Below are positions 1 through 64,000 of a DNA stretch of 64,000 nucleotides, one piece after another. Position 1 is the first letter of the stretch. Each line of letters opens with the position of its first letter. The stretch is taken from positions 1,706,501 through 1,770,500 of the forward strand of contig NC_011899.1 in the NCBI RefSeq assembly GCF_000020485.1. Reading direction: 5' to 3'. The stretch is from Halothermothrix orenii H 168. Lineage in GTDB: Bacteria > Bacillota > Halanaerobiia > Halanaerobiales > Halothermotrichaceae. The notes beneath the pieces are model-generated. The model ran no database searches. It was not told the origin of the DNA and worked only from the letters and a program-made list of their open reading frames with translations. A program made the translations under genes and the position numbers.

Positions 1-1925
1 CCATCCCATCTTTCATGGTGGTGCCTGACTATACTGGCCACCCGCTCAAAGTTATTGACATTTTCCAGAATCCTGCTTCCATAAACAGAATGCTTTCTGA
101 CCTGGACATATTCCCTGTCATTTAATTTACCCGGTTTATTTAATATCAAATCAGGGACACCTATTTTCCCTATGTCATGTAAAAGAGCTGCTTCTTTTAA
201 AACCCTTAGCCGTTCTGGTGATAAATTGAGGTATTCCCCCAGTTTCAAACTATATCTGGCAACCCTTTCAGAGTGACCTTTAGTATATTTATCTTTCAAT
301 TCAACGGCATCGGCCAGGGCCTTAATAACACCTAGATATGTCTCATCAAGTTCAGTTAAGGATAATTTAAGGTATATTAATATAGATGAAACCTTGGATA
401 TAGCCTCAAGCACCCTTTTATCTTCACTGGTAAATTCTTTTTCTGCCTGAAAAGTATCGATAAAAATATTACCGATAATGTCCTGAGTTTTTAAACCAAC
501 CACCAGGGTTGATTTTATTCTACTGGAGCCTACCTCAGCAAATACCCTTTTATATTCTTCTGGATTTTTTTCCAGGTAACTATTATTAACATTTTTAAAG
601 ATAACCGGATTTTCACTGCACATGAGGATTTCTTCGGGAAAATCAACTTCTGTCAGTAAATCATCATACCCATACTGGGCCAGAAACTTAAAATATTTTC
701 CCTCTTTTATACCGGCACTACCGGCATCGGCAGCAGGTATTAATTCCACCGCAAGCTGAACAATATCCTGCAAAAACCCTTTCAAAGGAGCTTCAGGGTC
801 TATTTTGCTCAAGAGATCGATAATCGCCAGTATCTTATTCTGGTATGTGTTAATGGCCTCATAGGAAACTGATATTTCCTGATTCATTGCTGAAATTTCT
901 TCATTCTGCATAGTAACTTCTTCCAGTAACCGCAACATCTCATTAACCATCTTTTTGTATGAGGTAAAGGCATATTTTGTTTCCCTGAAATTAGTCTTTG
1001 CTTTCTCCAGGGTCTGACCGAGTAAATTCATAGCATTAAATTCTTTATCTATCTTTACCAGTTTACTACGATGGCCTTCTATAGCATTTATTAAATCTCT
1101 CGATTTATTTTCAAGTAACTGGATATCTTCCATAATCACCCGGTAATTATTCCGCGAAAAACGGAACACAAAGACAATTATAGAAAGTAAAAACAGGGAT
1201 AACAGGCCTAAATCAAAGGCCCTATTAATATATTCATCTATATAATATACAAAATATAACCTGCTGGAAATTGATTTCATCTCCCTGTTAATAACTACAA
1301 GTTTTTCTAAAGGTATTATACCATCTTTTCTGGATAAATTGGTTGGAAAAAGCCCCCCGGAGGAATTAGTTATAATTATATTTCCTCTACTGTCTGTGGT
1401 AACAAACAGTGATGAATTGGAAATCTCATGAAAAACCGGGTTAAAGGAATAATTAACCATATATAATTTATTATCGACCGGATAAACAATCCCCAGGGCA
1501 GTTCCGTATTGCCCGAGGCTATAAGAAAGAATCTGAGTCTGTAACTCCCCTGTCTCCAGGGCTCTTACTATAATGGGAAGGTTATTATAGGAAACATCAA
1601 CCAGGCTTTTATATGGATAGGAATAGGTAATGACCCCCTGTTGGTCAATGATATGGACTGAATGAACATTTTCATTAAATTTAACAAAATTAGGAATAAG
1701 ATGAAGGGGTAAAGCAGAAACTTCCTTTGTCTGTCGAATAGATTTATTTATATAATTATTTAGCATATTGTAATTTAATTCATAAAGACTCCTTACTGAT
1801 TTCCGGGTAGTGGCATAAATATTATAAATATAAAGCCCATATGTAAATATAATAAGTACTACCAGAAACTTTAAAACAACTCTATTACTTTTAACGACTT
1901 TTTTAATACTCTTACTTTTTACCAT
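1..1925 (-). CDS. membrane sensor with Cache-like, GAF and HD-GYP domains (3' end off the left edge)
   Basis: Probable cyclic-di-GMP phosphodiesterase. Read on the minus strand from ATG 1925, the frame stays open to base 1, so the C-terminus lies outside the window. The visible protein has a membrane segment near residues 14-34, an extracytoplasmic region resembling a Cache sensor to about residue 235, a second membrane segment (about 238-256), a coiled-coil linker, a GAF-like domain (about 380-510) and an HD-GYP domain from about 530. The HD motif reads ALLHDIGKIGVPD, preceded by KGHSERVARYS and followed by HHHERWDG; the GYP part is cut off. The start overlaps the upstream binding-protein gene by 14 bases, implying translational coupling and joint sensing. 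The domain calls are mine by eye; the HD-GYP call is firm, the Cache call is inference. Confidence 0.85.
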   Translation of the reverse strand, partial: MVKSKSIKKVVKSNRVVLKFLVVLIIFTYGLYIYNIYATTRKSVRSLYELNYNMLNNYINKSIRQTKEVSALPLHLIPNFVKFNENVHSVHIIDQQGVITYSYPYKSLVDVSYNNLPIIVRALETGELQTQILSYSLGQYGTALGIVYPVDNKLYMVNYSFNPVFHEISNSSLFVTTDSRGNIIITNSSGGLFPTNLSRKDGIIPLEKLVVINREMKSISSRLYFVYYIDEYINRAFDLGLLSLFLLSIIVFVFRFSRNNYRVIMEDIQLLENKSRDLINAIEGHRSKLVKIDKEFNAMNLLGQTLEKAKTNFRETKYAFTSYKKMVNEMLRLLEEVTMQNEEISAMNQEISVSYEAINTYQNKILAIIDLLSKIDPEAPLKGFLQDIVQLAVELIPAADAGSAGIKEGKYFKFLAQYGYDDLLTEVDFPEEILMCSENPVIFKNVNNSYLEKNPEEYKRVFAEVGSSRIKSTLVVGLKTQDIIGNIFIDTFQAEKEFTSEDKRVLEAISKVSSILIYLKLSLTELDETYLGVIKALADAVELKDKYTKGHSERVARYSLKLGEYLNLSPERLRVLKEAALLHDIGKIGVPDLILNKPGKLNDREYVQVRKHSVYGSRILENVNNFERVASIVRHHHERWD

Positions 1926-3024
1926 GCCGACGACCTCTCTCTGTATTAATTACCCGGTCAGTTACGAATCTGCTATTATTTACTGTAAGTATTGAAATTT
2001 TTCTATAAACTAGCCCATCTTCAGAAATATAAATTGTACCTCCAATGCCCTCAAATGTGTATTCCTTTATATGCTCTTTGAGATTGTCAACATCATTTCC
2101 ATATGAATTAACTAAATTTATTGCCAGTAAGATAGCATCATAATAATTTATGAAATCCTGACAGGGTAAAATACCTCTCTTCTCTAAAGATTTTGCAAAT
2201 GTATTGTTATATGTTTCAAAATATACTTTATCGTATAAAGAAAAAATTTTGATGCCCTCTGCAGCCTCACCACCGTACTCGATCAGAGCCTTACTATTTG
2301 AATAATCCCCCCCATAAAACTTAATATCAGGATTTATTTTTTTCAGGCGCTGTACCAGAATAGCACTCTGCATGGGGCTGGTAAGTAATAAAATACCATC
2401 TATACTCTTAAGACTTTCATAATCAGAATAAAATTCAATCCCCTTAACTTCACCTGTAAAACTGACTGTTCCCTGATAATTCTGTTTAAAATAATTAATA
2501 AATGTTTTTGAAAAAATAGGATTATTGGAATCATAAAAAATCCCGACTTTATTTATTTTATCCTGGAAAATTAATTCAGCCATAATATCAGCTAAAACCC
2601 GGTCACTGGGAACTATTGAGTATAGATTATCCGATACCCCCAGAACACTGGGGGAGGTTACCTCAGGGGCAATTGCCAGCATATTATATCTCTCCAGATA
2701 GGGTAGTATTTTCTGTGCCTGGCTGCTAGTAGTAGGCCCGATGATAATATTTATACCTTTTTTATAAAAGGAGCTAATAACATCCTGGACATTATCCCCT
2801 TGTTCTGTTAAGGCAGCATAATAGATATTAACCTTTTTTGAAATGTTCTTGTTGTTGTTTAATAATTCAGTTATCCGGGGTACACCTGTTGGACCAAAAA
2901 ACTCGGAGCTATAGTAGATTACCCCTATTTTAAGTGGTTGTTGTGATCTGTAAATTAAAACAGCACTAATTAACACTATTGTTAAAACCAAAGCAATAAA
3001 TATTATATTTTTCGAAAAAGACAT
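1912..3024 (-). CDS. type 1 periplasmic-binding-protein-like (LivK/ABC substrate-binding family), membrane-anchored
   Basis: 370 residues. An N-terminal hydrophobic segment (residues 7-26) has no lipobox cysteine, so it probably stays as a membrane anchor. The rest resembles the branched-chain amino-acid / leucine-binding fold: LKIGVIYY strand at residue 31, then IIIGPTTSSQAQKILP and NMLAIAPEVTSPSVLG, the usual hinge region of this family. No permease or ATPase genes accompany it. Instead its stop overlaps the start of the HD-GYP sensor by 14 bases. The inference is that it is a ligand-sensing partner and not a transporter subunit. The ligand cannot be told from sequence. Confidence 0.8.
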   Translation of the reverse strand: MSFSKNIIFIALVLTIVLISAVLIYRSQQPLKIGVIYYSSEFFGPTGVPRITELLNNNKNISKKVNIYYAALTEQGDNVQDVISSFYKKGINIIIGPTTSSQAQKILPYLERYNMLAIAPEVTSPSVLGVSDNLYSIVPSDRVLADIMAELIFQDKINKVGIFYDSNNPIFSKTFINYFKQNYQGTVSFTGEVKGIEFYSDYESLKSIDGILLLTSPMQSAILVQRLKKINPDIKFYGGDYSNSKALIEYGGEAAEGIKIFSLYDKVYFETYNNTFAKSLEKRGILPCQDFINYYDAILLAINLVNSYGNDVDNLKEHIKEYTFEGIGGTIYISEDGLVYRKISILTVNNSRFVTDRVINTERGRRHGKK

Positions 3025-3310
3025 AAAACATCATTCCCATCTAAGATATTACATCCTTTTACATAATTCTTTATAAATGTTAAAGTTCCTGCTCTATCTA
3101 TAAGATAAAAATAGACTAGGAATATAGTAGGAATCAGACTTATGAATACTATCATGACGGTATTAATAACTTTTTTGATAACACTAAAGTGTATTTATTT
3201 TTAAAAAAGAAACCAATTGAGTTTATTTTGTTTCTTTTGTTAAAGAATTCTGGTATAATATATTTATAAATGTTATTAATTTCTTTATTTTTTGGAACTT
3301 TTAGAAGGAG
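3025..3310. other. divergent intergenic region
   Basis: 286 AT-rich bases between the minus-strand binding protein and the plus-strand nitroreductase, so it must hold both promoters. It contains a short inverted repeat ACACT-AA-AGTGT at 3181-3192 that could be an operator, and the extended -10 promoter listed separately. No small ORF with a good ribosome site was seen. Confidence 0.5.
3232..3259 (+). promoter_or_regulatory. extended -10 promoter for the nitroreductase-encapsulin unit
   Basis: TGGTATAAT at 3251-3259 is an extended -10 box (TG, one base, TATAAT). The -35 region about 16 bases upstream (TTCTTT, 3232-3237) is weak, as is usual with extended -10 promoters. It lies about 50 bases before the ribosome site of the nitroreductase gene. 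Confidence 0.6.
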
Positions 3311-3877
3311 GTGAATTCCATAGAAGTCTCAACAGCTATAGAAAATAGAAGGGCCTACCGCTCTCTGGATAAAGTTGATATCACTGACGATTTAATCAAT
3401 CAACTGGGGCGGGCTGCTTCTCTGGCTCCATCATGTTTTAATAAACAACCCTGGAGATATGTTTTTGTTTATAACAAAAGACAACTAAAAACACTCCATA
3501 CCAGTCTACCCGATGGAAATGCCTGGGCTAAAGATGGTTCTCTAATTATTGCCGTTGTAAGCAGCAAGGATATGGACTGTGTTGTGTCCGGTCGTGAATA
3601 CTTTCTTTTTGACGTAGGACTATCCTGTGCTAATCTTATTCTCAGGGCAACTGAACTGAACCTGGTAGCCCATCCAATTGCCGGTTATGATGAAGATAAA
3701 GTAAAAAAGATTCTGAATATACCTGATGAAAAAACTGTTATAACCCTCATTATAATTGGAAAACATAGAAAAGGAGATAATCCTAACCTGACTGATAACC
3801 AGAAAGAAAGGGAACTAAAAAGACCTGTCCGCTTACCGCTCGAGAAGATTGTCTTTCATAATCATTACCATTCTTAA
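3311..3877 (+). CDS. nitroreductase-family FMN oxidoreductase
   Basis: 188 residues, short-type nitroreductase fold. It has the N-terminal signature AIENRRAYRSL, then PSCFNKQPWRYVFV (FMN-binding PSxxNxQPW type) and the C-terminal IIIGKHRKGD. Such enzymes use FMN and NAD(P)H. It precedes the encapsulated ferritin gene by 73 bases with no terminator between, so it is probably co-transcribed with the nanocompartment genes. A flavin-dependent iron-reduction role is inference. The start is uncertain: the only GTG (3311) overlaps the ribosome site AAGGAGGTGA (3305-3314), whereas an in-frame ATA at 3320 sits at proper spacing and gives the more typical family N-terminus. Confidence 0.85.
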   Translation: MNSIEVSTAIENRRAYRSLDKVDITDDLINQLGRAASLAPSCFNKQPWRYVFVYNKRQLKTLHTSLPDGNAWAKDGSLIIAVVSSKDMDCVVSGREYFLFDVGLSCANLILRATELNLVAHPIAGYDEDKVKKILNIPDEKTVITLIIIGKHRKGDNPNLTDNQKERELKRPVRLPLEKIVFHNHYHS

Positions 3878-3950
3878 ATATAAATAATTATGGGAAAATT
3901 GTTAAAATTAATAAGCACCTGTAAAAATATTTTAGAAAGGGGGTTAAACA

Positions 3951-4298
3951 ATGGCTAATACTTACCATGAAGAGAATTTGCCGGAAGAAGCCAGAGAATT
4001 CCATCGCATGATCAGGAGTGTTATTGAGGAATTAGAGGCGGTTGACTGGTACCATCAACGGGCAGCAGTGACCAATGACCCACAATTAAAAGCAATTGTA
4101 GAACATAACCGGGATGAAGAAATTGAACATGCCTGTATGGGATTAGAATGGTTACGAAGAAAATATCCTGCCTGGCATGAAAATCTAAAAAAATTCCTTT
4201 TCTCTGAAGGTGATATAGCTTCACTGGAAGAAGAGGAAGAAAACCAGGAGAACACAGAAACCACCGATGGTTCTCTGGGCCTCAGGAATACTAAATAA
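3951..4298 (+). CDS. encapsulated ferritin-like protein (EncFtn), encapsulin cargo
   Basis: 115 residues. It matches the encapsulated ferritin family described in Rhodospirillum rubrum: EELEAVDWYHQRA followed by HNRDEEIEHACMGLEWLRR. By alignment from memory, the ferroxidase ligands are Glu27, Glu57 and His60, and the entry-site acidic residues are Glu26 and Glu29. The protein forms ring-shaped decamers that oxidise Fe(II). The last residues, DGSLGLRNTK, follow a flexible acidic/Thr-rich linker and resemble the encapsulin targeting peptide (DGSLGIGSL-type), which docks cargo inside the shell. ATG follows GAAAGGGGGTTAAACA. The shell gene begins 17 bases after the stop. Confidence 0.95.
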   Translation: MANTYHEENLPEEAREFHRMIRSVIEELEAVDWYHQRAAVTNDPQLKAIVEHNRDEEIEHACMGLEWLRRKYPAWHENLKKFLFSEGDIASLEEEEENQENTETTDGSLGLRNTK

Positions 4299-4315
4299 GG
4301 AGGGAATACAAACTT

Positions 4316-5113
4316 ATGGTTAATTTAAAACGCTCACTGGCCCCAATAACCCCTGATGCCTGGGAGTTTATTGATAAAGAGGCCAGAAGGGTATTAAAAC
4401 TTAAATTATCAGCCCGTAAAGCAGTTGATTTTGTCGGTCCTAAAGGAATCAAATATGCAGCTGTTAACACCGGTCGCAGAACTGCCCTGGAAGATAAAGC
4501 GGAAGGAGCCAGCATATTTCAAAGACAGGTTCTACCCCTTGTAGAGGTTGAAATACCTTTCAGACTTCATCTGGAAGAGCTGGAGGCCTTTGTCCGCGGA
4601 GCAGAAGATGTCAATATCGATAATTTACTTGAATCAGCAAATGAACTGGCACGCATTGAGAATAAAGCTATTTTCTTTGGAATGGATTCAGCGGGGATAA
4701 GTGGATTAGTTAATTCTTCCGGCCAGACCCTTGATACACCTGCAACCGGGCTTATATCATCTGTTGCTGAAGGTATTAACAATCTGGTAAAGGCAGGTGT
4801 CAATGGCCCCTATACACTGTTGCTGGGACCTGAACTTTACCACTCCCTGTATACCAGGAATGACAGGGGTTATCCCCTTGAAAAAAGAATCAGTGATATA
4901 ATCGGTGGTGACATTCTTTTTACACCTGACCTGGAAGGTTATGGCCTTCTTCTATCAAAACGGGGAGGGGATTTTGAACTGATAGTCGGTCAGGATATAG
5001 CCATTGGCTTTTCCGGTCAGTTCGGTGATGAATTAGAATTTTTCTTACTGGAATCCTTTACCTTCAGGGTTAATACCCCGGAAGCAGCGGTAGTTTTAAA
5101 GGCAACTGACTAA
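4316..5113 (+). CDS. encapsulin nanocompartment shell protein (family 1)
   Basis: 265 residues, the usual length of family 1 encapsulins with the HK97 phage-capsid fold. Recognisable features are the N-terminal helix LKRSLAPITPDAWEFIDKEA, the RTALEDKAEG and LPLVEVEIPFRL stretches of the E-loop region, a central FFGMDSAGISGL segment and the C-terminal FSGQFGDELEFFLLESFTFR. The subunits self-assemble into an icosahedral shell around the ferritin-like cargo encoded just upstream, giving an iron store and oxidative-stress sink in the cytoplasm. ATG has a GGAGGGAATACAAACTT leader. A bidirectional terminator follows about 100 bases downstream. Confidence 0.96.
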   Translation: MVNLKRSLAPITPDAWEFIDKEARRVLKLKLSARKAVDFVGPKGIKYAAVNTGRRTALEDKAEGASIFQRQVLPLVEVEIPFRLHLEELEAFVRGAEDVNIDNLLESANELARIENKAIFFGMDSAGISGLVNSSGQTLDTPATGLISSVAEGINNLVKAGVNGPYTLLLGPELYHSLYTRNDRGYPLEKRISDIIGGDILFTPDLEGYGLLLSKRGGDFELIVGQDIAIGFSGQFGDELEFFLLESFTFRVNTPEAAVVLKATD

Positions 5114-5124
5114 AGGTTAATCAT

Positions 5125-5168
5125 ATATATGTATCGTTACATATATAACATTAAACATATATAACATT
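5125..5168. repeat. short inverted and direct AT-rich repeats after the encapsulin gene
   Basis: ATATATGTA (5125-5133) pairs with TACATATAT (5138-5146). A 14-base direct repeat ACATATATAACATT occurs at 5139-5152 and 5155-5168, a 16-base period. It may be a hairpin or simply a slippage-made repeat. Confidence 0.5.
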
Positions 5169-5208
5169 TAGAACAAACTTAATATAAGTTTAATTTATGT
5201 ATGAACAC

Positions 5209-5241
5209 AAAAAATGGCCTGCTCCATCAGGCCATTTTTTT
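5209..5241. terminator. bidirectional rho-independent terminator
   Basis: AAATGGCCTG / CAGGCCATTT stem with a six-base CTCCAT loop, an A-run before and a T-run after. It lies between the convergent encapsulin gene (plus) and the nucleotidyltransferase gene (minus) and can serve both. Confidence 0.9.
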
Positions 5242-5313
5242 AATAGAAATCGTCTCCATTTTTTATTTAATATTTTACCATAAAAATAAATTGTTAAAAC
5301 CATATCTTATTTA

Positions 5314-7776
5314 TTAATTATCCTTATCTATTAACCTTTTTACCTTTTCTATATAAAAACCGGTTAAACTCTCGGCTGTTTCTTCATCCTGACCTTCGGC
5401 AAAGATATGAAAGACTGGTTCCTCATTATCGGGTATAACCAGGGCCCAGCCGTTTCTATGGTTAAACTTAATACCATCAACCAGTTCAGTATTGTCCCTG
5501 GCTTCTTCAGCCAGCCTCCTCATAACCCGACCCTTGTCGTGCCATTCACAGGGTATTTCAACCCTTTCCAGGTAAAACTCGGGAAGGCGGTTGAGTAATT
5601 GCTCAAAAGATATATTCTCCACTGCCATTTTTTCCAGGATTAATACCAGAGCAGCTATGGCATCATTAAAGGGATAAAACTTAAATGGGTTGTGTTCATA
5701 AACCATATACTTTTCCATGGAAACCTGGGGGGCCAGAGGAGTATAAACAACATCGGCATCATAATCATCGGCTATATTTTCAATTACCTTGGGAGAATTA
5801 AAGGGAACAAATAATTTTTTGACTCCCCTTTCTAACAACAGGTAAGAAAGCATTACCTGGTATTTGAAGGGGTCCAGTACCTGTTTATTTCCGGCAACAA
5901 GATTTAATCTTTCAGCATTATGGTCAACAATAATCCCCAGATCTGCCTCATTCTCATTCAATATCCTGCTAACCTTATCTCTTGCTTCCAGCCTTTCTTG
6001 AAGGCTTAAAGGTCGACCGGTCCGGGAATAATTTCTGGTAGATAACATTTGACAATTTAGTCTTTTTAATAACAGGGGTAAGAGATGGTTTAAACTATCA
6101 TATTCATAGTCAATCACCACACTGAAATAGTTACGTTTAATGGCTTCAGTATCAACTGTATCGAGAATGCCATATAAATATTCATTTACCATTTCTGGAA
6201 CCAGGGCATAATCACCTATGTCATTTACAGGAGCTCTGTTATAATCCTCTGTAAAGAACTTTTTTTCAACCCTTTTCTGGTCCGGAGCCGGTAAATTTAC
6301 CCCTTTTTCATTCATAAACTCCAGAACTACTTTCTCAGGATTATTATAACTTAACCGGATATGAATACCGCCTCCTGCCTGCATATTAATAATCCCATAT
6401 CTGGCTACAGCTGTAGTAATCTCCCCGAGCTCCAGGACATTTCGCCCTGCCAGTTGAATCCCGGAAATAACCGCCCTTTTTAATGCACTGGTCAGTCCAT
6501 ATGTATCTGAACTTACCGTTATACTTTTATTTCTATCTATAGTCGAGGCAAATGCTACCGCCAGTCTGGTTACAAATTCAGGGGTAATATCGATATTCCC
6601 TTCCCCTATAACCCCGGTATTGGTAAATAGTTTTTTCTGCCACCGGGGCCTCCAGACGATATTGTCTCTAACCTCTACTCTGGACTCAATTTCCCTTTCA
6701 GGCCAGATTTTAATACCGGGAGCAACCTTGCTCTCTTCACCGATTACTACCTTTTCCCCGACGGCAGCCAGGTCAAAAATACTACCCCGTTCCCTGACTA
6801 CCACGTTTTCTGTAATTACTGCTCCCCTGATTTCAGCATTGGCACCAACAAAATTATTATCCCAGAGAATGCTTTTCTTAATGGAAGCATGGGGTTGAAT
6901 ATAATTGTTACGTCCTATTATTGAATTTGCTACCCGGGCCCCTTTACCAATCCTGGTCCCTTCCCCAATAAAGAGTGGACCTTCCAGTTCAGCCGTTTCA
7001 TCTATTTCAACCCCATCCTGAAGCCAGATATTGTTATCCAGGACACAACAGGCTTCAAGCGGTAAATCAATTTCTCCTTTAAAGAAATCAAAATTGGTGT
7101 TGATATACTCTTCAAGACTCCCAATATCATTCCAGTAACCTTTAAGTGAAATTCCATATAAGTTCCAGTTTTTTTCAAGCATTAAAGGAAACAGGTCTTT
7201 ACTGAAATCAAAGTTAATACCCTTATCATAGAGATCAAAAATTTCGGGCTCCAGGACATATATTCCGGTATTGACGGTGTCACTGAAAACCTGCCCCCAG
7301 TTTGGTTTTTCCAAAAATCTGACTATTCTACCCCTTTCATCGGTAATAACCACCCCATAATCCAGTGGGGTTTTAACCCTGGCCAGAACTATAGTAGCTG
7401 AAGCCCCCTTTTCCTGATGAAAGGAAATTGCTTCTCCCAGGTCAAAATCTGTAATGGCGTCACCACTTATAACCATAAAAGGTTCATCTAAAAAATCCCT
7501 GGCATTAGCAACACTTCCGGCTGTCCCCAGGGGTTCTTTTTCAACAAAATAATGGAGGTTTACCCCCCATTTACTACCATCACCAAAATAACTCTCAATT
7601 TTGTTCGGAAGATAATAAGTTGTGACAGCAATATCTTTTATGCCATAATTTTTTAAAAGGGTTATGATATATTCCATAACCGGATAATTCATCACAGGAA
7701 CCATGGGCTTGGGTAGGTTACATGTTAGCGGACGTAACCTCGAACCCTGCCCGCCGGCCATAATTACACCTTTCAA
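5314..7776 (-). CDS. NDP-sugar pyrophosphorylase fused to a degenerate phosphohexomutase domain (mannose-1-phosphate guanylyltransferase type)
   Basis: 820 residues. The N-terminal nucleotidyltransferase (1-235) has GVIMAGGQGSRLRPLT and LPKPMVPV, the nucleotide and metal site of GDP-mannose/glucose-1-phosphate transferases. A left-handed beta-helix of hexapeptide repeats follows (about 250-375), then an alpha-D-phosphohexomutase-like region (about 385-815). In the latter the active loops have changed: the phosphoserine loop TASHNP is RLSYNNP, the metal loop DGDADR is DHNAER, and the sugar loop GE(E)SGH reads YEHNPFKF. The mutase half is therefore probably catalytically weak or regulatory. TTG start with GGGGGATTACCTT upstream. 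It follows the GT4 gene by 26 bases, so it may supply the nucleotide sugar. Confidence 0.88.
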   Translation of the reverse strand: MKGVIMAGGQGSRLRPLTCNLPKPMVPVMNYPVMEYIITLLKNYGIKDIAVTTYYLPNKIESYFGDGSKWGVNLHYFVEKEPLGTAGSVANARDFLDEPFMVISGDAITDFDLGEAISFHQEKGASATIVLARVKTPLDYGVVITDERGRIVRFLEKPNWGQVFSDTVNTGIYVLEPEIFDLYDKGINFDFSKDLFPLMLEKNWNLYGISLKGYWNDIGSLEEYINTNFDFFKGEIDLPLEACCVLDNNIWLQDGVEIDETAELEGPLFIGEGTRIGKGARVANSIIGRNNYIQPHASIKKSILWDNNFVGANAEIRGAVITENVVVRERGSIFDLAAVGEKVVIGEESKVAPGIKIWPEREIESRVEVRDNIVWRPRWQKKLFTNTGVIGEGNIDITPEFVTRLAVAFASTIDRNKSITVSSDTYGLTSALKRAVISGIQLAGRNVLELGEITTAVARYGIINMQAGGGIHIRLSYNNPEKVVLEFMNEKGVNLPAPDQKRVEKKFFTEDYNRAPVNDIGDYALVPEMVNEYLYGILDTVDTEAIKRNYFSVVIDYEYDSLNHLLPLLLKRLNCQMLSTRNYSRTGRPLSLQERLEARDKVSRILNENEADLGIIVDHNAERLNLVAGNKQVLDPFKYQVMLSYLLLERGVKKLFVPFNSPKVIENIADDYDADVVYTPLAPQVSMEKYMVYEHNPFKFYPFNDAIAALVLILEKMAVENISFEQLLNRLPEFYLERVEIPCEWHDKGRVMRRLAEEARDNTELVDGIKFNHRNGWALVIPDNEEPVFHIFAEGQDEETAESLTGFYIEKVKRLIDKDN

Positions 7777-7802
7777 AAGGTAATCCCCCTTTCACACCTG
7801 GA

Positions 7803-9062
7803 TTAACTGAACTTTCTTTTAAACAGATATCTGTAAACCGGTGAATCTTCTTCATTCTTAATATATGTTCTTTCTTTATTCTTATTCCAGTTACTATTCT
7901 CATATTCTGACAGGACATTCCGGTAAACCCTGGCCGTTTTACCGGCAATTTTCTTCCAACTATATTCTTCCTCAACCATCTTATAACCATTTCTGGCAAG
8001 CTTCTTTGCCCTGTTTTTTTCTTTAAGTAAGTCTATTACTTCTCTGGCCAGGTGGTGTGGATCATTAACATTAACCTTAACTCCATTCTGGTTATGGGTG
8101 ACAAATTCACTGAGGCCTCCGGTATTACTGACAACTACAGGTGTTTTTGTAGCCATAGCTTCAAGGGCCACAATCCCAAAGGGTTCATAAAGGCTTGGAA
8201 ATACAGCAATATCTGCTGCCTGATAAAGTTTATTTCTGACTTCATCACTGACAAACCCGGTAAAATATATTCTGTCACTTACCCCTATATGGGCAGCAAG
8301 AGATTTTAAATGTTCCAGATTGGGACCCTTCCCGGCAATAATAAATTTTGTCTCCGGCCGTTCCTTCAATATTTCAGGTATAGACCTGATTAAAACCTGA
8401 ACTCCTTTTTCCCTGACCATTCTACCAACATAAAAAACAATATCCTCACTGGGGTCAGCATACTTTTGTCTGAATTCGGGGGTACATCTGGCTTTATATT
8501 TTTCCGGGTCTACCCCATTTTCAATCTTGATAACCTTATCAGAAGGAAGCTGGAAGAGGTTTTTAACTTCCTGATTCATATAATCACTACAGACTATAAC
8601 CCTCCAGGCCTCGAAACATGAATACCACTCAAGATCATTAATATACCTCTGCATGTCATTGTAAATACCGTGGTTGCGTCCATATTCAGTAGCATGAATG
8701 GTATATACCAGCGGTTTTTTAAGGGCATGTTTCATAACCTTACTACTCCAGAAAACTAGCCAGTCATGGCCATGAATGATGTCTATCCCCCCGGGCATAA
8801 GACCAAAAGCCTTTTCCAGAATCTGAAAATTCAACTGCAAAATATAGTCGACAAAATTGTTGGCATTAACCTGAACCGGGGCTGTCCTGAGGACTCTAAC
8901 ACCATTTATTTCTTCTTTTTCAGAGGTGTCACTACTACCCTGGGTTATAACATAGACCTGATGTCCCTGCTCAACAAGGGCTTCACTTAAATCCTGAACA
9001 TGACGGGCTAAACCACCGAAACTTACCGGCGGGTATTCCCAGGAAAGCATCAGAACTTTCAC
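7803..9062 (-). CDS. GT4-family glycosyltransferase, glycogen-synthase-like
   Basis: 419 residues with the GT-B fold. The N-terminus MLSWEYPPVSFGGLARHV carries the glycogen-synthase-like glycine loop. The C-terminal Rossmann half has FYVGRMVREKGVQVLI and the E-x7-E nucleotide-sugar motif in PSLYEPFGIVALEAMA. GTG start (9060-9062) behind GGGAGGTAATTGAT. It is transcribed with the nucleotidyltransferase and lies opposite the GH57 branching enzyme; in several thermophilic anaerobes and archaea such a GT4 protein makes the linear alpha-glucan that the GH57 enzyme branches. Donor specificity (ADP-, UDP- or GDP-glucose) cannot be read from sequence. Confidence 0.85.
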   Translation of the reverse strand: MKVLMLSWEYPPVSFGGLARHVQDLSEALVEQGHQVYVITQGSSDTSEKEEINGVRVLRTAPVQVNANNFVDYILQLNFQILEKAFGLMPGGIDIIHGHDWLVFWSSKVMKHALKKPLVYTIHATEYGRNHGIYNDMQRYINDLEWYSCFEAWRVIVCSDYMNQEVKNLFQLPSDKVIKIENGVDPEKYKARCTPEFRQKYADPSEDIVFYVGRMVREKGVQVLIRSIPEILKERPETKFIIAGKGPNLEHLKSLAAHIGVSDRIYFTGFVSDEVRNKLYQAADIAVFPSLYEPFGIVALEAMATKTPVVVSNTGGLSEFVTHNQNGVKVNVNDPHHLAREVIDLLKEKNRAKKLARNGYKMVEEEYSWKKIAGKTARVYRNVLSEYENSNWNKNKERTYIKNEEDSPVYRYLFKRKFS

Positions 9063-9240
9063 ATCAATTACCTCCCATTATTAACATTACGATTCTTAAT
9101 ATTTCCAAAGAGGTCTATTTTATTCAATTCCCGGCGCATAATTAAAGGACAGTTAGTGCATAAATAAAGACCGGAACAAACATATTAATAATAAATGCAC
9201 CCAAAAAAGGAACTGAACTTTAAGAAATGGAGGAATAAAG

Positions 9241-10869
9241 TTGTCTAAAGGATTTTTAGCTCTAATTTTACACGCCCATTTACCTTTTGTTCGCCATACT
9301 GATGGTGAAGGAAAACTTGCTGAAGACTGGTTATATGAAGCTATAACAGAAACTTATATACCCCTTTTAAATATAATGGAAAGGCTTCATAAAAAAGGGG
9401 TTAATTTTCGTTTAACCCTGAATATTAGCCCCTCACTGGCTTCTATGCTGGATGATGAACTCTTACAGAAGCGCTACCTCAACCACCTCGAAAACCTGAT
9501 AGAACTGAGCGAAAAGGAAATAGAAAGAAACAGTAACACACCCCGGGTTAAAAAACTGGCTGAAATGTATAATTACCTTTTCAAAGAGGCCCGGTATGTT
9601 TTTCATGAAAAATATAAAAATAATATTTTAAAAGGTTTTAAAAAGTTTCAAGAGCTAAACAGGCTGGAAATAATTACTTCAGCAGCAACCCATGGTTACC
9701 TGCCTTTGATTTTAACCGAAAAAGCCGTCAATGCCCAGGTGGCAACAGGTATAAATACCTATGAGCGTATTTTTGGACAAAAACCAAAGGGGTTCTGGTT
9801 GCCGGAATGTGCCTTCAAACCTGGAATTGATGCCATACTGGCCGATAAAGGTATAAGGTATTTTATTAGTTCTACCCATGGCATCCTTTATGCAACACCA
9901 AGACCCCGTTATGGGGTATATTCACCTGTTTATACACCAAATGGAGTTGCTGCCTTTGGTAGAGATGTAGAAACCTCAAAACAGGTCTGGAGTGCCAACG
10001 AAGGTTACCCCGGTGACTTCGACTACCGGGAATTTTACCGGGATATCGGTTTTGACCTTGATTATGATTACATAAAAAAATACCTCCCTGATGGTATCAG
10101 GAAACATGTCGGAATTAAATACCATAGAATAACGGGCAAAAGTGATTATAAAGAGCTTTATGACCCCGACAGGGCCCGTGAAAAAGCAGCAGAACATGCC
10201 GCCAACTTTATATTTAATCGCCAGCACCAGATTAAATACCTGAGTCAGGTTATGGATAGAAAACCTGTAGTTGTGGCCCCCTATGATGCTGAATTGTTTG
10301 GACACTGGTGGTTTGAGGGGCCACAGTGGCTTGAATTCCTTTTAGAAAAAATACACTATGATCAGGAGGATTTTACAACAATTACTCCCTCTGAATACCT
10401 TGATTTATACCCCCGCAACCAGGTCGCCATGCCCGCTGAATCAAGCTGGGGTTATAAAGGATATCATGAAGTCTGGCTCAATGGCAGTAATGACTGGGTT
10501 TACCGCCATTTACACGAGGCTGAATTAAAAATGATCACCCTTGCCGATAAATATAACCACTTAGAAGATAAAGATAATATATTTTACCGGGCCCTGAACC
10601 AGATGGCCAGAGAACTCCTTCTGGCCCAGAGCAGTGACTGGGCCTTTATTATAAAGACCAATACCATGGTCGAATATGCAATTATGAGAACAAAAAAACA
10701 CCTTTTTAATTTCAGGAAACTCTCAAACCAGGTAGAAGGTAAAAATCTTGATAAAGATTTTCTCAGTAACCTGGAAAAAAGTAACAATATTTTTCCCGAA
10801 ATTGATTTCAAAATATATAACCAGAATATTAATAAAGGATGGGATCTAAAGGAGGGTATTTCAGGATGA
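9241..10869 (+). CDS. GH57 1,4-alpha-glucan branching enzyme-like protein
   Basis: 542 residues. The N-terminus FLALILHAHLPFVRH is the GH57 signature (HxH metal/substrate motif). The nucleophile region is GFWLPECAF and the acid/base region is PYDAELFGHWWFEGP, both of the GH57 branching-enzyme subgroup, followed by SWGYKGYHEVWLNGSNDW and a helical C-terminal domain. It introduces alpha-1,6 branches into storage glucan in the cytoplasm (no signal peptide). TTG start, with GGAGGA at 9229-9234 six bases upstream; the frame has no better start. The DUF4912 gene follows with overlap or close spacing. Confidence 0.9.
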   Translation: MSKGFLALILHAHLPFVRHTDGEGKLAEDWLYEAITETYIPLLNIMERLHKKGVNFRLTLNISPSLASMLDDELLQKRYLNHLENLIELSEKEIERNSNTPRVKKLAEMYNYLFKEARYVFHEKYKNNILKGFKKFQELNRLEIITSAATHGYLPLILTEKAVNAQVATGINTYERIFGQKPKGFWLPECAFKPGIDAILADKGIRYFISSTHGILYATPRPRYGVYSPVYTPNGVAAFGRDVETSKQVWSANEGYPGDFDYREFYRDIGFDLDYDYIKKYLPDGIRKHVGIKYHRITGKSDYKELYDPDRAREKAAEHAANFIFNRQHQIKYLSQVMDRKPVVVAPYDAELFGHWWFEGPQWLEFLLEKIHYDQEDFTTITPSEYLDLYPRNQVAMPAESSWGYKGYHEVWLNGSNDWVYRHLHEAELKMITLADKYNHLEDKDNIFYRALNQMARELLLAQSSDWAFIIKTNTMVEYAIMRTKKHLFNFRKLSNQVEGKNLDKDFLSNLEKSNNIFPEIDFKIYNQNINKGWDLKEGISG

Positions 10870-10925
10870 TTAAAAATACTAATATTTTTTTATCTGAAGG
10901 GAAACTTAGAGAAAGGAGGTTTAGA

Positions 10926-11621
10926 ATGATGGATATATACCTTAATATTTTAATAATTTTATTCGCACTTATAGCCTTTTTTATATATTATCTCCTCACT
11001 ACAGAGAATAAGAACCGGAGGAAGCAAAGGATCATTAAAAGTCAAAATGAGTTAGAAGTTGCGGATGAACTTAACCCTAAAAGTTCTTTTACAGGAAACT
11101 CCTCTGATAGCAAGAATAAGATCAATACAAGCAATAACAATCGCTACAATTTACCCTCCAGCTATAATAAGACCTTTATTAGACTTTTTTCACGGGATCC
11201 GGACTGGCTTTACACTTACTGGGAGGTAAGTAATGATGAATATTACAATAATCAACCTCTGCTCAGGATTTATAATAAGCATAACGGTGATTATAAGGAT
11301 ATTGAAATAAGCCATGATACCCAGGACTGGTATATTTCCAACATTGAACCAGAAAACACCTATCAGGTCGTCATCGGATACCAGAATAATGGTACCTTCT
11401 TCCCTCTGGCTGAATCAAATACAGTTACTACTCCTCCCAATCAACCTTCATCAATTATTGATGAAGAATGGATGTTAATTGAAGAACTCGATAGTTATAG
11501 TTACCGGGTAAATGTTGGTTCAATATCTTTTGTCAAAGGTTTTGAGAAAAAGAAAATCGAAAAAGAACTGGAAGCAGATTCATATACCATCTATGAGGAA
11601 AACAGGAACAAACCCCATTAA
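10926..11621 (+). CDS. DUF4912 domain protein, N-terminally membrane-anchored
   Basis: About 231 residues from ATG 10926, which has an excellent ribosome site (AAAGGAGGT, 10912-10920). A second candidate, ATG 10866, overlaps the branching-enzyme stop as ATGA and would add 20 residues. A single hydrophobic segment lies just after the start, then a low-complexity Ser/Asn linker, then the DUF4912 domain (FIRLFSRDPDWLYTYWEVS), a family with the conserved DP-W-YWE pattern of unknown function. Its tight link to the branching enzyme suggests a role with glucan or the cell envelope; that is inference only. Confidence 0.75.
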   Translation: MMDIYLNILIILFALIAFFIYYLLTTENKNRRKQRIIKSQNELEVADELNPKSSFTGNSSDSKNKINTSNNNRYNLPSSYNKTFIRLFSRDPDWLYTYWEVSNDEYYNNQPLLRIYNKHNGDYKDIEISHDTQDWYISNIEPENTYQVVIGYQNNGTFFPLAESNTVTTPPNQPSSIIDEEWMLIEELDSYSYRVNVGSISFVKGFEKKKIEKELEADSYTIYEENRNKPH

Positions 11622-11623
11622 AA

Positions 11624-11650
11624 AAGTCCGGCAGTATTGCTGCCGGACTT
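11624..11650. terminator. bidirectional terminator
   Basis: Perfect stem AAGTCCGGCAG / CTGCCGGACTT with a five-base loop (TATTG), A-run before and AT-rich after. It sits between the convergent DUF4912 gene and the minus-strand carbohydrate-binding gene. Confidence 0.9.
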
Positions 11651-11693
11651 AATTTTAACTGTTAAATTATTAATTTTTAATTATTAAATTATT

Positions 11694-12011
11694 TTAATAA
11701 AGGCTCCCGTTATGAACCTCAAAACTCCAGTTTCTACCATTGTTATTATCCCAGTTTCCTGCATTATCCCGAAAACAGAAGATAAATCTCTTATCAGTTT
11801 CTACATCAATATTTGTCTGAAATTGGTCCCTTACTTTACTCATTTTTATATCTTTAACTTCATCCCAGTGTTTATCAGTTCCAAATCCGTAATGTAGATA
11901 TACCTCCTCTGCCCCGGATCTGGCCAGAAGGCCATTATACCTGACCTGAACAGTCTCGCCTGCTGTCATTGGTGTAGGGTTTACCTCAATCCCCTGATCA
12001 TTATGGCTCAA
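11694..12011 (-). CDS. stand-alone starch-binding module (CBM25/53-like)
   Basis: 105 residues and nothing but one beta-sandwich module. It has VNPTPMTAGETVQVRYNGLL at the start, EEVYLHYGFG with the aromatic binding platform, and RFIFCFRDNAGNWDNNNG, the W-DNN-G pattern of CBM25/53 starch-binding domains. No signal peptide and no catalytic domain, so it probably binds intracellular alpha-glucan. TTG start behind GGAGGTTTTATTTT. It follows the glucodextranase-C-like gene by 26 bases on the same strand. Confidence 0.85.
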   Translation of the reverse strand: MSHNDQGIEVNPTPMTAGETVQVRYNGLLARSGAEEVYLHYGFGTDKHWDEVKDIKMSKVRDQFQTNIDVETDKRFIFCFRDNAGNWDNNNGRNWSFEVHNGSLY

Positions 12012-12037
12012 AAAATAAAACCTCCTTTTTTAGTATT

Positions 12038-12979
12038 CTACACCTTATTATGTTTAGAAAAATACTTTTTATTCAGGGTTACACCGGTGTATATTATTAG
12101 TAGAAATACTAAATAGATTAAATATTTTTTGTAACCACTGATCCAGGAGATAGATTTACCGCCTATCTTCAGGGGATATATAACTGGAAAATCATTATTA
12201 AAGTTACCCAGTACTTCCTCCTGCTTCATTCCTTCGGGTAAAATAACATCTATAACCCTCGGGGCATAATCAAGTTTTCCAGAGGAGTTCAAAGAAAAGC
12301 GCCACGAGGCAGTATTAGAAACAACCTCTCTAAAATGACCGGGACCGAAAGGATCAAACCCACCGATTAAAATATATAAATAAGCTTTATCCAGAGGTCC
12401 GACTATGTCCCTCTTAATTTTAAGGGTTATGGTATTTCCAGTTACCGTCAGGCTGGAGTCATTGACATCCCAGGGGTTCTTCTCTAACTGCTGAAGTGAA
12501 AGAATTTCCGCCTGCAACTCTTTACGCTTATCCCGATCAGATGGGTTAAAAGCCCTGACCCAGAAGCCACTTATTTTAAGGAAAACATCCCAGGGATAAT
12601 CCGGACAAAGCTCTACATTGGCCCCGGGTTCAAACAGTTTTACATCGCCACCTTGCTGATTATCAATATATAATTCAATCAATGGTAAAGAAAAACCATT
12701 TTCACTCTGCCAGGGATTGGTTATTTTAGAAAACTTGAAATCAAAGAAGTAGTAATCACCCTTTTCTGTGATACGGAAACGGGTTATATCAAATAAACCC
12801 TCAAAGGGATGAAAATCCCCGTTGGTAGGATACCGGTAATTGCCGGGACCATAATCGTCACCGGCCGGGTCTGTTATCTCATATAGAAGTACATCTTCAC
12901 TCTGAACCTTTTCAATTGAAAAAACGATCAGAGTTAATATAAGAAGCGAGATAACAATAATATTTATATGTTTTTTCAT
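12038..12979 (-). CDS. membrane-anchored glucodextranase C-terminal-like (DOMON-type) carbohydrate-binding protein
   Basis: 313 residues. It starts with a signal peptide (hydrophobic residues about 7-24), then the C-terminal binding module of glucodextranases (Glucodextran_C type): ITDPAGDDYGPGNYRYPT, PFEGLFDITRFRI, WQSENGFSLPLIELYID. A C-terminal hydrophobic helix (about 285-303) and a basic tail anchor it. This module is usually attached to extracellular amylases and pullulanases; here it stands alone. It probably displays a glucan-binding surface outside the membrane for the maltodextrin uptake system. Function is inference, domain call fairly sure. Confidence 0.78.
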   Translation of the reverse strand: MKKHINIIVISLLILTLIVFSIEKVQSEDVLLYEITDPAGDDYGPGNYRYPTNGDFHPFEGLFDITRFRITEKGDYYFFDFKFSKITNPWQSENGFSLPLIELYIDNQQGGDVKLFEPGANVELCPDYPWDVFLKISGFWVRAFNPSDRDKRKELQAEILSLQQLEKNPWDVNDSSLTVTGNTITLKIKRDIVGPLDKAYLYILIGGFDPFGPGHFREVVSNTASWRFSLNSSGKLDYAPRVIDVILPEGMKQEEVLGNFNNDFPVIYPLKIGGKSISWISGYKKYLIYLVFLLIIYTGVTLNKKYFSKHNKV

Positions 12980-12994
12980 AATATAACCCCCAGG

Positions 12995-13921
12995 TTAACT
13001 GGATGGGCGGTTTTTGTCCACTTTTTTAATAAAATCCCGGGCTGCATTGTAACCAATACTTTTCATCCTGAGGTTCATGGCCGCTACTTCCAGAACCATA
13101 GCCAGATTTCTCCCTGGCTTCACAGGAATTGTTAGTTCCGGTATTTCTATTCCCATTATTTCAGCATAGTTTTCATCAAGCCCAAGACGGTCATATTCCT
13201 TGTTATCATCCCAGATTTCAAGGTTAACAACCAGATTAATAGGAGAAGAATCCTTAACCGCCCCTGCCCCAAATAGTGATTTTACATTAATAATACCTAT
13301 GCCTCTCATTTCTAAAAAATACCTGGAAACTTCAGGAGCCATACCTACCAATTTACTTTCACCAATCTTCTTAACTTTTATAATATCATCAGCTACCAGC
13401 CTGTGGCCTCTTTTTACCAGCTGGATGGCTGTTTCACTCTTACCGATACCGCTCTTTCCCTTAATTAAAACCCCCAGTCCATAAATATCCACCAGGACCC
13501 CGGAAATAGCTTCCTCCGGGGCCAGTATTTCCTCAAGAAATGTGGTAAGCTGACTCGAAAACCTTGTAGTTGAAACCGGAGTCCGTAACAGGGGAACCGA
13601 CTCTTTTTCTGCTTCCTCAATAAGAAACCGGGGAGCCGGGAGATTCCTGGTCACAATTATACAACAGGGATTATATTCTATAAGTTTTTTTATCCTTGTT
13701 TCCATAACCCCACTGTCAAGTTCATTAAGAAAGGTCATCTCGGTTCGGCCCAATATCTGGACCCTCTCCGGTGAAAAATACTTCCAGAATCCGGCCAGTT
13801 CTATCCCGGGACGCTTGATATCACTGACAGTAATATGATTACTTTTTCCCCCTTCACCAGCCAGAACTTCCAGGGAAAACCTTTTAATTATATCCTCAAC
13901 AACTATTTTTGCGGTCTTCAT
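12995..13921 (-). CDS. hprK: HPr kinase/phosphorylase
   Basis: 308 residues, the usual length. The N-terminal domain is followed by the kinase domain with Walker A GKSGIGKSE (about 155-163), the RGHRLVADD loop containing the catalytic Asp, the family signature MRGIGIINV and the C-terminal PVKPGRN. It phosphorylates or dephosphorylates Ser46 of HPr and so controls carbon catabolite repression. One deviation: the residue before GVLVDIYG is Ser (AISGVLVD), whereas Bacillus-type enzymes have His. The ROK glucokinase gene lies immediately upstream with a 4-base overlap. HPr itself is not in the window. Confidence 0.95.
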   Translation of the reverse strand: MKTAKIVVEDIIKRFSLEVLAGEGGKSNHITVSDIKRPGIELAGFWKYFSPERVQILGRTEMTFLNELDSGVMETRIKKLIEYNPCCIIVTRNLPAPRFLIEEAEKESVPLLRTPVSTTRFSSQLTTFLEEILAPEEAISGVLVDIYGLGVLIKGKSGIGKSETAIQLVKRGHRLVADDIIKVKKIGESKLVGMAPEVSRYFLEMRGIGIINVKSLFGAGAVKDSSPINLVVNLEIWDDNKEYDRLGLDENYAEIMGIEIPELTIPVKPGRNLAMVLEVAAMNLRMKSIGYNAARDFIKKVDKNRPSS

Positions 13922-14886
13922 TCTAATAACCTGTCCCCCATGGCTACTGCAACTGCCCCGATTACTCCAGTATCATTGCCCAGCTCAGCCTGGCGTATCT
14001 CAACTGAATTAAAGGCTGATTCTAAAGCATGATCTTTTAAGCTTTTTTTCATTGGTTCCATTATTAAATCACCAGCATTCATGACACCACCACCCAGAAT
14101 TATCATTTCCGGGTTAAAAATATTTAAAAGGTTGGCAAGTCCAATCCCCAGATAATAACCGGCCTTATCCCATATTTTCCTGGCTACTTCATCTCCCTGC
14201 CTGGCAGCTCTGGCAATTAAACTTCCGTCAATTTTCTCGGGATCTCCTCCTGATAATTCCATTAACAGGGTAGCTTTATTTTCTTTTACAGCCTCCCGGC
14301 CCATTTTATTAATGGCAGTCCCGGAAGCAACGGCCTCAAAACAACCCCTGTTACCACAACCACAGACAGGTCCACCTGGCTCTATAACCATATGTCCAAC
14401 CTCACCGGCTCCATCATTGATACCATGGAAAATTTTCTTATTAATAATAATTCCGCCTCCGATACCGGTACTGACAGTAATATATATTAAGTTGTCAACA
14501 TCCTGGCCGGCCCCAAACCATTTTTCTCCGAGGGCCGCTGCATTGGCGTCATTTTCCAGGATTACCGGAATACCTGTTTCCTCCTCAAGGATATCTTTAA
14601 TATGTACATTCCTCCATCCCAGATTAGGGGCCAGGTATATAATACCCTCCTGTGTATTTAAGGGCCCGGGGCTTCCGACACCCAGAGTAATGACATCTTC
14701 CCTTGATAGTCCTTTCTCCTGAAGAACAGCATCTATTGATGACACAATATTTTGTATTACCTTTTCTTCCCCTTTACGGGCTTCTGTCGGTAGCTTCTTT
14801 TTCGCAACAATCTTTCCTCTGGCATCAGCCAGAGCAGTTAGTATTTTGGTACCTCCTAAATCAACACCTACATAGTATTCTTTCAT
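13918..14886 (-). CDS. ROK-family glucokinase
   Basis: About 322 residues. ATP-binding DLGGTKILTAL near the N-terminus, sugar/catalytic region ENDANAAALGEKWFGAG, second phosphate loop STGIGGGI, and the ROK zinc site GHMVIEPGGPVCGCGNRGCFE (Cys-x-Cys-x4-Cys plus His). It phosphorylates glucose released from maltodextrins. ATG 14889 and ATG 14886 are adjacent; the second has better spacing to GGGGAG. It overlaps hprK by four bases, linking the kinase and the catabolite sensor. Confidence 0.9.
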   Translation of the reverse strand: MKEYYVGVDLGGTKILTALADARGKIVAKKKLPTEARKGEEKVIQNIVSSIDAVLQEKGLSREDVITLGVGSPGPLNTQEGIIYLAPNLGWRNVHIKDILEEETGIPVILENDANAAALGEKWFGAGQDVDNLIYITVSTGIGGGIIINKKIFHGINDGAGEVGHMVIEPGGPVCGCGNRGCFEAVASGTAINKMGREAVKENKATLLMELSGGDPEKIDGSLIARAARQGDEVARKIWDKAGYYLGIGLANLLNIFNPEMIILGGGVMNAGDLIMEPMKKSLKDHALESAFNSVEIRQAELGNDTGVIGAVAVAMGDRLLE

Positions 14887-14904
14887 CATAACTCCCCTTC
14901 CTAT

Positions 14905-15567
14905 TTAATCATATTTTTCAAGTGTAAGTTTTGTCCCATTTATAATTATCATTCCTATAACTCCCAGTGTTAATAAAGGCAGGGCAACTCCAGTAACAAA
15001 AAATAAAGCCAGTAACAGGATAATAATGACAACCATTAAAAAAGCAAAAAATGCATTATCAAGGGCCAGTAAAAAAGACCTCTTCAGAAGTGTTAAAATC
15101 TTTTCATCCCCCTGGATTGTCAGTAAACCCCAGAAGTAAAATTGAATCATACTGAAAAATAAAATCAGGTATAACCAGAACACCGATATAATTAAGTACA
15201 GGTTACTCCCCTGTGATCTATTAAGGAAAAAAAATAAATCTACCGCCAGAACAAGATAAATAACCAGTGAAAGCAAAAAACCAAACAGACCCCGCTTAAA
15301 GTACCTGATAAAGCCAGTAAAAAAGGATTTTACTCCTACCTCTTCCCGTTTTACCAGATTATTAACCACCTGCAGGGCCGATAGCTGGAAAGGTCCTATC
15401 AAGATCAGGCTTATAATAGGCATCAAAACCCAGCCGGAAATAAAACCACTATAACCAGTAAATATTAAAATAGATGTAATAAAGAACCATATTATACCAA
15501 CTATAACCAGTTTAAAGAGGTGTTCATAAAACTTTTTAAACGATATTTTTAACGTCTGAAGTAACAT
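14905..15567 (-). CDS. DUF624 (YesL-like) integral membrane protein
   Basis: 220 residues, six predicted membrane segments, with the conserved AL..D(N)A region near 185-190 typical of DUF624/YesL proteins, which often sit beside carbohydrate transporter genes. It ends 18 bases before the ROK kinase start, so the two are probably co-transcribed. Function unknown. ATG preceded by AGGAAGAAA. Confidence 0.75.
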   Translation of the reverse strand: MLLQTLKISFKKFYEHLFKLVIVGIIWFFITSILIFTGYSGFISGWVLMPIISLILIGPFQLSALQVVNNLVKREEVGVKSFFTGFIRYFKRGLFGFLLSLVIYLVLAVDLFFFLNRSQGSNLYLIISVFWLYLILFFSMIQFYFWGLLTIQGDEKILTLLKRSFLLALDNAFFAFLMVVIIILLLALFFVTGVALPLLTLGVIGMIIINGTKLTLEKYD

Positions 15568-15648
15568 TTTCTTCCTCCTTGTTTTCTACTGCACCCCTGT
15601 ATATTCAGAGTTATTATACCATGGTCAAAAGTAATATGTAAAGACAGA

Positions 15649-16431
15649 CTAATTTATTTCACACATTTCACGATAACCGAGCAGGGCTGCTCCATAAGCC
15701 CCCATGAGTTGAGGGTAATGGGGGATATTAAGGGACACCTCGAGTTCTTTTTCCAGTAATTGACGAACTCCTTTATTTAGAGATACCCCACCACTGAGGG
15801 TTACTTCTTCCTTTATTCCTACCTGACGGGCCATACCGGTAATCCGTTTTACAATTGCGGTATGGAGCCCCCTTAAAATATCTTCCCGCTCCACCCCATC
15901 GGCAATTAGGCTTATCACTTCCGATTCAGCAAATACGGTACAGGTACTGGATATAGGGGCAGCAGTATCAGTCTTTAATGACAGAGGACCAATCTCCTCC
16001 AGAGGCACCTCCAGGGTTTCTGCCATTACTTCCAGAAAACGACCCGTTCCGGCGGCACATTTGTCATTCATAACAAAGTCATCAACCCTACCATTGGCAT
16101 CAAGGCGAATAACCTTACTATCCTGTCCCCCGATATCTATAACCGTTCTGGTATTCGGGTACTTATGATGAACACCGAGGGCATGGGCCGTTATTTCAGT
16201 TATTTCTCTATCAGCAAAAGGTATACTCAGCCTCCCGTAACCAGTGGCTACCACCCTCTTCACCTGCTCCAGGCTATAGTCAATCTTCCTTAAGGCTTTT
16301 TTAATAACTTCCCGGGCCCGTCCCGCTGTCCTGGCCCCGGTATTCATGATCTCCCAGGACACCAAGTCTCCATCTTCTAAAATTACAGTCTTGGTAGTCC
16401 GTGACCCTATATCAAGTCCTGCTATCAGCAT
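15649..16431 (-). CDS. 2-hydroxyacyl-CoA dehydratase activator ATPase (HgdC/BadF type)
   Basis: 260 residues of the ASKHA ATPase fold: GLDIGSRTTKTVI (phosphate 1), VIDIGGQDSKVIR (phosphate 2), CAAGTGRFLEV and STCTVFAESEVISL with the two cysteines that bind the dimer-bridging [4Fe-4S] cluster, then LSGGVSLNKGV. Such activators use ATP to inject a low-potential electron into dehydratase or double-cubane-cluster proteins. ATG follows GGAGGGATAAACT. The upstream partner's stop lies within this gene (20-base overlap), so the two are translated together. Confidence 0.9.
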   Translation of the reverse strand: MLIAGLDIGSRTTKTVILEDGDLVSWEIMNTGARTAGRAREVIKKALRKIDYSLEQVKRVVATGYGRLSIPFADREITEITAHALGVHHKYPNTRTVIDIGGQDSKVIRLDANGRVDDFVMNDKCAAGTGRFLEVMAETLEVPLEEIGPLSLKTDTAAPISSTCTVFAESEVISLIADGVEREDILRGLHTAIVKRITGMARQVGIKEEVTLSGGVSLNKGVRQLLEKELEVSLNIPHYPQLMGAYGAALLGYREMCEIN

Positions 16432-17692
16432 AGTTTATCCCTCCATTTCTGCTTTCCAGTACTTCTATAAAGGCCTGAAGTCTGGTAATAATCTGACCTT
16501 CCCGGTAGTTGCGGATATCTACCAGGTCACCATCAAGATTTAAAAAGGGAATTCCTTTTTTCTGAAGCTCTTTTTTAAGGAAACCATTACGACCACTACT
16601 CTGACGGCAACCCCAGTGGGAGAAACCGATAACCCCATCTATATTATAATCAATCACCATTTTTCTGATCCGTTCCAGCTGCCGCTCTAATGGACCCCAG
16701 CCAAAATGGTTTATCATTTTCCAGGCCAGGCTTTGATAAGGTTTAGTGGAATCTAAAGGTAACCAGTATAACTGACTATATTCCTCAAAGGCAATAACGG
16801 CATCATTCCGGGCCAGGGTGGTAAATATTTCCTGTCTATAGTAGGGTTTTAGATGAAGCCAGAGGAGACGGTGTTTTTCCCGGGGTACAACCCCCTTTTT
16901 TTCTTTTATTCTCTTCTTTAGCTCTTTTTCAAGGGTCCGGTAATAGTTTACTGCAGCTGGACTCCCGGAGGACATAAATTCCATACTGACAAGATTCATG
17001 GCCTCCTCACCCGACATGGGGGCCGGTATTTTTTTTCTCAATTGGTTGACCCGCTGATGGGCCCGGTATGCCCGGTTGGAATATGTAAATACTGTTTCAA
17101 AATCCTCTTTAACCCCCCCAAGTTCTCTCACCAGGTCCTTGATTTGATGAGCAAGCCAGTCGGCATCATCAGGATGATAAGGTGTTTCCAGAAGATAAAA
17201 AGGGATACCCTTATAATAACTTATCTGCTGTAGATATTTTTTGGCCCCGTCACATAAATGAGAAGCAGCAATAATCAGATCTGGTTCAGGAAGTAAACCG
17301 GCTTTAGTAAGCCCCCAGCCACACCGGTGAATACTACAGAGATCCGAACTTATCCAGTCTTCTTCAGCCTGTCTCAAAAAATCATCGGCTACACCCAGAG
17401 CGGCCGCAAGACCTGCTGCTACCTCTGGCATGAAAGGTACCCCGCCCAGAGCATAAACCAGTTCACTGGGAACAAACGTACTACACCAGATAACCGGCCT
17501 TTCCTTTAAATATGCCGCCCGGGTTTCTTTTATTGAATAAAGGAGGGCTTCCTGCATATAACCAGTACTACCAGTTCTGCTTCCCAGTTCAGCCAGTTTA
17601 TATAAAAATCTATTTTTTAACCCCTTTTTAAACAGCTTTAGTTTTCTCTCTTTACTTAATAAGGAAAAAAAAGCAGATAATCCACTTCCCAT
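16412..17692 (-). CDS. 2-hydroxyacyl-CoA dehydratase-like subunit (HgdB/FldB or double-cubane-cluster protein family)
   Basis: 426 residues. Conserved cluster-binding cysteines appear in VIWCSTFVPSELVYALGG, SDLCSIHRCGWGL and AASHLCDGAKKY, and again near the C-terminus in GFSHWGCRQSSG and FLNLDGDLVD. This is the pattern of HgdA/B-type Fe-S subunits. The substrate is unknown: no CoA-transferase, acyl-CoA dehydrogenase or amino-acid fermentation gene is nearby. It may instead belong to the double-cubane-cluster reductases, which share fold and activator. Overlaps the activator gene by 20 bases. Confidence 0.85.
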   Translation of the reverse strand: MGSGLSAFFSLLSKERKLKLFKKGLKNRFLYKLAELGSRTGSTGYMQEALLYSIKETRAAYLKERPVIWCSTFVPSELVYALGGVPFMPEVAAGLAAALGVADDFLRQAEEDWISSDLCSIHRCGWGLTKAGLLPEPDLIIAASHLCDGAKKYLQQISYYKGIPFYLLETPYHPDDADWLAHQIKDLVRELGGVKEDFETVFTYSNRAYRAHQRVNQLRKKIPAPMSGEEAMNLVSMEFMSSGSPAAVNYYRTLEKELKKRIKEKKGVVPREKHRLLWLHLKPYYRQEIFTTLARNDAVIAFEEYSQLYWLPLDSTKPYQSLAWKMINHFGWGPLERQLERIRKMVIDYNIDGVIGFSHWGCRQSSGRNGFLKKELQKKGIPFLNLDGDLVDIRNYREGQIITRLQAFIEVLESRNGGINYADSRT

Positions 17693-17783
17693 TATTCTCT
17701 ATAATCCTCCCTATCTTTTTAAAGTTTGTGGTGGAATTATTAAAACAAATTTAATAATATTATTTTATATAACTTTTTTAATC

Positions 17784-18851
17784 TCATAGTATAAATGATT
17801 CCCTGAACGCAGCAACCCTGGTTCTTACCTGGCCACTCTCGCCGCTTCCATATTCCCCATCCAGAAATAACACCCTGATTCCGTAATCATTAGCACAGTC
17901 TTTGATTAGCCTGAAATCATAACTGGCCTGATCACAGAACTTGGGGACAAAATATATCAAACCATCCGGTTCCCTGTCTTCAACCAGTTTTTTTACCTCC
18001 TCTAATCTGGCTGTCATATCCATGGTTCGGGGACAGGTAGGTTTATAAAGATATGACCTGGCCAGGGATTTAAGGGGGTCACCCTTTTCAGAAACATGTA
18101 CATTAAAAGAGCGCTCACCAAGGCAGGAATCAAGACCAACCACTTTAAAGCCTATCTCCTCAACAAGACTGGCTATACTACCATCCAGCAAACAGGTACT
18201 GATTATCAAAAGTCGGGGGTTAAGTTCATCTTTTTTTTCAATGCCTCCTGTTCCGGACTTACCCAGGGGTTTCATCCCACTGGAACCTATAAAACTCTTA
18301 AGTCCTTTAAAGTCCTGACTGGTATATTTAAAGACCGCTTTAACCAGGGCCATAATGGAATAGTGTGGAGAGTTTATAATTTCTTTCATTAAAGCCTGTA
18401 ATTGTTGCCTCCAGTAATTATATTTTTTTATTTCTGTTACCAGGTTTGACCGGTAAATATTACTTTCAGGGTCTATCCCCAGCTTTTCAATAATCTTTCT
18501 AAGTTGTTTGTAGTAGAAATCTACCCGGGAATTTTTCTTTACCCTGGGCACTTCCAGGAGTAAGGCCTCAGGACCAAGTATATCCTTAATTCTCCTCATA
18601 GCATCACAGCTGGTGGTCACTATTTTAAAACTCTCTTCAGATAAATTGTCTGCCAGAAAGGCTTTACTATATGGACAAAAATCAGTCGGCAGAAGGTCCG
18701 GGAAATTTTGGCTTACATCCCCGGGCCAGCTTCTTATCAAGCTGTATCCCGCTGCCGCAAATACCTCAGGAGGGGCATAACTGCAGTTTGTATAAATTTT
18801 TCCCCCCGCATTGTTATTGTTTTCAAATAAACTTTCAGTAATTGGTTTCAT
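17784..18851 (-). CDS. second 2-hydroxyacyl-CoA dehydratase-like subunit
   Basis: 355 residues, shorter than the companion subunit. It has YTNCSYAPPEVFAAAGY at the N-terminus, LPTDFCPYSKAFL, TTSCDAMRR, then ISTCLLDG, PTCPRTMD, VPKFCDQASYDFRLIKDC and the closing FLDGEYGSGESGQVRTRV. This is the architecture of HgdB-type proteins with at least three candidate cluster cysteines in the N-terminal half. It lies 91 bases upstream of the companion gene on the same strand. The two probably form a heterodimer served by the activator. Substrate unknown. Confidence 0.82.
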   Translation of the reverse strand: MKPITESLFENNNNAGGKIYTNCSYAPPEVFAAAGYSLIRSWPGDVSQNFPDLLPTDFCPYSKAFLADNLSEESFKIVTTSCDAMRRIKDILGPEALLLEVPRVKKNSRVDFYYKQLRKIIEKLGIDPESNIYRSNLVTEIKKYNYWRQQLQALMKEIINSPHYSIMALVKAVFKYTSQDFKGLKSFIGSSGMKPLGKSGTGGIEKKDELNPRLLIISTCLLDGSIASLVEEIGFKVVGLDSCLGERSFNVHVSEKGDPLKSLARSYLYKPTCPRTMDMTARLEEVKKLVEDREPDGLIYFVPKFCDQASYDFRLIKDCANDYGIRVLFLDGEYGSGESGQVRTRVAAFRESFIL

Positions 18852-19035
18852 ACTATCACCTTTTTTCTATTTCCCTACTCTTTTAATCCAGTAAATTACT
18901 CTTTTTATCTCAAACTATATAAAAAAATAATTATTTAAATATCGTCATCGAGTTTTGCAACACGAAAAATAAATTATGAAAGACTCTTGGCTCTATCACT
19001 AAATTAAACATCTGACTATAAATCACCTTTAAATT

Positions 19036-19074
19036 ATAAAATTCCCGGGATATTAAAATCACCGGGAATTTTAT
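19036..19074 (-). terminator. hairpin terminator after the radical SAM gene
   Basis: Perfect 13-base stem ATAAAATTCCCGG / CCGGGAATTTTAT with a 13-base loop. It lies downstream of the radical SAM stop (19126) and separates it from the dehydratase operon. The rest of 18852-19125 is AT-rich with no ORF seen. Confidence 0.75.
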
Positions 19075-19125
19075 AACCTTTAAACTACCATACCGTTACC
19101 AGAATTTTTTATAGAAGTATCAATA

Positions 19126-20514
19126 CTAGGCTAATTTGGATTCAGAATCATCACTGGCAGGTTTCCCCATTCTCTCTTCAAAGATAGGCTTAGAAACCCT
19201 GCTCCACTCTGAAGACATCTTATCTAATCCTTTAGCAACATCCCCTTTGAGGACGGTATCCGCACCTTCATGAGTAGGTTTAGCCCCTGATTCCTCTACA
19301 ATCTCCCTGAGGCAATGAGGGTTATCGATAATAGGACAGGGTAACATCAGGTTTTCATTAAAGGGTTGCCTCTTCTGGTAAGATTTAAACAGGGGATTCT
19401 GGAGAACTTCTTTAAGGCTTTTTTCCTTAATATTATCAACTGAAAAATGAACAAAAGCACAGGGTTCTACTTCACCTTTAGCATTAATATGGAAATAACG
19501 CCTGCCTCCAGCAATACAACCCCCGGTAAAGGTTCCATCATTCCAGAAATCAGCCACAAAGATTGGTTTTTGACTCCTGATTTCAGGAATCTTGTAAGCC
19601 ATAAACTTCCTCTGTTCAGGGGTTAACATAAGATCCAGGTTAGGATCTTTTCCAATGGGTACATAATGGAAAGACCATACATAAGTTGCTCCTTTTTCAA
19701 TCAATAGTTCAATAAAATCATCCTTACCGAATAATTCATCGACATTATTCCTGGTAACAGTTACACTGGCGCCGAACACAACCCCTCTATCCCGGAGCAG
19801 ATCCATGGTATGCATTATTTTATCAAATACACCCTCTCCCCGACGCCCATCGATTTCTTCTTTAAAACCTTCAATACTGATAGCCGGAGAGACATTACCG
19901 ACTTCTACCATGCGGTCAGCCATTTCTTCATCAATCAGGGTTCCATTGGTATACATTAAAAAGCCCACATCTTGATGTTTTTCAAAGATATCAAAGAGAC
20001 GCGGATATAAGGTCGGTTCACCACCTGATAATACTATAAAATAAATCCCTAGTTCTTTAGCTTCTGTTATAATACGGTCAATAACCTCAAATTCAAGCCT
20101 GTCAGATTTGCTATACTTACCGGCCCAACAGCCTGTACAATTCAAGTTACAGGCACTGGTTGGATCAATCAAAATAGTCCATGGTACGTCAACACCCAGC
20201 TTCTCAGCCATTTTAAATTGATAGGGTATACCTAATAAACCTGAATTAATAAAGAAGTTCATAACCAGACCTTCTTTATAACTGGGTGCAATTTCGGTAA
20301 ATTTTTTGATATATTGTTTTATTGCTGGATTTTTCTTATACTCTCTCCTTAAACTTGCAATTTCCTCTTTATGGTTCTCTGTTCTGGCAATCTTTTCGAG
20401 TAAATCCAGGACTTTTATAAAATTCCTGTCAGGGTCTTTTTCTATGTAATTCAAGGCCCTTTTAATAATCTGTTCTGCTGCAAATTTTTTGGCAAAATTA
20501 AAATTAATAGCCAT
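19126..20514 (-). CDS. radical SAM protein with C-terminal Cys-rich extension
   Basis: 462 residues. A helical N-terminal part (1-125) precedes the radical SAM core with ACNLNCTGCWAG (Cys-x3-Cys-x2-Cys) and LSGGEPTLYP. A C-terminal region holds GGCIAGGRRYFHINAKGEVEP followed by CAFVHFSV, LPCPIIDNPHCLREIVEE, a SPASM-like set of additional cysteines. GGEP and the cluster triad show a SAM-cleaving enzyme. The substrate is not evident. The final 50 residues (SGAKPTHEGADTVL onward) look like a family-specific tail. It sits alone between a terminator and a leader with repeats. I do not recognise a characterised orthologue. Confidence 0.85.
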   Translation of the reverse strand: MAINFNFAKKFAAEQIIKRALNYIEKDPDRNFIKVLDLLEKIARTENHKEEIASLRREYKKNPAIKQYIKKFTEIAPSYKEGLVMNFFINSGLLGIPYQFKMAEKLGVDVPWTILIDPTSACNLNCTGCWAGKYSKSDRLEFEVIDRIITEAKELGIYFIVLSGGEPTLYPRLFDIFEKHQDVGFLMYTNGTLIDEEMADRMVEVGNVSPAISIEGFKEEIDGRRGEGVFDKIMHTMDLLRDRGVVFGASVTVTRNNVDELFGKDDFIELLIEKGATYVWSFHYVPIGKDPNLDLMLTPEQRKFMAYKIPEIRSQKPIFVADFWNDGTFTGGCIAGGRRYFHINAKGEVEPCAFVHFSVDNIKEKSLKEVLQNPLFKSYQKRQPFNENLMLPCPIIDNPHCLREIVEESGAKPTHEGADTVLKGDVAKGLDKMSSEWSRVSKPIFEERMGKPASDDSESKLA

Positions 20515-20816
20515 TTTCTTTTCCCCCCTTTTATTTGATAAATCTATAGAAGCATCTCGTTATATTTTTTAAACTCACCTCCTTAAAAATTGACAAACCC
20601 ATGACTAACAGAAGGTATACAAATAAGTAGGTGTTAGATGTTAAATGCTAGATGTTAAATGTTAGATGTTAAATATTAAATATAAAGTATAAACTTCAAC
20701 TATCCTGTCCAGGTTATTTCAAGTGTGATAATGATTAACTTATTTAATTTATGTAAAATTACTGATAAATTAACTAATGAACTGGGGGGCTTTATATTAA
20801 TTAAATTTAATATAAG
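20515..20816. other. 302-base leader region of the radical SAM gene
   Basis: AT-rich, no ORF with a ribosome site. It carries the three 14-base tandem units listed separately and presumably the promoter of the radical SAM gene. Confidence 0.4.
20633..20674. repeat. three 14-base tandem repeats
   Basis: GTTAGATGTTAAAT (20633-20646), GCTAGATGTTAAAT (20647-20660) and GTTAGATGTTAAAT (20661-20674), followed by a degenerate ATTAAATATAAAG. No flanking gene for mobility. Confidence 0.85.
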
Positions 20817-21083
20817 CTACTTAGCTACATTGGTCGGTTCTTTTTGATTAAATAACAGGGTATAGAGCCAGCCAATAACTAAAGCTCCTATAATTCCGGC
20901 TATAACATTATAGCCGGCTAGCATCCAGGCCCAGTCTCCAAGGATTAAATCCCCTAAAAAGGCCCCGATAATACTACCAACCAGAAGATTCCAGTAGCCT
21001 CCGGGAATGGTTTTTTCCTTAAGAGCATAATGAAGTATCCCGGCTACAACCAGGGAAACCACAATTAATATTAAATAATACAT
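20817..21083 (-). CDS. GlsB/YeaQ/YmgE-family small membrane protein
   Basis: 88 residues with three membrane segments and the glycine-rich pattern of the transglycosylase-associated (Transgly_assoc) family: IPGGYWNLLVGSIIGAFLGD and ends IGALVIGWLY. Members are linked to stress response in enterics; the biochemical role is not known. ATG after GGGGTGGTTACTAA. Confidence 0.85.
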   Translation of the reverse strand: MYYLILIVVSLVVAGILHYALKEKTIPGGYWNLLVGSIIGAFLGDLILGDWAWMLAGYNVIAGIIGALVIGWLYTLLFNQKEPTNVAK

Positions 21084-21343
21084 TTAGTAACCACCCCTTT
21101 TTAAGCCCCCCAAATTTTAAATACTACCTACTTATTCCTTTTTATAATATTATACCTCTTGATACCTTAATTTTCAAGAATATTACTACAAAACATGGTC
21201 TTTTTAAGCAGAGGTTACATTTTTTGCAAACCTAATAAAGACTTATTTCTATCCTGGAGTAATTATGAATGTTACTAAAATCTTAAAAAATATTATTAAT
21301 TGTAATTAAATAATATTGAAAATACCACCAAATTTTTAAAACC

Positions 21344-22147
21344 CTAGTGTAATAATACCTTTTCTAATATCCTGGCAACTCCATTTTCTTTATTGGATAA
21401 TGTCACTAAATCCGCCTCTGCTTTAATCTGTTCCGGGGAATTACCCATGGCTACCCCCAGTCCCGCAGCTTTAATCATTTCCAGGTCATTCCAGCTATCC
21501 CCGATGGCTATAACCTGTGACAGGGGGATTTCAAAACCAGATGCAACTTTTTCTAAAGCTTTACCTTTAGAAATCTCTTTTCCCATGATTTCAATAAATA
21601 TATCCCGTGACCTGGTTACGGCCAGGTCATCTTCCAATTGTAATCTTATTTCCCTGTAAATAGCCTCGTATTTATCCCTATCCCTCTCAATTATTAACAA
21701 CTTGGTGGGTGGTTTTCCAAGATAATCTGAAAGGGGACCAACTTCACGGGCCTTAACCCCGGCTATATCTTCATATAACAGGGTTTCTTCATTCCGCCTG
21801 GCAACCAGAAGCCGGTCATCTTCATAGAGATTTATATGGTTACCGTATTCTTCAGTAATTTTGATAACCTGTCCTGCCAGATTAAGTGGAATTGGTTTAT
21901 GATGTAAAACTTTATTGGTCACAGGGTCTTTGATAAAGGCTCCGTTATAGGTAATAACCGGTTTTTTTATCCCCAGCTTTCTTACATAAGGTAGAGCCGA
22001 AATAAACATCCTGCCTGTGGCGATAACACATATTACTCCCCGGTTCATAAGCTCAGTTATAACATCAATTGTAACCTGACTTAGATTCTGATTCTCATCA
22101 ATCAGGGTTCCATCCAGATCCATAGCTACCATTCTATATTCTTTCAT
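21344..22147 (-). CDS. Cof-type HAD-superfamily phosphatase
   Basis: 267 residues: MDLDGTLIDENQ (motif I, nucleophile Asp), VIATGRM (motif II), a C2B cap, then the Lys of ISKGKALEK and GDSWNDLEMIKAAGLGVAMGN (motif IV). Cytosolic hydrolase of sugar phosphates or flavin-type phosphates; substrate not predictable. It lies 47 bases after glyA on the same strand. Confidence 0.9.
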   Translation of the reverse strand: MKEYRMVAMDLDGTLIDENQNLSQVTIDVITELMNRGVICVIATGRMFISALPYVRKLGIKKPVITYNGAFIKDPVTNKVLHHKPIPLNLAGQVIKITEEYGNHINLYEDDRLLVARRNEETLLYEDIAGVKAREVGPLSDYLGKPPTKLLIIERDRDKYEAIYREIRLQLEDDLAVTRSRDIFIEIMGKEISKGKALEKVASGFEIPLSQVIAIGDSWNDLEMIKAAGLGVAMGNSPEQIKAEADLVTLSNKENGVARILEKVLLH

Positions 22148-22194
22148 TACCTGTCTCTCCCGTTTCGTATTAATTGTAATTGTAACTTATAATG

Positions 22195-23433
22195 TTATTC
22201 CGCTGTCTTTGGAAACCTTTCAGAAAGCCTGTAAACTTCTTGCCTGATTTCGGTCAGCCTTCCTTCATCATTTATATTCTTAAGGGTCTGGTATATTAAC
22301 TTTGCAATCAACTTCATTTCTTTTTCTTTCATACCCCTGGTGGTTACGGCCGGAGTCCCAATTCTAATACCACTGGTAACAAAGGGACTCCTCTTTTCAA
22401 AGGGTATTGTATTTTTATTAACAGTGATACCCACTTTATCAAGGGCAGTTTCAGCATCCTTTCCAGTTATGTCCATATTGGTGAGATCAACCAGCATCAG
22501 ATGATTATCGGTACCACCTGAAACCAGTCTGAACCCATAATTTTTCAATTCAGCTGCCATAGTTTTAGCATTACTCACAATCTGTTTCTGATAGCCTTTA
22601 AATTCATCCTGTAGAGCTTCTTTGAACGTTACTGCCTTGGCCGCAATAATATGAAGAAGAGGGCCTCCCTGTAATCCCGGGAATATAGCCTTATCTATTT
22701 TTTTAGCGTGTTCCCCTTTACAGAGAATTAATCCCCCTCTGGTTCCCCTCAGTGTTTTATGGGTTGTTGTTGTCACAAAATCGGCTACCGGTACTGGACT
22801 CGGATGTAAGCCCGCTGCCACCAGGCCAGCAATATGGGCCATATCCACCATAAACAGAGCCCCAACCTCATCGGCAATCTCCCTGAAGACTTCAAAATCA
22901 ATTATCCTGGGATAGGCACTGGCCCCGGCCACAATTAAATCAGGTTGGTGCTTTCTGGCCAGTTCCCGGACCTGATCAAAGTCAATTACCTCCTCTTCTC
23001 TGGTAACTCCATAATGGATGAAATTATAATACTTGCCGGACATATTTACAGGACTACCATGGGTAAGATGGCCCCCATGGGTTAAATCCATGGCCAGTAT
23101 AGTCCCTCCGGGAGGTACAGTAGCGAAATAAACAGCCTGATTGGCCTGAGACCCTGAGTGGGGCTGGACATTAACATGCTCCGCTCCGAATAACTCCCTG
23201 GCCCTGGCTATTGCCAGTTCCTCAACCTTATCGACTACCTCACATCCCCCGTAATACCTCTTATGGGGATAACCTTCTGCATACTTATTGGTTAAGCAGG
23301 AACCGGCTGCCTCCATAACGGCATCACTTACAAAATTTTCTGAAGCAATAAGTTCAATGTTCCGGCGCTGTCGTTGATCCTCTTCCTCGATTAACCCGAA
23401 AATATCCGGGTCAACTTTTTTTAAAAACTCCAT
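22195..23433 (-). CDS. glyA: serine hydroxymethyltransferase
   Basis: 412 residues, full length. It has [36 protein letters not shown], the PLP lysine in [15 protein letters not shown] and the C-terminal [16 protein letters not shown]. It converts serine and tetrahydrofolate to glycine and methylene-tetrahydrofolate, feeding one-carbon and purine/thymidylate metabolism. ATG has a GGGAG site. The 326-base leader upstream shows no riboswitch I can identify. Confidence 0.98.
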
Positions 23434-23759
23434 TATTTTATCACTCCCTTTTAAGGTTTTTACATTAACTCCCTTTTACATTGGCCTTATGACTTTTCCT
23501 CCTGTAACCCAAAATATATCTGGTTAATATAAAAACTTATTGTATTTAATTTTAACATAAAATAACCTTAAAATTAATAAAAAAACAGAATTTAACCCCT
23601 ATTCATTATATTTTATGAATAAAGGTTAAACCCTGTCCTCTGTGTCAAAATTTGTTTCAGTATAAAATAGCTTATTAACTGAATCTATTAATAAAAATTA
23701 ATATTTAATTTTAAGTTTATCGCCCGGTTATGAACCAGAAAAACAGGTTATCAAAAATC
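23434..23759. other. 326-base region between ldh and glyA
   Basis: AT-rich and stop-dense on both strands. On the minus strand an AGGAGG (about 23494-23500) is followed only by a stray ATG-TAA, not a gene. It must contain the ldh 3' end and the glyA promoter; no convincing terminator or riboswitch fold was found. Confidence 0.4.
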
Positions 23760-24728
23760 CTAAACTAATATATCCTGGGGAGACCGCGTTATATCCAGGT
23801 CCTTTATTACATCTTTTAATATCCGGGCCGATTCATATAAATCTTCTTCTTCTTTAGCAGAGAACTCAAGGGTCAAAACTTTTTTAATCCCTTTTTCTCC
23901 AACTATACTGGGAAGGCTTAAAGCCAGACCATCAAGATTATATTCACCCTGTAGTACACTGGATACCGTTAAAATAGAACTCTCATCCCTGAAAATACTC
24001 TCAACAATTCGGGCTACTGCCAGCCCCACCGCATAATATGTAGCATCCTTTCTTTCAATAATATCATAGGCAGCATTTTTAACCTTATTATATATATCTT
24101 TTCTAAATTCTTTAGTACAACAATCCTTGCCACAAACAAGACAATAATCATCAAAATTGACCCCGGCCACATTTGTTAAACTCCAGGCTGCAACTTCATG
24201 GTCACCGTGTTCACCTATAATATAGGCATGAATATTTTTGGGATTAACCCGACAATGTTCACTGAGTAAATACCTGAAGCGTGAGGTATCGAGGACCGTC
24301 CCTGAGCCGAGGACCTGATTTCTGGGAAGACCGGAGATTTTCCAGGTTACATAGGTTAAGACGTCTACCGGATTGGTAACCACAAGGATTATAGCTTCTC
24401 TTGTATACTTGAGTATTCTGGGGATTATCTCCTTAAAGATTTCAGTATTTTTCTTAACAAGATCCAGTCTCGTCTCACCGGGCTTTTGGTTAGCCCCGGC
24501 ACTAATTATTACTATTCTGGCATCCTTACATTCTTCGTAATCGCCACTTCTTATTCTAACAGGCTTAACAAAAGATGCCCCATGGTTTAAATCCATGGCC
24601 TCTCCTTCAGCCCTGTCCTTATCTATATCAATTAACACTATTTCTGAGGCCAGGCCCCAGTTCATTATAGCATAAGCCGACGTTGAACCGACAAACCCTG
24701 CTCCGACAACAACTACTTTATCTTTCAA
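23760..24728 (-). CDS. ldh: L-lactate dehydrogenase
   Basis: About 322 residues from TTG 24728, which follows GGGGGAGTGG; a longer frame from TTG 24773 would overlap the upstream gene and lacks a good site. It has the NAD loop VVGAGFVGSTSAY, AGANQKPGETR where Gln marks lactate and not malate specificity, TNPVDVLTYV, and the active His in IGEHGDHEV. It reduces pyruvate to L-lactate, regenerating NAD+ in fermentation. Odd: a Cys-rich loop DYCLVCGKDCC before the second catalytic region. Confidence 0.96.
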   Translation of the reverse strand: MKDKVVVVGAGFVGSTSAYAIMNWGLASEIVLIDIDKDRAEGEAMDLNHGASFVKPVRIRSGDYEECKDARIVIISAGANQKPGETRLDLVKKNTEIFKEIIPRILKYTREAIILVVTNPVDVLTYVTWKISGLPRNQVLGSGTVLDTSRFRYLLSEHCRVNPKNIHAYIIGEHGDHEVAAWSLTNVAGVNFDDYCLVCGKDCCTKEFRKDIYNKVKNAAYDIIERKDATYYAVGLAVARIVESIFRDESSILTVSSVLQGEYNLDGLALSLPSIVGEKGIKKVLTLEFSAKEEEDLYESARILKDVIKDLDITRSPQDILV

Positions 24729-24753
24729 ATAAAATCCACTCCCCCGGGGTGAA

Positions 24754-24903
24754 TTAATATAATTTAGATTCAAAACTCATACAATTTGTTTCTTCAGTAT
24801 GGGTAGGTGGTTCATTATTAGTGGATATATGTAGAACCTCTACCTGGCAGAGACCATTTTCAAAATGTTTACATTCTTTTACCCCACAGTAAACTTTAAT
24901 CAT
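24754..24903 (-). CDS. DUF1540 small Cys-rich protein
   Basis: 49 residues from ATG 24903 (GGAGGTGA site just upstream; the longer frame to 24951 has none). Cys pattern VYCGVKECKHFENGLCQVEV, with a further Cys near the end (NCMSFES), is the DUF1540 signature, likely metal-binding. It ends 25 bases upstream of the ldh start. Members are common in spore-forming and related Firmicutes; function unknown. Confidence 0.85.
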   Translation of the reverse strand: MIKVYCGVKECKHFENGLCQVEVLHISTNNEPPTHTEETNCMSFESKLY

Positions 24904-24962
24904 CCTGCATTCACCTCCAGTAATAGTTTTACCCATGTTAATAAATAACATTCAAAAAAATA

Positions 24963-24986
24963 AACCGGGGTAAACACCCCCGGTTT
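24963..24986 (-). terminator. rho-independent terminator of the ferredoxin gene
   Basis: Stem of CCGGGG (24965-24970) and CCCCGG (24978-24983) with A/T flanks. Read on the minus strand it is followed by TTTATTTTTTT, so it ends the ferredoxin transcript. Confidence 0.85.
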
Positions 24987-25054
24987 TAACATCACCTGAC
25001 TAATAAAGAAAAGTACAATAAAATTACAATTGCTTTCATATTTATGTATTATAT

Positions 25055-25252
<198 letters not shown>

Positions 25253-25365
25253 TCAAAGAAATATTACATTTTTAGTCCTATACGACAATATTATATCCCT
25301 ACTGTGTCCCATTGTCAACCGTAAAAAAATAATACTAGAGTTAGGGTTTGTAATAATGTTTAATT

Positions 25366-27114
25366 TTATTCCAGGATTAATCCCTGATATGGTAATAAGT
25401 CAAGGAGGTAATAACCATCTGTGGTATTGTATGTCTGTCCACTCAGATGGTCTGTAATAGTTCCTCTGTTTTTAAACTTTTTAATTTTAACCTGCTGTGG
25501 CCGGGGACTATTATTAATAATGACCATAACTGACTGCCCCCTGTAATGTCGTGTAAATCCATAAATATTTCTGATATTGTCTACTAAAATTGTTTTATAA
25601 TTACCCCGGAGTAAAGGGGTTAGCTTATTCCTTATTGATATCAGTTTTTTATAATAATCTAATAAGTTTTGATCCTGATTTTCTTTATCCCAGACCATGC
25701 AACCACGTGATGCCGGTTCTTCACCCCCGGTCATACCGAGTTCATCACCGTAATAGACCATGGGGGCCCCAAGGTATGTCATCTGGAACAAAACAGCCAG
25801 TTTGAATTTTTCCTTGTTTCCTTCAAAAAAATGAAGGGCCCTGGGGGTATCATGACTATCAAGAAGATTCAACATTACATAATTAACACTATCCTGATAT
25901 AACATCCTGTTTTTAGCCAGCTGGGCATCAAAAGTGCCCGCATCAATTCTGTTCCGGGCAAAAAAGTCAATTACAGCATAGGTAAAGGGATAATTCATAA
26001 TAGCATCAAATTGATCACCCTGAAGCCAGTCTTCAGAATTATGCCATACTTCTCCAACAATGTAGGCATCCTCTTTAATTTCCTTAACAGCTTTACGCAT
26101 CTCCCGCCAGAAATGATGGTCGACCTCATCAGCAACATCCAGCCGCCATCCATCAATATCAAGTTCTTTAATCCAGTAAGTTGCCACGTTAATCAAATAT
26201 TCCCTGACCTCAGGATTTCCGGTCATTAACTTGGGCATCCGGGCAATATTATTGGCAAAGGTTCTATAATTTGTGGGATCCGTCTGCACAGGAAAGCTTT
26301 CAATTTCAAACCAGTCTTTATACTGTGACTTCTCCCCCTTTTGACGAACATCCTTGAAAGCAAAGAAATCATAACCACAATGGTTAAATACCGCATCAAA
26401 AATAATTTTAATTCCACGCCTGTGGGCTTCTATGACCATCCTTCTTGCTGTTTCAAGGTCTCCAAAATGGGGGTCTATCTGGAAATAGTCATCAATATTA
26501 TACTTATGGTTACTGGGTGATTTAAACACAGGTGTAAGGTAAATGGCCTTTACCCCGAGGCTTTCTATGTAATCGAGTTTTTTAATAATCCCCTCTAAAT
26601 CACCACCAAAAAATGATTTTCTACCGGGTTTCCCACCCCAGGGGGAAACTCCACGGGGGTCATTGGATGGATCCCCGTTATAAAACCTTTCCGGAAATAT
26701 GTGATAAAAAACAGCATCTTTTACCCAGTCCGGAGTACTGAAAATATCGGCATAATTAATTAAAGGGTACTGGAAAAACCCAGAGAAGAAACCCCTGGGC
26801 CTTTCCTCAAAAAAACCCTTTTCATTTAACCACAGGCTTTCCTGAACGTCTTCCAGGTAAAAATGGTACCTGAATCTGGCATCATCAAGTCTAATATCGG
26901 CTTCATAATAATCGTGAAGCTCATCACAAGCCACCAGTTCCATCTCCTGACTTAAGTATGGATCTTCTCCATCTCCGGGGTATCTTGTTCCATATACAAC
27001 TACAACCCTGTCAAGGTCATTTCGTGCAGCCCGCAACCTGATCCGCAGTGTATTTTTATTAACGGGAAAGGCATAACTGCCTCCACATACATGATATATA
27101 GCAGCTCTATTCAT
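25366..27114 (-). CDS. GH13 cyclomaltodextrinase/neopullulanase-like alpha-amylase
   Basis: About 582 residues, no signal peptide, so cytoplasmic. An N-terminal CBM34-like domain (1-120) is followed by the (beta/alpha)8 barrel: DAVFNH (region I), GWRLDVADEVDHHF with the Asp nucleophile (II), IVGEVWHN with the Glu acid/base (III) and LLDSHDTPRAL with the third Asp (IV), then a C-terminal beta domain. This arrangement is typical of cyclomaltodextrinases that cut imported maltodextrins. ATG 27114 is preceded by AAGGAGCTGAGGGAC. It is downstream of malG in the same direction. Confidence 0.92.
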   Translation of the reverse strand: MNRAAIYHVCGGSYAFPVNKNTLRIRLRAARNDLDRVVVVYGTRYPGDGEDPYLSQEMELVACDELHDYYEADIRLDDARFRYHFYLEDVQESLWLNEKGFFEERPRGFFSGFFQYPLINYADIFSTPDWVKDAVFYHIFPERFYNGDPSNDPRGVSPWGGKPGRKSFFGGDLEGIIKKLDYIESLGVKAIYLTPVFKSPSNHKYNIDDYFQIDPHFGDLETARRMVIEAHRRGIKIIFDAVFNHCGYDFFAFKDVRQKGEKSQYKDWFEIESFPVQTDPTNYRTFANNIARMPKLMTGNPEVREYLINVATYWIKELDIDGWRLDVADEVDHHFWREMRKAVKEIKEDAYIVGEVWHNSEDWLQGDQFDAIMNYPFTYAVIDFFARNRIDAGTFDAQLAKNRMLYQDSVNYVMLNLLDSHDTPRALHFFEGNKEKFKLAVLFQMTYLGAPMVYYGDELGMTGGEEPASRGCMVWDKENQDQNLLDYYKKLISIRNKLTPLLRGNYKTILVDNIRNIYGFTRHYRGQSVMVIINNSPRPQQVKIKKFKNRGTITDHLSGQTYNTTDGYYLLDLLPYQGLILE

Positions 27115-27240
27115 GTCCCTCAGCTCCTTAACCTTTAGCAAATTTTGTAGTAAATTGGACAGAGCAAATAATTATCTATCACTCCCGGGCTTTCCTTCTT
27201 ACTGAGCTTTAACGTGAGATTAGATGAATTACAATAAATA

Positions 27241-28083
27241 TTATCCTTTGTTGGCTCCCCTGGTTAACCCACTGACCAGCATGCTTTGCATGCTTAGATG
27301 CAGGATAAGGATGGGAATTGCTGCCAGCAGGGAACCGGCTGCAAAGATTGTAAAGTTCTTTCCATACTGGTCAACAACAAATTCATACAGGCCCAGAGCC
27401 AGAGTCCATTTATCAGGACTGGTGATTACCAGCCGGGCAAAGAGGAAATCACCGAAAGGAGCTACAAAGTAAAAAAGGGCCAGGACAGATAACATCGGTA
27501 TCGCCAGGGGTAATATAATTGTCCAGAAGATTTTCCAGTGACTGGCACCATCAATAATGGCTGCTTCTTCAAGGGACTTGGGAATTGTATCGAGATAACC
27601 CTTCATCAACCATGAATGATAAGGTACCGTACCCGCGGCATATATTATAATCAACCCGATATGGGTATCCAGTAATTCAACTAGATTAAGCAAAACATAC
27701 AGGGCTACCATGGACATAACACCCGGAAAGACCTGGATGATCAGCATGACCATCATCCCAACTTTACGTCCGGCAAACTTTAACCGTGAAAAGGCATAGG
27801 CGGTAAGGGAAGCCAGGAAAACACCCAGTATCGCAGTTCCGGCACCAACTTTCAGGGTATTGATATACCAGATACCGAAATCTGTTTCCTGGAAAAGCTC
27901 TTTATAGTGAATAAAGGTAGCATTTTCAGGAATAAATTTAGTTGAAAAGAGGCTATGACCCGGATTTAAAGAACCACTGAAAATCCAGAGGGCCGGAAAT
28001 AAGGCTATCAGAATCATTATCCCAATGAACAGGTATGTAAATGTCAATTTAATAGTATTCCGTGTTTTATAAGAATCAATCAT
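27241..28083 (-). CDS. malG: maltose/maltodextrin ABC transporter permease MalG
   Basis: 280 residues, six membrane segments, EAA loop EEAAIIDGASHWKIFWTIILP contacting the ATPase. Its start overlaps the malF stop by four bases (ATGA type). With MalF it forms the membrane channel for maltodextrins. No malK-type ATPase is in the window; a shared MsmK-like protein elsewhere must power it. Confidence 0.95.
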   Translation of the reverse strand: MIDSYKTRNTIKLTFTYLFIGIMILIALFPALWIFSGSLNPGHSLFSTKFIPENATFIHYKELFQETDFGIWYINTLKVGAGTAILGVFLASLTAYAFSRLKFAGRKVGMMVMLIIQVFPGVMSMVALYVLLNLVELLDTHIGLIIIYAAGTVPYHSWLMKGYLDTIPKSLEEAAIIDGASHWKIFWTIILPLAIPMLSVLALFYFVAPFGDFLFARLVITSPDKWTLALGLYEFVVDQYGKNFTIFAAGSLLAAIPILILHLSMQSMLVSGLTRGANKG

Positions 28084-29390
28084 TGTAGCATCTCCTCCTC
28101 CTGGTATGACCGGGTCCTCCGGAAGTTATAGATAGCAAATCCAGCTACAATAATAAATATAATCAGAGAAATGGCTGCAGCGTAGTTGTATTTCAATCTA
28201 TTAAAGGTTAACTTATAAACCCAGGAAATCAGGATATCGGTGGCACCACCACCACCTGCGTAATCCACCCGGGCCGGACCTCCCCCGTTAAGCAGGAATA
28301 TCAAAGTAAAGTTATTGAAATTATAGGCAAAAGTCATAATCATCAAAGGAGCCATTGAAAATAACACAAGGGGCATTGTAATAAATTTAAATCTTTGCCA
28401 GCTGCTGGCCCCGTCAACTGTGGCCGCTTCATACAGGTTTTTATCAATACTCTGGAGAATACCGGTAACCACAATCATGGCATAGGGAAATCCAAGCCAC
28501 AGGTTTACCATCAGTACAGCAACCTTGGCCCATAATGGATTATGAAGCCAGGGAACCTGTGATACATTAAACCATCCAGTCAAAATTTTATTAATAACCC
28601 CGAAATTGGTATTTAACATCCCTCTCCATATTAAGACACTGACAAAACCCGGGACAGCCCAGGGTATAATTAAAAGAGTCCTTAATATCTTTTTGAATTT
28701 TAATTTGGGGTTATTCAGGAGTATTGCTGTAAAACCACCTAGTAAATACTGGGTTAATGTCCCCAGAAGTGACCAGACTACGGTCCAGCCAAAAATCTTC
28801 CAGAAGGTTGAGGCCCACATCCCGCCCCGCATCAACTTTGTAAAATTCCTGAAACCAACCCAGTCTATTAATTTTCCGGGAGGGGAATGGTACAGGTCAT
28901 AATTTGTAAATCCAAGGATAACAGTATAAACTAAAGGCAAAAAGATAACAGCACATATAGCCAGGGCGCCCGGACTTAAAACCAGGTAAGCATAACTGTT
29001 AACCATTAAATTCTTTAAAGATACCATAATTCCCCTCGGGGACTTACCTTCATCTATTCTTTCCCCATTTTTATAGGCATCTCTTATATTAAATATGTAA
29101 ATACCAATTACAACTATTAGCAATAGAATTGAAATAATACCATTAACTATAAGAAAAAGTGAATGATCCTCCATGGGGGTTTCTCCAAGAGTTATTAGCC
29201 CCCTTATCCCGGCCAGTAACACTGGCAGGGCTTCAAAGAGAACAAAGGTGTTAAATAACACCAGGAGAAAACCCTTGACCCACTGCCTGTTGAAGAGCTG
29301 TCCGGTACCCATATATATTGCAGAAGATATAGCTGCAATGTACCGGTGGTTGCTTCTTTTTTCCATTTTGTGGCCTGCTTGTAATTGCAC
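28080..29390 (-). CDS. malF: maltose/maltodextrin ABC transporter permease MalF
   Basis: 436 residues. An N-terminal extension with three hydrophobic segments (about 15-100, beginning SSAIYMGTGQLFNRQW) precedes the ABC permease core with EAATVDGASSWQRFKFITMPL (EAA loop). GTG 29390 has a GAGGTGA site at good spacing; ATG 29366 is an alternative with a weaker site. A long hairpin separates it from malE. Confidence 0.93.
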   Translation of the reverse strand: MQLQAGHKMEKRSNHRYIAAISSAIYMGTGQLFNRQWVKGFLLVLFNTFVLFEALPVLLAGIRGLITLGETPMEDHSLFLIVNGIISILLLIVVIGIYIFNIRDAYKNGERIDEGKSPRGIMVSLKNLMVNSYAYLVLSPGALAICAVIFLPLVYTVILGFTNYDLYHSPPGKLIDWVGFRNFTKLMRGGMWASTFWKIFGWTVVWSLLGTLTQYLLGGFTAILLNNPKLKFKKILRTLLIIPWAVPGFVSVLIWRGMLNTNFGVINKILTGWFNVSQVPWLHNPLWAKVAVLMVNLWLGFPYAMIVVTGILQSIDKNLYEAATVDGASSWQRFKFITMPLVLFSMAPLMIMTFAYNFNNFTLIFLLNGGGPARVDYAGGGGATDILISWVYKLTFNRLKYNYAAAISLIIFIIVAGFAIYNFRRTRSYQEEEMLQ

Positions 29391-29424
29391 TAATTATTTC
29401 ACCTCACTCTGGGTATTTATTAAG

Positions 29425-29457
29425 GGTTGGCCCCATCCGTTGCGGACAGGGCCAACC
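29425..29457. promoter_or_regulatory. malE-malF intercistronic hairpin
   Basis: GGTTGGCCC (29425-29433) pairs with GGGCCAACC (29449-29457); an inner TCCG/CGGA stem extends it. No T-run follows on the minus strand, so it is more likely an mRNA-stabilising or partial-termination element that raises MalE over MalF/MalG than a full terminator. Confidence 0.7.
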
Positions 29458-29503
29458 GGTGAAAATATTTATTGTTTCATATCTGAATAGATTTAAACTC
29501 CGA

Positions 29504-30709
29504 TTATTCTTTCATCATTTCAATATTATCCTGGATTCTCTGAACACAGAGTTTAGCTGCTTCTTCAGGTGTAACCTGATCCTGAAGGATGAAAGAAAGG
29601 GCATTATTAGCCGGTTCCCATACAGCCATCATTTCAGGTACATTCGGCATTGGCATACCCCTTGAAGCCTGAATAGCAAAAGCTTCAACAACTTTATTTT
29701 CTTTAAATTCAGGCATTTCCATTACATCTTTACGTGGAGGAATTACATATGTCTTCTGATAATGTTTAAAGGAATTCTCTTTAGTGGTTAACCACTGAAT
29801 GAATTTCAGGGCTTCTTCTTTATGTTCACTGAAGGCACTGATGTAGTAACCTTTAACGCCTATGAAGGTATGGGGATATTCACCATTATCAAGCCTGGGC
29901 AGGGGAGCAACACCAAAGTTAACCCCGGCTTCACGATAACCTTCTAAAGCCCATAGTCCGTCAATAACAGCTGCCAGAGAACCCTGGGAAAAGAGACCAT
30001 TCATAACATCACCGGTAGTACCTTCAGGCATTAAACCTGAGGTCCTGAAGCTCTTTATAAACTTCATGGCTTTAATAGCACCAGGGCTATCCAGACCGAT
30101 ATCATTTATGTCAAGACCATTTTCGGTCTGTTTAAAGATATAACCACCATAACCGGAGATAAACCCGAAAACGTGGTAGAGGTCACCGATGTTGGCCATA
30201 AAACCAAACTGGCCCTCAGCCGGTTTATTTAGTTCTTTTACTTTAGCCAAAAACTCATCAAAGGTTTCAGGTACTTCTGGTAACAGATCCTTGTTATATA
30301 ACAGGGCCACACTTTCAACAGCATATGGTAATCCATATAGCTTACCCTTGTAAGTCAGCGCGTTGAGAGAAGACTCTGTAAAGGCACTGGTATCCACCTT
30401 ATCTTCAGGAATAGGCCAGATTAAACCCTGCTCTACAGAACGACCGATACCATCATGGGGCCAGACAACAATATCGGCTCCCTTTCCAGCAGGACCATCC
30501 AGGGCCAGTTTATCATCCTGGTTAATCTGGTCTACTGGTTGCACCTCAATTTCAACACCGGTTTGTTCAGTGTAAATTTTACCCATTTCCTGAATAAATT
30601 CTTCTTCAGGACCGGGAGATTCCCAGACTACCAGCTTTACAGCACTGGCACTTAAAGTCATACCAACAACTAAAACTAAAACAGAGAGTAAAGTTAAAAC
30701 TTTTTTCAT
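29504..30709 (-). CDS. malE: maltose/maltodextrin-binding protein MalE
   Basis: 401 residues. Signal peptide of about 22 residues (MKKVLTLLSVLVLVVGM then ASA). There is no lipobox Cys, so the protein is probably free in a periplasm. Family features: VVWESPGPEEEF, ADIVVWPHDGIGR, LYGLPYAVESVALLYNKDLLP. It captures maltodextrins for MalFG. ATG behind GGAAGGG. Upstream 30710-30944 holds its promoter and a probable LacI-family operator. Confidence 0.95.
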   Translation of the reverse strand: MKKVLTLLSVLVLVVGMTLSASAVKLVVWESPGPEEEFIQEMGKIYTEQTGVEIEVQPVDQINQDDKLALDGPAGKGADIVVWPHDGIGRSVEQGLIWPIPEDKVDTSAFTESSLNALTYKGKLYGLPYAVESVALLYNKDLLPEVPETFDEFLAKVKELNKPAEGQFGFMANIGDLYHVFGFISGYGGYIFKQTENGLDINDIGLDSPGAIKAMKFIKSFRTSGLMPEGTTGDVMNGLFSQGSLAAVIDGLWALEGYREAGVNFGVAPLPRLDNGEYPHTFIGVKGYYISAFSEHKEEALKFIQWLTTKENSFKHYQKTYVIPPRKDVMEMPEFKENKVVEAFAIQASRGMPMPNVPEMMAVWEPANNALSFILQDQVTPEEAAKLCVQRIQDNIEMMKE

Positions 30710-30785
30710 AATTCAAACCCTTCCTTTCATTTGTTTTTTTAAATGTATTTTAAATATTGAAATTACCAGAGGAATAAATTACTTA

Positions 30786-30795
30786 CAAACGTTTG
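30786..30795. promoter_or_regulatory. MalR/LacI-type operator upstream of malE
   Basis: Perfect palindrome CAAACGTTTG with a central CG, as bound by MalR and other LacI-family proteins. It lies just downstream of a -10-like TATAAT (minus strand, 30824-30829), where a bound repressor would block transcription of malE. A nearby CTGTGT/ACACAG inverted repeat (30834-30851) may also matter. Confidence 0.65.
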
Positions 30796-30944
30796 AGTTA
30801 ATAAAATTCTAAAACTTATAATAATTATACCTCCTGTGTAATTAAACACAGTTATTTTCTTCGCAAATGGTTTTCGATTAATAGTTCTTTTGAAACTAAA
30901 TATAACTTTCATAACTAATTCAGACATATATTTTATGTACGCCT

Positions 30945-31955
30945 TTACCTGGTTGATCCCCTCGGCAATATTTCGGTAGGTATAATTTGTTCTTCTCCAT
31001 TGTAATCTTCTTCGGTTATAATCCTGATTAGCATCCGGGCAGCCTTTTCACCCATCTCTACAATAGGAATCCTGACAGTAGTTAAGGCAGGTTTAACATA
31101 GGACACCATGGGATCGTCGTTAAATCCTACTATACCCATATCATCAGGGACCTTTAAACCGGAGTCCTGAGCTGCCCTTAAAGCCCCGAGGGCCAGTAGG
31201 TCATCAACAGCGAATATAGCATCAAAATCCTTTTTTGCCATAAGCTTTTTAGTAGCATCATAACCATCTTCAAAAGTGAAGTTAGTATACATAACCAGAC
31301 TTTTATCAAAGCCTTGACCGGCCTCTTCTAAAGCCTTCTTATAACCTGTTAATCTGTCCTGACTAACAACATATTCTTCAGGACCACAGATCAGGGCTAC
31401 TTTCTCATACCCTCTCTTGTGCAGGTACTTAACTGCCTTATAGGCTGCTTCGATGTTATCATTGTTAACCAGGGGAATGTCCTTTATTTCCAGGCTACGC
31501 CCGATTAATATAAACTTTGACCTGTTATCCTGTAATTGTTTTATCAGGTCATCGTTAACCCTGGAAGCCATCAGGATAATACCATCAACCCGTCTATTTC
31601 TCAACATCTTCAAAGCCTCAGCATGTTCTTCCCGGTAATCTTTGGCGGCAGCCAGTACCAGGCTAAAATGTTCTTCCTGGGCCACTGAAGCAATACCCTG
31701 GATTATTCCCGGAAAAAATGGGTTGGCAAAAGCAGCTTTAGTTGGTCTTGATAAAACAAGCCCAATAGTGTTGGTCTTCTGCTTGACCAGACTCCGGGCA
31801 ATCACATTGGGATGGTAACCCAGTTTTTTCATGGCTTCCCGGACGCGCTGCTGGGTTTCAGGACTTATGCTCGGACTGTTTGAAATTACCCTGGAAACTG
31901 TTGAAGGAGATACATCTGCATATTTTGCAACATCCTTAATGGTAACATTTTTCAT
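30945..31955 (-). CDS. LacI-family transcriptional regulator (MalR-like)
   Basis: About 336 residues. Helix-turn-helix NVTIKDVAKYADVSPSTVSR with the hinge helix PNVIARSLVK, then a sugar-binding periplasmic-type domain (IGLVLSRPTK, VDGIILMAS, GIVGFNDDPM). ATG 31955 follows GGGTGG; the longer frame would start inside the ribosome site. Upstream of malE in the same direction and with CAAACGTTTG-type palindromes before both genes, it most likely represses the maltodextrin operon and itself; maltose is the probable inducer (inference). Confidence 0.92.
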   Translation of the reverse strand: MKNVTIKDVAKYADVSPSTVSRVISNSPSISPETQQRVREAMKKLGYHPNVIARSLVKQKTNTIGLVLSRPTKAAFANPFFPGIIQGIASVAQEEHFSLVLAAAKDYREEHAEALKMLRNRRVDGIILMASRVNDDLIKQLQDNRSKFILIGRSLEIKDIPLVNNDNIEAAYKAVKYLHKRGYEKVALICGPEEYVVSQDRLTGYKKALEEAGQGFDKSLVMYTNFTFEDGYDATKKLMAKKDFDAIFAVDDLLALGALRAAQDSGLKVPDDMGIVGFNDDPMVSYVKPALTTVRIPIVEMGEKAARMLIRIITEEDYNGEEQIIPTEILPRGSTR

Positions 31956-32002
31956 TATTATAACCACCCTGTTTATTCCTGGATATGATTGTGTTTAACA
32001 GT

Positions 32003-32012
32003 AAAACGTTTG
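32003..32012. promoter_or_regulatory. second LacI-type operator, upstream of the regulator gene
   Basis: AAAACGTTTG, one base from the malE operator CAAACGTTTG, 48 bases upstream of the regulator start. It suggests autoregulation. Confidence 0.55.
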
Positions 32013-32075
32013 CACACCTTTTAAAAATAAATAGTATGCCAGTCCAATTAAAAAGAGTACCATAACCGGGACCTC

Positions 32076-32120
32076 ATAACTTATAGTCTTCTAACTTATA
32101 GTCTTGTAACTTATAGTCTT
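32076..32120. repeat. three 15-base tandem repeats plus decayed copies
   Basis: NTAACTTATAGTCTT at 32076-32090, 32091-32105 and 32106-32120, differing only in the first base. Partial, inverted or degenerate copies (CTTATAAG, CTTATAGACTT) continue to about 32180. Confidence 0.85.
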
Positions 32121-32318
32121 GCTGACTTATAAGCTTATTTCTTATAGACTTAACTTATTACCTTATAGACTTTATAGATCTTATTTTCTTATTACCCTTT
32201 ATACATATATTCAACAAAGGTATGGAATATTCCTCCTTATATATTATAAAATTTTAAAAAGAATGTGTCAAGATATTTTAGCATCTTCACATTTTTCTGA
32301 TAATTTCACATAAAAAAA

Positions 32319-34154
32319 TTACGGCCGGGTATGTTCCCGGAGATAATCATATATCACCCGGGCCGTTTTATTACTGATACCGTCCACTTCTTTTAGCTGA
32401 CCAATAGTTGCCTTTCTTATTGCCCCGAGGGACCCGAAATGGCTTAATAAAGCCTTCCTTCTTTTGGGGCCAACCCCTGGAATTTCATCTAACATGGTAT
32501 GGGTTAAACGTCGGGAACGGAGTTTCCGGTGATAACTTACCGCAAACCGGTGGGCCTCATCCCTGACCCGCTGTAATAAATGAAGAGCTGGCGATTTCCG
32601 TGGTATAATGACCGGTTCCTTTTGCCCCGGGAGAAATACCTCTTCTTCCCGTTTAGCCAGACCGGCTATATCCAGGTAATCAAGATTCATTTCTTTCAAA
32701 ACCTCCAGGGCTGCATTGAGCTGGCCCTTCCCTCCATCGATCAGAATTAAATCCGGTAAATCACCCTCTTCTTCCAGAAGACGACTATACCGTCTTTTAA
32801 CCACTTCCTGCATCATGGCAAAATCATTGGGGCCACTAACTGTTTTAATCCTGAAACGGCGGTAATCAGCTTTAGAGGGGACACCATCTTTAAAGACAAC
32901 CATCGAGGCTACCGGGTCACTCCCCTGAATATTGGATATATCAAACCCTTCGATATGAACCGGCTTACTGGAAAGTACAAGATACTCAACTAGCTGGTCC
33001 AGGGCTTTCTCATTCCTCTGTTTCTGGTATTTCCGTCGTATTAATTCCTTTTTAAGGTTCTGGGAAGCATTTTTAGAGGCCATCTCCACCAGCCTCTTCT
33101 TCTCACCCTTAAGGGGGATTAAAATCTTAACCTTTTTTCCCTTTTTCTGTTGTAACCAGTCCTCCAGGAGTTCCGTTTGACTGACATGGGTATTTATAAC
33201 TATTTCCTGAGGAATTTCAGGAGCCTGTTCATAATATTGCTGTAAAAAGGACACCATTATATCAGTATTACTCTCCTCATCAACCCCCTCCATCAGGAAG
33301 TATTCCTGCCCGATCAATCTCCCATTCCTGATGAACAGGACCTGAACACAGGCCTCACCCTCTTCTTCGACCAGGGCAATAATATCCTGATTGATATTTT
33401 TACTGGACATAACCTTCTGCTGGGCTGAAATATTTTTCAGGGCCCGGACCGCATCCCGGAACCGGGCTGCTTTTTCAAAATTTTTCTTTTCAGCAGCCTG
33501 ATACATCTCTTTTTCAACTTCATTTATTAATTCATCCTGCTTTCCCGATAAAAATAAACAAACACGATCTACCAGTTCCCGATATGAATTCCTGTCAATG
33601 GCCCCAATACAGGGACCGACACATTTTCCAATATGATAATTAAGACAGGGCCTTTTTTCCGGTTTTCCAGCTTCAAGATTTTTTTTACAGGTTCTTAAAG
33701 AAAATAAATCCTTTAGGACATCAATGGTCTTATAAATGGCATTAACATCTGTAAAAGGACCGAAATAACGATTCCCGTCATTTTTTACAAGGCGGGTCTT
33801 GAATATCCTGGGAAAATCCTCCTGAACCGTTACTTTAATATAGGGGTAAGTTTTATCATCCTTTAACCTGATATTAAACTTGGGGTTATATTTTTTTATT
33901 AAATTGGCCTCAAGGATAAAAGCCTCTACCTCGGTATCGGTTACAATATAATCAAAGTCGGCAATATGCTTAACCATGATTTTTGTTTTAAAGGTATGAT
34001 TACCCTTACGAAAGTATGATCTGACTCTCCTGCGCAGGGATTTTGCTTTACCGACATAAATAACCTCACCTGTCTCATCTTTCATCAGGTATACCCCTGG
34101 CCGATCAGGTAACCTCTTTAGTTGTTCTTCAATATATCTCATGGGCATCACCAT
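32319..34154 (-). CDS. uvrC: excinuclease ABC subunit C
   Basis: 611 residues. GIY-YIG nuclease at the N-terminus ([19 protein letters not shown]), Cys cluster region around [23 protein letters not shown] trimmed to its cysteines, UVR motif, RNase H-like nuclease ([18 protein letters not shown]), and tandem HhH at the C-terminus ([15 protein letters not shown]). It makes both incisions in nucleotide-excision repair. Its start overlaps the uvrA stop by a few bases; ATG 34142 is an equally good alternative start. Confidence 0.97.
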
Positions 34155-36973
34155 TTATTATTGAGATATTTACTTAAAAACTGTCCCGTATAAGATTCAG
34201 GGTTGGCTGCAACCTCTTCCGGGGTTCCGGTAGCAATAACCTGCCCTCCCCGGTCCCCTCCTTCAGGGCCAAGGTCTATGATATAATCGGCAGCTTTTAT
34301 AACATCAAGGTTATGCTCTATTACAATGACGGTATTACCACCTTCCCGGAGTCTGAAGAGTACTTCAAGAAGTTTCTTTACATCCTCAAAATGCAGACCG
34401 GTAGTTGGTTCATCCAGAATATAGATGGTCTTTCCGGTACTCCTTTTTCCCAGTTCAGAGGCAATCTTTATCCTCTGGGCCTCACCCCCGGATAAAGTTG
34501 TTGCCGGTTGACCCAGTCGAATATAACCGAGACCAACATCATAAAGGGTCTGTAACCGCCTCTTTATCGGATTGACATTGGCAAAAAACTCCAGGGCTTC
34601 CTCAACCGTCATCTCGAGTATATCTGCTATTGTTTTTCCCTTATATTTTATCTCCAGGGTCTCCCGGTTATATCTTTTACCCCCGCATACCTCACAGGGG
34701 ACATAAACATCAGGCAGAAAATGCATTTCTATCTTGATTATGCCATCACCTTTACAGGCCTCACAACGGCCCCCTTTTACGTTAAAACTGAACCTCCCCT
34801 TCTTATACCCCATCCTCCGGGCCTCGGGGGTTTTGGCAAACACATCCCGGATATAATCAAAAACCTTGGTGTAGGTTGCTGGATTTGACCTAGGGGTCCT
34901 GCCTATGGGTGACTGGTCTATATTAATAATCTTATCGACATACTCCAGCCCCTTTATTTCATCATGTTCACCCGGCCTCAGGGTGGAATCATAAAAATGC
35001 TGCATTAACTTTCGTTTCAAAGTCAAATTAATCAGGGTACTCTTCCCTGAACCGGAAACACCGGTAACACAGGTAAAAGTCCCCAGGGGGATTTTGACAT
35101 CTATATTTTTAAGGTTATGCTGCCTGGCCCCCTTAATCTCCAGGTATTTACCATTGGGTCTAACCCTCTTTTCAGGTACCGGTATTTTCTTTTCTCCAGA
35201 TAAATACTGACCGGTCAGGGATTCTTTACTGGAAACAATGTCTTCCAGAGAACCCTGGGCTACCACCCGGCCACCGTGTTTACCGGCCCTGGGACCGATG
35301 TCAATAATGTGGTCAGCTGCCCTGATGGTATCTTCATCATGTTCAACAACAATAACCGTATTCCCCAGATCCCTGATATGTTCAAGGGTTCTTATTAAAC
35401 GGTTATTATCCCTCTGGTGGAGCCCTATACTCGGTTCATCTAGAATATATAAAACCCCTACCAGTCCTGAACCAATCTGGGTAGCCAGCCTGATTCGCTG
35501 GGCCTCACCCCCGGACAAACTCCCGGCCGGCCGGTCCAGGGTAAGATAGTCCAGACCAACATCTATTAAAAACCGTAACCTGTTTTTAATCTCTTTAATA
35601 ATTTCCTGACTTATATACTGTTCCCTTTCTGTTAAATTTAATTCTTCTATGAAATCATAGGCTTCCTTAATTGAATAACGGGTAAATTCGGCAATTGATT
35701 TACCCCCGACCGTCACAGCCAGAACCTCAGGCCGCAACCGGCCCCCCTGACAGGTAGAACAGGGCCGTTCACTCATATATCTTTCCAGCCTGCGATGGGC
35801 TGTCGGAGAGTCAGATTCATTAACCCGCCTTTTTAAATAACCAACTATCCCCTTAAAATAGGTTTTATGCTGCCTGGTTCTCCCATAGCGGTTGGTATAG
35901 GGAAAAACAAGTTGCCTGTCCGAACCGTACAGAATAATATCTATGATGTCATCATCCAGTTGCTCCAGGGGGGTATCCAGGCTGAAGTTATACTCTTCAG
36001 CCAGGGCTGACAGGAGCTGAGGATAATAACGACTTGTTGAATTACGCCAGGGAATAATGGCCCCGTTACTGATGGATTTTTCCTTATCAAGGATAAGATC
36101 AGGATCAAATTCCTTTTTTATACCCAGTCCATCACAATTGGGACAGGCCCCATAGGGGCTGTTGAAAGAAAACATCCGGGGAGACATTTCTTCCAGACTG
36201 ATACCACATTCGGGACAGGCAAATTTCTCACTAAATACCATTTCATCTCCATCGATAACATCTACAATGACCAGCCCTTCACTGTATTCCAGGGCAGTCT
36301 CAATGGAATCGGTCAATCGCTCCCGGATACCTTCTTTAATAACCAGTCTATCGACGACAACTTCAATATCATGTTTTAAATTTTTCTCAAGGCTAACCTC
36401 TTCTTCCCCCAGAATGATGACCCTTCCATCTACCCGGGCCCTGACAAAACCATCCCTCAGGGCCCTTGTAAATACCTTCTGATGCTCACCCTTTCTTCCC
36501 CTGACCACCGGTGACAGAATCTGTATTTTGGTCCTTCCCGGTAGATCCAGAACCTGATCCACTATCTCATCAACACTCTGGGATGAGATAGCCCGCCCGC
36601 ATTCGGGGCAGTGGGGCCTTCCTATTCTGGCATACAGAAGGCGCAGATAGTCATAGATTTCAGTAACAGTACCGACTGTGGAACGGGGGTTTTTACTGGT
36701 GGTTTTCTGATCAATTGAAATAGCAGGAGATAAACCTTCTATATATTCAACCCGGGGTTTTTCCATCTGTCCTAAAAACTGCCGGGCATAGGCTGATAGA
36801 GACTCGACATAACGCCTTTGACCCTCAGCATAAATGGTATCAAAAGCCAGTGAAGATTTACCAGAACCACTCAAACCGGTTATAACTATAAGTTTATCCC
36901 TTGGAATCCTGACATCAATATTCTTTAAATTATGCTCCTGGGCTCCCTTAACATAAATCATTTCCTTGACCAT
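34148..36973 (-). CDS. uvrA: excinuclease ABC subunit A
   Basis: 941 residues. Two ABC ATPase units: Walker [10 protein letters not shown] and GVSGSGKST, signatures [12 protein letters not shown] and [12 protein letters not shown], zinc-finger pairs such as CPECGRA and CEACKGDG. It detects bulky DNA lesions and loads UvrB. ATG with GAGGTGA; begins seven bases after uvrB. Confidence 0.98.
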
Positions 36974-36980
36974 TATCTTT

Positions 36981-38999
36981 TCACCTCATCTTTTCCAGCT
37001 CTTCTTCCAGTTCCTTTATTTCATCCCTTATCTGGGCTGCCAGTTCAAACTCCAGGTTATCGGCCGCCTCTTTCATCTCTTCCTCAAGTTCCAGAATCCG
37101 GTGGCGTATTTCAGAAGGAGACAGGTTCTTAATCTCCTCCCCTTCACCCGACTTAACAGAATAGTCTATTTCATCTACATCTTTAATAATCATATCTTCA
37201 GGCCTGAGCACTTTTCTGACCGGTTTTACGATGGTCGTGGGTGTAATCCCATGTTTTTTATTAAATTCAAGCTGAATTTTTCTCCTTCTTTCGGTCTCAT
37301 CTATGGCCTTTTCCATTGATTCTGTAATCTTATCAGCATACATAACGACCCGCCCGTTAACATTACGGGCAGCCCGCCCAATGGTCTGTATCAGGGAACG
37401 TTCAGAACGCAAATAACCCTCCTTATCAGCATCCAGGATGGCTACCAGCGATACCTCGGGTAAATCAAGGCCTTCCCGGAGCAAATTTATCCCGACCAGA
37501 ACATCAAACTCGCCGAGCCTCAAATCCCTTATAATTTCGGACCGTTCCAGGGTATCAATATCAGAATGGAGGTATCTAACCCTGATTCCTGCTTCAGCCA
37601 GAAACTCGGTCAAATCCTCTGCCATCCGTTTGGTTAAAGTTGTTACCAGGACCCTTTCTTCCCTTTCAATAACCTGTTGAATTTCATCCATCAGGTCATC
37701 TATCTGACCTTCGGTAGGTTTAACGATAACCACCGGGTCAACCAGACCGGTCGGCCTTATAATCTGCTCAACTACCTGCTGGCTGTGTTTCAACTCATAA
37801 GGGCCCGGGGTGGCAGACACATAAATCGCCCGGGGCACGAGTTTTTCAAATTCTTCAAAGTTCAGGGGCCTGTTATCCAGGGCTGACGGCAACCTGAATC
37901 CATATTCAACCAGTTTTTCCTTACGGGACCTGTCTCCGGCATACATGCCCCCGATCTGGGGTATTGTCATGTGGGATTCATCGATAATCACCAGAAAATC
38001 ATCATCGGGGAAATAGTCAAGTAAGGTGTTGGGCCTGGAACCGGGCGGTCGCCCCTCCAGGTGACGGGAATAATTTTCAATCCCGGTACAGTACCCCATC
38101 TGTTCCAGCATCTCCATGTCGTAGCGGGTCCTCTGTTCAAGGCGTTGGGCCTCTACCAATCGATTCTGTTTTTTAAGCTCCTTTAACCTTTCTTCCAGCT
38201 CTACCTGAATTGTTTTTAGTGCCCTCTTTATTTTATCTTCAGGGGTAACAAAATGGCTCGCTGGATAAATAGTAATCTCATCAATCTCCTGTAGAACCTC
38301 TCCAGTCACTGTATTGATTTTAGTGATACGATCTATTTCATCCCCGAACAATTCAACCCTTATTGCCTCATCCCTGTATGCAGGAAAAATATCGATAACA
38401 TCACCTTTTACCCGGAAATGACCCCGGGACAGATCAATATCATTGCGGCTATATTGCATAAAAATAAGTTCCTGGAGGATTGTATTCCTTTCCTTCAAAT
38501 CCCCAACCTTAAGGTGGCAGGATAGATCCAGGTAATCCTCTGGATTACCGAGGCCATAAATACAGGAAACACTGGCCACAATCAGCACATCCCGTCTCTC
38601 AAAGAGAGAACTGGTAGCTGCCAGGCGTAGCTTATCTATATCCTCATTTATAGAAGCATCTTTCTCAATATAGGTATCTGTCTGGGGGACATAAGCTTCC
38701 GGTTGATAATAATCATAATAGCTGACAAAGTAATGAACAGCATTTTCAGGAAAAAATTCCCGGAATTCACTACAGAGTTGAGCCGCCAGTGTTTTATTGT
38801 GGGCAATTACCAGGGTAGGCTTGTTCAGCTTTTCGATTACCGCTGCCATGGTATAGGTTTTACCTGTCCCTGTTGCCCCCAGCAGGGTCTGATGCCTGTA
38901 ACCCTTATTTACCCCTTTAACCAGTTTTTCAATGGCCTGGGGCTGGTCTCCTTTTGGCGAATATGAGGAAACCAGTTTAAATTTCTTCTCTGTTTTCAA
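36981..38999 (-). CDS. uvrB: excinuclease ABC subunit B
   Basis: About 672 residues from TTG 38999, preceded by AAAGGGGTGG; a longer frame to 39056 lacks a site. Helicase fold with Walker A GATGTGKT, beta-hairpin [16 protein letters not shown] box ([10 protein letters not shown]), motif [13 protein letters not shown] and the C-terminal UVR motif that binds UvrC. First gene of the uvrB-uvrA-uvrC operon. Confidence 0.97.
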
Positions 39000-39056
39000 C
39001 CAACCCACCCCTTTCGGTGAGTAATATAAATCATAAATATAATTTAATATAAACAT

Positions 39057-39372
39057 AATGCAATATAAACCAGTAAAATAAGAACTATAATTAAATCCAG
39101 TTTATAACTAAATCCAGTTAAATGAAGAAAACGGAGAACAGGTGAATATATGTTCTATAATATTATAACAATAATTATTACTAAAATAAAGTATTAAAAA
39201 TTACAATTTTAACTTTTTTATAATCTATAAACAGATCATACAGGGGTTCTGTTACCATAAAACCATAAAATCAATTTTAAAAAAAAAAAAACTCAAAATA
39301 AGATAATATGATTCATAAATTAAAATGACCCCGGCTATTTTAAATTATGCGGGGTCAACATTGACTAAGTTT
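39057..39372. other. 316-base region upstream of uvrB
   Basis: Very AT-rich, including an A-run near 39278-39290. It contains the uvrB promoter region and the hairpin ending the methyltransferase transcript. No SOS (LexA, GAAC-N4-GTTC type) box was recognised by eye, and no ORF. Confidence 0.4.
39326..39357 (-). terminator. hairpin terminator of the TrmI-like gene
   Basis: TGACCCCG (39326-39333) pairs with CGGGGTCA (39350-39357). On the minus strand it is followed by TTTTAATTTATG. Confidence 0.7.
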
Positions 39373-40140
39373 TTAATCAATTAAGTTACGGGCAAATATT
39401 AAATAACCTGTATGGCCAACCATCGTATCGTCGGGTCGTAGCCTCTCCGGTATGAGCTTGTATTCCCGGTATAAAACCTCTACCACCTCAGATACATAAA
39501 AATTTAATTTCTCTAAAACTTCAAGAGTTTTACTGACCTGATTTGTAGTGGGAAGTATTAACCCCAGATGACCATTACCTTTCAGGGATAATTTGACCTT
39601 TTTAAGAACCTGCCATGGCTCCCTTACATCTAAGAAGAAGGCATCAAGCCCCTTTTCCTCGATTCCATCTTCCAGAGACTGGTTGTGAAGAACAACATTA
39701 TCAAATTCCTGAACCTGAGCCAGATTCCTCTTTATAACTTTTATAAAATCCTTTCTTTTTTCATATGTATATACCCGGCCATCCCGTCCTACCATCCTGG
39801 AAAAAACACTGGTTAAAGCTCCCGAACCTGTACCGGCTTCACCGATACGTTTCCCGGGAGCTATATCCAGTTTAAAAATAATATAGGAAGCATCCTTGGG
39901 GTAAACAATCTGGGTTCTCCTTTTTAAATCATTCATGATAAAGTTATGAAGGTCACACTCCAGGACATAATAACGGGAACCATTTATTTCAAAATAACTT
40001 CCTGGTCTTATATCCTTAAGTACCTTACTATCTATCTGACCCGTTGGTAAACCTATCTTATGGGGCGGTTCTATACTGATAACCTTTTTAAACCTTTTCC
40101 GGTCAGTTATAACCCTTTTATTGGTTAAACCACCTGCCAT
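39373..40140 (-). CDS. tRNA (adenine-N1)-methyltransferase, TrmI-like
   Basis: About 255 residues. An N-terminal beta domain is followed by a SAM-binding Rossmann fold with GEAGTGSGALTSVFSRMVG (motif I), VYTYEKRKDF, and DAFFLDVREPWQVL (catalytic DxxxPW-type motif). It matches the tRNA m1A58 family. ATG 40140 has AAGGAG nine bases upstream; the GTG two codons earlier lies too close. Single-gene transcript. Confidence 0.88.
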   Translation of the reverse strand: MAGGLTNKRVITDRKRFKKVISIEPPHKIGLPTGQIDSKVLKDIRPGSYFEINGSRYYVLECDLHNFIMNDLKRRTQIVYPKDASYIIFKLDIAPGKRIGEAGTGSGALTSVFSRMVGRDGRVYTYEKRKDFIKVIKRNLAQVQEFDNVVLHNQSLEDGIEEKGLDAFFLDVREPWQVLKKVKLSLKGNGHLGLILPTTNQVSKTLEVLEKLNFYVSEVVEVLYREYKLIPERLRPDDTMVGHTGYLIFARNLID

Positions 40141-40365
40141 ACACACCCACTCCTTATAATATAATATCCACTACACCGGACAAATCCTACCTTTAATACT
40201 TAAGAGCCGGGAATTAAACAAAAAATAACCTTTATACTGGTTTGTTATCCCTTTAAGACTATGAAAAAGACTTCTTTAACTTATAGCATACATTAACTTT
40301 AAATTACATCTTATTACTTTAGTTTATATTTTATCATTATTATATAGAGTTGCCAACTGCTATAA

Positions 40366-40788
40366 TTATAGACCTGTTAATCGGATAGCTCCTGCATATT
40401 TTCTCTTCCAGTACTTCCGGCTCATACTATCAAGCCTTACCTCTTTATTGATCAAAACATGGATAAAGCTATCATCATCTACCATTACCCCGGAGTGGGT
40501 GATTACATTTCTATATAGTTTAAAATAGGGAATATCCAGGGGTTTTAAGTATCTATAATGCCCTACTTCCTCTCCCAGGGTCCTTATTCCCCTGATGTAA
40601 CGATCTGGTTCCTGTTTATACCAGTCATCAGGCACAAACTCACCGTCACCAACAGGCAAATCTACCCCGAGTTCTTTAAAAAATAAATAGACAAGGCCCC
40701 AGCAGTCAACCCCCTGATAGGATCTCCCGTTATGCTTATATGGAATCCCAATTAACCTGTTAACTATTTTTTTAATCTCTATATCCAA
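40366..40788 (-). CDS. orphan NlpC/P60-family cysteine peptidase without signal peptide
   Basis: 140 residues. Catalytic Cys in YQGVDCWGLVYLFF, His in VITHSGVMVDD and a probable third residue in SFIHVL. GIPYKHNGRSYQG is the typical lead-in. There is no signal peptide, SH3 or LysM domain, which in this family is common for phage-tail or contractile-device peptidases and some cytosolic enzymes. TTG start with AGGTGGGG. A decayed reading frame lies just upstream, so it may be a relic of a larger module. Confidence 0.8.
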   Translation of the reverse strand: MDIEIKKIVNRLIGIPYKHNGRSYQGVDCWGLVYLFFKELGVDLPVGDGEFVPDDWYKQEPDRYIRGIRTLGEEVGHYRYLKPLDIPYFKLYRNVITHSGVMVDDDSFIHVLINKEVRLDSMSRKYWKRKYAGAIRLTGL

Positions 40789-41085
40789 CTTTACCCCACC
40801 TTTTTTCTTTTAGCATATTCATTACCAACCTCAAATGACAAAAGTGGGGTTTAATTTATGAGTCCCTTAAACTTAGCAACATCTACATTAATTTTTATTG
40901 GTTTAAAGTTATTGTACTTCAGGGTTACCCTCCAGGACCCATTATTTCAGTCTTTATAGTTAAAGTAATTCTGGTTTAAAGTTCATAAAATACTGAAACG
41001 ACATATATTATAACCATACCGGGTGGGGTATAGTTATTTACTTTAATCTTTTTGTCTAAGTGGCTAAAGTTTATTTATAAATGGA
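40789..41085. other. 297-base region upstream of the NlpC/P60 gene
   Basis: Contains the decayed reading frame listed next; the remainder is AT-rich with no other feature seen. The promoter of the NlpC/P60 gene must lie here. Confidence 0.4.
40851..40980 (-). pseudogene. possible remnant of a decayed protein gene
   Basis: On the minus strand a 31-codon open stretch ending at TAA 40851 encodes protein-like sequence (SWRVTLKYNN, then FKPIKINVDV, AKFKGLIN). Just upstream another frame gives TRITLTIKTEIMG, which would join it with a one-base shift. No start codon or ribosome site serves either. Composition is unlike the surrounding AT-rich spacer. It could be chance; confidence is low. Confidence 0.3.
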
Positions 41086-41730
41086 CTAAAGACTATTAAT
41101 AAATGACTTTAACTCATCAATTAGCAATACCCGGACCGGAACACCATCTGCATGTTTTATATTTAAAGGAACCATAAGAAGATAATAATTACCCTCAGGT
41201 ACATCCTCCAGTCTAAGGCCTTCTATGATATAAATTCCTTTTGATAATAAAATTTTATGGGTGGGATGACCTGGTTGATTCCGCTCAATTCCCAGGGAGT
41301 CAATCCCCACTCCCGTGATATTCTGACGGGCCAGATATTCTGCCCCGGTTTCACTTAGGAAAACAAAATCAGTCGTAAAATCATCCCGGGTAGAATTCTC
41401 GGTCTTTAATAAAACAAACTCATTACTACTAATATTTTTACCTGATAAATGGGTTTCAGTAATCTTATCATCAACACCGGTCAGATCCAGAACAGTACAT
41501 TTTGAAATAACATCTTCAAGGTTAAAATACTCTATATCATCCCCGTTTTCTATCATATGGAGGGGGGTATCGAGGTGGGTTCCGGTATGAAGGTCAAGGG
41601 TTACTTTAGTCTGATGAACATCAGAGGACAAAAAGTCCTGGACCACGCTAAAGACCGGCTTCATCTCCTCCCTATTTTTATAAACTGGCATTCCGGAGTG
41701 GACAGGCATGGAAATATCATATATTTTCAC
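41086..41730 (-). CDS. cyclase-family (kynurenine-formamidase-like) metal hydrolase
   Basis: About 214 residues. It has the family signature HTGTHLDTPLHMIENG (His-x-Gly-Thr-His-x-Asp), SMPVHSGMPVYKNRE at the N-terminus and GVGIDSLGIERNQPGHPTHKIL. Cytosolic amidohydrolase with a Zn or Mn site; the substrate may be formylkynurenine or another cyclic amide but is undetermined. GTG 41730 sits five bases after GGGGTGA; an earlier GTG at 41739 overlaps that site. Confidence 0.85.
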   Translation of the reverse strand: MKIYDISMPVHSGMPVYKNREEMKPVFSVVQDFLSSDVHQTKVTLDLHTGTHLDTPLHMIENGDDIEYFNLEDVISKCTVLDLTGVDDKITETHLSGKNISSNEFVLLKTENSTRDDFTTDFVFLSETGAEYLARQNITGVGIDSLGIERNQPGHPTHKILLSKGIYIIEGLRLEDVPEGNYYLLMVPLNIKHADGVPVRVLLIDELKSFINSL

Positions 41731-41855
41731 TTTAATCACCCCATATAATTAACATAGTTAGCTTAAATAAATGAACTTAATACTAAATATTAGCATTTGA
41801 TATAAACATTAAAATATCTGACGTTTAATGGAAACTTCAAAACTGAACAGTAATC

Positions 41856-43352
41856 TTAAACATTCCACCAGTGATGGCCTTCCTGCTGCAGCATTTTCTC
41901 AGCCGCTATCGGACCCTGAGAGCCGGCATGATAATTTGGAAAATCGGGGTTGTTATCCTGCCAGGCCTCTGCAATTTTATCTATAAAGCTCCAGGAGTAT
42001 TCAACTTCATCCCACCTCGTAAAAAGGGTCTGGTCCCCGAGAATTACATCCTGCAGTAGGCGTTCATAGGCTTCAGGGGAATTCTGCCCGATCTGACAAT
42101 TCTGGCAGAAGTCCATGTTAACCGGTATTATAGTCTGCCTGGTTCCCGGTTTCTTGGTATTAAAGCGAAAATATACCCCTTCCCGGGGTTGAATCCTTAT
42201 AACCAGCAAATTGGGGTTAATGGAATTAAAATTTTTCAAATAAATAGGGTGAAGCATATCTTTAAACTCAATAATAACCTCAGTTGATTTTTTCTGAAGA
42301 CGTTTCCCTGTCTTGATATAAAATGGAACACCTGACCATCTGATGTTATTGATATAAACCTTAAGGGCAACAAAGGTCTCCGTCTTTGAATCCGGATCTG
42401 TCCTTTCTTCATCACGATAACCGGGAACCCGTCTTCCCTTTATTTTCCCGGGACCATACTGACCCCTTACAGCGAATTTCCTGATATCAGCGGTATCCAT
42501 CTCCAGTAAAGCCTTCAGGACCTTGACCTTCTCATCCCGGATTGACTCAGTATCCAGAGTAGCAGGAGGCTCCATTGCTGTCAGGGTTAATAATTGAAGC
42601 ATATGGTTCTGGACCATATCCTTTAAGGCCCCGGCCTGCTCGTAATAGCCGCCTCTACGCCCCACCCCGGCCGATTCACTGGAGACAATCTGGATATTAT
42701 CTATATAACGATTATTCCAGACCGGTTCAAAAATGGTATTGGCAAATCTAATAGTCATTATGTTCTGGAGCATCTCTTTTCCCAGATAATGGTCAATCCG
42801 GTAGGTGTTTTCTTCATTAAAGACTGCTGTAATTTTATCATTAAGTTTTCTGGCAGAATCCAGGTCATGTCCAAATGGCTTTTCAATAACAACCCTGTTC
42901 CAGCCACTCCCGCCCTGGTTTACTATGTTAAACTCCTTTAGTTTATCGACAATGATTCCAAAGTATTCAGGGGCTACTGCCAGATAGAAAATCCTGTTTC
43001 CTCCGGTCTGGTACTCCCTCTGATTCTGGCATAAAAAATTCTTAAATCTGCTATAACCCTCATCTTCCCTGAAGTCAAATCTCTGATAAAATATCCTGGA
43101 AGAAAGAGAGGACCAAACACTGTCCTCCACTTCATTCCTTGAATATTTATTAATAGAATGATATATTTCATCCCGGTAGATTTCGTTATTTTTATCGCGA
43201 CGCCCTATAGAAATAATAGGAGCATTATCTGGTAACAGACCCTGGGCCTGGAGATTATAAAGGGCTGGCATTAATTTGCGATGGGTTAAATCACCGGTTC
43301 CCCCGAATATAATAATCTGGCAGGGTTCCAGTTCGTTATTCTTTCTTTTCAA
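41856..43352 (-). CDS. zwf: glucose-6-phosphate 1-dehydrogenase
   Basis: About 498 residues. Nucleotide loop IIFGGTGDLTHRKLMPAL, substrate site RIDHYLGKEML with the catalytic His region, and VIEKPFGHDL. It oxidises glucose-6-phosphate to 6-phosphogluconolactone, making NADPH. TTG 43352 follows GGAGGTCATAAAG; ATG 43373 is a weaker alternative. Either start overlaps gnd, so the two are translationally coupled. Confidence 0.96.
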   Translation of the reverse strand: MKRKNNELEPCQIIIFGGTGDLTHRKLMPALYNLQAQGLLPDNAPIISIGRRDKNNEIYRDEIYHSINKYSRNEVEDSVWSSLSSRIFYQRFDFREDEGYSRFKNFLCQNQREYQTGGNRIFYLAVAPEYFGIIVDKLKEFNIVNQGGSGWNRVVIEKPFGHDLDSARKLNDKITAVFNEENTYRIDHYLGKEMLQNIMTIRFANTIFEPVWNNRYIDNIQIVSSESAGVGRRGGYYEQAGALKDMVQNHMLQLLTLTAMEPPATLDTESIRDEKVKVLKALLEMDTADIRKFAVRGQYGPGKIKGRRVPGYRDEERTDPDSKTETFVALKVYINNIRWSGVPFYIKTGKRLQKKSTEVIIEFKDMLHPIYLKNFNSINPNLLVIRIQPREGVYFRFNTKKPGTRQTIIPVNMDFCQNCQIGQNSPEAYERLLQDVILGDQTLFTRWDEVEYSWSFIDKIAEAWQDNNPDFPNYHAGSQGPIAAEKMLQQEGHHWWNV

Positions 43353-44235
43353 CTTTATGACCTCCAAATTCATTCCTTAACGCGGCAATAACTTTACCGG
43401 CAAAACTATCTTCCTGCTGAGAACGATACCTCATAAACAGGGAACCGGCAATAATGGGCACCGGGACTTTAAGTTTTAGAGCCTCTTCTACAGTCCATAG
43501 ACCTTCTCCTGATGAATGAACTATACCCCTGATTTCATCCAGTTCCGGATCCTTCTTAAAGGCCTCCTCTGTCAGTTCCATTAACCAGCCCCTTATTACC
43601 GAACCATGGGACCAGACCCGGGCTACTTCCTGATAGTTAATGTCAAAATCACTCTCTTTGAGGACTTCAAATCCTTCCCCGATAGCCTGAAGCATTCCAT
43701 ATTCTATTCCATTATGAACCATTTTTACAAAATGGCCAGACCCAACCCGGCCGGTATGGAGATAACCCTTATCAACATTAATATCCTTAAATACAGGCTC
43801 AAGATAACTAAATACCTCATCTTCAGCCCCAATCATCATACAGGCCCCATGACGGGCTCCTTCTACTCCCCCACTGGTACCGGCGTCAACCAGATGAATT
43901 CCCCGTTCTTTTAACTCCTTGTAACGTCTCAGGGTATCCCGGTAATGGGAATTACCACCGTCTATTATAATATCACCCCGGTCGAGCAGGGGTGTTAAAT
44001 CATCTATGACCTGTTCTACAGGAGCCCCGGCCGGAACCATAACCCAGATAACTCGCCGTGTCCTGAGCTTATCGACAAGCTCTTCTAAACTATAGGCCCC
44101 TTCTATTCCCTCTTTTTCTGCCTTTTTTACTTTTTCCTTACTTCTATTGTAAGCTACCACCTCATGACCATGTTCCTTTAAATTAAGGGCCAGATTATAC
44201 CCCATCCTTCCTAAACCTACCAGACCAATTCTCAT
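43336..44235 (-). CDS. gnd: 6-phosphogluconate dehydrogenase (short, decarboxylating type)
   Basis: 299 residues, the short form usually NAD-linked. IGLVGLGRMGYNLALNL at the N-terminus, GAGTSGG-type segment (DAGTSGGVEGARHG), and the catalytic GSGHFVKMVHNGIEYGM with Lys and His-Asn. It yields ribulose-5-phosphate. Followed directly by zwf; no lactonase gene is present. ATG with AGAGGTGATAGAAA. The 267-base region upstream (44236-44502) contains the glutamate synthase terminators. Confidence 0.95.
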   Translation of the reverse strand: MRIGLVGLGRMGYNLALNLKEHGHEVVAYNRSKEKVKKAEKEGIEGAYSLEELVDKLRTRRVIWVMVPAGAPVEQVIDDLTPLLDRGDIIIDGGNSHYRDTLRRYKELKERGIHLVDAGTSGGVEGARHGACMMIGAEDEVFSYLEPVFKDINVDKGYLHTGRVGSGHFVKMVHNGIEYGMLQAIGEGFEVLKESDFDINYQEVARVWSHGSVIRGWLMELTEEAFKKDPELDEIRGIVHSSGEGLWTVEEALKLKVPVPIIAGSLFMRYRSQQEDSFAGKVIAALRNEFGGHKVEKKE

Positions 44236-44464
44236 TTTCTATCACCTCTTCTTAATATTATTAGTAAAATCGTAGAACTTTATTTTGTTTTTTATAATAT
44301 GTAAGGTAAATATAACATAAAAAAAATAACTATAACTGTTAATAACTTTACATTTTTATATATGAACAAATTGTTCGTCTATAATCATTTTAAAAGAAAA
44401 AAAATTGTTTATTCCAGAATTACCCATAAAAACACCTGTGTTTAATTCTGGATATTAAAAGAAA

Positions 44465-44503
44465 AACCGGGCCTGAGCCCGGTTAAAAAGCCTGACAAGG
44501 CTT
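44465..44503 (-). terminator. tandem hairpins ending the glutamate synthase operon
   Basis: First hairpin AACCGGGC / GCCCGGTT (44465-44484), second AAAGCC / GGCTTT (44486-44503, touching the stop codon). On the minus strand the first is followed by TTTTTCTTTT, a good T-run. Confidence 0.85.
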
Positions 44504-45240
44504 TAATATGCGTATAATTTTCCATAAGGACGGCTGGAAAAAGGTTTTAACCTGGTAAACCTACCCTCCAGTATTTCATTAAGGTTTAGTTTAAACCTCC
44601 TGCAGTAGGGAGTTAAAATTTCAACAAGTCTGGTCCGGTCACTTTCATCAATTTCCGATACATCTATTTCTGGTCCAAGCTGGTTACCGTCAACTTCCCC
44701 CCTGATATACATGACACCTCCGTGCATTCCAACCCCGACATGGTTACCTACAATAGGTTCACCAGGCCGGCCCGTTAATCCCAGGACCACCAGATAACCA
44801 CCGGCCATATATTCACCAAGAAAGTCACCGGCTTTGCCCCCTACTACAATTACGGGTTGTTTGTCTCTATATCCCTTCATATGAATACCGACCCGGTAGC
44901 CAACATTATCCCTGATATAAATACTTCCTCCCCTCATGGCATAACCTAAAATATCACCGGCCTGCCCATGGACAGTAATTACCCCCTCACCCATGGTATT
45001 ACCAATACCATCCTGGACATTACCGTAAACAGAAATCTCAACACCACTGGCAAAGGCAGCCATATCATTCCCGGCAGTACCTTCTATGTTAATCTTGACC
45101 GGACCTTCAAAACCGCTTCCTATATACCGCTGTCCGTTCACATTTACAAGCTTTATTTTATCATGTCCCTTTTTAATTAATTCCTTTATATTGTTGTTTA
45201 ATTCCCGGTAATGGATCCCGGAAGCATCCAGTTCAACCAC
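44503..45240 (-). CDS. glutamate synthase GXGXG-domain subunit (GltB C-terminal part)
   Basis: About 245 residues forming a right-handed beta-helix with repeated G-x-x-G-x-x-x-G turns (GNDMAAFASGVEISVYGNVQDG, RGGSIYIRDNVGYRVG). This is the C-terminal domain of glutamate synthase large subunit as a separate protein, as in archaea and some anaerobes. GTG 45240 lies after AGAGGTGAGG; GTG 45249 is within the site. Last gene of the three-gene set. Confidence 0.88.
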   Translation of the reverse strand: MVELDASGIHYRELNNNIKELIKKGHDKIKLVNVNGQRYIGSGFEGPVKINIEGTAGNDMAAFASGVEISVYGNVQDGIGNTMGEGVITVHGQAGDILGYAMRGGSIYIRDNVGYRVGIHMKGYRDKQPVIVVGGKAGDFLGEYMAGGYLVVLGLTGRPGEPIVGNHVGVGMHGGVMYIRGEVDGNQLGPEIDVSEIDESDRTRLVEILTPYCRRFKLNLNEILEGRFTRLKPFSSRPYGKLYAY

Positions 45241-45408
45241 TGTCCTCACCTCTTTTCAACAATATATTTATATTTTAGCTAATTTTATAATTAAAAATTG
45301 ATGATAACTGGTTTTTTAACGGGTCTAAAATGGGGCAACGTCCAGTTTTTGACACAAAAAATTTTGAAAGACCCTGGTTAACTAATATTTAGTACTTAAA
45401 CCTCTCAT

Positions 45409-46911
45409 CTACTGTCCGGCATGTTTGATTCCCAGAATTTTAAGTTCTTCACTATTCAACCCCATTCCCCGCAACATGAGCCTGTTTCCCCTGAGGCTTT
45501 CAATAGCATTGATACCCATACCACCGAGCATCTCTTTTATTTCATGGGACCAGGCCCTGATCAGGTTTTTAACCCTTTCAACCCCTTTTTCCGGGTTCAA
45601 CCTGTTGACAAGGTCCAGACGCTGGGTTGCTATCCCCCAGTTGCATTTACCTGTATAACACTTCTGACACATATGGCATCCCAGGGCTATCAGGGCAGCT
45701 GAACCGATATAAACAGCGTCAGCCCCCAGAGCAATTGCTTTAACTACATCGGCACTGTTTCTTATACTCCCCCCGACCACCAGGGAAACCCGATTACGCA
45801 AACCCTCCTGCCGCAAGCGGGTATCGACCGCTGCCAGGGCCAGCTCTACGGGAATACCGACATTATCCCTGATCATGGTAGGAGCGGCCCCGGTTCCCCC
45901 CCGGAAACCATCTATAGCAATAATATCAGCTCCAGCAGTGGCAAGACCGGATGCAATAGCCGCAACATTATGCACAGCTGAAATCTTGACCGAAACTGGC
46001 TTTTTATAATCAGTCGCTTCCTTCAGGGCGTAAATCAGCTGGCGTAGGTCTTCAATAGAATAGATATCATGATGGGGAGCAGGAGACAGGGCATCTGTAC
46101 CCGGGGGAATCATCCTGGTTCTGGATACCTCATCCCCCACCTTTTCCCCGGGAAGGTGTCCACCAATTCCCGGCTTGGCTCCCTGGCCTATCTTTATTTC
46201 TATAGCAGCTCCGGCCTCGAGATACTCCTTATGGACCCCAAACCGCCCCGAAGCCACCTGCACTATAGTATTATTACCATACTGATACAGTTCCCGGTGA
46301 AGCCCCCCTTCACCGGTATTATACATAATGCCCAGTTCAGAAGCCGCCCTGGCAAGAGATTTACAGGCATTTAAACTGATAGAACCAAAAGACATGGCTG
46401 AAAACATAATCGGGGTTTCAAGTTCTAACTGGGGAGGTAACTTTTCCAGCTCACCTTCCCCGGTAATGGTAAGTTTATCAGGTTTACGTCCCAGGAAAGT
46501 TTTTAATTCCATCGGTTCTCTTAAGGGATCTATGGAAGGATTTGTAACCTGGCTTGCGTTTAATAGAATGTGGTCCCAGTATATTTTCTTAGGGGCCGGA
46601 CTCCCCATACCGCTAAGAAGGACCCCACCTGTTTCAGCCTGTTTATAAATATTATTTATCATTTCGGAAGTCCAGTTATAATTCTCCCGGAACTGAAGGG
46701 GATATTTTTTGATTCCAAGGGCATCAGTGGGACATAAACTTACACAGCGGTGACAGTTAACACAGTTACGGTTACGGGCCATCATTTTATCCTGGTCTTC
46801 ATCATAATAATGGACTTCATAGGCACACTGTCGTTCACAGAGGCGGCAGTTTATACACTTTTCATAATCCCTTTCAATAATAAACTCTGGATTGCGATGG
46901 CTTGAACTCAT
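45409..46911 (-). CDS. glutamate synthase FMN/Fe-S catalytic subunit with N-terminal 2[4Fe-4S] domain
   Basis: 500 residues. Two ferredoxin-like motifs (CINCRLCERQC and CVNCHRCVSLC), then the FMN-binding glutamate synthase barrel (GEGGLHRELYQYGNNT, KPGIGGHLPGEKVG, GADIIAIDGFRGGTG) and the 3Fe-4S cysteines CHMCQKCYTGKC. It reduces 2-oxoglutarate plus ammonia, delivered from the amidotransferase subunit, to glutamate. Its start overlaps the preceding amidotransferase stop by four bases. Confidence 0.93.
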   Translation of the reverse strand: MSSSHRNPEFIIERDYEKCINCRLCERQCAYEVHYYDEDQDKMMARNRNCVNCHRCVSLCPTDALGIKKYPLQFRENYNWTSEMINNIYKQAETGGVLLSGMGSPAPKKIYWDHILLNASQVTNPSIDPLREPMELKTFLGRKPDKLTITGEGELEKLPPQLELETPIMFSAMSFGSISLNACKSLARAASELGIMYNTGEGGLHRELYQYGNNTIVQVASGRFGVHKEYLEAGAAIEIKIGQGAKPGIGGHLPGEKVGDEVSRTRMIPPGTDALSPAPHHDIYSIEDLRQLIYALKEATDYKKPVSVKISAVHNVAAIASGLATAGADIIAIDGFRGGTGAAPTMIRDNVGIPVELALAAVDTRLRQEGLRNRVSLVVGGSIRNSADVVKAIALGADAVYIGSAALIALGCHMCQKCYTGKCNWGIATQRLDLVNRLNPEKGVERVKNLIRAWSHEIKEMLGGMGINAIESLRGNRLMLRGMGLNSEELKILGIKHAGQ

Positions 46912-47975
46912 TCCTCATCTCCTCCTTCCATTAGTGCTATAACCGGTTCTCCTCCCCGGGGTGTCCAGACTGTATCTGGTTGAGGACAAATTTCCCTGAT
47001 GGCAGATTCTTCACTGGCAACGAAAATACGCTCCTGATCCTCAGCCACTACCAGTGGCCTTAATTTTATGCGGTCATTGAGGGCCAGAAACCCATTTTTA
47101 TGACCCAGTATTATTGAAAAAGGACCATTCAGGAGGGCATTACCGTAAATCAATCTAACTGCTTTCAGGAGTTTTTGTTCTTTATCATCCATTTTCTCTA
47201 TCTCATCCCATAGTGGAGCCGCCAGGGCTTTAACAGCTATCTCAAGGGGAAGTTTATGTTTTCTTAAAAGGAGATCAAACAAATAGGTAATAACCTCGGT
47301 ATCGGTCATCATGGTACATTTATAACCAAACATTTCAATATAGCGCTGGTTGGCTCCATATGAAGAAATCTCCCCATTATGGACAATAGACCAGTCCAGT
47401 AAAGTAAAGGGATGAGCCCCTCCCCACCAGCCTGGAGTATTGGTTGGAAAACGGCCATGGGCTGTCCAGAGATAGGCCTTATATTCATCAAGGCGATAAA
47501 ATTCACCAATATCCTCTGGATATCCCACCCCTTTAAAGACCCCCATATTCTTACCACTGGAGACAACAAAGGCCCCCTGTATTTCATCATTTATCCTCAT
47601 AACACACCGGACTACATATTCATCAGTGTTGAGTTCTGAAGTCCTCAGTTTCTGAATGTCGGGTTTAACGAAATACCGCCAGATTATCGGGGCATTAGTT
47701 ATATTTTTCGTCTTCCGGGTAGGGATTTCTTCAGAAGCAGATACACTGAAATGCCGATTCAAAAAATATTCCACATCTTCTTTTGCCTCCAGGTCATCAT
47801 AAAACATATGAAAGGCATATTCATCTTTATGTCGGGGATAGATTCCATATGCCGCAAACCCCCCACCCATTCCGTTGGACCTCTCATGCATCAGGGCGAT
47901 GGATTTTATAATATCACTACCATCAAAGCGATGACCTTTTCTGTTAAGAATGCCACTGATGGCACAACCTGACAT
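46908..47975 (-). CDS. glutamate synthase class II glutamine amidotransferase subunit
   Basis: About 355 residues from ATG 47975 (GGAG site); a longer frame to 48017 lacks one. The likely nucleophile is the Cys in SGCAISGILN near the N-terminus, with RSNGMGGGFAAYGIYP, WTAHGRFPTNTPG and HNGEISSYG following. It hydrolyses glutamine and passes ammonia to the FMN subunit. First gene of the glt set; IclR lies just upstream. Confidence 0.9.
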   Translation of the reverse strand: MSGCAISGILNRKGHRFDGSDIIKSIALMHERSNGMGGGFAAYGIYPRHKDEYAFHMFYDDLEAKEDVEYFLNRHFSVSASEEIPTRKTKNITNAPIIWRYFVKPDIQKLRTSELNTDEYVVRCVMRINDEIQGAFVVSSGKNMGVFKGVGYPEDIGEFYRLDEYKAYLWTAHGRFPTNTPGWWGGAHPFTLLDWSIVHNGEISSYGANQRYIEMFGYKCTMMTDTEVITYLFDLLLRKHKLPLEIAVKALAAPLWDEIEKMDDKEQKLLKAVRLIYGNALLNGPFSIILGHKNGFLALNDRIKLRPLVVAEDQERIFVASEESAIREICPQPDTVWTPRGGEPVIALMEGGDEE

Positions 47976-48068
47976 TATTTTTTCTCCGGGTTGACTTCCC
48001 TGCATCATTTTAATCACCTCACCTGCAGTATTTTCTAAAAGGAGACCATTAAAAATTGAACTCCTGGT

Positions 48069-48836
48069 TTAAGCAACGGTAAGTTTTTCAGTAAGTTGCC
48101 CTGCTTTTTCGGTTACCAGAGGGATCAGGACATCTTCCAGATAATCCATTGTTATCCGGGTACAGGGCCCGGAAACACTGATAGCCCCCAGAAGCTTATC
48201 ACCATCACCACCAAAAAAGGGAGCGGCCACACATCTTACCCCCAGCTCCATCTCCTCGAGATCAAGGGCATAACCCTGTTCTCTTATATTAGCCAGTTCT
48301 TTTTTTAATTCATCGGGTTCAGTAATGGTATTATCAGTATACCTTTTAAAGTCAGTTACTTTGAGATAGTAATCAATTTCATCTTCATCCAGATAGGCCA
48401 GCAATGCTTTGCCAGAACCGGTACAGTAGGCTGGCCCTCTACTCCCTACACTGGCAAACATCCTGACCATATTGGTAGATTCAACCTGGTCTAAATAAAC
48501 CACTTCATAATTCTCCATCACTACCAGATTACAGGTCTCATTACAGCTTTCGACAATTTCTTTTAAATAGGGTCTTACCAGTTTTTTAATATCAAATTTA
48601 CGGGTAATAATATTGGCCATTTCAAACGAATGGAGCCCGAGGCCATAATTTCCGTCTTCATCCTGTTCAACATACCCCATATCAACCAGGGTATTTACCA
48701 GCCTGTGGACAGTACTGATATTTATCCCCACCCTCTTGCTCAGGGTGCTGAGGGGCAAAGGGCTACCCGCTTTAACCAGTTCTTCATATATTTTAACGGC
48801 TTTTACCACGGAACGGACTACAGTACCTCTATTCAA
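48069..48836 (-). CDS. IclR-family transcriptional regulator
   Basis: About 255 residues from TTG 48836 with GGGGTGA upstream; the longer frame includes an upstream terminator. Winged-helix LSKRVGINISTVHRLVNTLV, effector domain with YLDQVESTNMVRM and PAYCTGSGKALLAYL. It likely regulates the sda or glt genes; no operator identified. Ligand unknown. Confidence 0.9.
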   Translation of the reverse strand: MNRGTVVRSVVKAVKIYEELVKAGSPLPLSTLSKRVGINISTVHRLVNTLVDMGYVEQDEDGNYGLGLHSFEMANIITRKFDIKKLVRPYLKEIVESCNETCNLVVMENYEVVYLDQVESTNMVRMFASVGSRGPAYCTGSGKALLAYLDEDEIDYYLKVTDFKRYTDNTITEPDELKKELANIREQGYALDLEEMELGVRCVAAPFFGGDGDKLLGAISVSGPCTRITMDYLEDVLIPLVTEKAGQLTEKLTVA

Positions 48837-48900
48837 AAAAATCACCCCTTTTTTCATTATGTAAAATGATTTTTCGTTATATGAAACTAAAATCGGGTAA

Positions 48901-48928
48901 AAAAATACTACCATAAGGCAGTATTTTT
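48901..48928 (-). terminator. terminator of the serine dehydratase operon
   Basis: AAAAATACT (48901-48909) pairs with AGTATTTTT (48920-48928), with T-runs both sides on the minus strand. Confidence 0.75.
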
Positions 48929-48946
48929 TTAATTATAACCTGAATC

Positions 48947-49813
48947 CTACTTCCTGTCAATTCTTTTTTTAATTCTGAGCCCGGTCGGGGTTGTAGCCAG
49001 CCCGGCCTGTGATGTTTCCTTAAGGAACTGGGGTAAAAGATTACCGATATCAATCATGGCTTCAATTACTTCATCAGGAGGGATAACACTTTCAATACCG
49101 GCCAGGGCCATACTGGCCGCAGTAAGGGCATGGGTAGCGGCAAAACCATTTCTTTTAACACAGGGAACTTCAACCAGTCCAGCCACAGGATCACAGGCAA
49201 GGCCCAGTAAGTTTTTCAGGGCCAGAGCAAACCCATGGCCGACCATTTCCGGATTTCCACCCAGTAGTTCGACAACAGCCCCGGCTGCCATGGCTGCTGC
49301 CACACCACACTCGGCCTGACAGCCACCGGCTGCACCGGCCAGGGTAGCTTTTTTAGCAACTATTTCCCCCAGACCTGCTGCAGTAAAGAGGCTTTTACAT
49401 ATTTTTTTATCAGAAAGGTCATATTCCTGGCCGACCGATATCACTACCGCAGGAATAACACCACTGGAACCGGCGGTGGGGCAGGCCACAATCTTGCCCA
49501 TACCGGCATTAACTTCCGAAACTGCCAGGGCATTAATAATAACTTCATGATATAACCCCCCGCTCAGGGGGCCACTGTACCCCACTAACCGGTGAGATTC
49601 ACCGCCAATAACTCCACTCGTTGATCTAATAATACCTTTTCGTCCTTCATTGATGGAGTTTTTCATAACCTCAAGGTTATGCATCATCTGTTTTTCAATA
49701 GATATCTTTGATCTCTCTGAATCCTCCATTTCCGTCCTGATGACAACCTCCGAAATGGTGGTATCAAGATCAAAAGCCAGGTCTATTAAGTCTTTGATAG
49801 TAGAATACTCCAT
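48947..49813 (-). CDS. sdaAA: L-serine dehydratase, Fe-S-dependent, alpha subunit
   Basis: 288 residues. Cluster cysteines in QAECGVAAAMAAG and CDPVAGLVEVPCVKRN. Glycine-rich VACPTAGSSGVIPAVV. It deaminates L-serine to pyruvate and ammonia. Transcribed after sdaAB, 24 bases apart. Cytosolic. Confidence 0.95.
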   Translation of the reverse strand: MEYSTIKDLIDLAFDLDTTISEVVIRTEMEDSERSKISIEKQMMHNLEVMKNSINEGRKGIIRSTSGVIGGESHRLVGYSGPLSGGLYHEVIINALAVSEVNAGMGKIVACPTAGSSGVIPAVVISVGQEYDLSDKKICKSLFTAAGLGEIVAKKATLAGAAGGCQAECGVAAAMAAGAVVELLGGNPEMVGHGFALALKNLLGLACDPVAGLVEVPCVKRNGFAATHALTAASMALAGIESVIPPDEVIEAMIDIGNLLPQFLKETSQAGLATTPTGLRIKKRIDRK

Positions 49814-49837
49814 TATAGACCACCTTTCAAGAGGGTT

Positions 49838-50494
49838 TTATAAAGGGGGTATATACCTTACTTTTAAGATATCTTTCATCCCCTGTAAATGATCAATAAT
49901 ATCCTCATCCACATCCTGGTCAAGCTCAATAATACTGGAACCTATCGTCCCTCTTTTCTTCCTGAAAACCCTCATAAAAGCAATATTTAATTTATAGCAA
50001 CCGAGAATTGAAGTAATAATCCCCACTTCCCCGGGTTTATCCCGGTGAAGGACCCAGAGGGTTGGATAATTACCCCTGATATTAACTTCATAACCATCTA
50101 TATTATGAACCACTATATTTCCCCCACCGATGGATGAACCAGTTACCTCCAATTCTTTATCCCCTTTTTTCAATTTTATTAAAACTGTATTGGGATGAAC
50201 ATCTTTCATTTTTATTGAATAAAATTTAACATCAATACCATTCTGTCGGGCTATCTCGAGGGATTTTTTTATCCTGGTATCATCCACTTTATAACCCAGC
50301 AACCCCCCGACCACTGCTTTATCGGTACCATGGCCGTGGTAGGTCTCAGCAAAGGAACCGTGGAAATAAATCCTGGCCTGCTCTATTTTATCCCTGAAAA
50401 GAAGCCTGGCCAGGCGGCCTATTTTGGCAGCACCTGCAGTATGGGAACTTGAAGGGCCAATCATTACAGGACCCATTATATCAAATACACCCAA
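49838..50494 (-). CDS. sdaAB: L-serine dehydratase, Fe-S-dependent, beta subunit
   Basis: 218 residues. N-terminal substrate region GPVMIGPSSSHTAGAAKIGR, the HGSFAETYHGHGTDKAVVGGL segment shortened to key residues HGS-F-H-GHGTD-A, and a C-terminal ACT domain (DKPGEVGIITSILG) likely sensing serine. TTG start with AGGAGGGG. Pairs with sdaAA. Confidence 0.95.
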   Translation of the reverse strand: MGVFDIMGPVMIGPSSSHTAGAAKIGRLARLLFRDKIEQARIYFHGSFAETYHGHGTDKAVVGGLLGYKVDDTRIKKSLEIARQNGIDVKFYSIKMKDVHPNTVLIKLKKGDKELEVTGSSIGGGNIVVHNIDGYEVNIRGNYPTLWVLHRDKPGEVGIITSILGCYKLNIAFMRVFRKKRGTIGSSIIELDQDVDEDIIDHLQGMKDILKVRYIPPL

Positions 50495-50528
50495 TAATTT
50501 CCCCTCCTGATAAATTAATTAGTTATCC

Positions 50529-51668
50529 TTAACTGGCCATCCTTTCCGACACCAGGGATTTAATATATTTGATAGCCTTTTCCAGCTGGTTATCAACTTT
50601 ACTTTCAGAATCATACTCGACAGTAATGTCTGGTTTAATCCCCTTTTCATGGATATACCTTCCCTCAGGTGTAAAATAATTGGCTGTAGTCAGGCGGAGA
50701 GCCGAACCGTCATCAAGGGGTATTACCGTTTGAACCGTTCCCTTGCCATAGGTTGTCGTTCCCATTACTGTTCCCCGGTTATGATCCTGAATAGCACCGG
50801 CCACAATTTCAGAGGCACTGGCACTATATCCATTAACCAGAACCACAAGGGGTAAATCTATACTGGAAATGTTAGATTCGACTTTAAAACTCTTCTCCTG
50901 GCCGTTTCTCTGCTTTATGGAGACTACTTCTCCATTTTCAACAAAATTACTGGTAACTGTTATAGCTTCTGTTAACAATCCTCCAGGATTATTACGTAAA
51001 TCGAGGATTACTCCTTTCGCCCCTTTTGACATCAGCTCCAGTAAACCCCTTCTAACTTTCTGACCTGTATTCTCAACAAACTGATGAATCACAATATAGC
51101 CAATCTTATCATCTTTCATTTCCCATTCTACATATGGAATCTCTATATCAGCCCTGATAATTTCAACATCAAAGAGTTCTTTTTTATTTTCCCGTTTTAT
51201 AGTTAGGATAACTCTGGTACCGGGTTTGCCCCGCATAAGGTTTACAGCTTTCTCCTGGGGCATATCTTTAGTTGGTTTTCCATCAATGGCAACAATGATG
51301 TCACCTGATTTTAAGCCAGCTTTATCACCAGGAGTGTTTTTGAAAGGCTGAACCACAGTTAACTTGTCATCATAGGTGCTGATTACTATACCAATACCAC
51401 CATAATGGCCTTCAAATTCAAACTGCATGTCCTCATATTCCTCAGGGGTCAAATACCCGGAATACGGATCCAGAGAATCCACCATTCCCTTGATAGCACC
51501 CCGCATCAGCTTATCCAGCTTGACATCTTCAACATAATAATTTTTTATTAGATAAATAACATCCTGAAAGGCATCTATGGATGTATATTCCTCCTCAGCA
51601 AAAGCAGAAAAATTTATGGTAAATAATAATATTACCAGAACCAACACTGTATTAAGATACTTTTTCAA
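50529..51668 (-). CDS. ctpA: S41-family carboxy-terminal processing protease
   Basis: 379 residues. Signal peptide (MKKYLNTVLVLVILLFTINF then FAEE), PDZ domain (GGIGIVISTYDDKLTVVQPF; GLKSGDIIVAIDG) and the Ser/Lys protease site: NGYSASASEIVAGAIQ with Ser, TTTYGKGTVQ with Lys. Exported processing peptidase. It follows ftsX; in many clostridia an M23/EnvC-type gene lies between ftsX and ctpA, but the 166 bases here hold none. Confidence 0.93.
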   Translation of the reverse strand: MKKYLNTVLVLVILLFTINFSAFAEEEYTSIDAFQDVIYLIKNYYVEDVKLDKLMRGAIKGMVDSLDPYSGYLTPEEYEDMQFEFEGHYGGIGIVISTYDDKLTVVQPFKNTPGDKAGLKSGDIIVAIDGKPTKDMPQEKAVNLMRGKPGTRVILTIKRENKKELFDVEIIRADIEIPYVEWEMKDDKIGYIVIHQFVENTGQKVRRGLLELMSKGAKGVILDLRNNPGGLLTEAITVTSNFVENGEVVSIKQRNGQEKSFKVESNISSIDLPLVVLVNGYSASASEIVAGAIQDHNRGTVMGTTTYGKGTVQTVIPLDDGSALRLTTANYFTPEGRYIHEKGIKPDITVEYDSESKVDNQLEKAIKYIKSLVSERMAS

Positions 51669-51834
51669 TGTTACCTCACCTACTCCTTATGTAATTTATA
51701 TTTTCTCCTTCATAATTATTTTCAAGACCCACCCCCTTTTTTCCTGCCTTTAGAAAAGGATTTATAAATGCAATAATTTCATATTTTATAAATTAACCGG
51801 TTATTAAACTTGCCCCGGCCTTTATCATAGTTTA

Positions 51835-52427
51835 TTATACCTTCAGGTAGGTTAATATTACCCCGGTCCCTACCCCGATAGAAAACAGTTCTAAAAACAG
51901 GGAAATATTGAAAAAGCTGTAATGAAGTAAAGGCAATCCTGAATAACTGGTCACCAAAAAACCATATAAGGAATAGTAAAAACCCTGCAGGGAAATTGTT
52001 ACCATTACCAGGGCCAGAATATTAATTAAAGTGAGGGTGTAGAGTAAAGGTAACTGGTATAATTGCTTTTTTCCTTTAAGTTTTTTTACAAGCTGTATTT
52101 CATCCTGATAAGAATCCCTTATATTTTCAAGGTATCTATCATTGACATAGATATAAAAAAACACAAAGAGAATAAACAGTATCGTCTGAAAATCCTTAAT
52201 TTACCAATATTGCCCATAAGAGGAACCAGGTGGAGTAATTGAAGTCTCAGAAGAGAAGGTGTTGAAATAGTTGAGGACAGGTAGTTTAGATTTATTATGG
52301 TGATATAACTTAGCCCGAGCATAAACTGCAGTAAAAAGGAATTTAAAAAAAACATAATACTCTGATTCAGGTTCAGGATCAGATTACGGCATGCTTCCCG
52401 GCAGGCAAAGAAAAATGTTTTAAGCAT
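51835..52427 (-). pseudogene. ftsX: frameshifted, domain-deleted ftsX
   Basis: Two overlapping frames on the minus strand. The 5' part (ATG 52427, in an ATGCTTAA overlap with ftsE) gives FtsX-like residues through the first membrane segment (SIMFFLNSFLLQFMLGLSYI) and stops at 52119. The 3' part (open from after TAA near 52199) has membrane segments 2-4 with YVNDRYLENIRDSYQDEIQL, matching the FtsX TM2 region. One base is missing between them, or slippage at a T7 tract (about 52156-52162) restores the frame. The joined product would be about 196 residues against about 300 normally; the extracellular domain is absent. Confidence 0.7.
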
Positions 52428-53070
52428 AGGATCCCTTCCCGGGAATATTAATTTTCCCATTATTTATATCTATTAATTTTTTTCTATTATCCATTATTAT
52501 GTTGTCACTGGTTAGCCAGATGATGGTCGTTGACAGTCTATTTATATCCTCCATCAGGTGGGTAATTCCCTTTGCATTGACCTCATCAAGGTCTCTGGTC
52601 GGGTCTTCAAGTAACAACATGGAGGGATAATTAACAAGGGCCTGAGCAACATTGGCCCTGACCAATTGATGGTCCAGCAATTCATCTGGTGTCAGGTTAG
52701 ATTTATCATAAATGTCAACAATCTGGAGTAATTTTTTGATCCGCGGTTTAACAAATTTAGGAGAAACACCCTTGACGGTCATAATATACCTGAGGTTTTC
52801 TAACAGGGTTCGGCGGGGTAATAATATATTATCCTTATAAACTACCCCCAGATTCTCCCTTTTAACAGAAGTTGAATAATATGAGCTATTAAACCACCTT
52901 ATCATCCCTTTATCTGGTGCAACCTTCCCTGTCAACAAATCTCTCAACAGTTTTAATATCCGATCATTATTTGCTTTTATTAAAACAAAATCCCCGTGGT
53001 TTATGTTAAATGATAAATTCTCAATTTGAGTGTCTTTTACTTTCTTAAAGACCTGATTAAAAATTATCAT
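52420..53070 (-). CDS. ftsE: FtsE-like ABC protein lacking catalytic motifs
   Basis: 216 residues, alignable with FtsE along its length (LGVVYKDNILLPRRTLLENL; VNYPSMLLLEDPTRDLD; INNGKI). The catalytic positions are gone: Walker A is KANNDRILK with no GKS/T, the Q-loop Gln is Lys, the signature LSGGQ is LLDHQ, Walker B's DE is ED, and the H-loop is LTSD with no His. It cannot bind and hydrolyse ATP in the normal way. Normally FtsE powers FtsX to activate septal murein hydrolases. It is either a decayed gene or a structural pseudo-ATPase. Confidence 0.85.
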   Translation of the reverse strand: MIIFNQVFKKVKDTQIENLSFNINHGDFVLIKANNDRILKLLRDLLTGKVAPDKGMIRWFNSSYYSTSVKRENLGVVYKDNILLPRRTLLENLRYIMTVKGVSPKFVKPRIKKLLQIVDIYDKSNLTPDELLDHQLVRANVAQALVNYPSMLLLEDPTRDLDEVNAKGITHLMEDINRLSTTIIWLTSDNIIMDNRKKLIDINNGKINIPGKGSYA

Positions 53071-53145
53071 TTATATCCCCTTTCAAATGGGATTTTTATC
53101 GGCACTAAATAGTATACTTAATCTAAAGCTATTATATAAAAAATG

Positions 53146-53173
53146 CCCACAGGTAATTTAATCTACCTGTGGG
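53146..53173 (-). terminator. terminator of the yitT gene
   Basis: CCCACAGGTA (53146-53155) / TACCTGTGGG (53164-53173), eight-base loop. On the minus strand GCATTTTTTATA follows. Confidence 0.92.
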
Positions 53174-53211
53174 TTTTCCTTCCTCTATAGTATTATATTA
53201 TAAAATATATA

Positions 53212-54072
53212 TTAATCCGCTTCTTTAAAACCCTCACCCAGTACTTCATGGGCATTGGTAATTATAACAAAGGCTTCAGGATCAATGTTATATACCAGTC
53301 TCTTCAATTTGGTTACTTCTGACCGTGATATTATACACAAAAGAACATCTTTGTCTTCACCGGTATATCCCCCGTAACCTTTTAGGCCAGTTACACCCCG
53401 TTCCAGGGATGACAGAACTTCATCCTTAATCTTTAGAGAATGACGGGATATTATTAAAGCTACTTTACTGATATCAAGACCTTCCTGAACAAGGTCTATG
53501 GTTTTACTGTTAATAAAAATCGTCAGGGTCGCATATAGAGCTACTTCTACATTAAAAAATATCCCGGCCAGAGCAACTACAAAACCATCAGCCAGTAACA
53601 AACCCTGTCCCATACTCATTCCGGTATAATGATTTATCAAGCGGGCCACCATATCAGTACCACCGGTGGTTCCTTTAAAGCGGAATACCAATCCCAGACC
53701 GAGGCCACCCAGGACACCACCGTATATAGCAGATAGTAACAGATTATTGGTAAGAGCAGGTACCAGGGGCTGAAACAGGTCAGTAAAGATAGATAAGGTT
53801 ATAATTCCATAGACTGTTCTGGCCCCAAAGGAAGCCCCGAGAACCTTTATCCCTGTTATAAATAAAGGAATATTTATTAATAACATGGTTATACCTACCG
53901 GTAAATCAAAGAGATAATATATTACTGTAGCCAGTCCACTGACACCACCGGCAGCAATTTTATTGGGAATTAAAAATAAGGTTAACCCGAGGGCAGTTAA
54001 GATGGAGCCCATCGTTATTCCCAGATAATCAATAAAAAGCTGTTTCTTACTGAGTTTTAGCTTTGTTTTCAC
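53212..54072 (-). CDS. YitT-family (DUF161/DUF2179) membrane protein
   Basis: 286 residues. Five or six membrane segments with the glycine-rich GGVSGLATVIYYLFDLPVG, RFKGTTGGTDMVARLI typical of YitT, then the soluble C-terminal DUF2179 domain (SLERGVTGLKGYGGYTGEDKDVL shortened to its core G.YT..). Function unknown. GTG start after GGGGTGGTGTAATATC. Single gene with its own terminator. Confidence 0.9.
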   Translation of the reverse strand: MKTKLKLSKKQLFIDYLGITMGSILTALGLTLFLIPNKIAAGGVSGLATVIYYLFDLPVGITMLLINIPLFITGIKVLGASFGARTVYGIITLSIFTDLFQPLVPALTNNLLLSAIYGGVLGGLGLGLVFRFKGTTGGTDMVARLINHYTGMSMGQGLLLADGFVVALAGIFFNVEVALYATLTIFINSKTIDLVQEGLDISKVALIISRHSLKIKDEVLSSLERGVTGLKGYGGYTGEDKDVLLCIISRSEVTKLKRLVYNIDPEAFVIITNAHEVLGEGFKEAD

Positions 54073-54248
54073 GATATTACACCACCCCTGTTATGGTCTT
54101 ATAGACTTATTTTATAAATTTATTCCATTTTCACCAGAAAAACTATTACAGTAACATTATTACATTAAATTACATTTAGACTGAAAAAATTAGAAGCTAT
54201 TTTAATCACTGAATAGAAATAACTATTTAGACCATTTTTTAATTTATT

Positions 54249-54995
54249 TTATAACCTGTCTTTTAAATACTTTTTAAAGACCAGATATACAAACCGGGGA
54301 AGAGCCATCATTCTAATAATGCGTTTTGGTTCCTGCCTTAGTCTATACAACCACTCCAGATGATTTTTCTGCATCCACCGGGGAGCCCTCTTCAAATTAC
54401 CGGCCAGTATATCAAAAGAACCTCCGACTGTCATGGCAACCCCTGCCTTTAATTCTGTTAAATTATTATAGAGGAATTCCTCCTGGCGGGGAACACCCAT
54501 CCCGACAAAAATGAGATGTGGCTTAAGGGTATTAATCTCCCCTATAACCTTATTCTCCAGCTCTTTATTAAGATAACCATGATGATACCCGCTTATTTTA
54601 AGGCCGGGGTATTTTTTTTCTATATTAGCAACAGCCTTTTTAATAACCTCCTGTTTACCACCGAGGAAAAAGACCTTTAAACCTTTTGACGCAGCCTCTT
54701 TAAGTAATTCCTTCATAAGATCAAAGCCAGCAACCCTTTCTTTTAAGGCCGGCTTTATCAGGCGGGAAGCCAGGACCACTCCGGCTCCATCGGGAATTGT
54801 TAAATCAGCCATGTTAAGAATATGGGCCAGGTTTGAATCCCGCCGGGCCCTGACAATAATCTCAGAATTGGGAGTTACAATTAAGCGGCAACGGCCCCCT
54901 TCCTCAATATACTTGACAACTTTACTTATGGCTTCTCCCATAGAAACATTATCAACCTTTATCCCGAGAATATCTACCCTATTTCCTGTTACCAT
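54249..54995 (-). CDS. tagA: WecG/TagA/CpsF-family glycosyltransferase (GT26)
   Basis: About 248 residues. Family features: TPNSEIIVRARRD, LTIPDGAGVVLASRL, FLGGKQEV, FVGMGVPRQEEFL and VGGSFDILAGNLKRAPRWMQ. It adds an N-acetyl-mannosamine-type sugar to a lipid-linked intermediate in wall-polymer synthesis. ATG 54995 follows GAGGGTGG and overlaps the csaB stop, so they are coupled. Confidence 0.9.
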   Translation of the reverse strand: MVTGNRVDILGIKVDNVSMGEAISKVVKYIEEGGRCRLIVTPNSEIIVRARRDSNLAHILNMADLTIPDGAGVVLASRLIKPALKERVAGFDLMKELLKEAASKGLKVFFLGGKQEVIKKAVANIEKKYPGLKISGYHHGYLNKELENKVIGEINTLKPHLIFVGMGVPRQEEFLYNNLTELKAGVAMTVGGSFDILAGNLKRAPRWMQKNHLEWLYRLRQEPKRIIRMMALPRFVYLVFKKYLKDRL

Positions 54996-56100
54996 GGTTA
55001 TAACCACCCTCTATTAAATTAAGGGCAAGCTCAGCATTCTGAAGGGCTACTTCCCTGTATTCTTTCAGTCTGTTATCAAGTCGTTTTGAAAATGCTTCCC
55101 GGTCTGACCATAATCTATTGAATGTATCTTTCAGTAAATCTACCCCGGGGTCTTCTATATCAATTACATAGTTTTCCCTCACCATATTAATAAAGTTATC
55201 AACCTTGGGGTCATAGCTTATCCCCAGAAAGGGAATACTGTTTAAAGCAGCAAAAATCAGGGAATGGAGTCTGACACCTACCAGCAGGTCCAGGTATGAA
55301 AAAAGTGATAACATCCCGGCGGGGGTATATTGTTTCTCCAGAACTACTGCAGGTCTATCCAGGAGTTTTTTTAATTGATAACTGATCTCTTTATCCTGAT
55401 AATAATGCATGGGTATTATCAGGAACTGGCCTCCGCTTAAATCTGATAGATAATTAAGTCCTGAAGCCAGGTTTTTAATATATTCACTATCTCCCCAGGG
55501 CCTGACCGAAACCCCGATAACCGGTTTATCCTTATTTATAATATTATCCAGCTGACTGTTTTTGTTGATTTTCCCTATATAACCCGCCTTCCCTGCCAGA
55601 CCAAAAACAGGGTCAACCGTTATTTTAATTTTAGGCTGGTCCACCCCCAGTTCCACAAGAAGTTCTTTTGAAGCCTCGTCCCGGACTGTTATTAAATCAG
55701 TTCTGTTACCAACAAATTTTATTAATAACCGACCCAGGGTTCCCCGGACCGGACCGATTCCCTGGGCATAAAAGGCGGTCTTTTTACCCATAAGCTGGGC
55801 TATTAAAACGAGTCCCAGATAATAGGGAATACTTTTCCATCCGGTAATATCCTGGAGCAGGCTTCCTCCACCGCTAAGAAAGAGGTCACACCTTTTAATC
55901 TCCTGGATTATGGCCCTGAAATTATTTCTATTTATAGCCCTGACCCCATACCTTGAAGCAGTAATCTCCGGCCTCCGGGACAGAACACAGATATCAACCG
56001 GTTTATTCACTGCTCTTATATTGCTGATTATCCCCAGTAGTATGGCTTCATCACCTGTATTTTCAAAACCATAATACCCTGATATTATAATTTTACTCAT
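54979..56100 (-). CDS. csaB: polysaccharide pyruvyl transferase CsaB
   Basis: About 373 residues from ATG 56100 (GGGGTAATCACA site). IISGYYGFENTGDEAILLGI is the family start; GGGSLLQDITG, YAQGIGPVRG and VGVRLHSLIFAAL follow. It transfers pyruvate to a secondary cell-wall polymer so that S-layer homology domains can bind. Coupled to tagA; DUF5693 lies 110 bases upstream. Confidence 0.93.
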   Translation of the reverse strand: MSKIIISGYYGFENTGDEAILLGIISNIRAVNKPVDICVLSRRPEITASRYGVRAINRNNFRAIIQEIKRCDLFLSGGGSLLQDITGWKSIPYYLGLVLIAQLMGKKTAFYAQGIGPVRGTLGRLLIKFVGNRTDLITVRDEASKELLVELGVDQPKIKITVDPVFGLAGKAGYIGKINKNSQLDNIINKDKPVIGVSVRPWGDSEYIKNLASGLNYLSDLSGGQFLIIPMHYYQDKEISYQLKKLLDRPAVVLEKQYTPAGMLSLFSYLDLLVGVRLHSLIFAALNSIPFLGISYDPKVDNFINMVRENYVIDIEDPGVDLLKDTFNRLWSDREAFSKRLDNRLKEYREVALQNAELALNLIEGGYNHGNRK

Positions 56101-56210
56101 TGTGATTACCCCTGTTTTTAAATTTAACAATTTCATAATAAAAAGCTTGTTTACAATAATTAACCATAAAAATTAATTTTTTCAGTCCTGTTTTAAGACC
56201 CCATTTAAAA

Positions 56211-58172
56211 TTAGTTATGAAAGGGTCTGATAAATTTATTATACACCCACTTACAGGCTATTGCTAATATAATTCCTATCAGCAAACCGAGCCATAATCC
56301 ATGAACAACCCGTATTAAAGATATTATTAAAGGAGTATGGGTATGGCCAAAAGTATTGATAACCGTTACCTGACCGATACTGGCCAGTACGACAATGATT
56401 AAGTACATAACTCCGGGTTTAACCCTGTTTTTTAAAAAGAGACCGAGATATAAAAAGGGATGTCCGATTAAAAACTCCTTAAAGCGAGGTCTAACATAAA
56501 GGAGTTTCTCCAGTCTCTCCCGGAGTATAAGCTCCCAGGGCGGGACCGGTAAAAAAGGGTAATTTCCGGTCCGTCCGATATAAACCAGCCCCCCCAATAC
56601 CAGTAGACCAGTATAAAAGATATGTTTTACTTTAATATTTTTATCCATTATATTAGCAATTTCTGTCATCCAGTTTAATTTTTTATCTCCATAAATATAT
56701 TCACGGATATAATAATAAACAATAATTAACAACGGTAATAAAAAGCTAATTTTAACCCCTCTAAATTGGTCTACCTTCAAAAGAAAACTGGTCCGGGCAA
56801 GACTGGTTACCACAAATAGAGCTCCGATTAAAGTAATGCAGGTTGTTTTTACGTATCTTACCATTAAATTTTGAGACGAGTCTCCGGCCAGTAGCTGGCT
56901 AATTACAGCCAGGACAGGGAAAACTATACTGGCTCCCAGGGCCAGCAGCTGACGGAACAGGGTTTCTGGAAGCAAAAATGTTAATATTAAGTCCCCGCCT
57001 ACCATAATTATTCCTGAATACAGGATGAGTTTGATATCCAGGTGGGGAAAAAGATATGTTAAGAGAAGGATAAATCCCAGAATAACACCGATACCGGTTA
57101 AAATAAGTAATGGCCTCGAGGTTTTAAAATGGTTAAAGGGAGTTGCTTTCCCGGGTTGATAACCACTCTTAACCAGTTTTGCTGACAGAGTCTTGATAAA
57201 AAGCCTGTTAACCTGTAAGAGGTCTTTCTCTGGGACAGACTCTTTGATAACCGGTTTTAAGTACAATATCCTGACATTTCTTTCCCTGACTGCCCTCAAA
57301 TATCGATTAACAACCTTATTCAGTGAATATTTAGCCATTTCCTCCTGCTGGATACTGTGAACCCTGATGACATCATAATTAAGCCTGTGGGCCAGGTCTA
57401 CAGCCCCCTTTTGATAGGCAATAAAGGGTTCTATCATCCCAAACTTTATGTTCTCCTCTTGCATAAAAGAGACTGTATTGTCCAGGTCACCGGGATAACC
57501 GGTTACTTCCTGACCCTCAAATATAATATAATCGGGATTTAACCAGGCAGGAATACTCTTTTCCAGTGGTAAGTTATTACTGACCCGGGGAATAACCTTT
57601 AAGTTCATTCCCTCCAATACCGAAACCATATTTCGGTCAAAGCCGACACTCAGATTTAGATAACTGTCTTTCCAGTCAGGAAAATAGATAACTGCCTGTC
57701 CATTAATTTTGTTATAGGAAGTGTTGTACCGCTCTTTCCAGTCACCTGCTAAAGTTTTCAGTTTATCAATAACTCCGTTATCATCTGATATTAAAACGGC
57801 TCCCCCTTTGAGGTCATAATTTTTTCCAATATATTCAATAACAGGGGTGACATTCCCGGTGACAAACTTTAACCTGTCAATATCTTCACCGGTAAGTAAG
57901 TGTGCTTTCCCTTCTGTTATTAAGGTCTCCACATTATTTTCATAGACAGCAACCCCATTAAGCCCGGCTGATTTTAGTTCATTAAAGAATTGAATTCCTT
58001 CACTCTCCCTGATATCAACCAGTGATTGCAGACTTTTATAATCAATAATCAAATCAACCCCGGTATTATTTCTTTCGACACGATAACGTTCTCCCGAACT
58101 TATCAGGGTAATAATAACTATTACCGCCAAAAATACAAACATCATTTTCTGGTATTTTTTTAATCCTTCCAT
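56211..58172 (-). CDS. DUF5693 polytopic membrane protein
   Basis: 653 residues. N-terminal membrane segment (10-26), a large soluble extracytoplasmic part (27-about 350) with an AVYENNVETLI region and a barrel-like repeat pattern, then eight or so membrane segments. It matches the DUF5693 family, which commonly neighbours csaB in Firmicutes; function unknown, perhaps polymer export or modification (inference). Its start overlaps the DUF2993 gene stop by 13 bases. Confidence 0.85.
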   Translation of the reverse strand: MEGLKKYQKMMFVFLAVIVIITLISSGERYRVERNNTGVDLIIDYKSLQSLVDIRESEGIQFFNELKSAGLNGVAVYENNVETLITEGKAHLLTGEDIDRLKFVTGNVTPVIEYIGKNYDLKGGAVLISDDNGVIDKLKTLAGDWKERYNTSYNKINGQAVIYFPDWKDSYLNLSVGFDRNMVSVLEGMNLKVIPRVSNNLPLEKSIPAWLNPDYIIFEGQEVTGYPGDLDNTVSFMQEENIKFGMIEPFIAYQKGAVDLAHRLNYDVIRVHSIQQEEMAKYSLNKVVNRYLRAVRERNVRILYLKPVIKESVPEKDLLQVNRLFIKTLSAKLVKSGYQPGKATPFNHFKTSRPLLILTGIGVILGFILLLTYLFPHLDIKLILYSGIIMVGGDLILTFLLPETLFRQLLALGASIVFPVLAVISQLLAGDSSQNLMVRYVKTTCITLIGALFVVTSLARTSFLLKVDQFRGVKISFLLPLLIIVYYYIREYIYGDKKLNWMTEIANIMDKNIKVKHIFYTGLLVLGGLVYIGRTGNYPFLPVPPWELILRERLEKLLYVRPRFKEFLIGHPFLYLGLFLKNRVKPGVMYLIIVVLASIGQVTVINTFGHTHTPLIISLIRVVHGLWLGLLIGIILAIACKWVYNKFIRPFHN

Positions 58173-58852
58173 GAGGATACCGCCTTTCTCACCGATTTAC
58201 CACCGTTAATTTCTACTTCACCAGATTTAATTAAAACCTCTTCCACTTTAACCGGTAACCCCAGTCCCCTGAAATCAAAGGAAAACTCTTTATCATTTAT
58301 AACCTCGGCAATGGCTTCAGAGGAAAGCTGAAGTTCCTCAATCTGGATACCGGTCGGTACAAAACTAACCCGGTTTACCTTTGCAACCTGAAACTTACCG
58401 GTCAGCTTAATATTTATAAATCCCACCTTACCAGACATAAATACCTGGCCAGGTAGGAGTTTAATGGTAAAATTATTGAGTGAAGGATAGTTCTTTTGAA
58501 TAAATTTATTAATATCTTCCTCAGTAATTTTTATATTTAAATCAGTATTACTACCCCTGATTTCACCGTCAGTTACCCTGACATCTTCAATATAGCTTTT
58601 AAATGATGTGACCGGAAGGTTGTTAACTATGAGATTGGTACCCCTGACTTCAACCCAGTCTGCCCGTTTAATAACCAGCTTAAGGGCAGGAAAAGCCCCG
58701 AGGTTGACCCTGAGGCTTTCAACTCCATCAACCCGCTGTTTAAAGGCTTCCTTAATCTTTTTCTCAGCAAGCCCGGGCAAGAATACCTGGGTTACCACCA
58801 GTAAAACCAGCAGAAAAATCAATGTTTCAAGAAAATACCCTCTTCTCCTCAT
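58160..58852 (-). CDS. DUF2993 (LmeA-like) lipid-binding protein
   Basis: 230 residues. A single N-terminal membrane segment (6-26) then a beta-rich domain with the family start EKKIKEAFKQRVDGVESLRV shortened to its core (A...VDGVESL) and INIKLTGKF. LmeA-type domains bind phospholipid at the membrane surface. ATG with GGGAGCTGGAT. Overlaps DUF5693 by 13 bases. Confidence 0.75.
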   Translation of the reverse strand: MRRRGYFLETLIFLLVLLVVTQVFLPGLAEKKIKEAFKQRVDGVESLRVNLGAFPALKLVIKRADWVEVRGTNLIVNNLPVTSFKSYIEDVRVTDGEIRGSNTDLNIKITEEDINKFIQKNYPSLNNFTIKLLPGQVFMSGKVGFINIKLTGKFQVAKVNRVSFVPTGIQIEELQLSSEAIAEVINDKEFSFDFRGLGLPVKVEEVLIKSGEVEINGGKSVRKAVSSWKD

Positions 58853-58867
58853 ATCCAGCTCCCTTCA

Positions 58868-59984
58868 TTATTCCCTGCCTTTATTACCCGTCTTCAGATA
58901 GGCCTCAATAAACTCATCAATATAACCATCCATCACCTTCTGGACATTACCTTCCTCCAGACCGGTCCTGTGATCCTTTATGAGATTGTAGGGGTGGAAA
59001 ACATAAGACCGGATCTGGTTACCCCAGGCAATCTCTTTATTTTCTCCCCTCAGCTCTTCTATTTTCTCAGCCCGGGCCTCTTTCTTTAATTCCAGTAGCC
59101 GGGCCTTTAAAATCATCATGGCCATTTTCTTGTTTTTATGCTGGGAACGTTCATTCTGACACTGGACTACAATACCGGTCGGTATATGGGTAATCCTTAC
59201 AGCTGAATCTGTCTTATTGACATGCTGGCCACCGGCCCCACTGGCCCGGTATGTCTCTATTTTCAAATCACCGGTATCTATATCAACCTCAATATCATCA
59301 TCAATTTCAGGAATAACATTAACTGAAGCAAAGGATGTATGCCTTCTCCCTGAAGAATCAAAGGGAGAAATCCTTACCAGTCGGTGAACACCCTTTTCAC
59401 CTTTTAGATAACCATAACTATATTCACCGGAAATCAGAAGGGTTACCCTCTTAATACCGGCTTCATCACCGGGCAGGTAATCAAGGGTTTCTACCTTATA
59501 GCCATGGCTTTCTGCCCAGCGAACATACATCCGCAATAACATATCTGCCCAGTCCTGGGATTCAGTCCCACCGGCTCCGGGGTGAATGGACAATATAGCA
59601 TTACAATCATCATATTCCCCATTCAGTCTGAATTTCAATTCCATCTTATCGATCTTTTCTTCCAGGGAGTTAATATAATCCTCAACTTCACTCCAGAGCT
59701 CCCTGTTGGTTTCATCCTCTTCGGCCAGTTCAATCATAACCTCTGCTTCTTCCCTGAGCTCATCCAGTTTTTTCAGGGATTTAATCCTGTCTTTAACCAC
59801 CTTGGATTTTCTGGTAATTTCCCGGGCCTTCTTATTATCATCCCATAACCCGGGGTCTGACATTTTTTTATTGAGTTTTTCTCTTAATTTAAGGAGATTA
59901 TCCCAGTCAAAGGTAATCCCTCAAATCTGAAATCCTCCGGGACAGGTTCTCCAGTTTCTGGGTATAGTTCATATCTTTTAACAT
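58868..59984 (-). CDS. prfB: peptide chain release factor 2, made by programmed +1 frameshift
   Basis: Read from ATG 59984 the first frame reaches CTT-TGA-C at 59912-59906 and stops at an in-frame TGA (59909-59907). A +1 shift after CTT (59910) continues with GAC TGG GAT from 59908 into the main frame. An AGGG internal ribosome-like site lies just upstream, as in the canonical prfB shift. Main part shows SPF ([15 protein letters not shown] recognition) and GGQ ([15 protein letters not shown]). RF2 terminates at UGA and UAA and by this shift limits its own synthesis. The ribosome site overlaps the secA stop. Confidence 0.95.
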
Positions 59985-59990
59985 ATTTTA

Positions 59991-62528
59991 TTACCTCCCA
60001 CAACAGTGTTTATACTTTTTGCCACTACCACAGGGGCAGGGATCATTTCTCCCAGGTTTATCAGGTTTTACAATGGGCTGTCTTTTAGCCTTCTTTTGGG
60101 GCCTGTTTGCCCGGTTTGATAAAAAGTTACGGCGGTATTTCAACCTCTTTAACATAATGGGATCTAAATTTATTTCCCGTTCCTTTACTTCAATCCGGAA
60201 TAAGTTTTTAATTATCTCTTCCCTGATAGTTCCCGTCATACCATTAAACATATCATAGGATTCAAATTTATATTCTGTTAACGGGTCCCGCTGGCCATAT
60301 GCCCTTAAACCAATACCCTGTCTCAATTCATCCATATTATCCAGGTGATTCATCCAGTTCCGGTCAATGATTCTGAGGGCCAGGTTCTTGATCAGCTTTT
60401 GCATGGACTCCTTACCTATCTCAGCTTCTTTTTCTTCATAGGTTTTTGTGGCAATTTTAATTAATTCTTCTCTTATTTTTTCCCGATCCTTATCCTTGAA
60501 GTCCTCTTCATTAATATTGACCAGATTAAATTCAGACAGGTATTTAATCAGACCGTCTATATCCCAGTCATCGGGATGGACCTCACTGGAAAGATAGGTA
60601 TCCATAATATCATCAACCAGCATTTCTATCATACCCATTATATACTCCTTGAGGTCAGATGCAAAGAGGATTTTCTTCCTCTGCTCATAGATTATTTCCC
60701 GCTGTTTATTCATAATATTATCATATTCAAGGATGGTCTTACGTATTTCGAAATTTCTTCCTTCGACCTTTTTCTGGGCCCTTTCCAGGGATCTTGTTAT
60801 CATTTTATGCTCAATGGGCTGGTCATCATCAAATCCCATCCGGTCCATTAACATACTTATATTATCAGAGCCAAACAATCTCAGGAGGTCATCCTCCAGT
60901 GATACGAAAAACTGGGATGAACCGGGATCTCCCTGCCTTCCGGAACGCCCCCGCAACTGGTTATCGATACGGCGGCTTTCATGTCTTTCGGTTCCGATGA
61001 CATGGAGTCCTCCCAATTCTTTTACACCTTCACCGAGCACAATATCCGTACCACGCCCGGCCATATTTGTAGAAATGGTAACACTATTCTTTTGACCGGC
61101 CTTTTTAATAATTTCTGCTTCCTTTTCATGGTTCTTGGCATTCAGGACCTGGTGGGGAATACCTTTTCTCTTCAGCATTCTACTTAACTTTTCCGATTTT
61201 TCGATATCAACAGTACCGACCAGGACCGGTTGTCCTTTTTTATATTTAAGGGCTACTTCTTCAGCAACAGCTTTAAACTTGGCCTCCTCGGTCCTGAATA
61301 CAACATCAGGAAGGTCCTCCCTGATCATTGGTTTATTGGTAGGTATCTGGACAACTTCCATGCCATAGATTTTAATAAACTCTTCTTCTTCAGTGGCTGC
61401 CGTACCGGTCATACCGGCCAGTTTATCATACATTCTGAAAAAATTCTGATAGGTTATACTGGCAAACGTCTGGCTTTCCTTATTGACGGCAACACCCTCT
61501 TTAGCCTCTATGGCCTGGTGGAGCCCTTCACTAAACCTCCTGCCTTCCATAATTCGTCCGGTAAATTCATCTACAATTTTAACTTCTCCATCTTTAACAA
61601 TATAATCCCGGTCTTTTTTCATCAGGGTATGGGCCTTTAAGGCCTGATTTAGCTGATGGGCAAGCTGGAAGTTTTGATCATCATAGAGGTTTGAGATATT
61701 TAACTTTTTTTCCACCCGGGCCAGGCCCTCTTCTGTTAAATGGACGGTCCTGTTTTTCTCATCAACCTCATAGTCCCTACCTTTTACAAGCCTGGGGATA
61801 ATCCGGTTAAACTTCCGGTAATCTTTAGTTGTCTCCTGAGCCGGCCCTGAAATAATAAGGGGGGTCCTGGCTTCATCTATTAGAATACTATCAACTTCAT
61901 CAAGAATGGCATAATGTAGTTCCCCCTGTACGACATCATCAGGATTATAGGCCAGGTTATCACGGAGATAGTCAAACCCAAATTCATTATTGGAACCATA
62001 GGTTACATCTGCCTGGTAGGCCTTTTTTCTTTCCCGGGGAGTCATCCCGTTTAAAATAACACCAACAGACAGGCCTAAAAACCGGTATATTTGTCCCATC
62101 CATTCACTATCCCTTTTAGCAAGATAGTCATTAACAGTAACCACATGAACACCTTTACCGGTCAGGGCATTGAGATATACCGGCAAAGTGGCAGCCAGGG
62201 TTTTCCCCTCACCGGTTTTCATTTCGGCAATTTTACCCTGGTGTAACACAATACCACCCATAAGCTGGACATCATAGTGTCTGAATTTTTCTGAAGTAGA
62301 CCTCTGGGCCGCTTCCCGGACTACAGCAAAGGCTTCCGGTAATAATTCATCAAGGGTTTCACCTTTTACAATCCGTTCCTTAAATTCTCTGGTTTTATCC
62401 CTCAATTGCTCATCTGAAAGCTTCTTCATATAGGGTTCAAGACTGTTAATCTCATCAACAATGTGCTGTAATTTTTCCAGTTCCCGGGTATTTGAATCTT
62501 TAAAGATATTTTTTATAAATTTTAACAA
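59991..62528 (-). CDS. secA: preprotein translocase ATPase SecA
   Basis: About 845 residues. Walker [39 protein letters not shown] and a C-terminal SEC-C zinc motif [13 protein letters not shown]. It drives exported proteins through SecYEG and binds SecB or phospholipid. TTG 62528 follows AAGGTGG at five bases; GTG 62537 overlaps that site. Its stop lies inside the ribosome site of prfB. Confidence 0.97.
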
Positions 62529-62562
62529 TTTGACCACCTTTTCTTTTTCAACCTAAAAATAA

Positions 62563-62586
62563 TGCCAGGGTAAAAATTCCCTGACA
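62563..62586 (-). terminator. terminator of the right-edge glutamate-synthase-like gene
   Basis: TGCCAGGG (62563-62570) pairs with CCCTGACA (62579-62586) with one G-T pair. On the minus strand it is followed by TTATTTTTAGG. It separates that gene from secA. Confidence 0.7.
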
Positions 62587-62751
62587 TTTTAAAATTCTCT
62601 AGATTTTATTATAACACCATTTTTGTCAAATCTCAATGAAGAGATTTATCTACAGGTTCCAGATGAGCATTTTATATCATGTTACCATACATCTAGCCAT
62701 GTTGCCATATATTATTTAAATAAAGGGGGAATCAATTAAGCTCAGGGAAGT

Positions 62752-64000
62752 TTATTTCAATATTTCCCTGGCTTCTTCATCAAGGGCTTCAGTGACAAAA
62801 GGAATTCCTGTTTCCCGCTCGGTTTCACGGTTAGCTGACATCAAATCAGACCTTTTTATTTCTTTAAGGTTAAATTTACGGGCACCTGCCATAAATTGCT
62901 GTAAACCTGCCTTTAATTTATCAACAAAGGTATAAAGGGCAACTGCCCCAAAGGGGATATTTTTCATTTCGTCCTTGCCGACCATTTCCTCAACATCATA
63001 CCAGCCGGCAAAAATACTCTCCGGTGTTTCTCCCAGTTCTTTTACAGTCCTGGGCAACTCATCCCAGTGTCCGTTTAATTTCTCCTTCCGGTCCGGATAA
63101 AAGACACCTTCAATATTTGAACCGAGGAAGCCAGGTATCATCGGAGCCCTTCCCATACAGACCAGTTTCACATAAGGGGAACCCATGGCTACTGCCTTAA
63201 AGATATGATCCTCCCGGGCCAGGCCACCGGCAAAGGCCATATCCGGAACCTCATAACCATTTTCTGATAAAATATCAGCATATTCAACTGCTTTTGCATG
63301 AAGTAACAATGACGGTACTCCCCAGTGTTCCATCATATTCCAGGGGCTCATGCCGGTACCACCACCGGCCCCATCTATTGTTAACAGATCAAGCTTAGCC
63401 TCTGAAGCGAATTTCAGGGCCATAGCAAGTCCCTTCATACCATAAGCCCCGGTCTTTAAGGAAATCCGTTTGAATCCCAGGTTTCTTAAAAATTCTACAG
63501 AGTTAAAAAACTCTTCCTTTAACTGATCAACATTTTTCGCCCTGGTTCCCCCGAGGCGACTATGTCGGGCAAAACTCTTAATAGAGCCATTTTTAAAGGC
63601 CTGTTGGTTTTTCTCGACAGTAGGATCAGGGTCTACAACATACCCTCTATCTGCCAGGAATTTAGCATATTCCAGGCTCTTCACCTGAATTTCTCCACCA
63701 ATATCTTTTGCCCCCTGGCCCCATTTCAATTCAATAATGACATCATCACCATATTTATCAATAACATACTCAGCAACACCGTTTCTGGTGTCTTCAACAT
63801 TTAACTGAACAAAAATAGCACCATAACCATTATAATATTTCTGGTAGGTTTCAATACGCCGATCCAGTTCCGGAGCCTTAACTACTTTACCATTTTCGAT
63901 AACTGCCTCTTTATCAACCCCGACTACATTTTCACCGATTACAATGGGGAATCCAGCCAGGGCAGCTCCGATGGCAAAAGAGTCCCAGTACTTAGCAGCA
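62752..64000 (-). CDS. FMN-binding glutamate synthase-family protein (5' end off the right edge)
   Basis: The frame is open through base 64000, so the N-terminus is outside the window; the visible part is about 415 residues. Features of the GltB central barrel: LKWGQGAKDIGGEIQVKS, LDLLTIDGAGGGTGMSPWNM, FAGGLAREDHIFKAVAMGSPYVKL. It belongs to the single-domain FMN glutamate-synthase-like family distinct from the three-gene set at 44.5-48.0 kb. Its reaction is not known from sequence; such proteins may act on other amino acids or be redox partners. A terminator lies downstream. Confidence 0.88.
   Translation of the reverse strand, partial: AAKYWDSFAIGAALAGFPIVIGENVVGVDKEAVIENGKVVKAPELDRRIETYQKYYNGYGAIFVQLNVEDTRNGVAEYVIDKYGDDVIIELKWGQGAKDIGGEIQVKSLEYAKFLADRGYVVDPDPTVEKNQQAFKNGSIKSFARHSRLGGTRAKNVDQLKEEFFNSVEFLRNLGFKRISLKTGAYGMKGLAMALKFASEAKLDLLTIDGAGGGTGMSPWNMMEHWGVPSLLLHAKAVEYADILSENGYEVPDMAFAGGLAREDHIFKAVAMGSPYVKLVCMGRAPMIPGFLGSNIEGVFYPDRKEKLNGHWDELPRTVKELGETPESIFAGWYDVEEMVGKDEMKNIPFGAVALYTFVDKLKAGLQQFMAGARKFNLKEIKRSDLMSANRETERETGIPFVTEALDEEAREILK

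Follow-up and report, generated by a model that had tools for sequence, protein, structure and literature searches.

A conserved FtsEX descendant in Halanaerobiales with degenerate ATPase motifs and without the FtsX outer domain

FtsEX, a type VII ABC system, is described as an ATP-driven mechanotransmission device acting on cell wall hydrolases. The division of FtsEX into a scaffold and a motor role has so far been studied with laboratory mutants. In E. coli, the recruiting step is independent of ATP hydrolysis, with FtsE binding the FtsZ tail and FtsX binding FtsA; an FtsE mutant unable to hydrolyse ATP blocks septal wall synthesis, and ftsEX is dispensable at raised osmolarity (PMC7343993). 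We describe here a conserved FtsEX descendant that, judged by its motifs, is ATPase-dead and stripped of its outer domain; in the searches made it was confined to Halanaerobiales. No report of a degenerate FtsEX was found in the literature covered, which left out most subscription journals.

The pair, termed ftsE* and ftsX*, lies on the minus strand of the window, the 64,000-nucleotide stretch of the Halothermothrix orenii H 168 genome that was analysed, in the order wecG-like, yitT, ftsE*, ftsX*, ctpA. ftsE* (52420–53070) encodes an FtsE-like protein of 216 aa. ftsX* (51835–52427) encodes an FtsX-like membrane protein in two overlapping frames (52427–52119, then about 52199–51835), and all three frames were recovered at the positions given in the initial annotation. 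The two genes overlap (52420–52440): ftsX* starts with an ATG at 52427, before ftsE* has ended, and a purine-rich ribosome site precedes this start; this arrangement was observed at 10 of 11 junctions. A yitT-like membrane protein gene (53212–54072, minus strand) is the upstream neighbour, and a gene for a ctpA-like S41 C-terminal processing peptidase (50529–51668, minus strand) the downstream one. Elsewhere on the minus strand of the window, at about 34400–36930, a 945-aa frame with split ABC-domain Pfam matches is putatively UvrA-like by its layout.

The best NCBIfam model for the window FtsE* was TIGR02673 with 99.6 bits, far below its cut-off of 264.85 bits, which no protein reached in 38 genomes of the order Halanaerobiales. 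The Pfam ABC_tran model scored 31.2 bits and exceeded its cut-off of 25. The best PDB matches of FtsE* were FtsE proteins, both by sequence and by fold. In the tree, FtsE* formed a single clade (100/100) on a long stem and grouped with FtsE, not with 29 other ABC ATPases (97/99); the copy of genome G022 had a very long branch.

The initial annotation had reported the loss of Walker A, the Q-loop, the signature, the DE order and the H-loop, and each of these losses was confirmed against canonical FtsE. In the window protein, Walker A changed from GPSGAGKST to ANNDRILKL, the signature from LSGGE to LLDHQ and Walker B from ADE to LED, while the Q-loop Q and switch H were replaced by K and S, respectively. 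An alignment of the eleven FtsE* proteins with nine canonical FtsE from the phylum showed that all eleven lack the P-loop lysine, the catalytic glutamate, the switch histidine and, in the signature, the S and second G; the Q-loop glutamine was missing from ten. None of the members (0/11) carries an intact Walker A here. Among 75 columns invariant in canonical FtsE, FtsE* lost 37 and kept 20. The losses were not random, because members share H-Q at the old signature (10/11), E-D in place of the D-E of Walker B (8/11) and a new invariant N (residue 165 of the window protein). The LLPDRT stretch was largely kept in the alignment of the eleven. In S. pneumoniae FtsE, the region matching this stretch holds the coupling helix of FtsX (PMC7468199).

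FtsX* matched the initial description of an FtsX with four membrane segments and about 100 extracellular residues missing. Every readable FtsX* kept the four membrane helices and had lost the extracellular domain, and the gap between TM1 and TM2 was 9–36 residues in the FtsX* of relatives versus 120–127 in canonical FtsX. The N-terminal helix, the four TM helices and the coupling helix were retained; in the divergent copy of locus L019, five hydrophobic stretches were called. The coupling-helix motif EI...L...P was invariant, and through this motif the FtsX* profile matched FtsX in the PDB. The structure model of FtsX* resembled FtsX best, and the relationship to FtsX is weak when judged only from sequence or fold (E 0.021 and 0.0088).

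Ten further loci, with 29–49% identity to the window FtsE*, turned up in a search of 38 order genomes: in all eight genomes of family f3 and in one genome each of families f6 and f4. Open ftsE* frames of 208–216 aa were present in all eleven genomes. A pseudogene of one strain, or a sequencing artefact, was rejected for FtsE*, since ten relatives carry the same losses in open frames. ctpA followed ftsX* in all ten relative loci (the G004 locus is split by a contig break), and yitT preceded ftsE* in nine, with wecG in its place in G032. The profile of these proteins matched 11 of 59 genomes of the class; across 398 genomes sampled evenly from the phylum, the only matches were in Halanaerobiales. 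The pair was absent from 27 of the 38 order genomes; among the loci read closely, yitT and ctpA adjoined in four loci of genus g9, and wecG and ctpA in three loci of family f7.

Selection was estimated by a simple counting method on three species of genus g3. The dN/dS values were 0.07–0.11 for ftsE* and 0.10–0.20 for ftsX*, compared with 0.02–0.05 for yitT and ctpA. Pairs with G002 were near saturation at silent sites; the G003–G004 pair alone gave 0.11 for ftsE* and 0.20 for ftsX*. Between H. orenii and G008, codon position 3 changed more than positions 1 and 2, in ftsE* as well as in each half of ftsX*. By these measures both genes are under purifying selection where it could be measured. 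The pair is constrained, though less than its neighbours, and has been lost at times. FtsE*X* is evidently dispensable, because ftsX* is frameshifted in two of the eleven genomes and many genomes of the order do without the pair.

The two genomes with a frameshifted ftsX* were H. orenii and G006. ftsX* was intact in eight relatives, and the ninth showed no break within the part read. The initial annotation had reported that a one-base shift splits ftsX and had pointed to a T7 tract. The shift is real in the given H. orenii sequence and lies within 52157–52204 on the minus strand; assigning it to the T7 tract (52155–52161) at the edge of this interval is not warranted, as profile scores were nearly flat over 52166–52202, with the best at 52199. 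Being restricted to H. orenii and G006, it does not belong to the shared losses. G006 carries a second, separate shift (L018, about 2324–2340), located within the second membrane helix on or close to a T7 tract. Programmed frameshifting at T7 gained no support, since T6–T8 runs are common in intact ftsX* too and the position of the shift is not pinned. Because ftsX* is frameshifted, the FtsE*X* complex of H. orenii may now be broken, or be made only by slippage, and the state of the pair in H. orenii itself is uncertain.

A conserved element, CCACAGGTA...TACCTGTGG, was observed upstream of ftsE*. In the window, the palindrome or hairpin CCCACAGGTAGATTAAATTACCTGTGGG, followed by a T tract, occupies 53146–53173 on the minus strand and occurs once. 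The form CCACAGGTAGnTTAAnTTACCTGTGG followed by a T tract, its arms differing by no more than one change, was present in 10 of 11 loci, at the same place in L010 and L012–L019, and L011 carried a decayed form. Besides the window and the fetched loci, a further 107 kb of H. orenii was checked; the palindrome was not found in the other fetched loci, including four yitT–ctpA junctions without the pair. In G032 it stays with ftsE* though yitT is missing. It may act as a terminator insulating the pair or as an operator. A TATACT box resembling a −10 element, identified by eye from the consensus only, lies 5' of ftsE* (53111–53116, minus strand) and is alike in most relatives. Rfam gave nothing above any gathering cut-off near the locus.

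The surroundings of canonical FtsEX were compared as well. At other Bacillota loci, the order ftsE-ftsX-M23-ctp was found in 9 of 10 fetched. The extracellular domain of FtsX (PF18075) was detected in 180 of 199 sampled phylum genomes; none of the six class members there had it, which corresponds to 180 of 193 outside the class, and it was found in none of 59 genomes of the class. Given this difference between the class and the phylum sample, the whole class has lost the canonical FtsX outer domain. Some lineages of the order still hold the stripped pair. The missing outer domain extends to class orders and families that have no stripped pair, so that division proceeds without canonical FtsEX class-wide. 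Neither a canonical FtsE nor an FtsX outer domain was found elsewhere in the H. orenii genome (2,578,146 bases); a second, canonical FtsEX was thus lacking in H. orenii and, by the FtsX outer domain, across the class.

The absence of an EnvC/M23 gene between ftsX and ctpA, claimed initially, held in the window, and no M23 gene lay between ftsX* and ctpA at the eleven loci. A search for M23 proteins elsewhere, suggested in the initial annotation, gave five M23 genes in the H. orenii genome. The four proteins that were read had LysM domains or else a short coiled coil, and the PcsB-type coiled coil seen in the FtsX-linked partner at L126 was absent from all four. The fifth match (G000 C1:1902894–1903178) lies in a 304-aa frame and had a weaker score. 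The CC_PcsB model matched none of the 59 class genomes; in controls, E. coli EnvC and B. subtilis likewise go undetected by this model.

The proposal that FtsEX hydrolase activation was abandoned is supported by the missing Walker A in all eleven members and the lack of a second canonical FtsEX. We propose that the canonical ftsE-ftsX-M23-ctpA locus was the source and that FtsE*X* would be its vertically inherited remnant. The loss of ATP binding and hydrolysis, of the outer domain that recruits the hydrolase and of the M23 partner would date to an ancestor within the order, with the FtsE–FtsX contact kept under selection. FtsE* may still dock on FtsX* in a nucleotide-independent complex, which could act at the division site as a membrane anchor or scaffold, with neither power stroke nor hydrolase activation. 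Descent, the losses in all members, open frames and purifying selection in relatives, and the conservation of coupling helix and groove are established. The whole explanation, a vertically inherited ATP-free remnant that is probably a division-site scaffold, has in our judgement about an even chance of being right.

The most likely function appears to be that of a division-site scaffold working without ATP, because the contact is kept, recruiting in E. coli needs no hydrolysis, FtsZ of H. orenii has a typical tail and FtsA is present (59 of 59 class genomes). Against the scaffold, FtsA and FtsZ are also present in genomes without the pair; nor is a dead FtsEX harmless by default, since the hydrolysis mutant of E. 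coli blocks septal wall synthesis. The initial annotation left a fossil and a repurposed remnant side by side; the relatives favour repurposing, because ftsE* frames are open in all eleven, dN/dS is low, and the FtsE–FtsX contact, the gene overlap and the leader are kept. A slowly decaying fossil would be an unimportant pair, lost lineage by lineage, with ftsX* of H. orenii already a pseudogene. The frame shifts in G000 (H. orenii) and G006, the 27 order genomes without the pair, its faster evolution than neighbour genes and the long, divergent G022 copy all fit such decay. Open ftsE* frames in 11/11 genomes at 29–49% identity, dN/dS far below 1 for both genes, and conservation of a new motif along with overlap and leader speak against it, and we regard the fossil as rather unlikely.

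Repurposing may also have led outside division, for example to sensing at the envelope or to partnership with the neighbouring CtpA protease. ctpA lies downstream in 11/11 loci, and all outward-facing parts of FtsX are gone. However, ctpA stood next to ftsEX-M23 already in the ancestral order and persists without the pair in many genomes, so the ctpA link may be inherited position only; a role outside division seems distinctly unlikely. It is highly improbable that the pair is not FtsEX at all and degenerated from another type VII ABC family of the LolD/MacB kind. LolD-type models do match FtsE* too (78.3 bits), but FtsE ranks first by NCBIfam, PDB sequence and PDB fold, and both tree and gene order point to FtsE.

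Returning to the ATP-free scaffold, a natural descendant of FtsEX that is still selected but has no ATP site, outer domain or hydrolase partner would separate the scaffold from the motor role. Many members of the class are salt lovers. We suggest by analogy that the loss of the motor fits the dispensability of E. coli ftsEX at raised osmolarity in a class rich in halophiles. The whole class, outer-membraned Firmicutes included, divides without canonical FtsEX. More tentatively, FtsE*X* may represent a naturally evolved FtsEX without a nucleotide cycle, a selected pseudo-ABC scaffold in a class that gave up FtsEX-controlled septal wall hydrolysis.

Compared with known systems, FtsE*X* resembles FtsEX in descent, gene order and NBD fold, and FtsX* resembles FtsX in its four-helix arrangement, N-terminal helix and coupling helix. 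It differs from FtsEX in having no ATP site, signature, switch residues, extracellular domain or hydrolase partner. The locus shares neighbours and order with the ftsE-ftsX-M23-ctpA loci of other Bacillota (L124–L132), including yitT upstream in L130; unlike these, it lacks the M23 gene and both fts genes are stripped. In E. coli, mutants of the FtsE ATPase, such as D162N, and deletions in FtsX loops show that FtsEX has functions free of hydrolysis or of hydrolase binding (PMC7343993). Those mutants were made singly in the laboratory and are expected to bind ATP still, whereas in FtsE*X* the ATP-binding residues and the outer domain were both lost by natural evolution.
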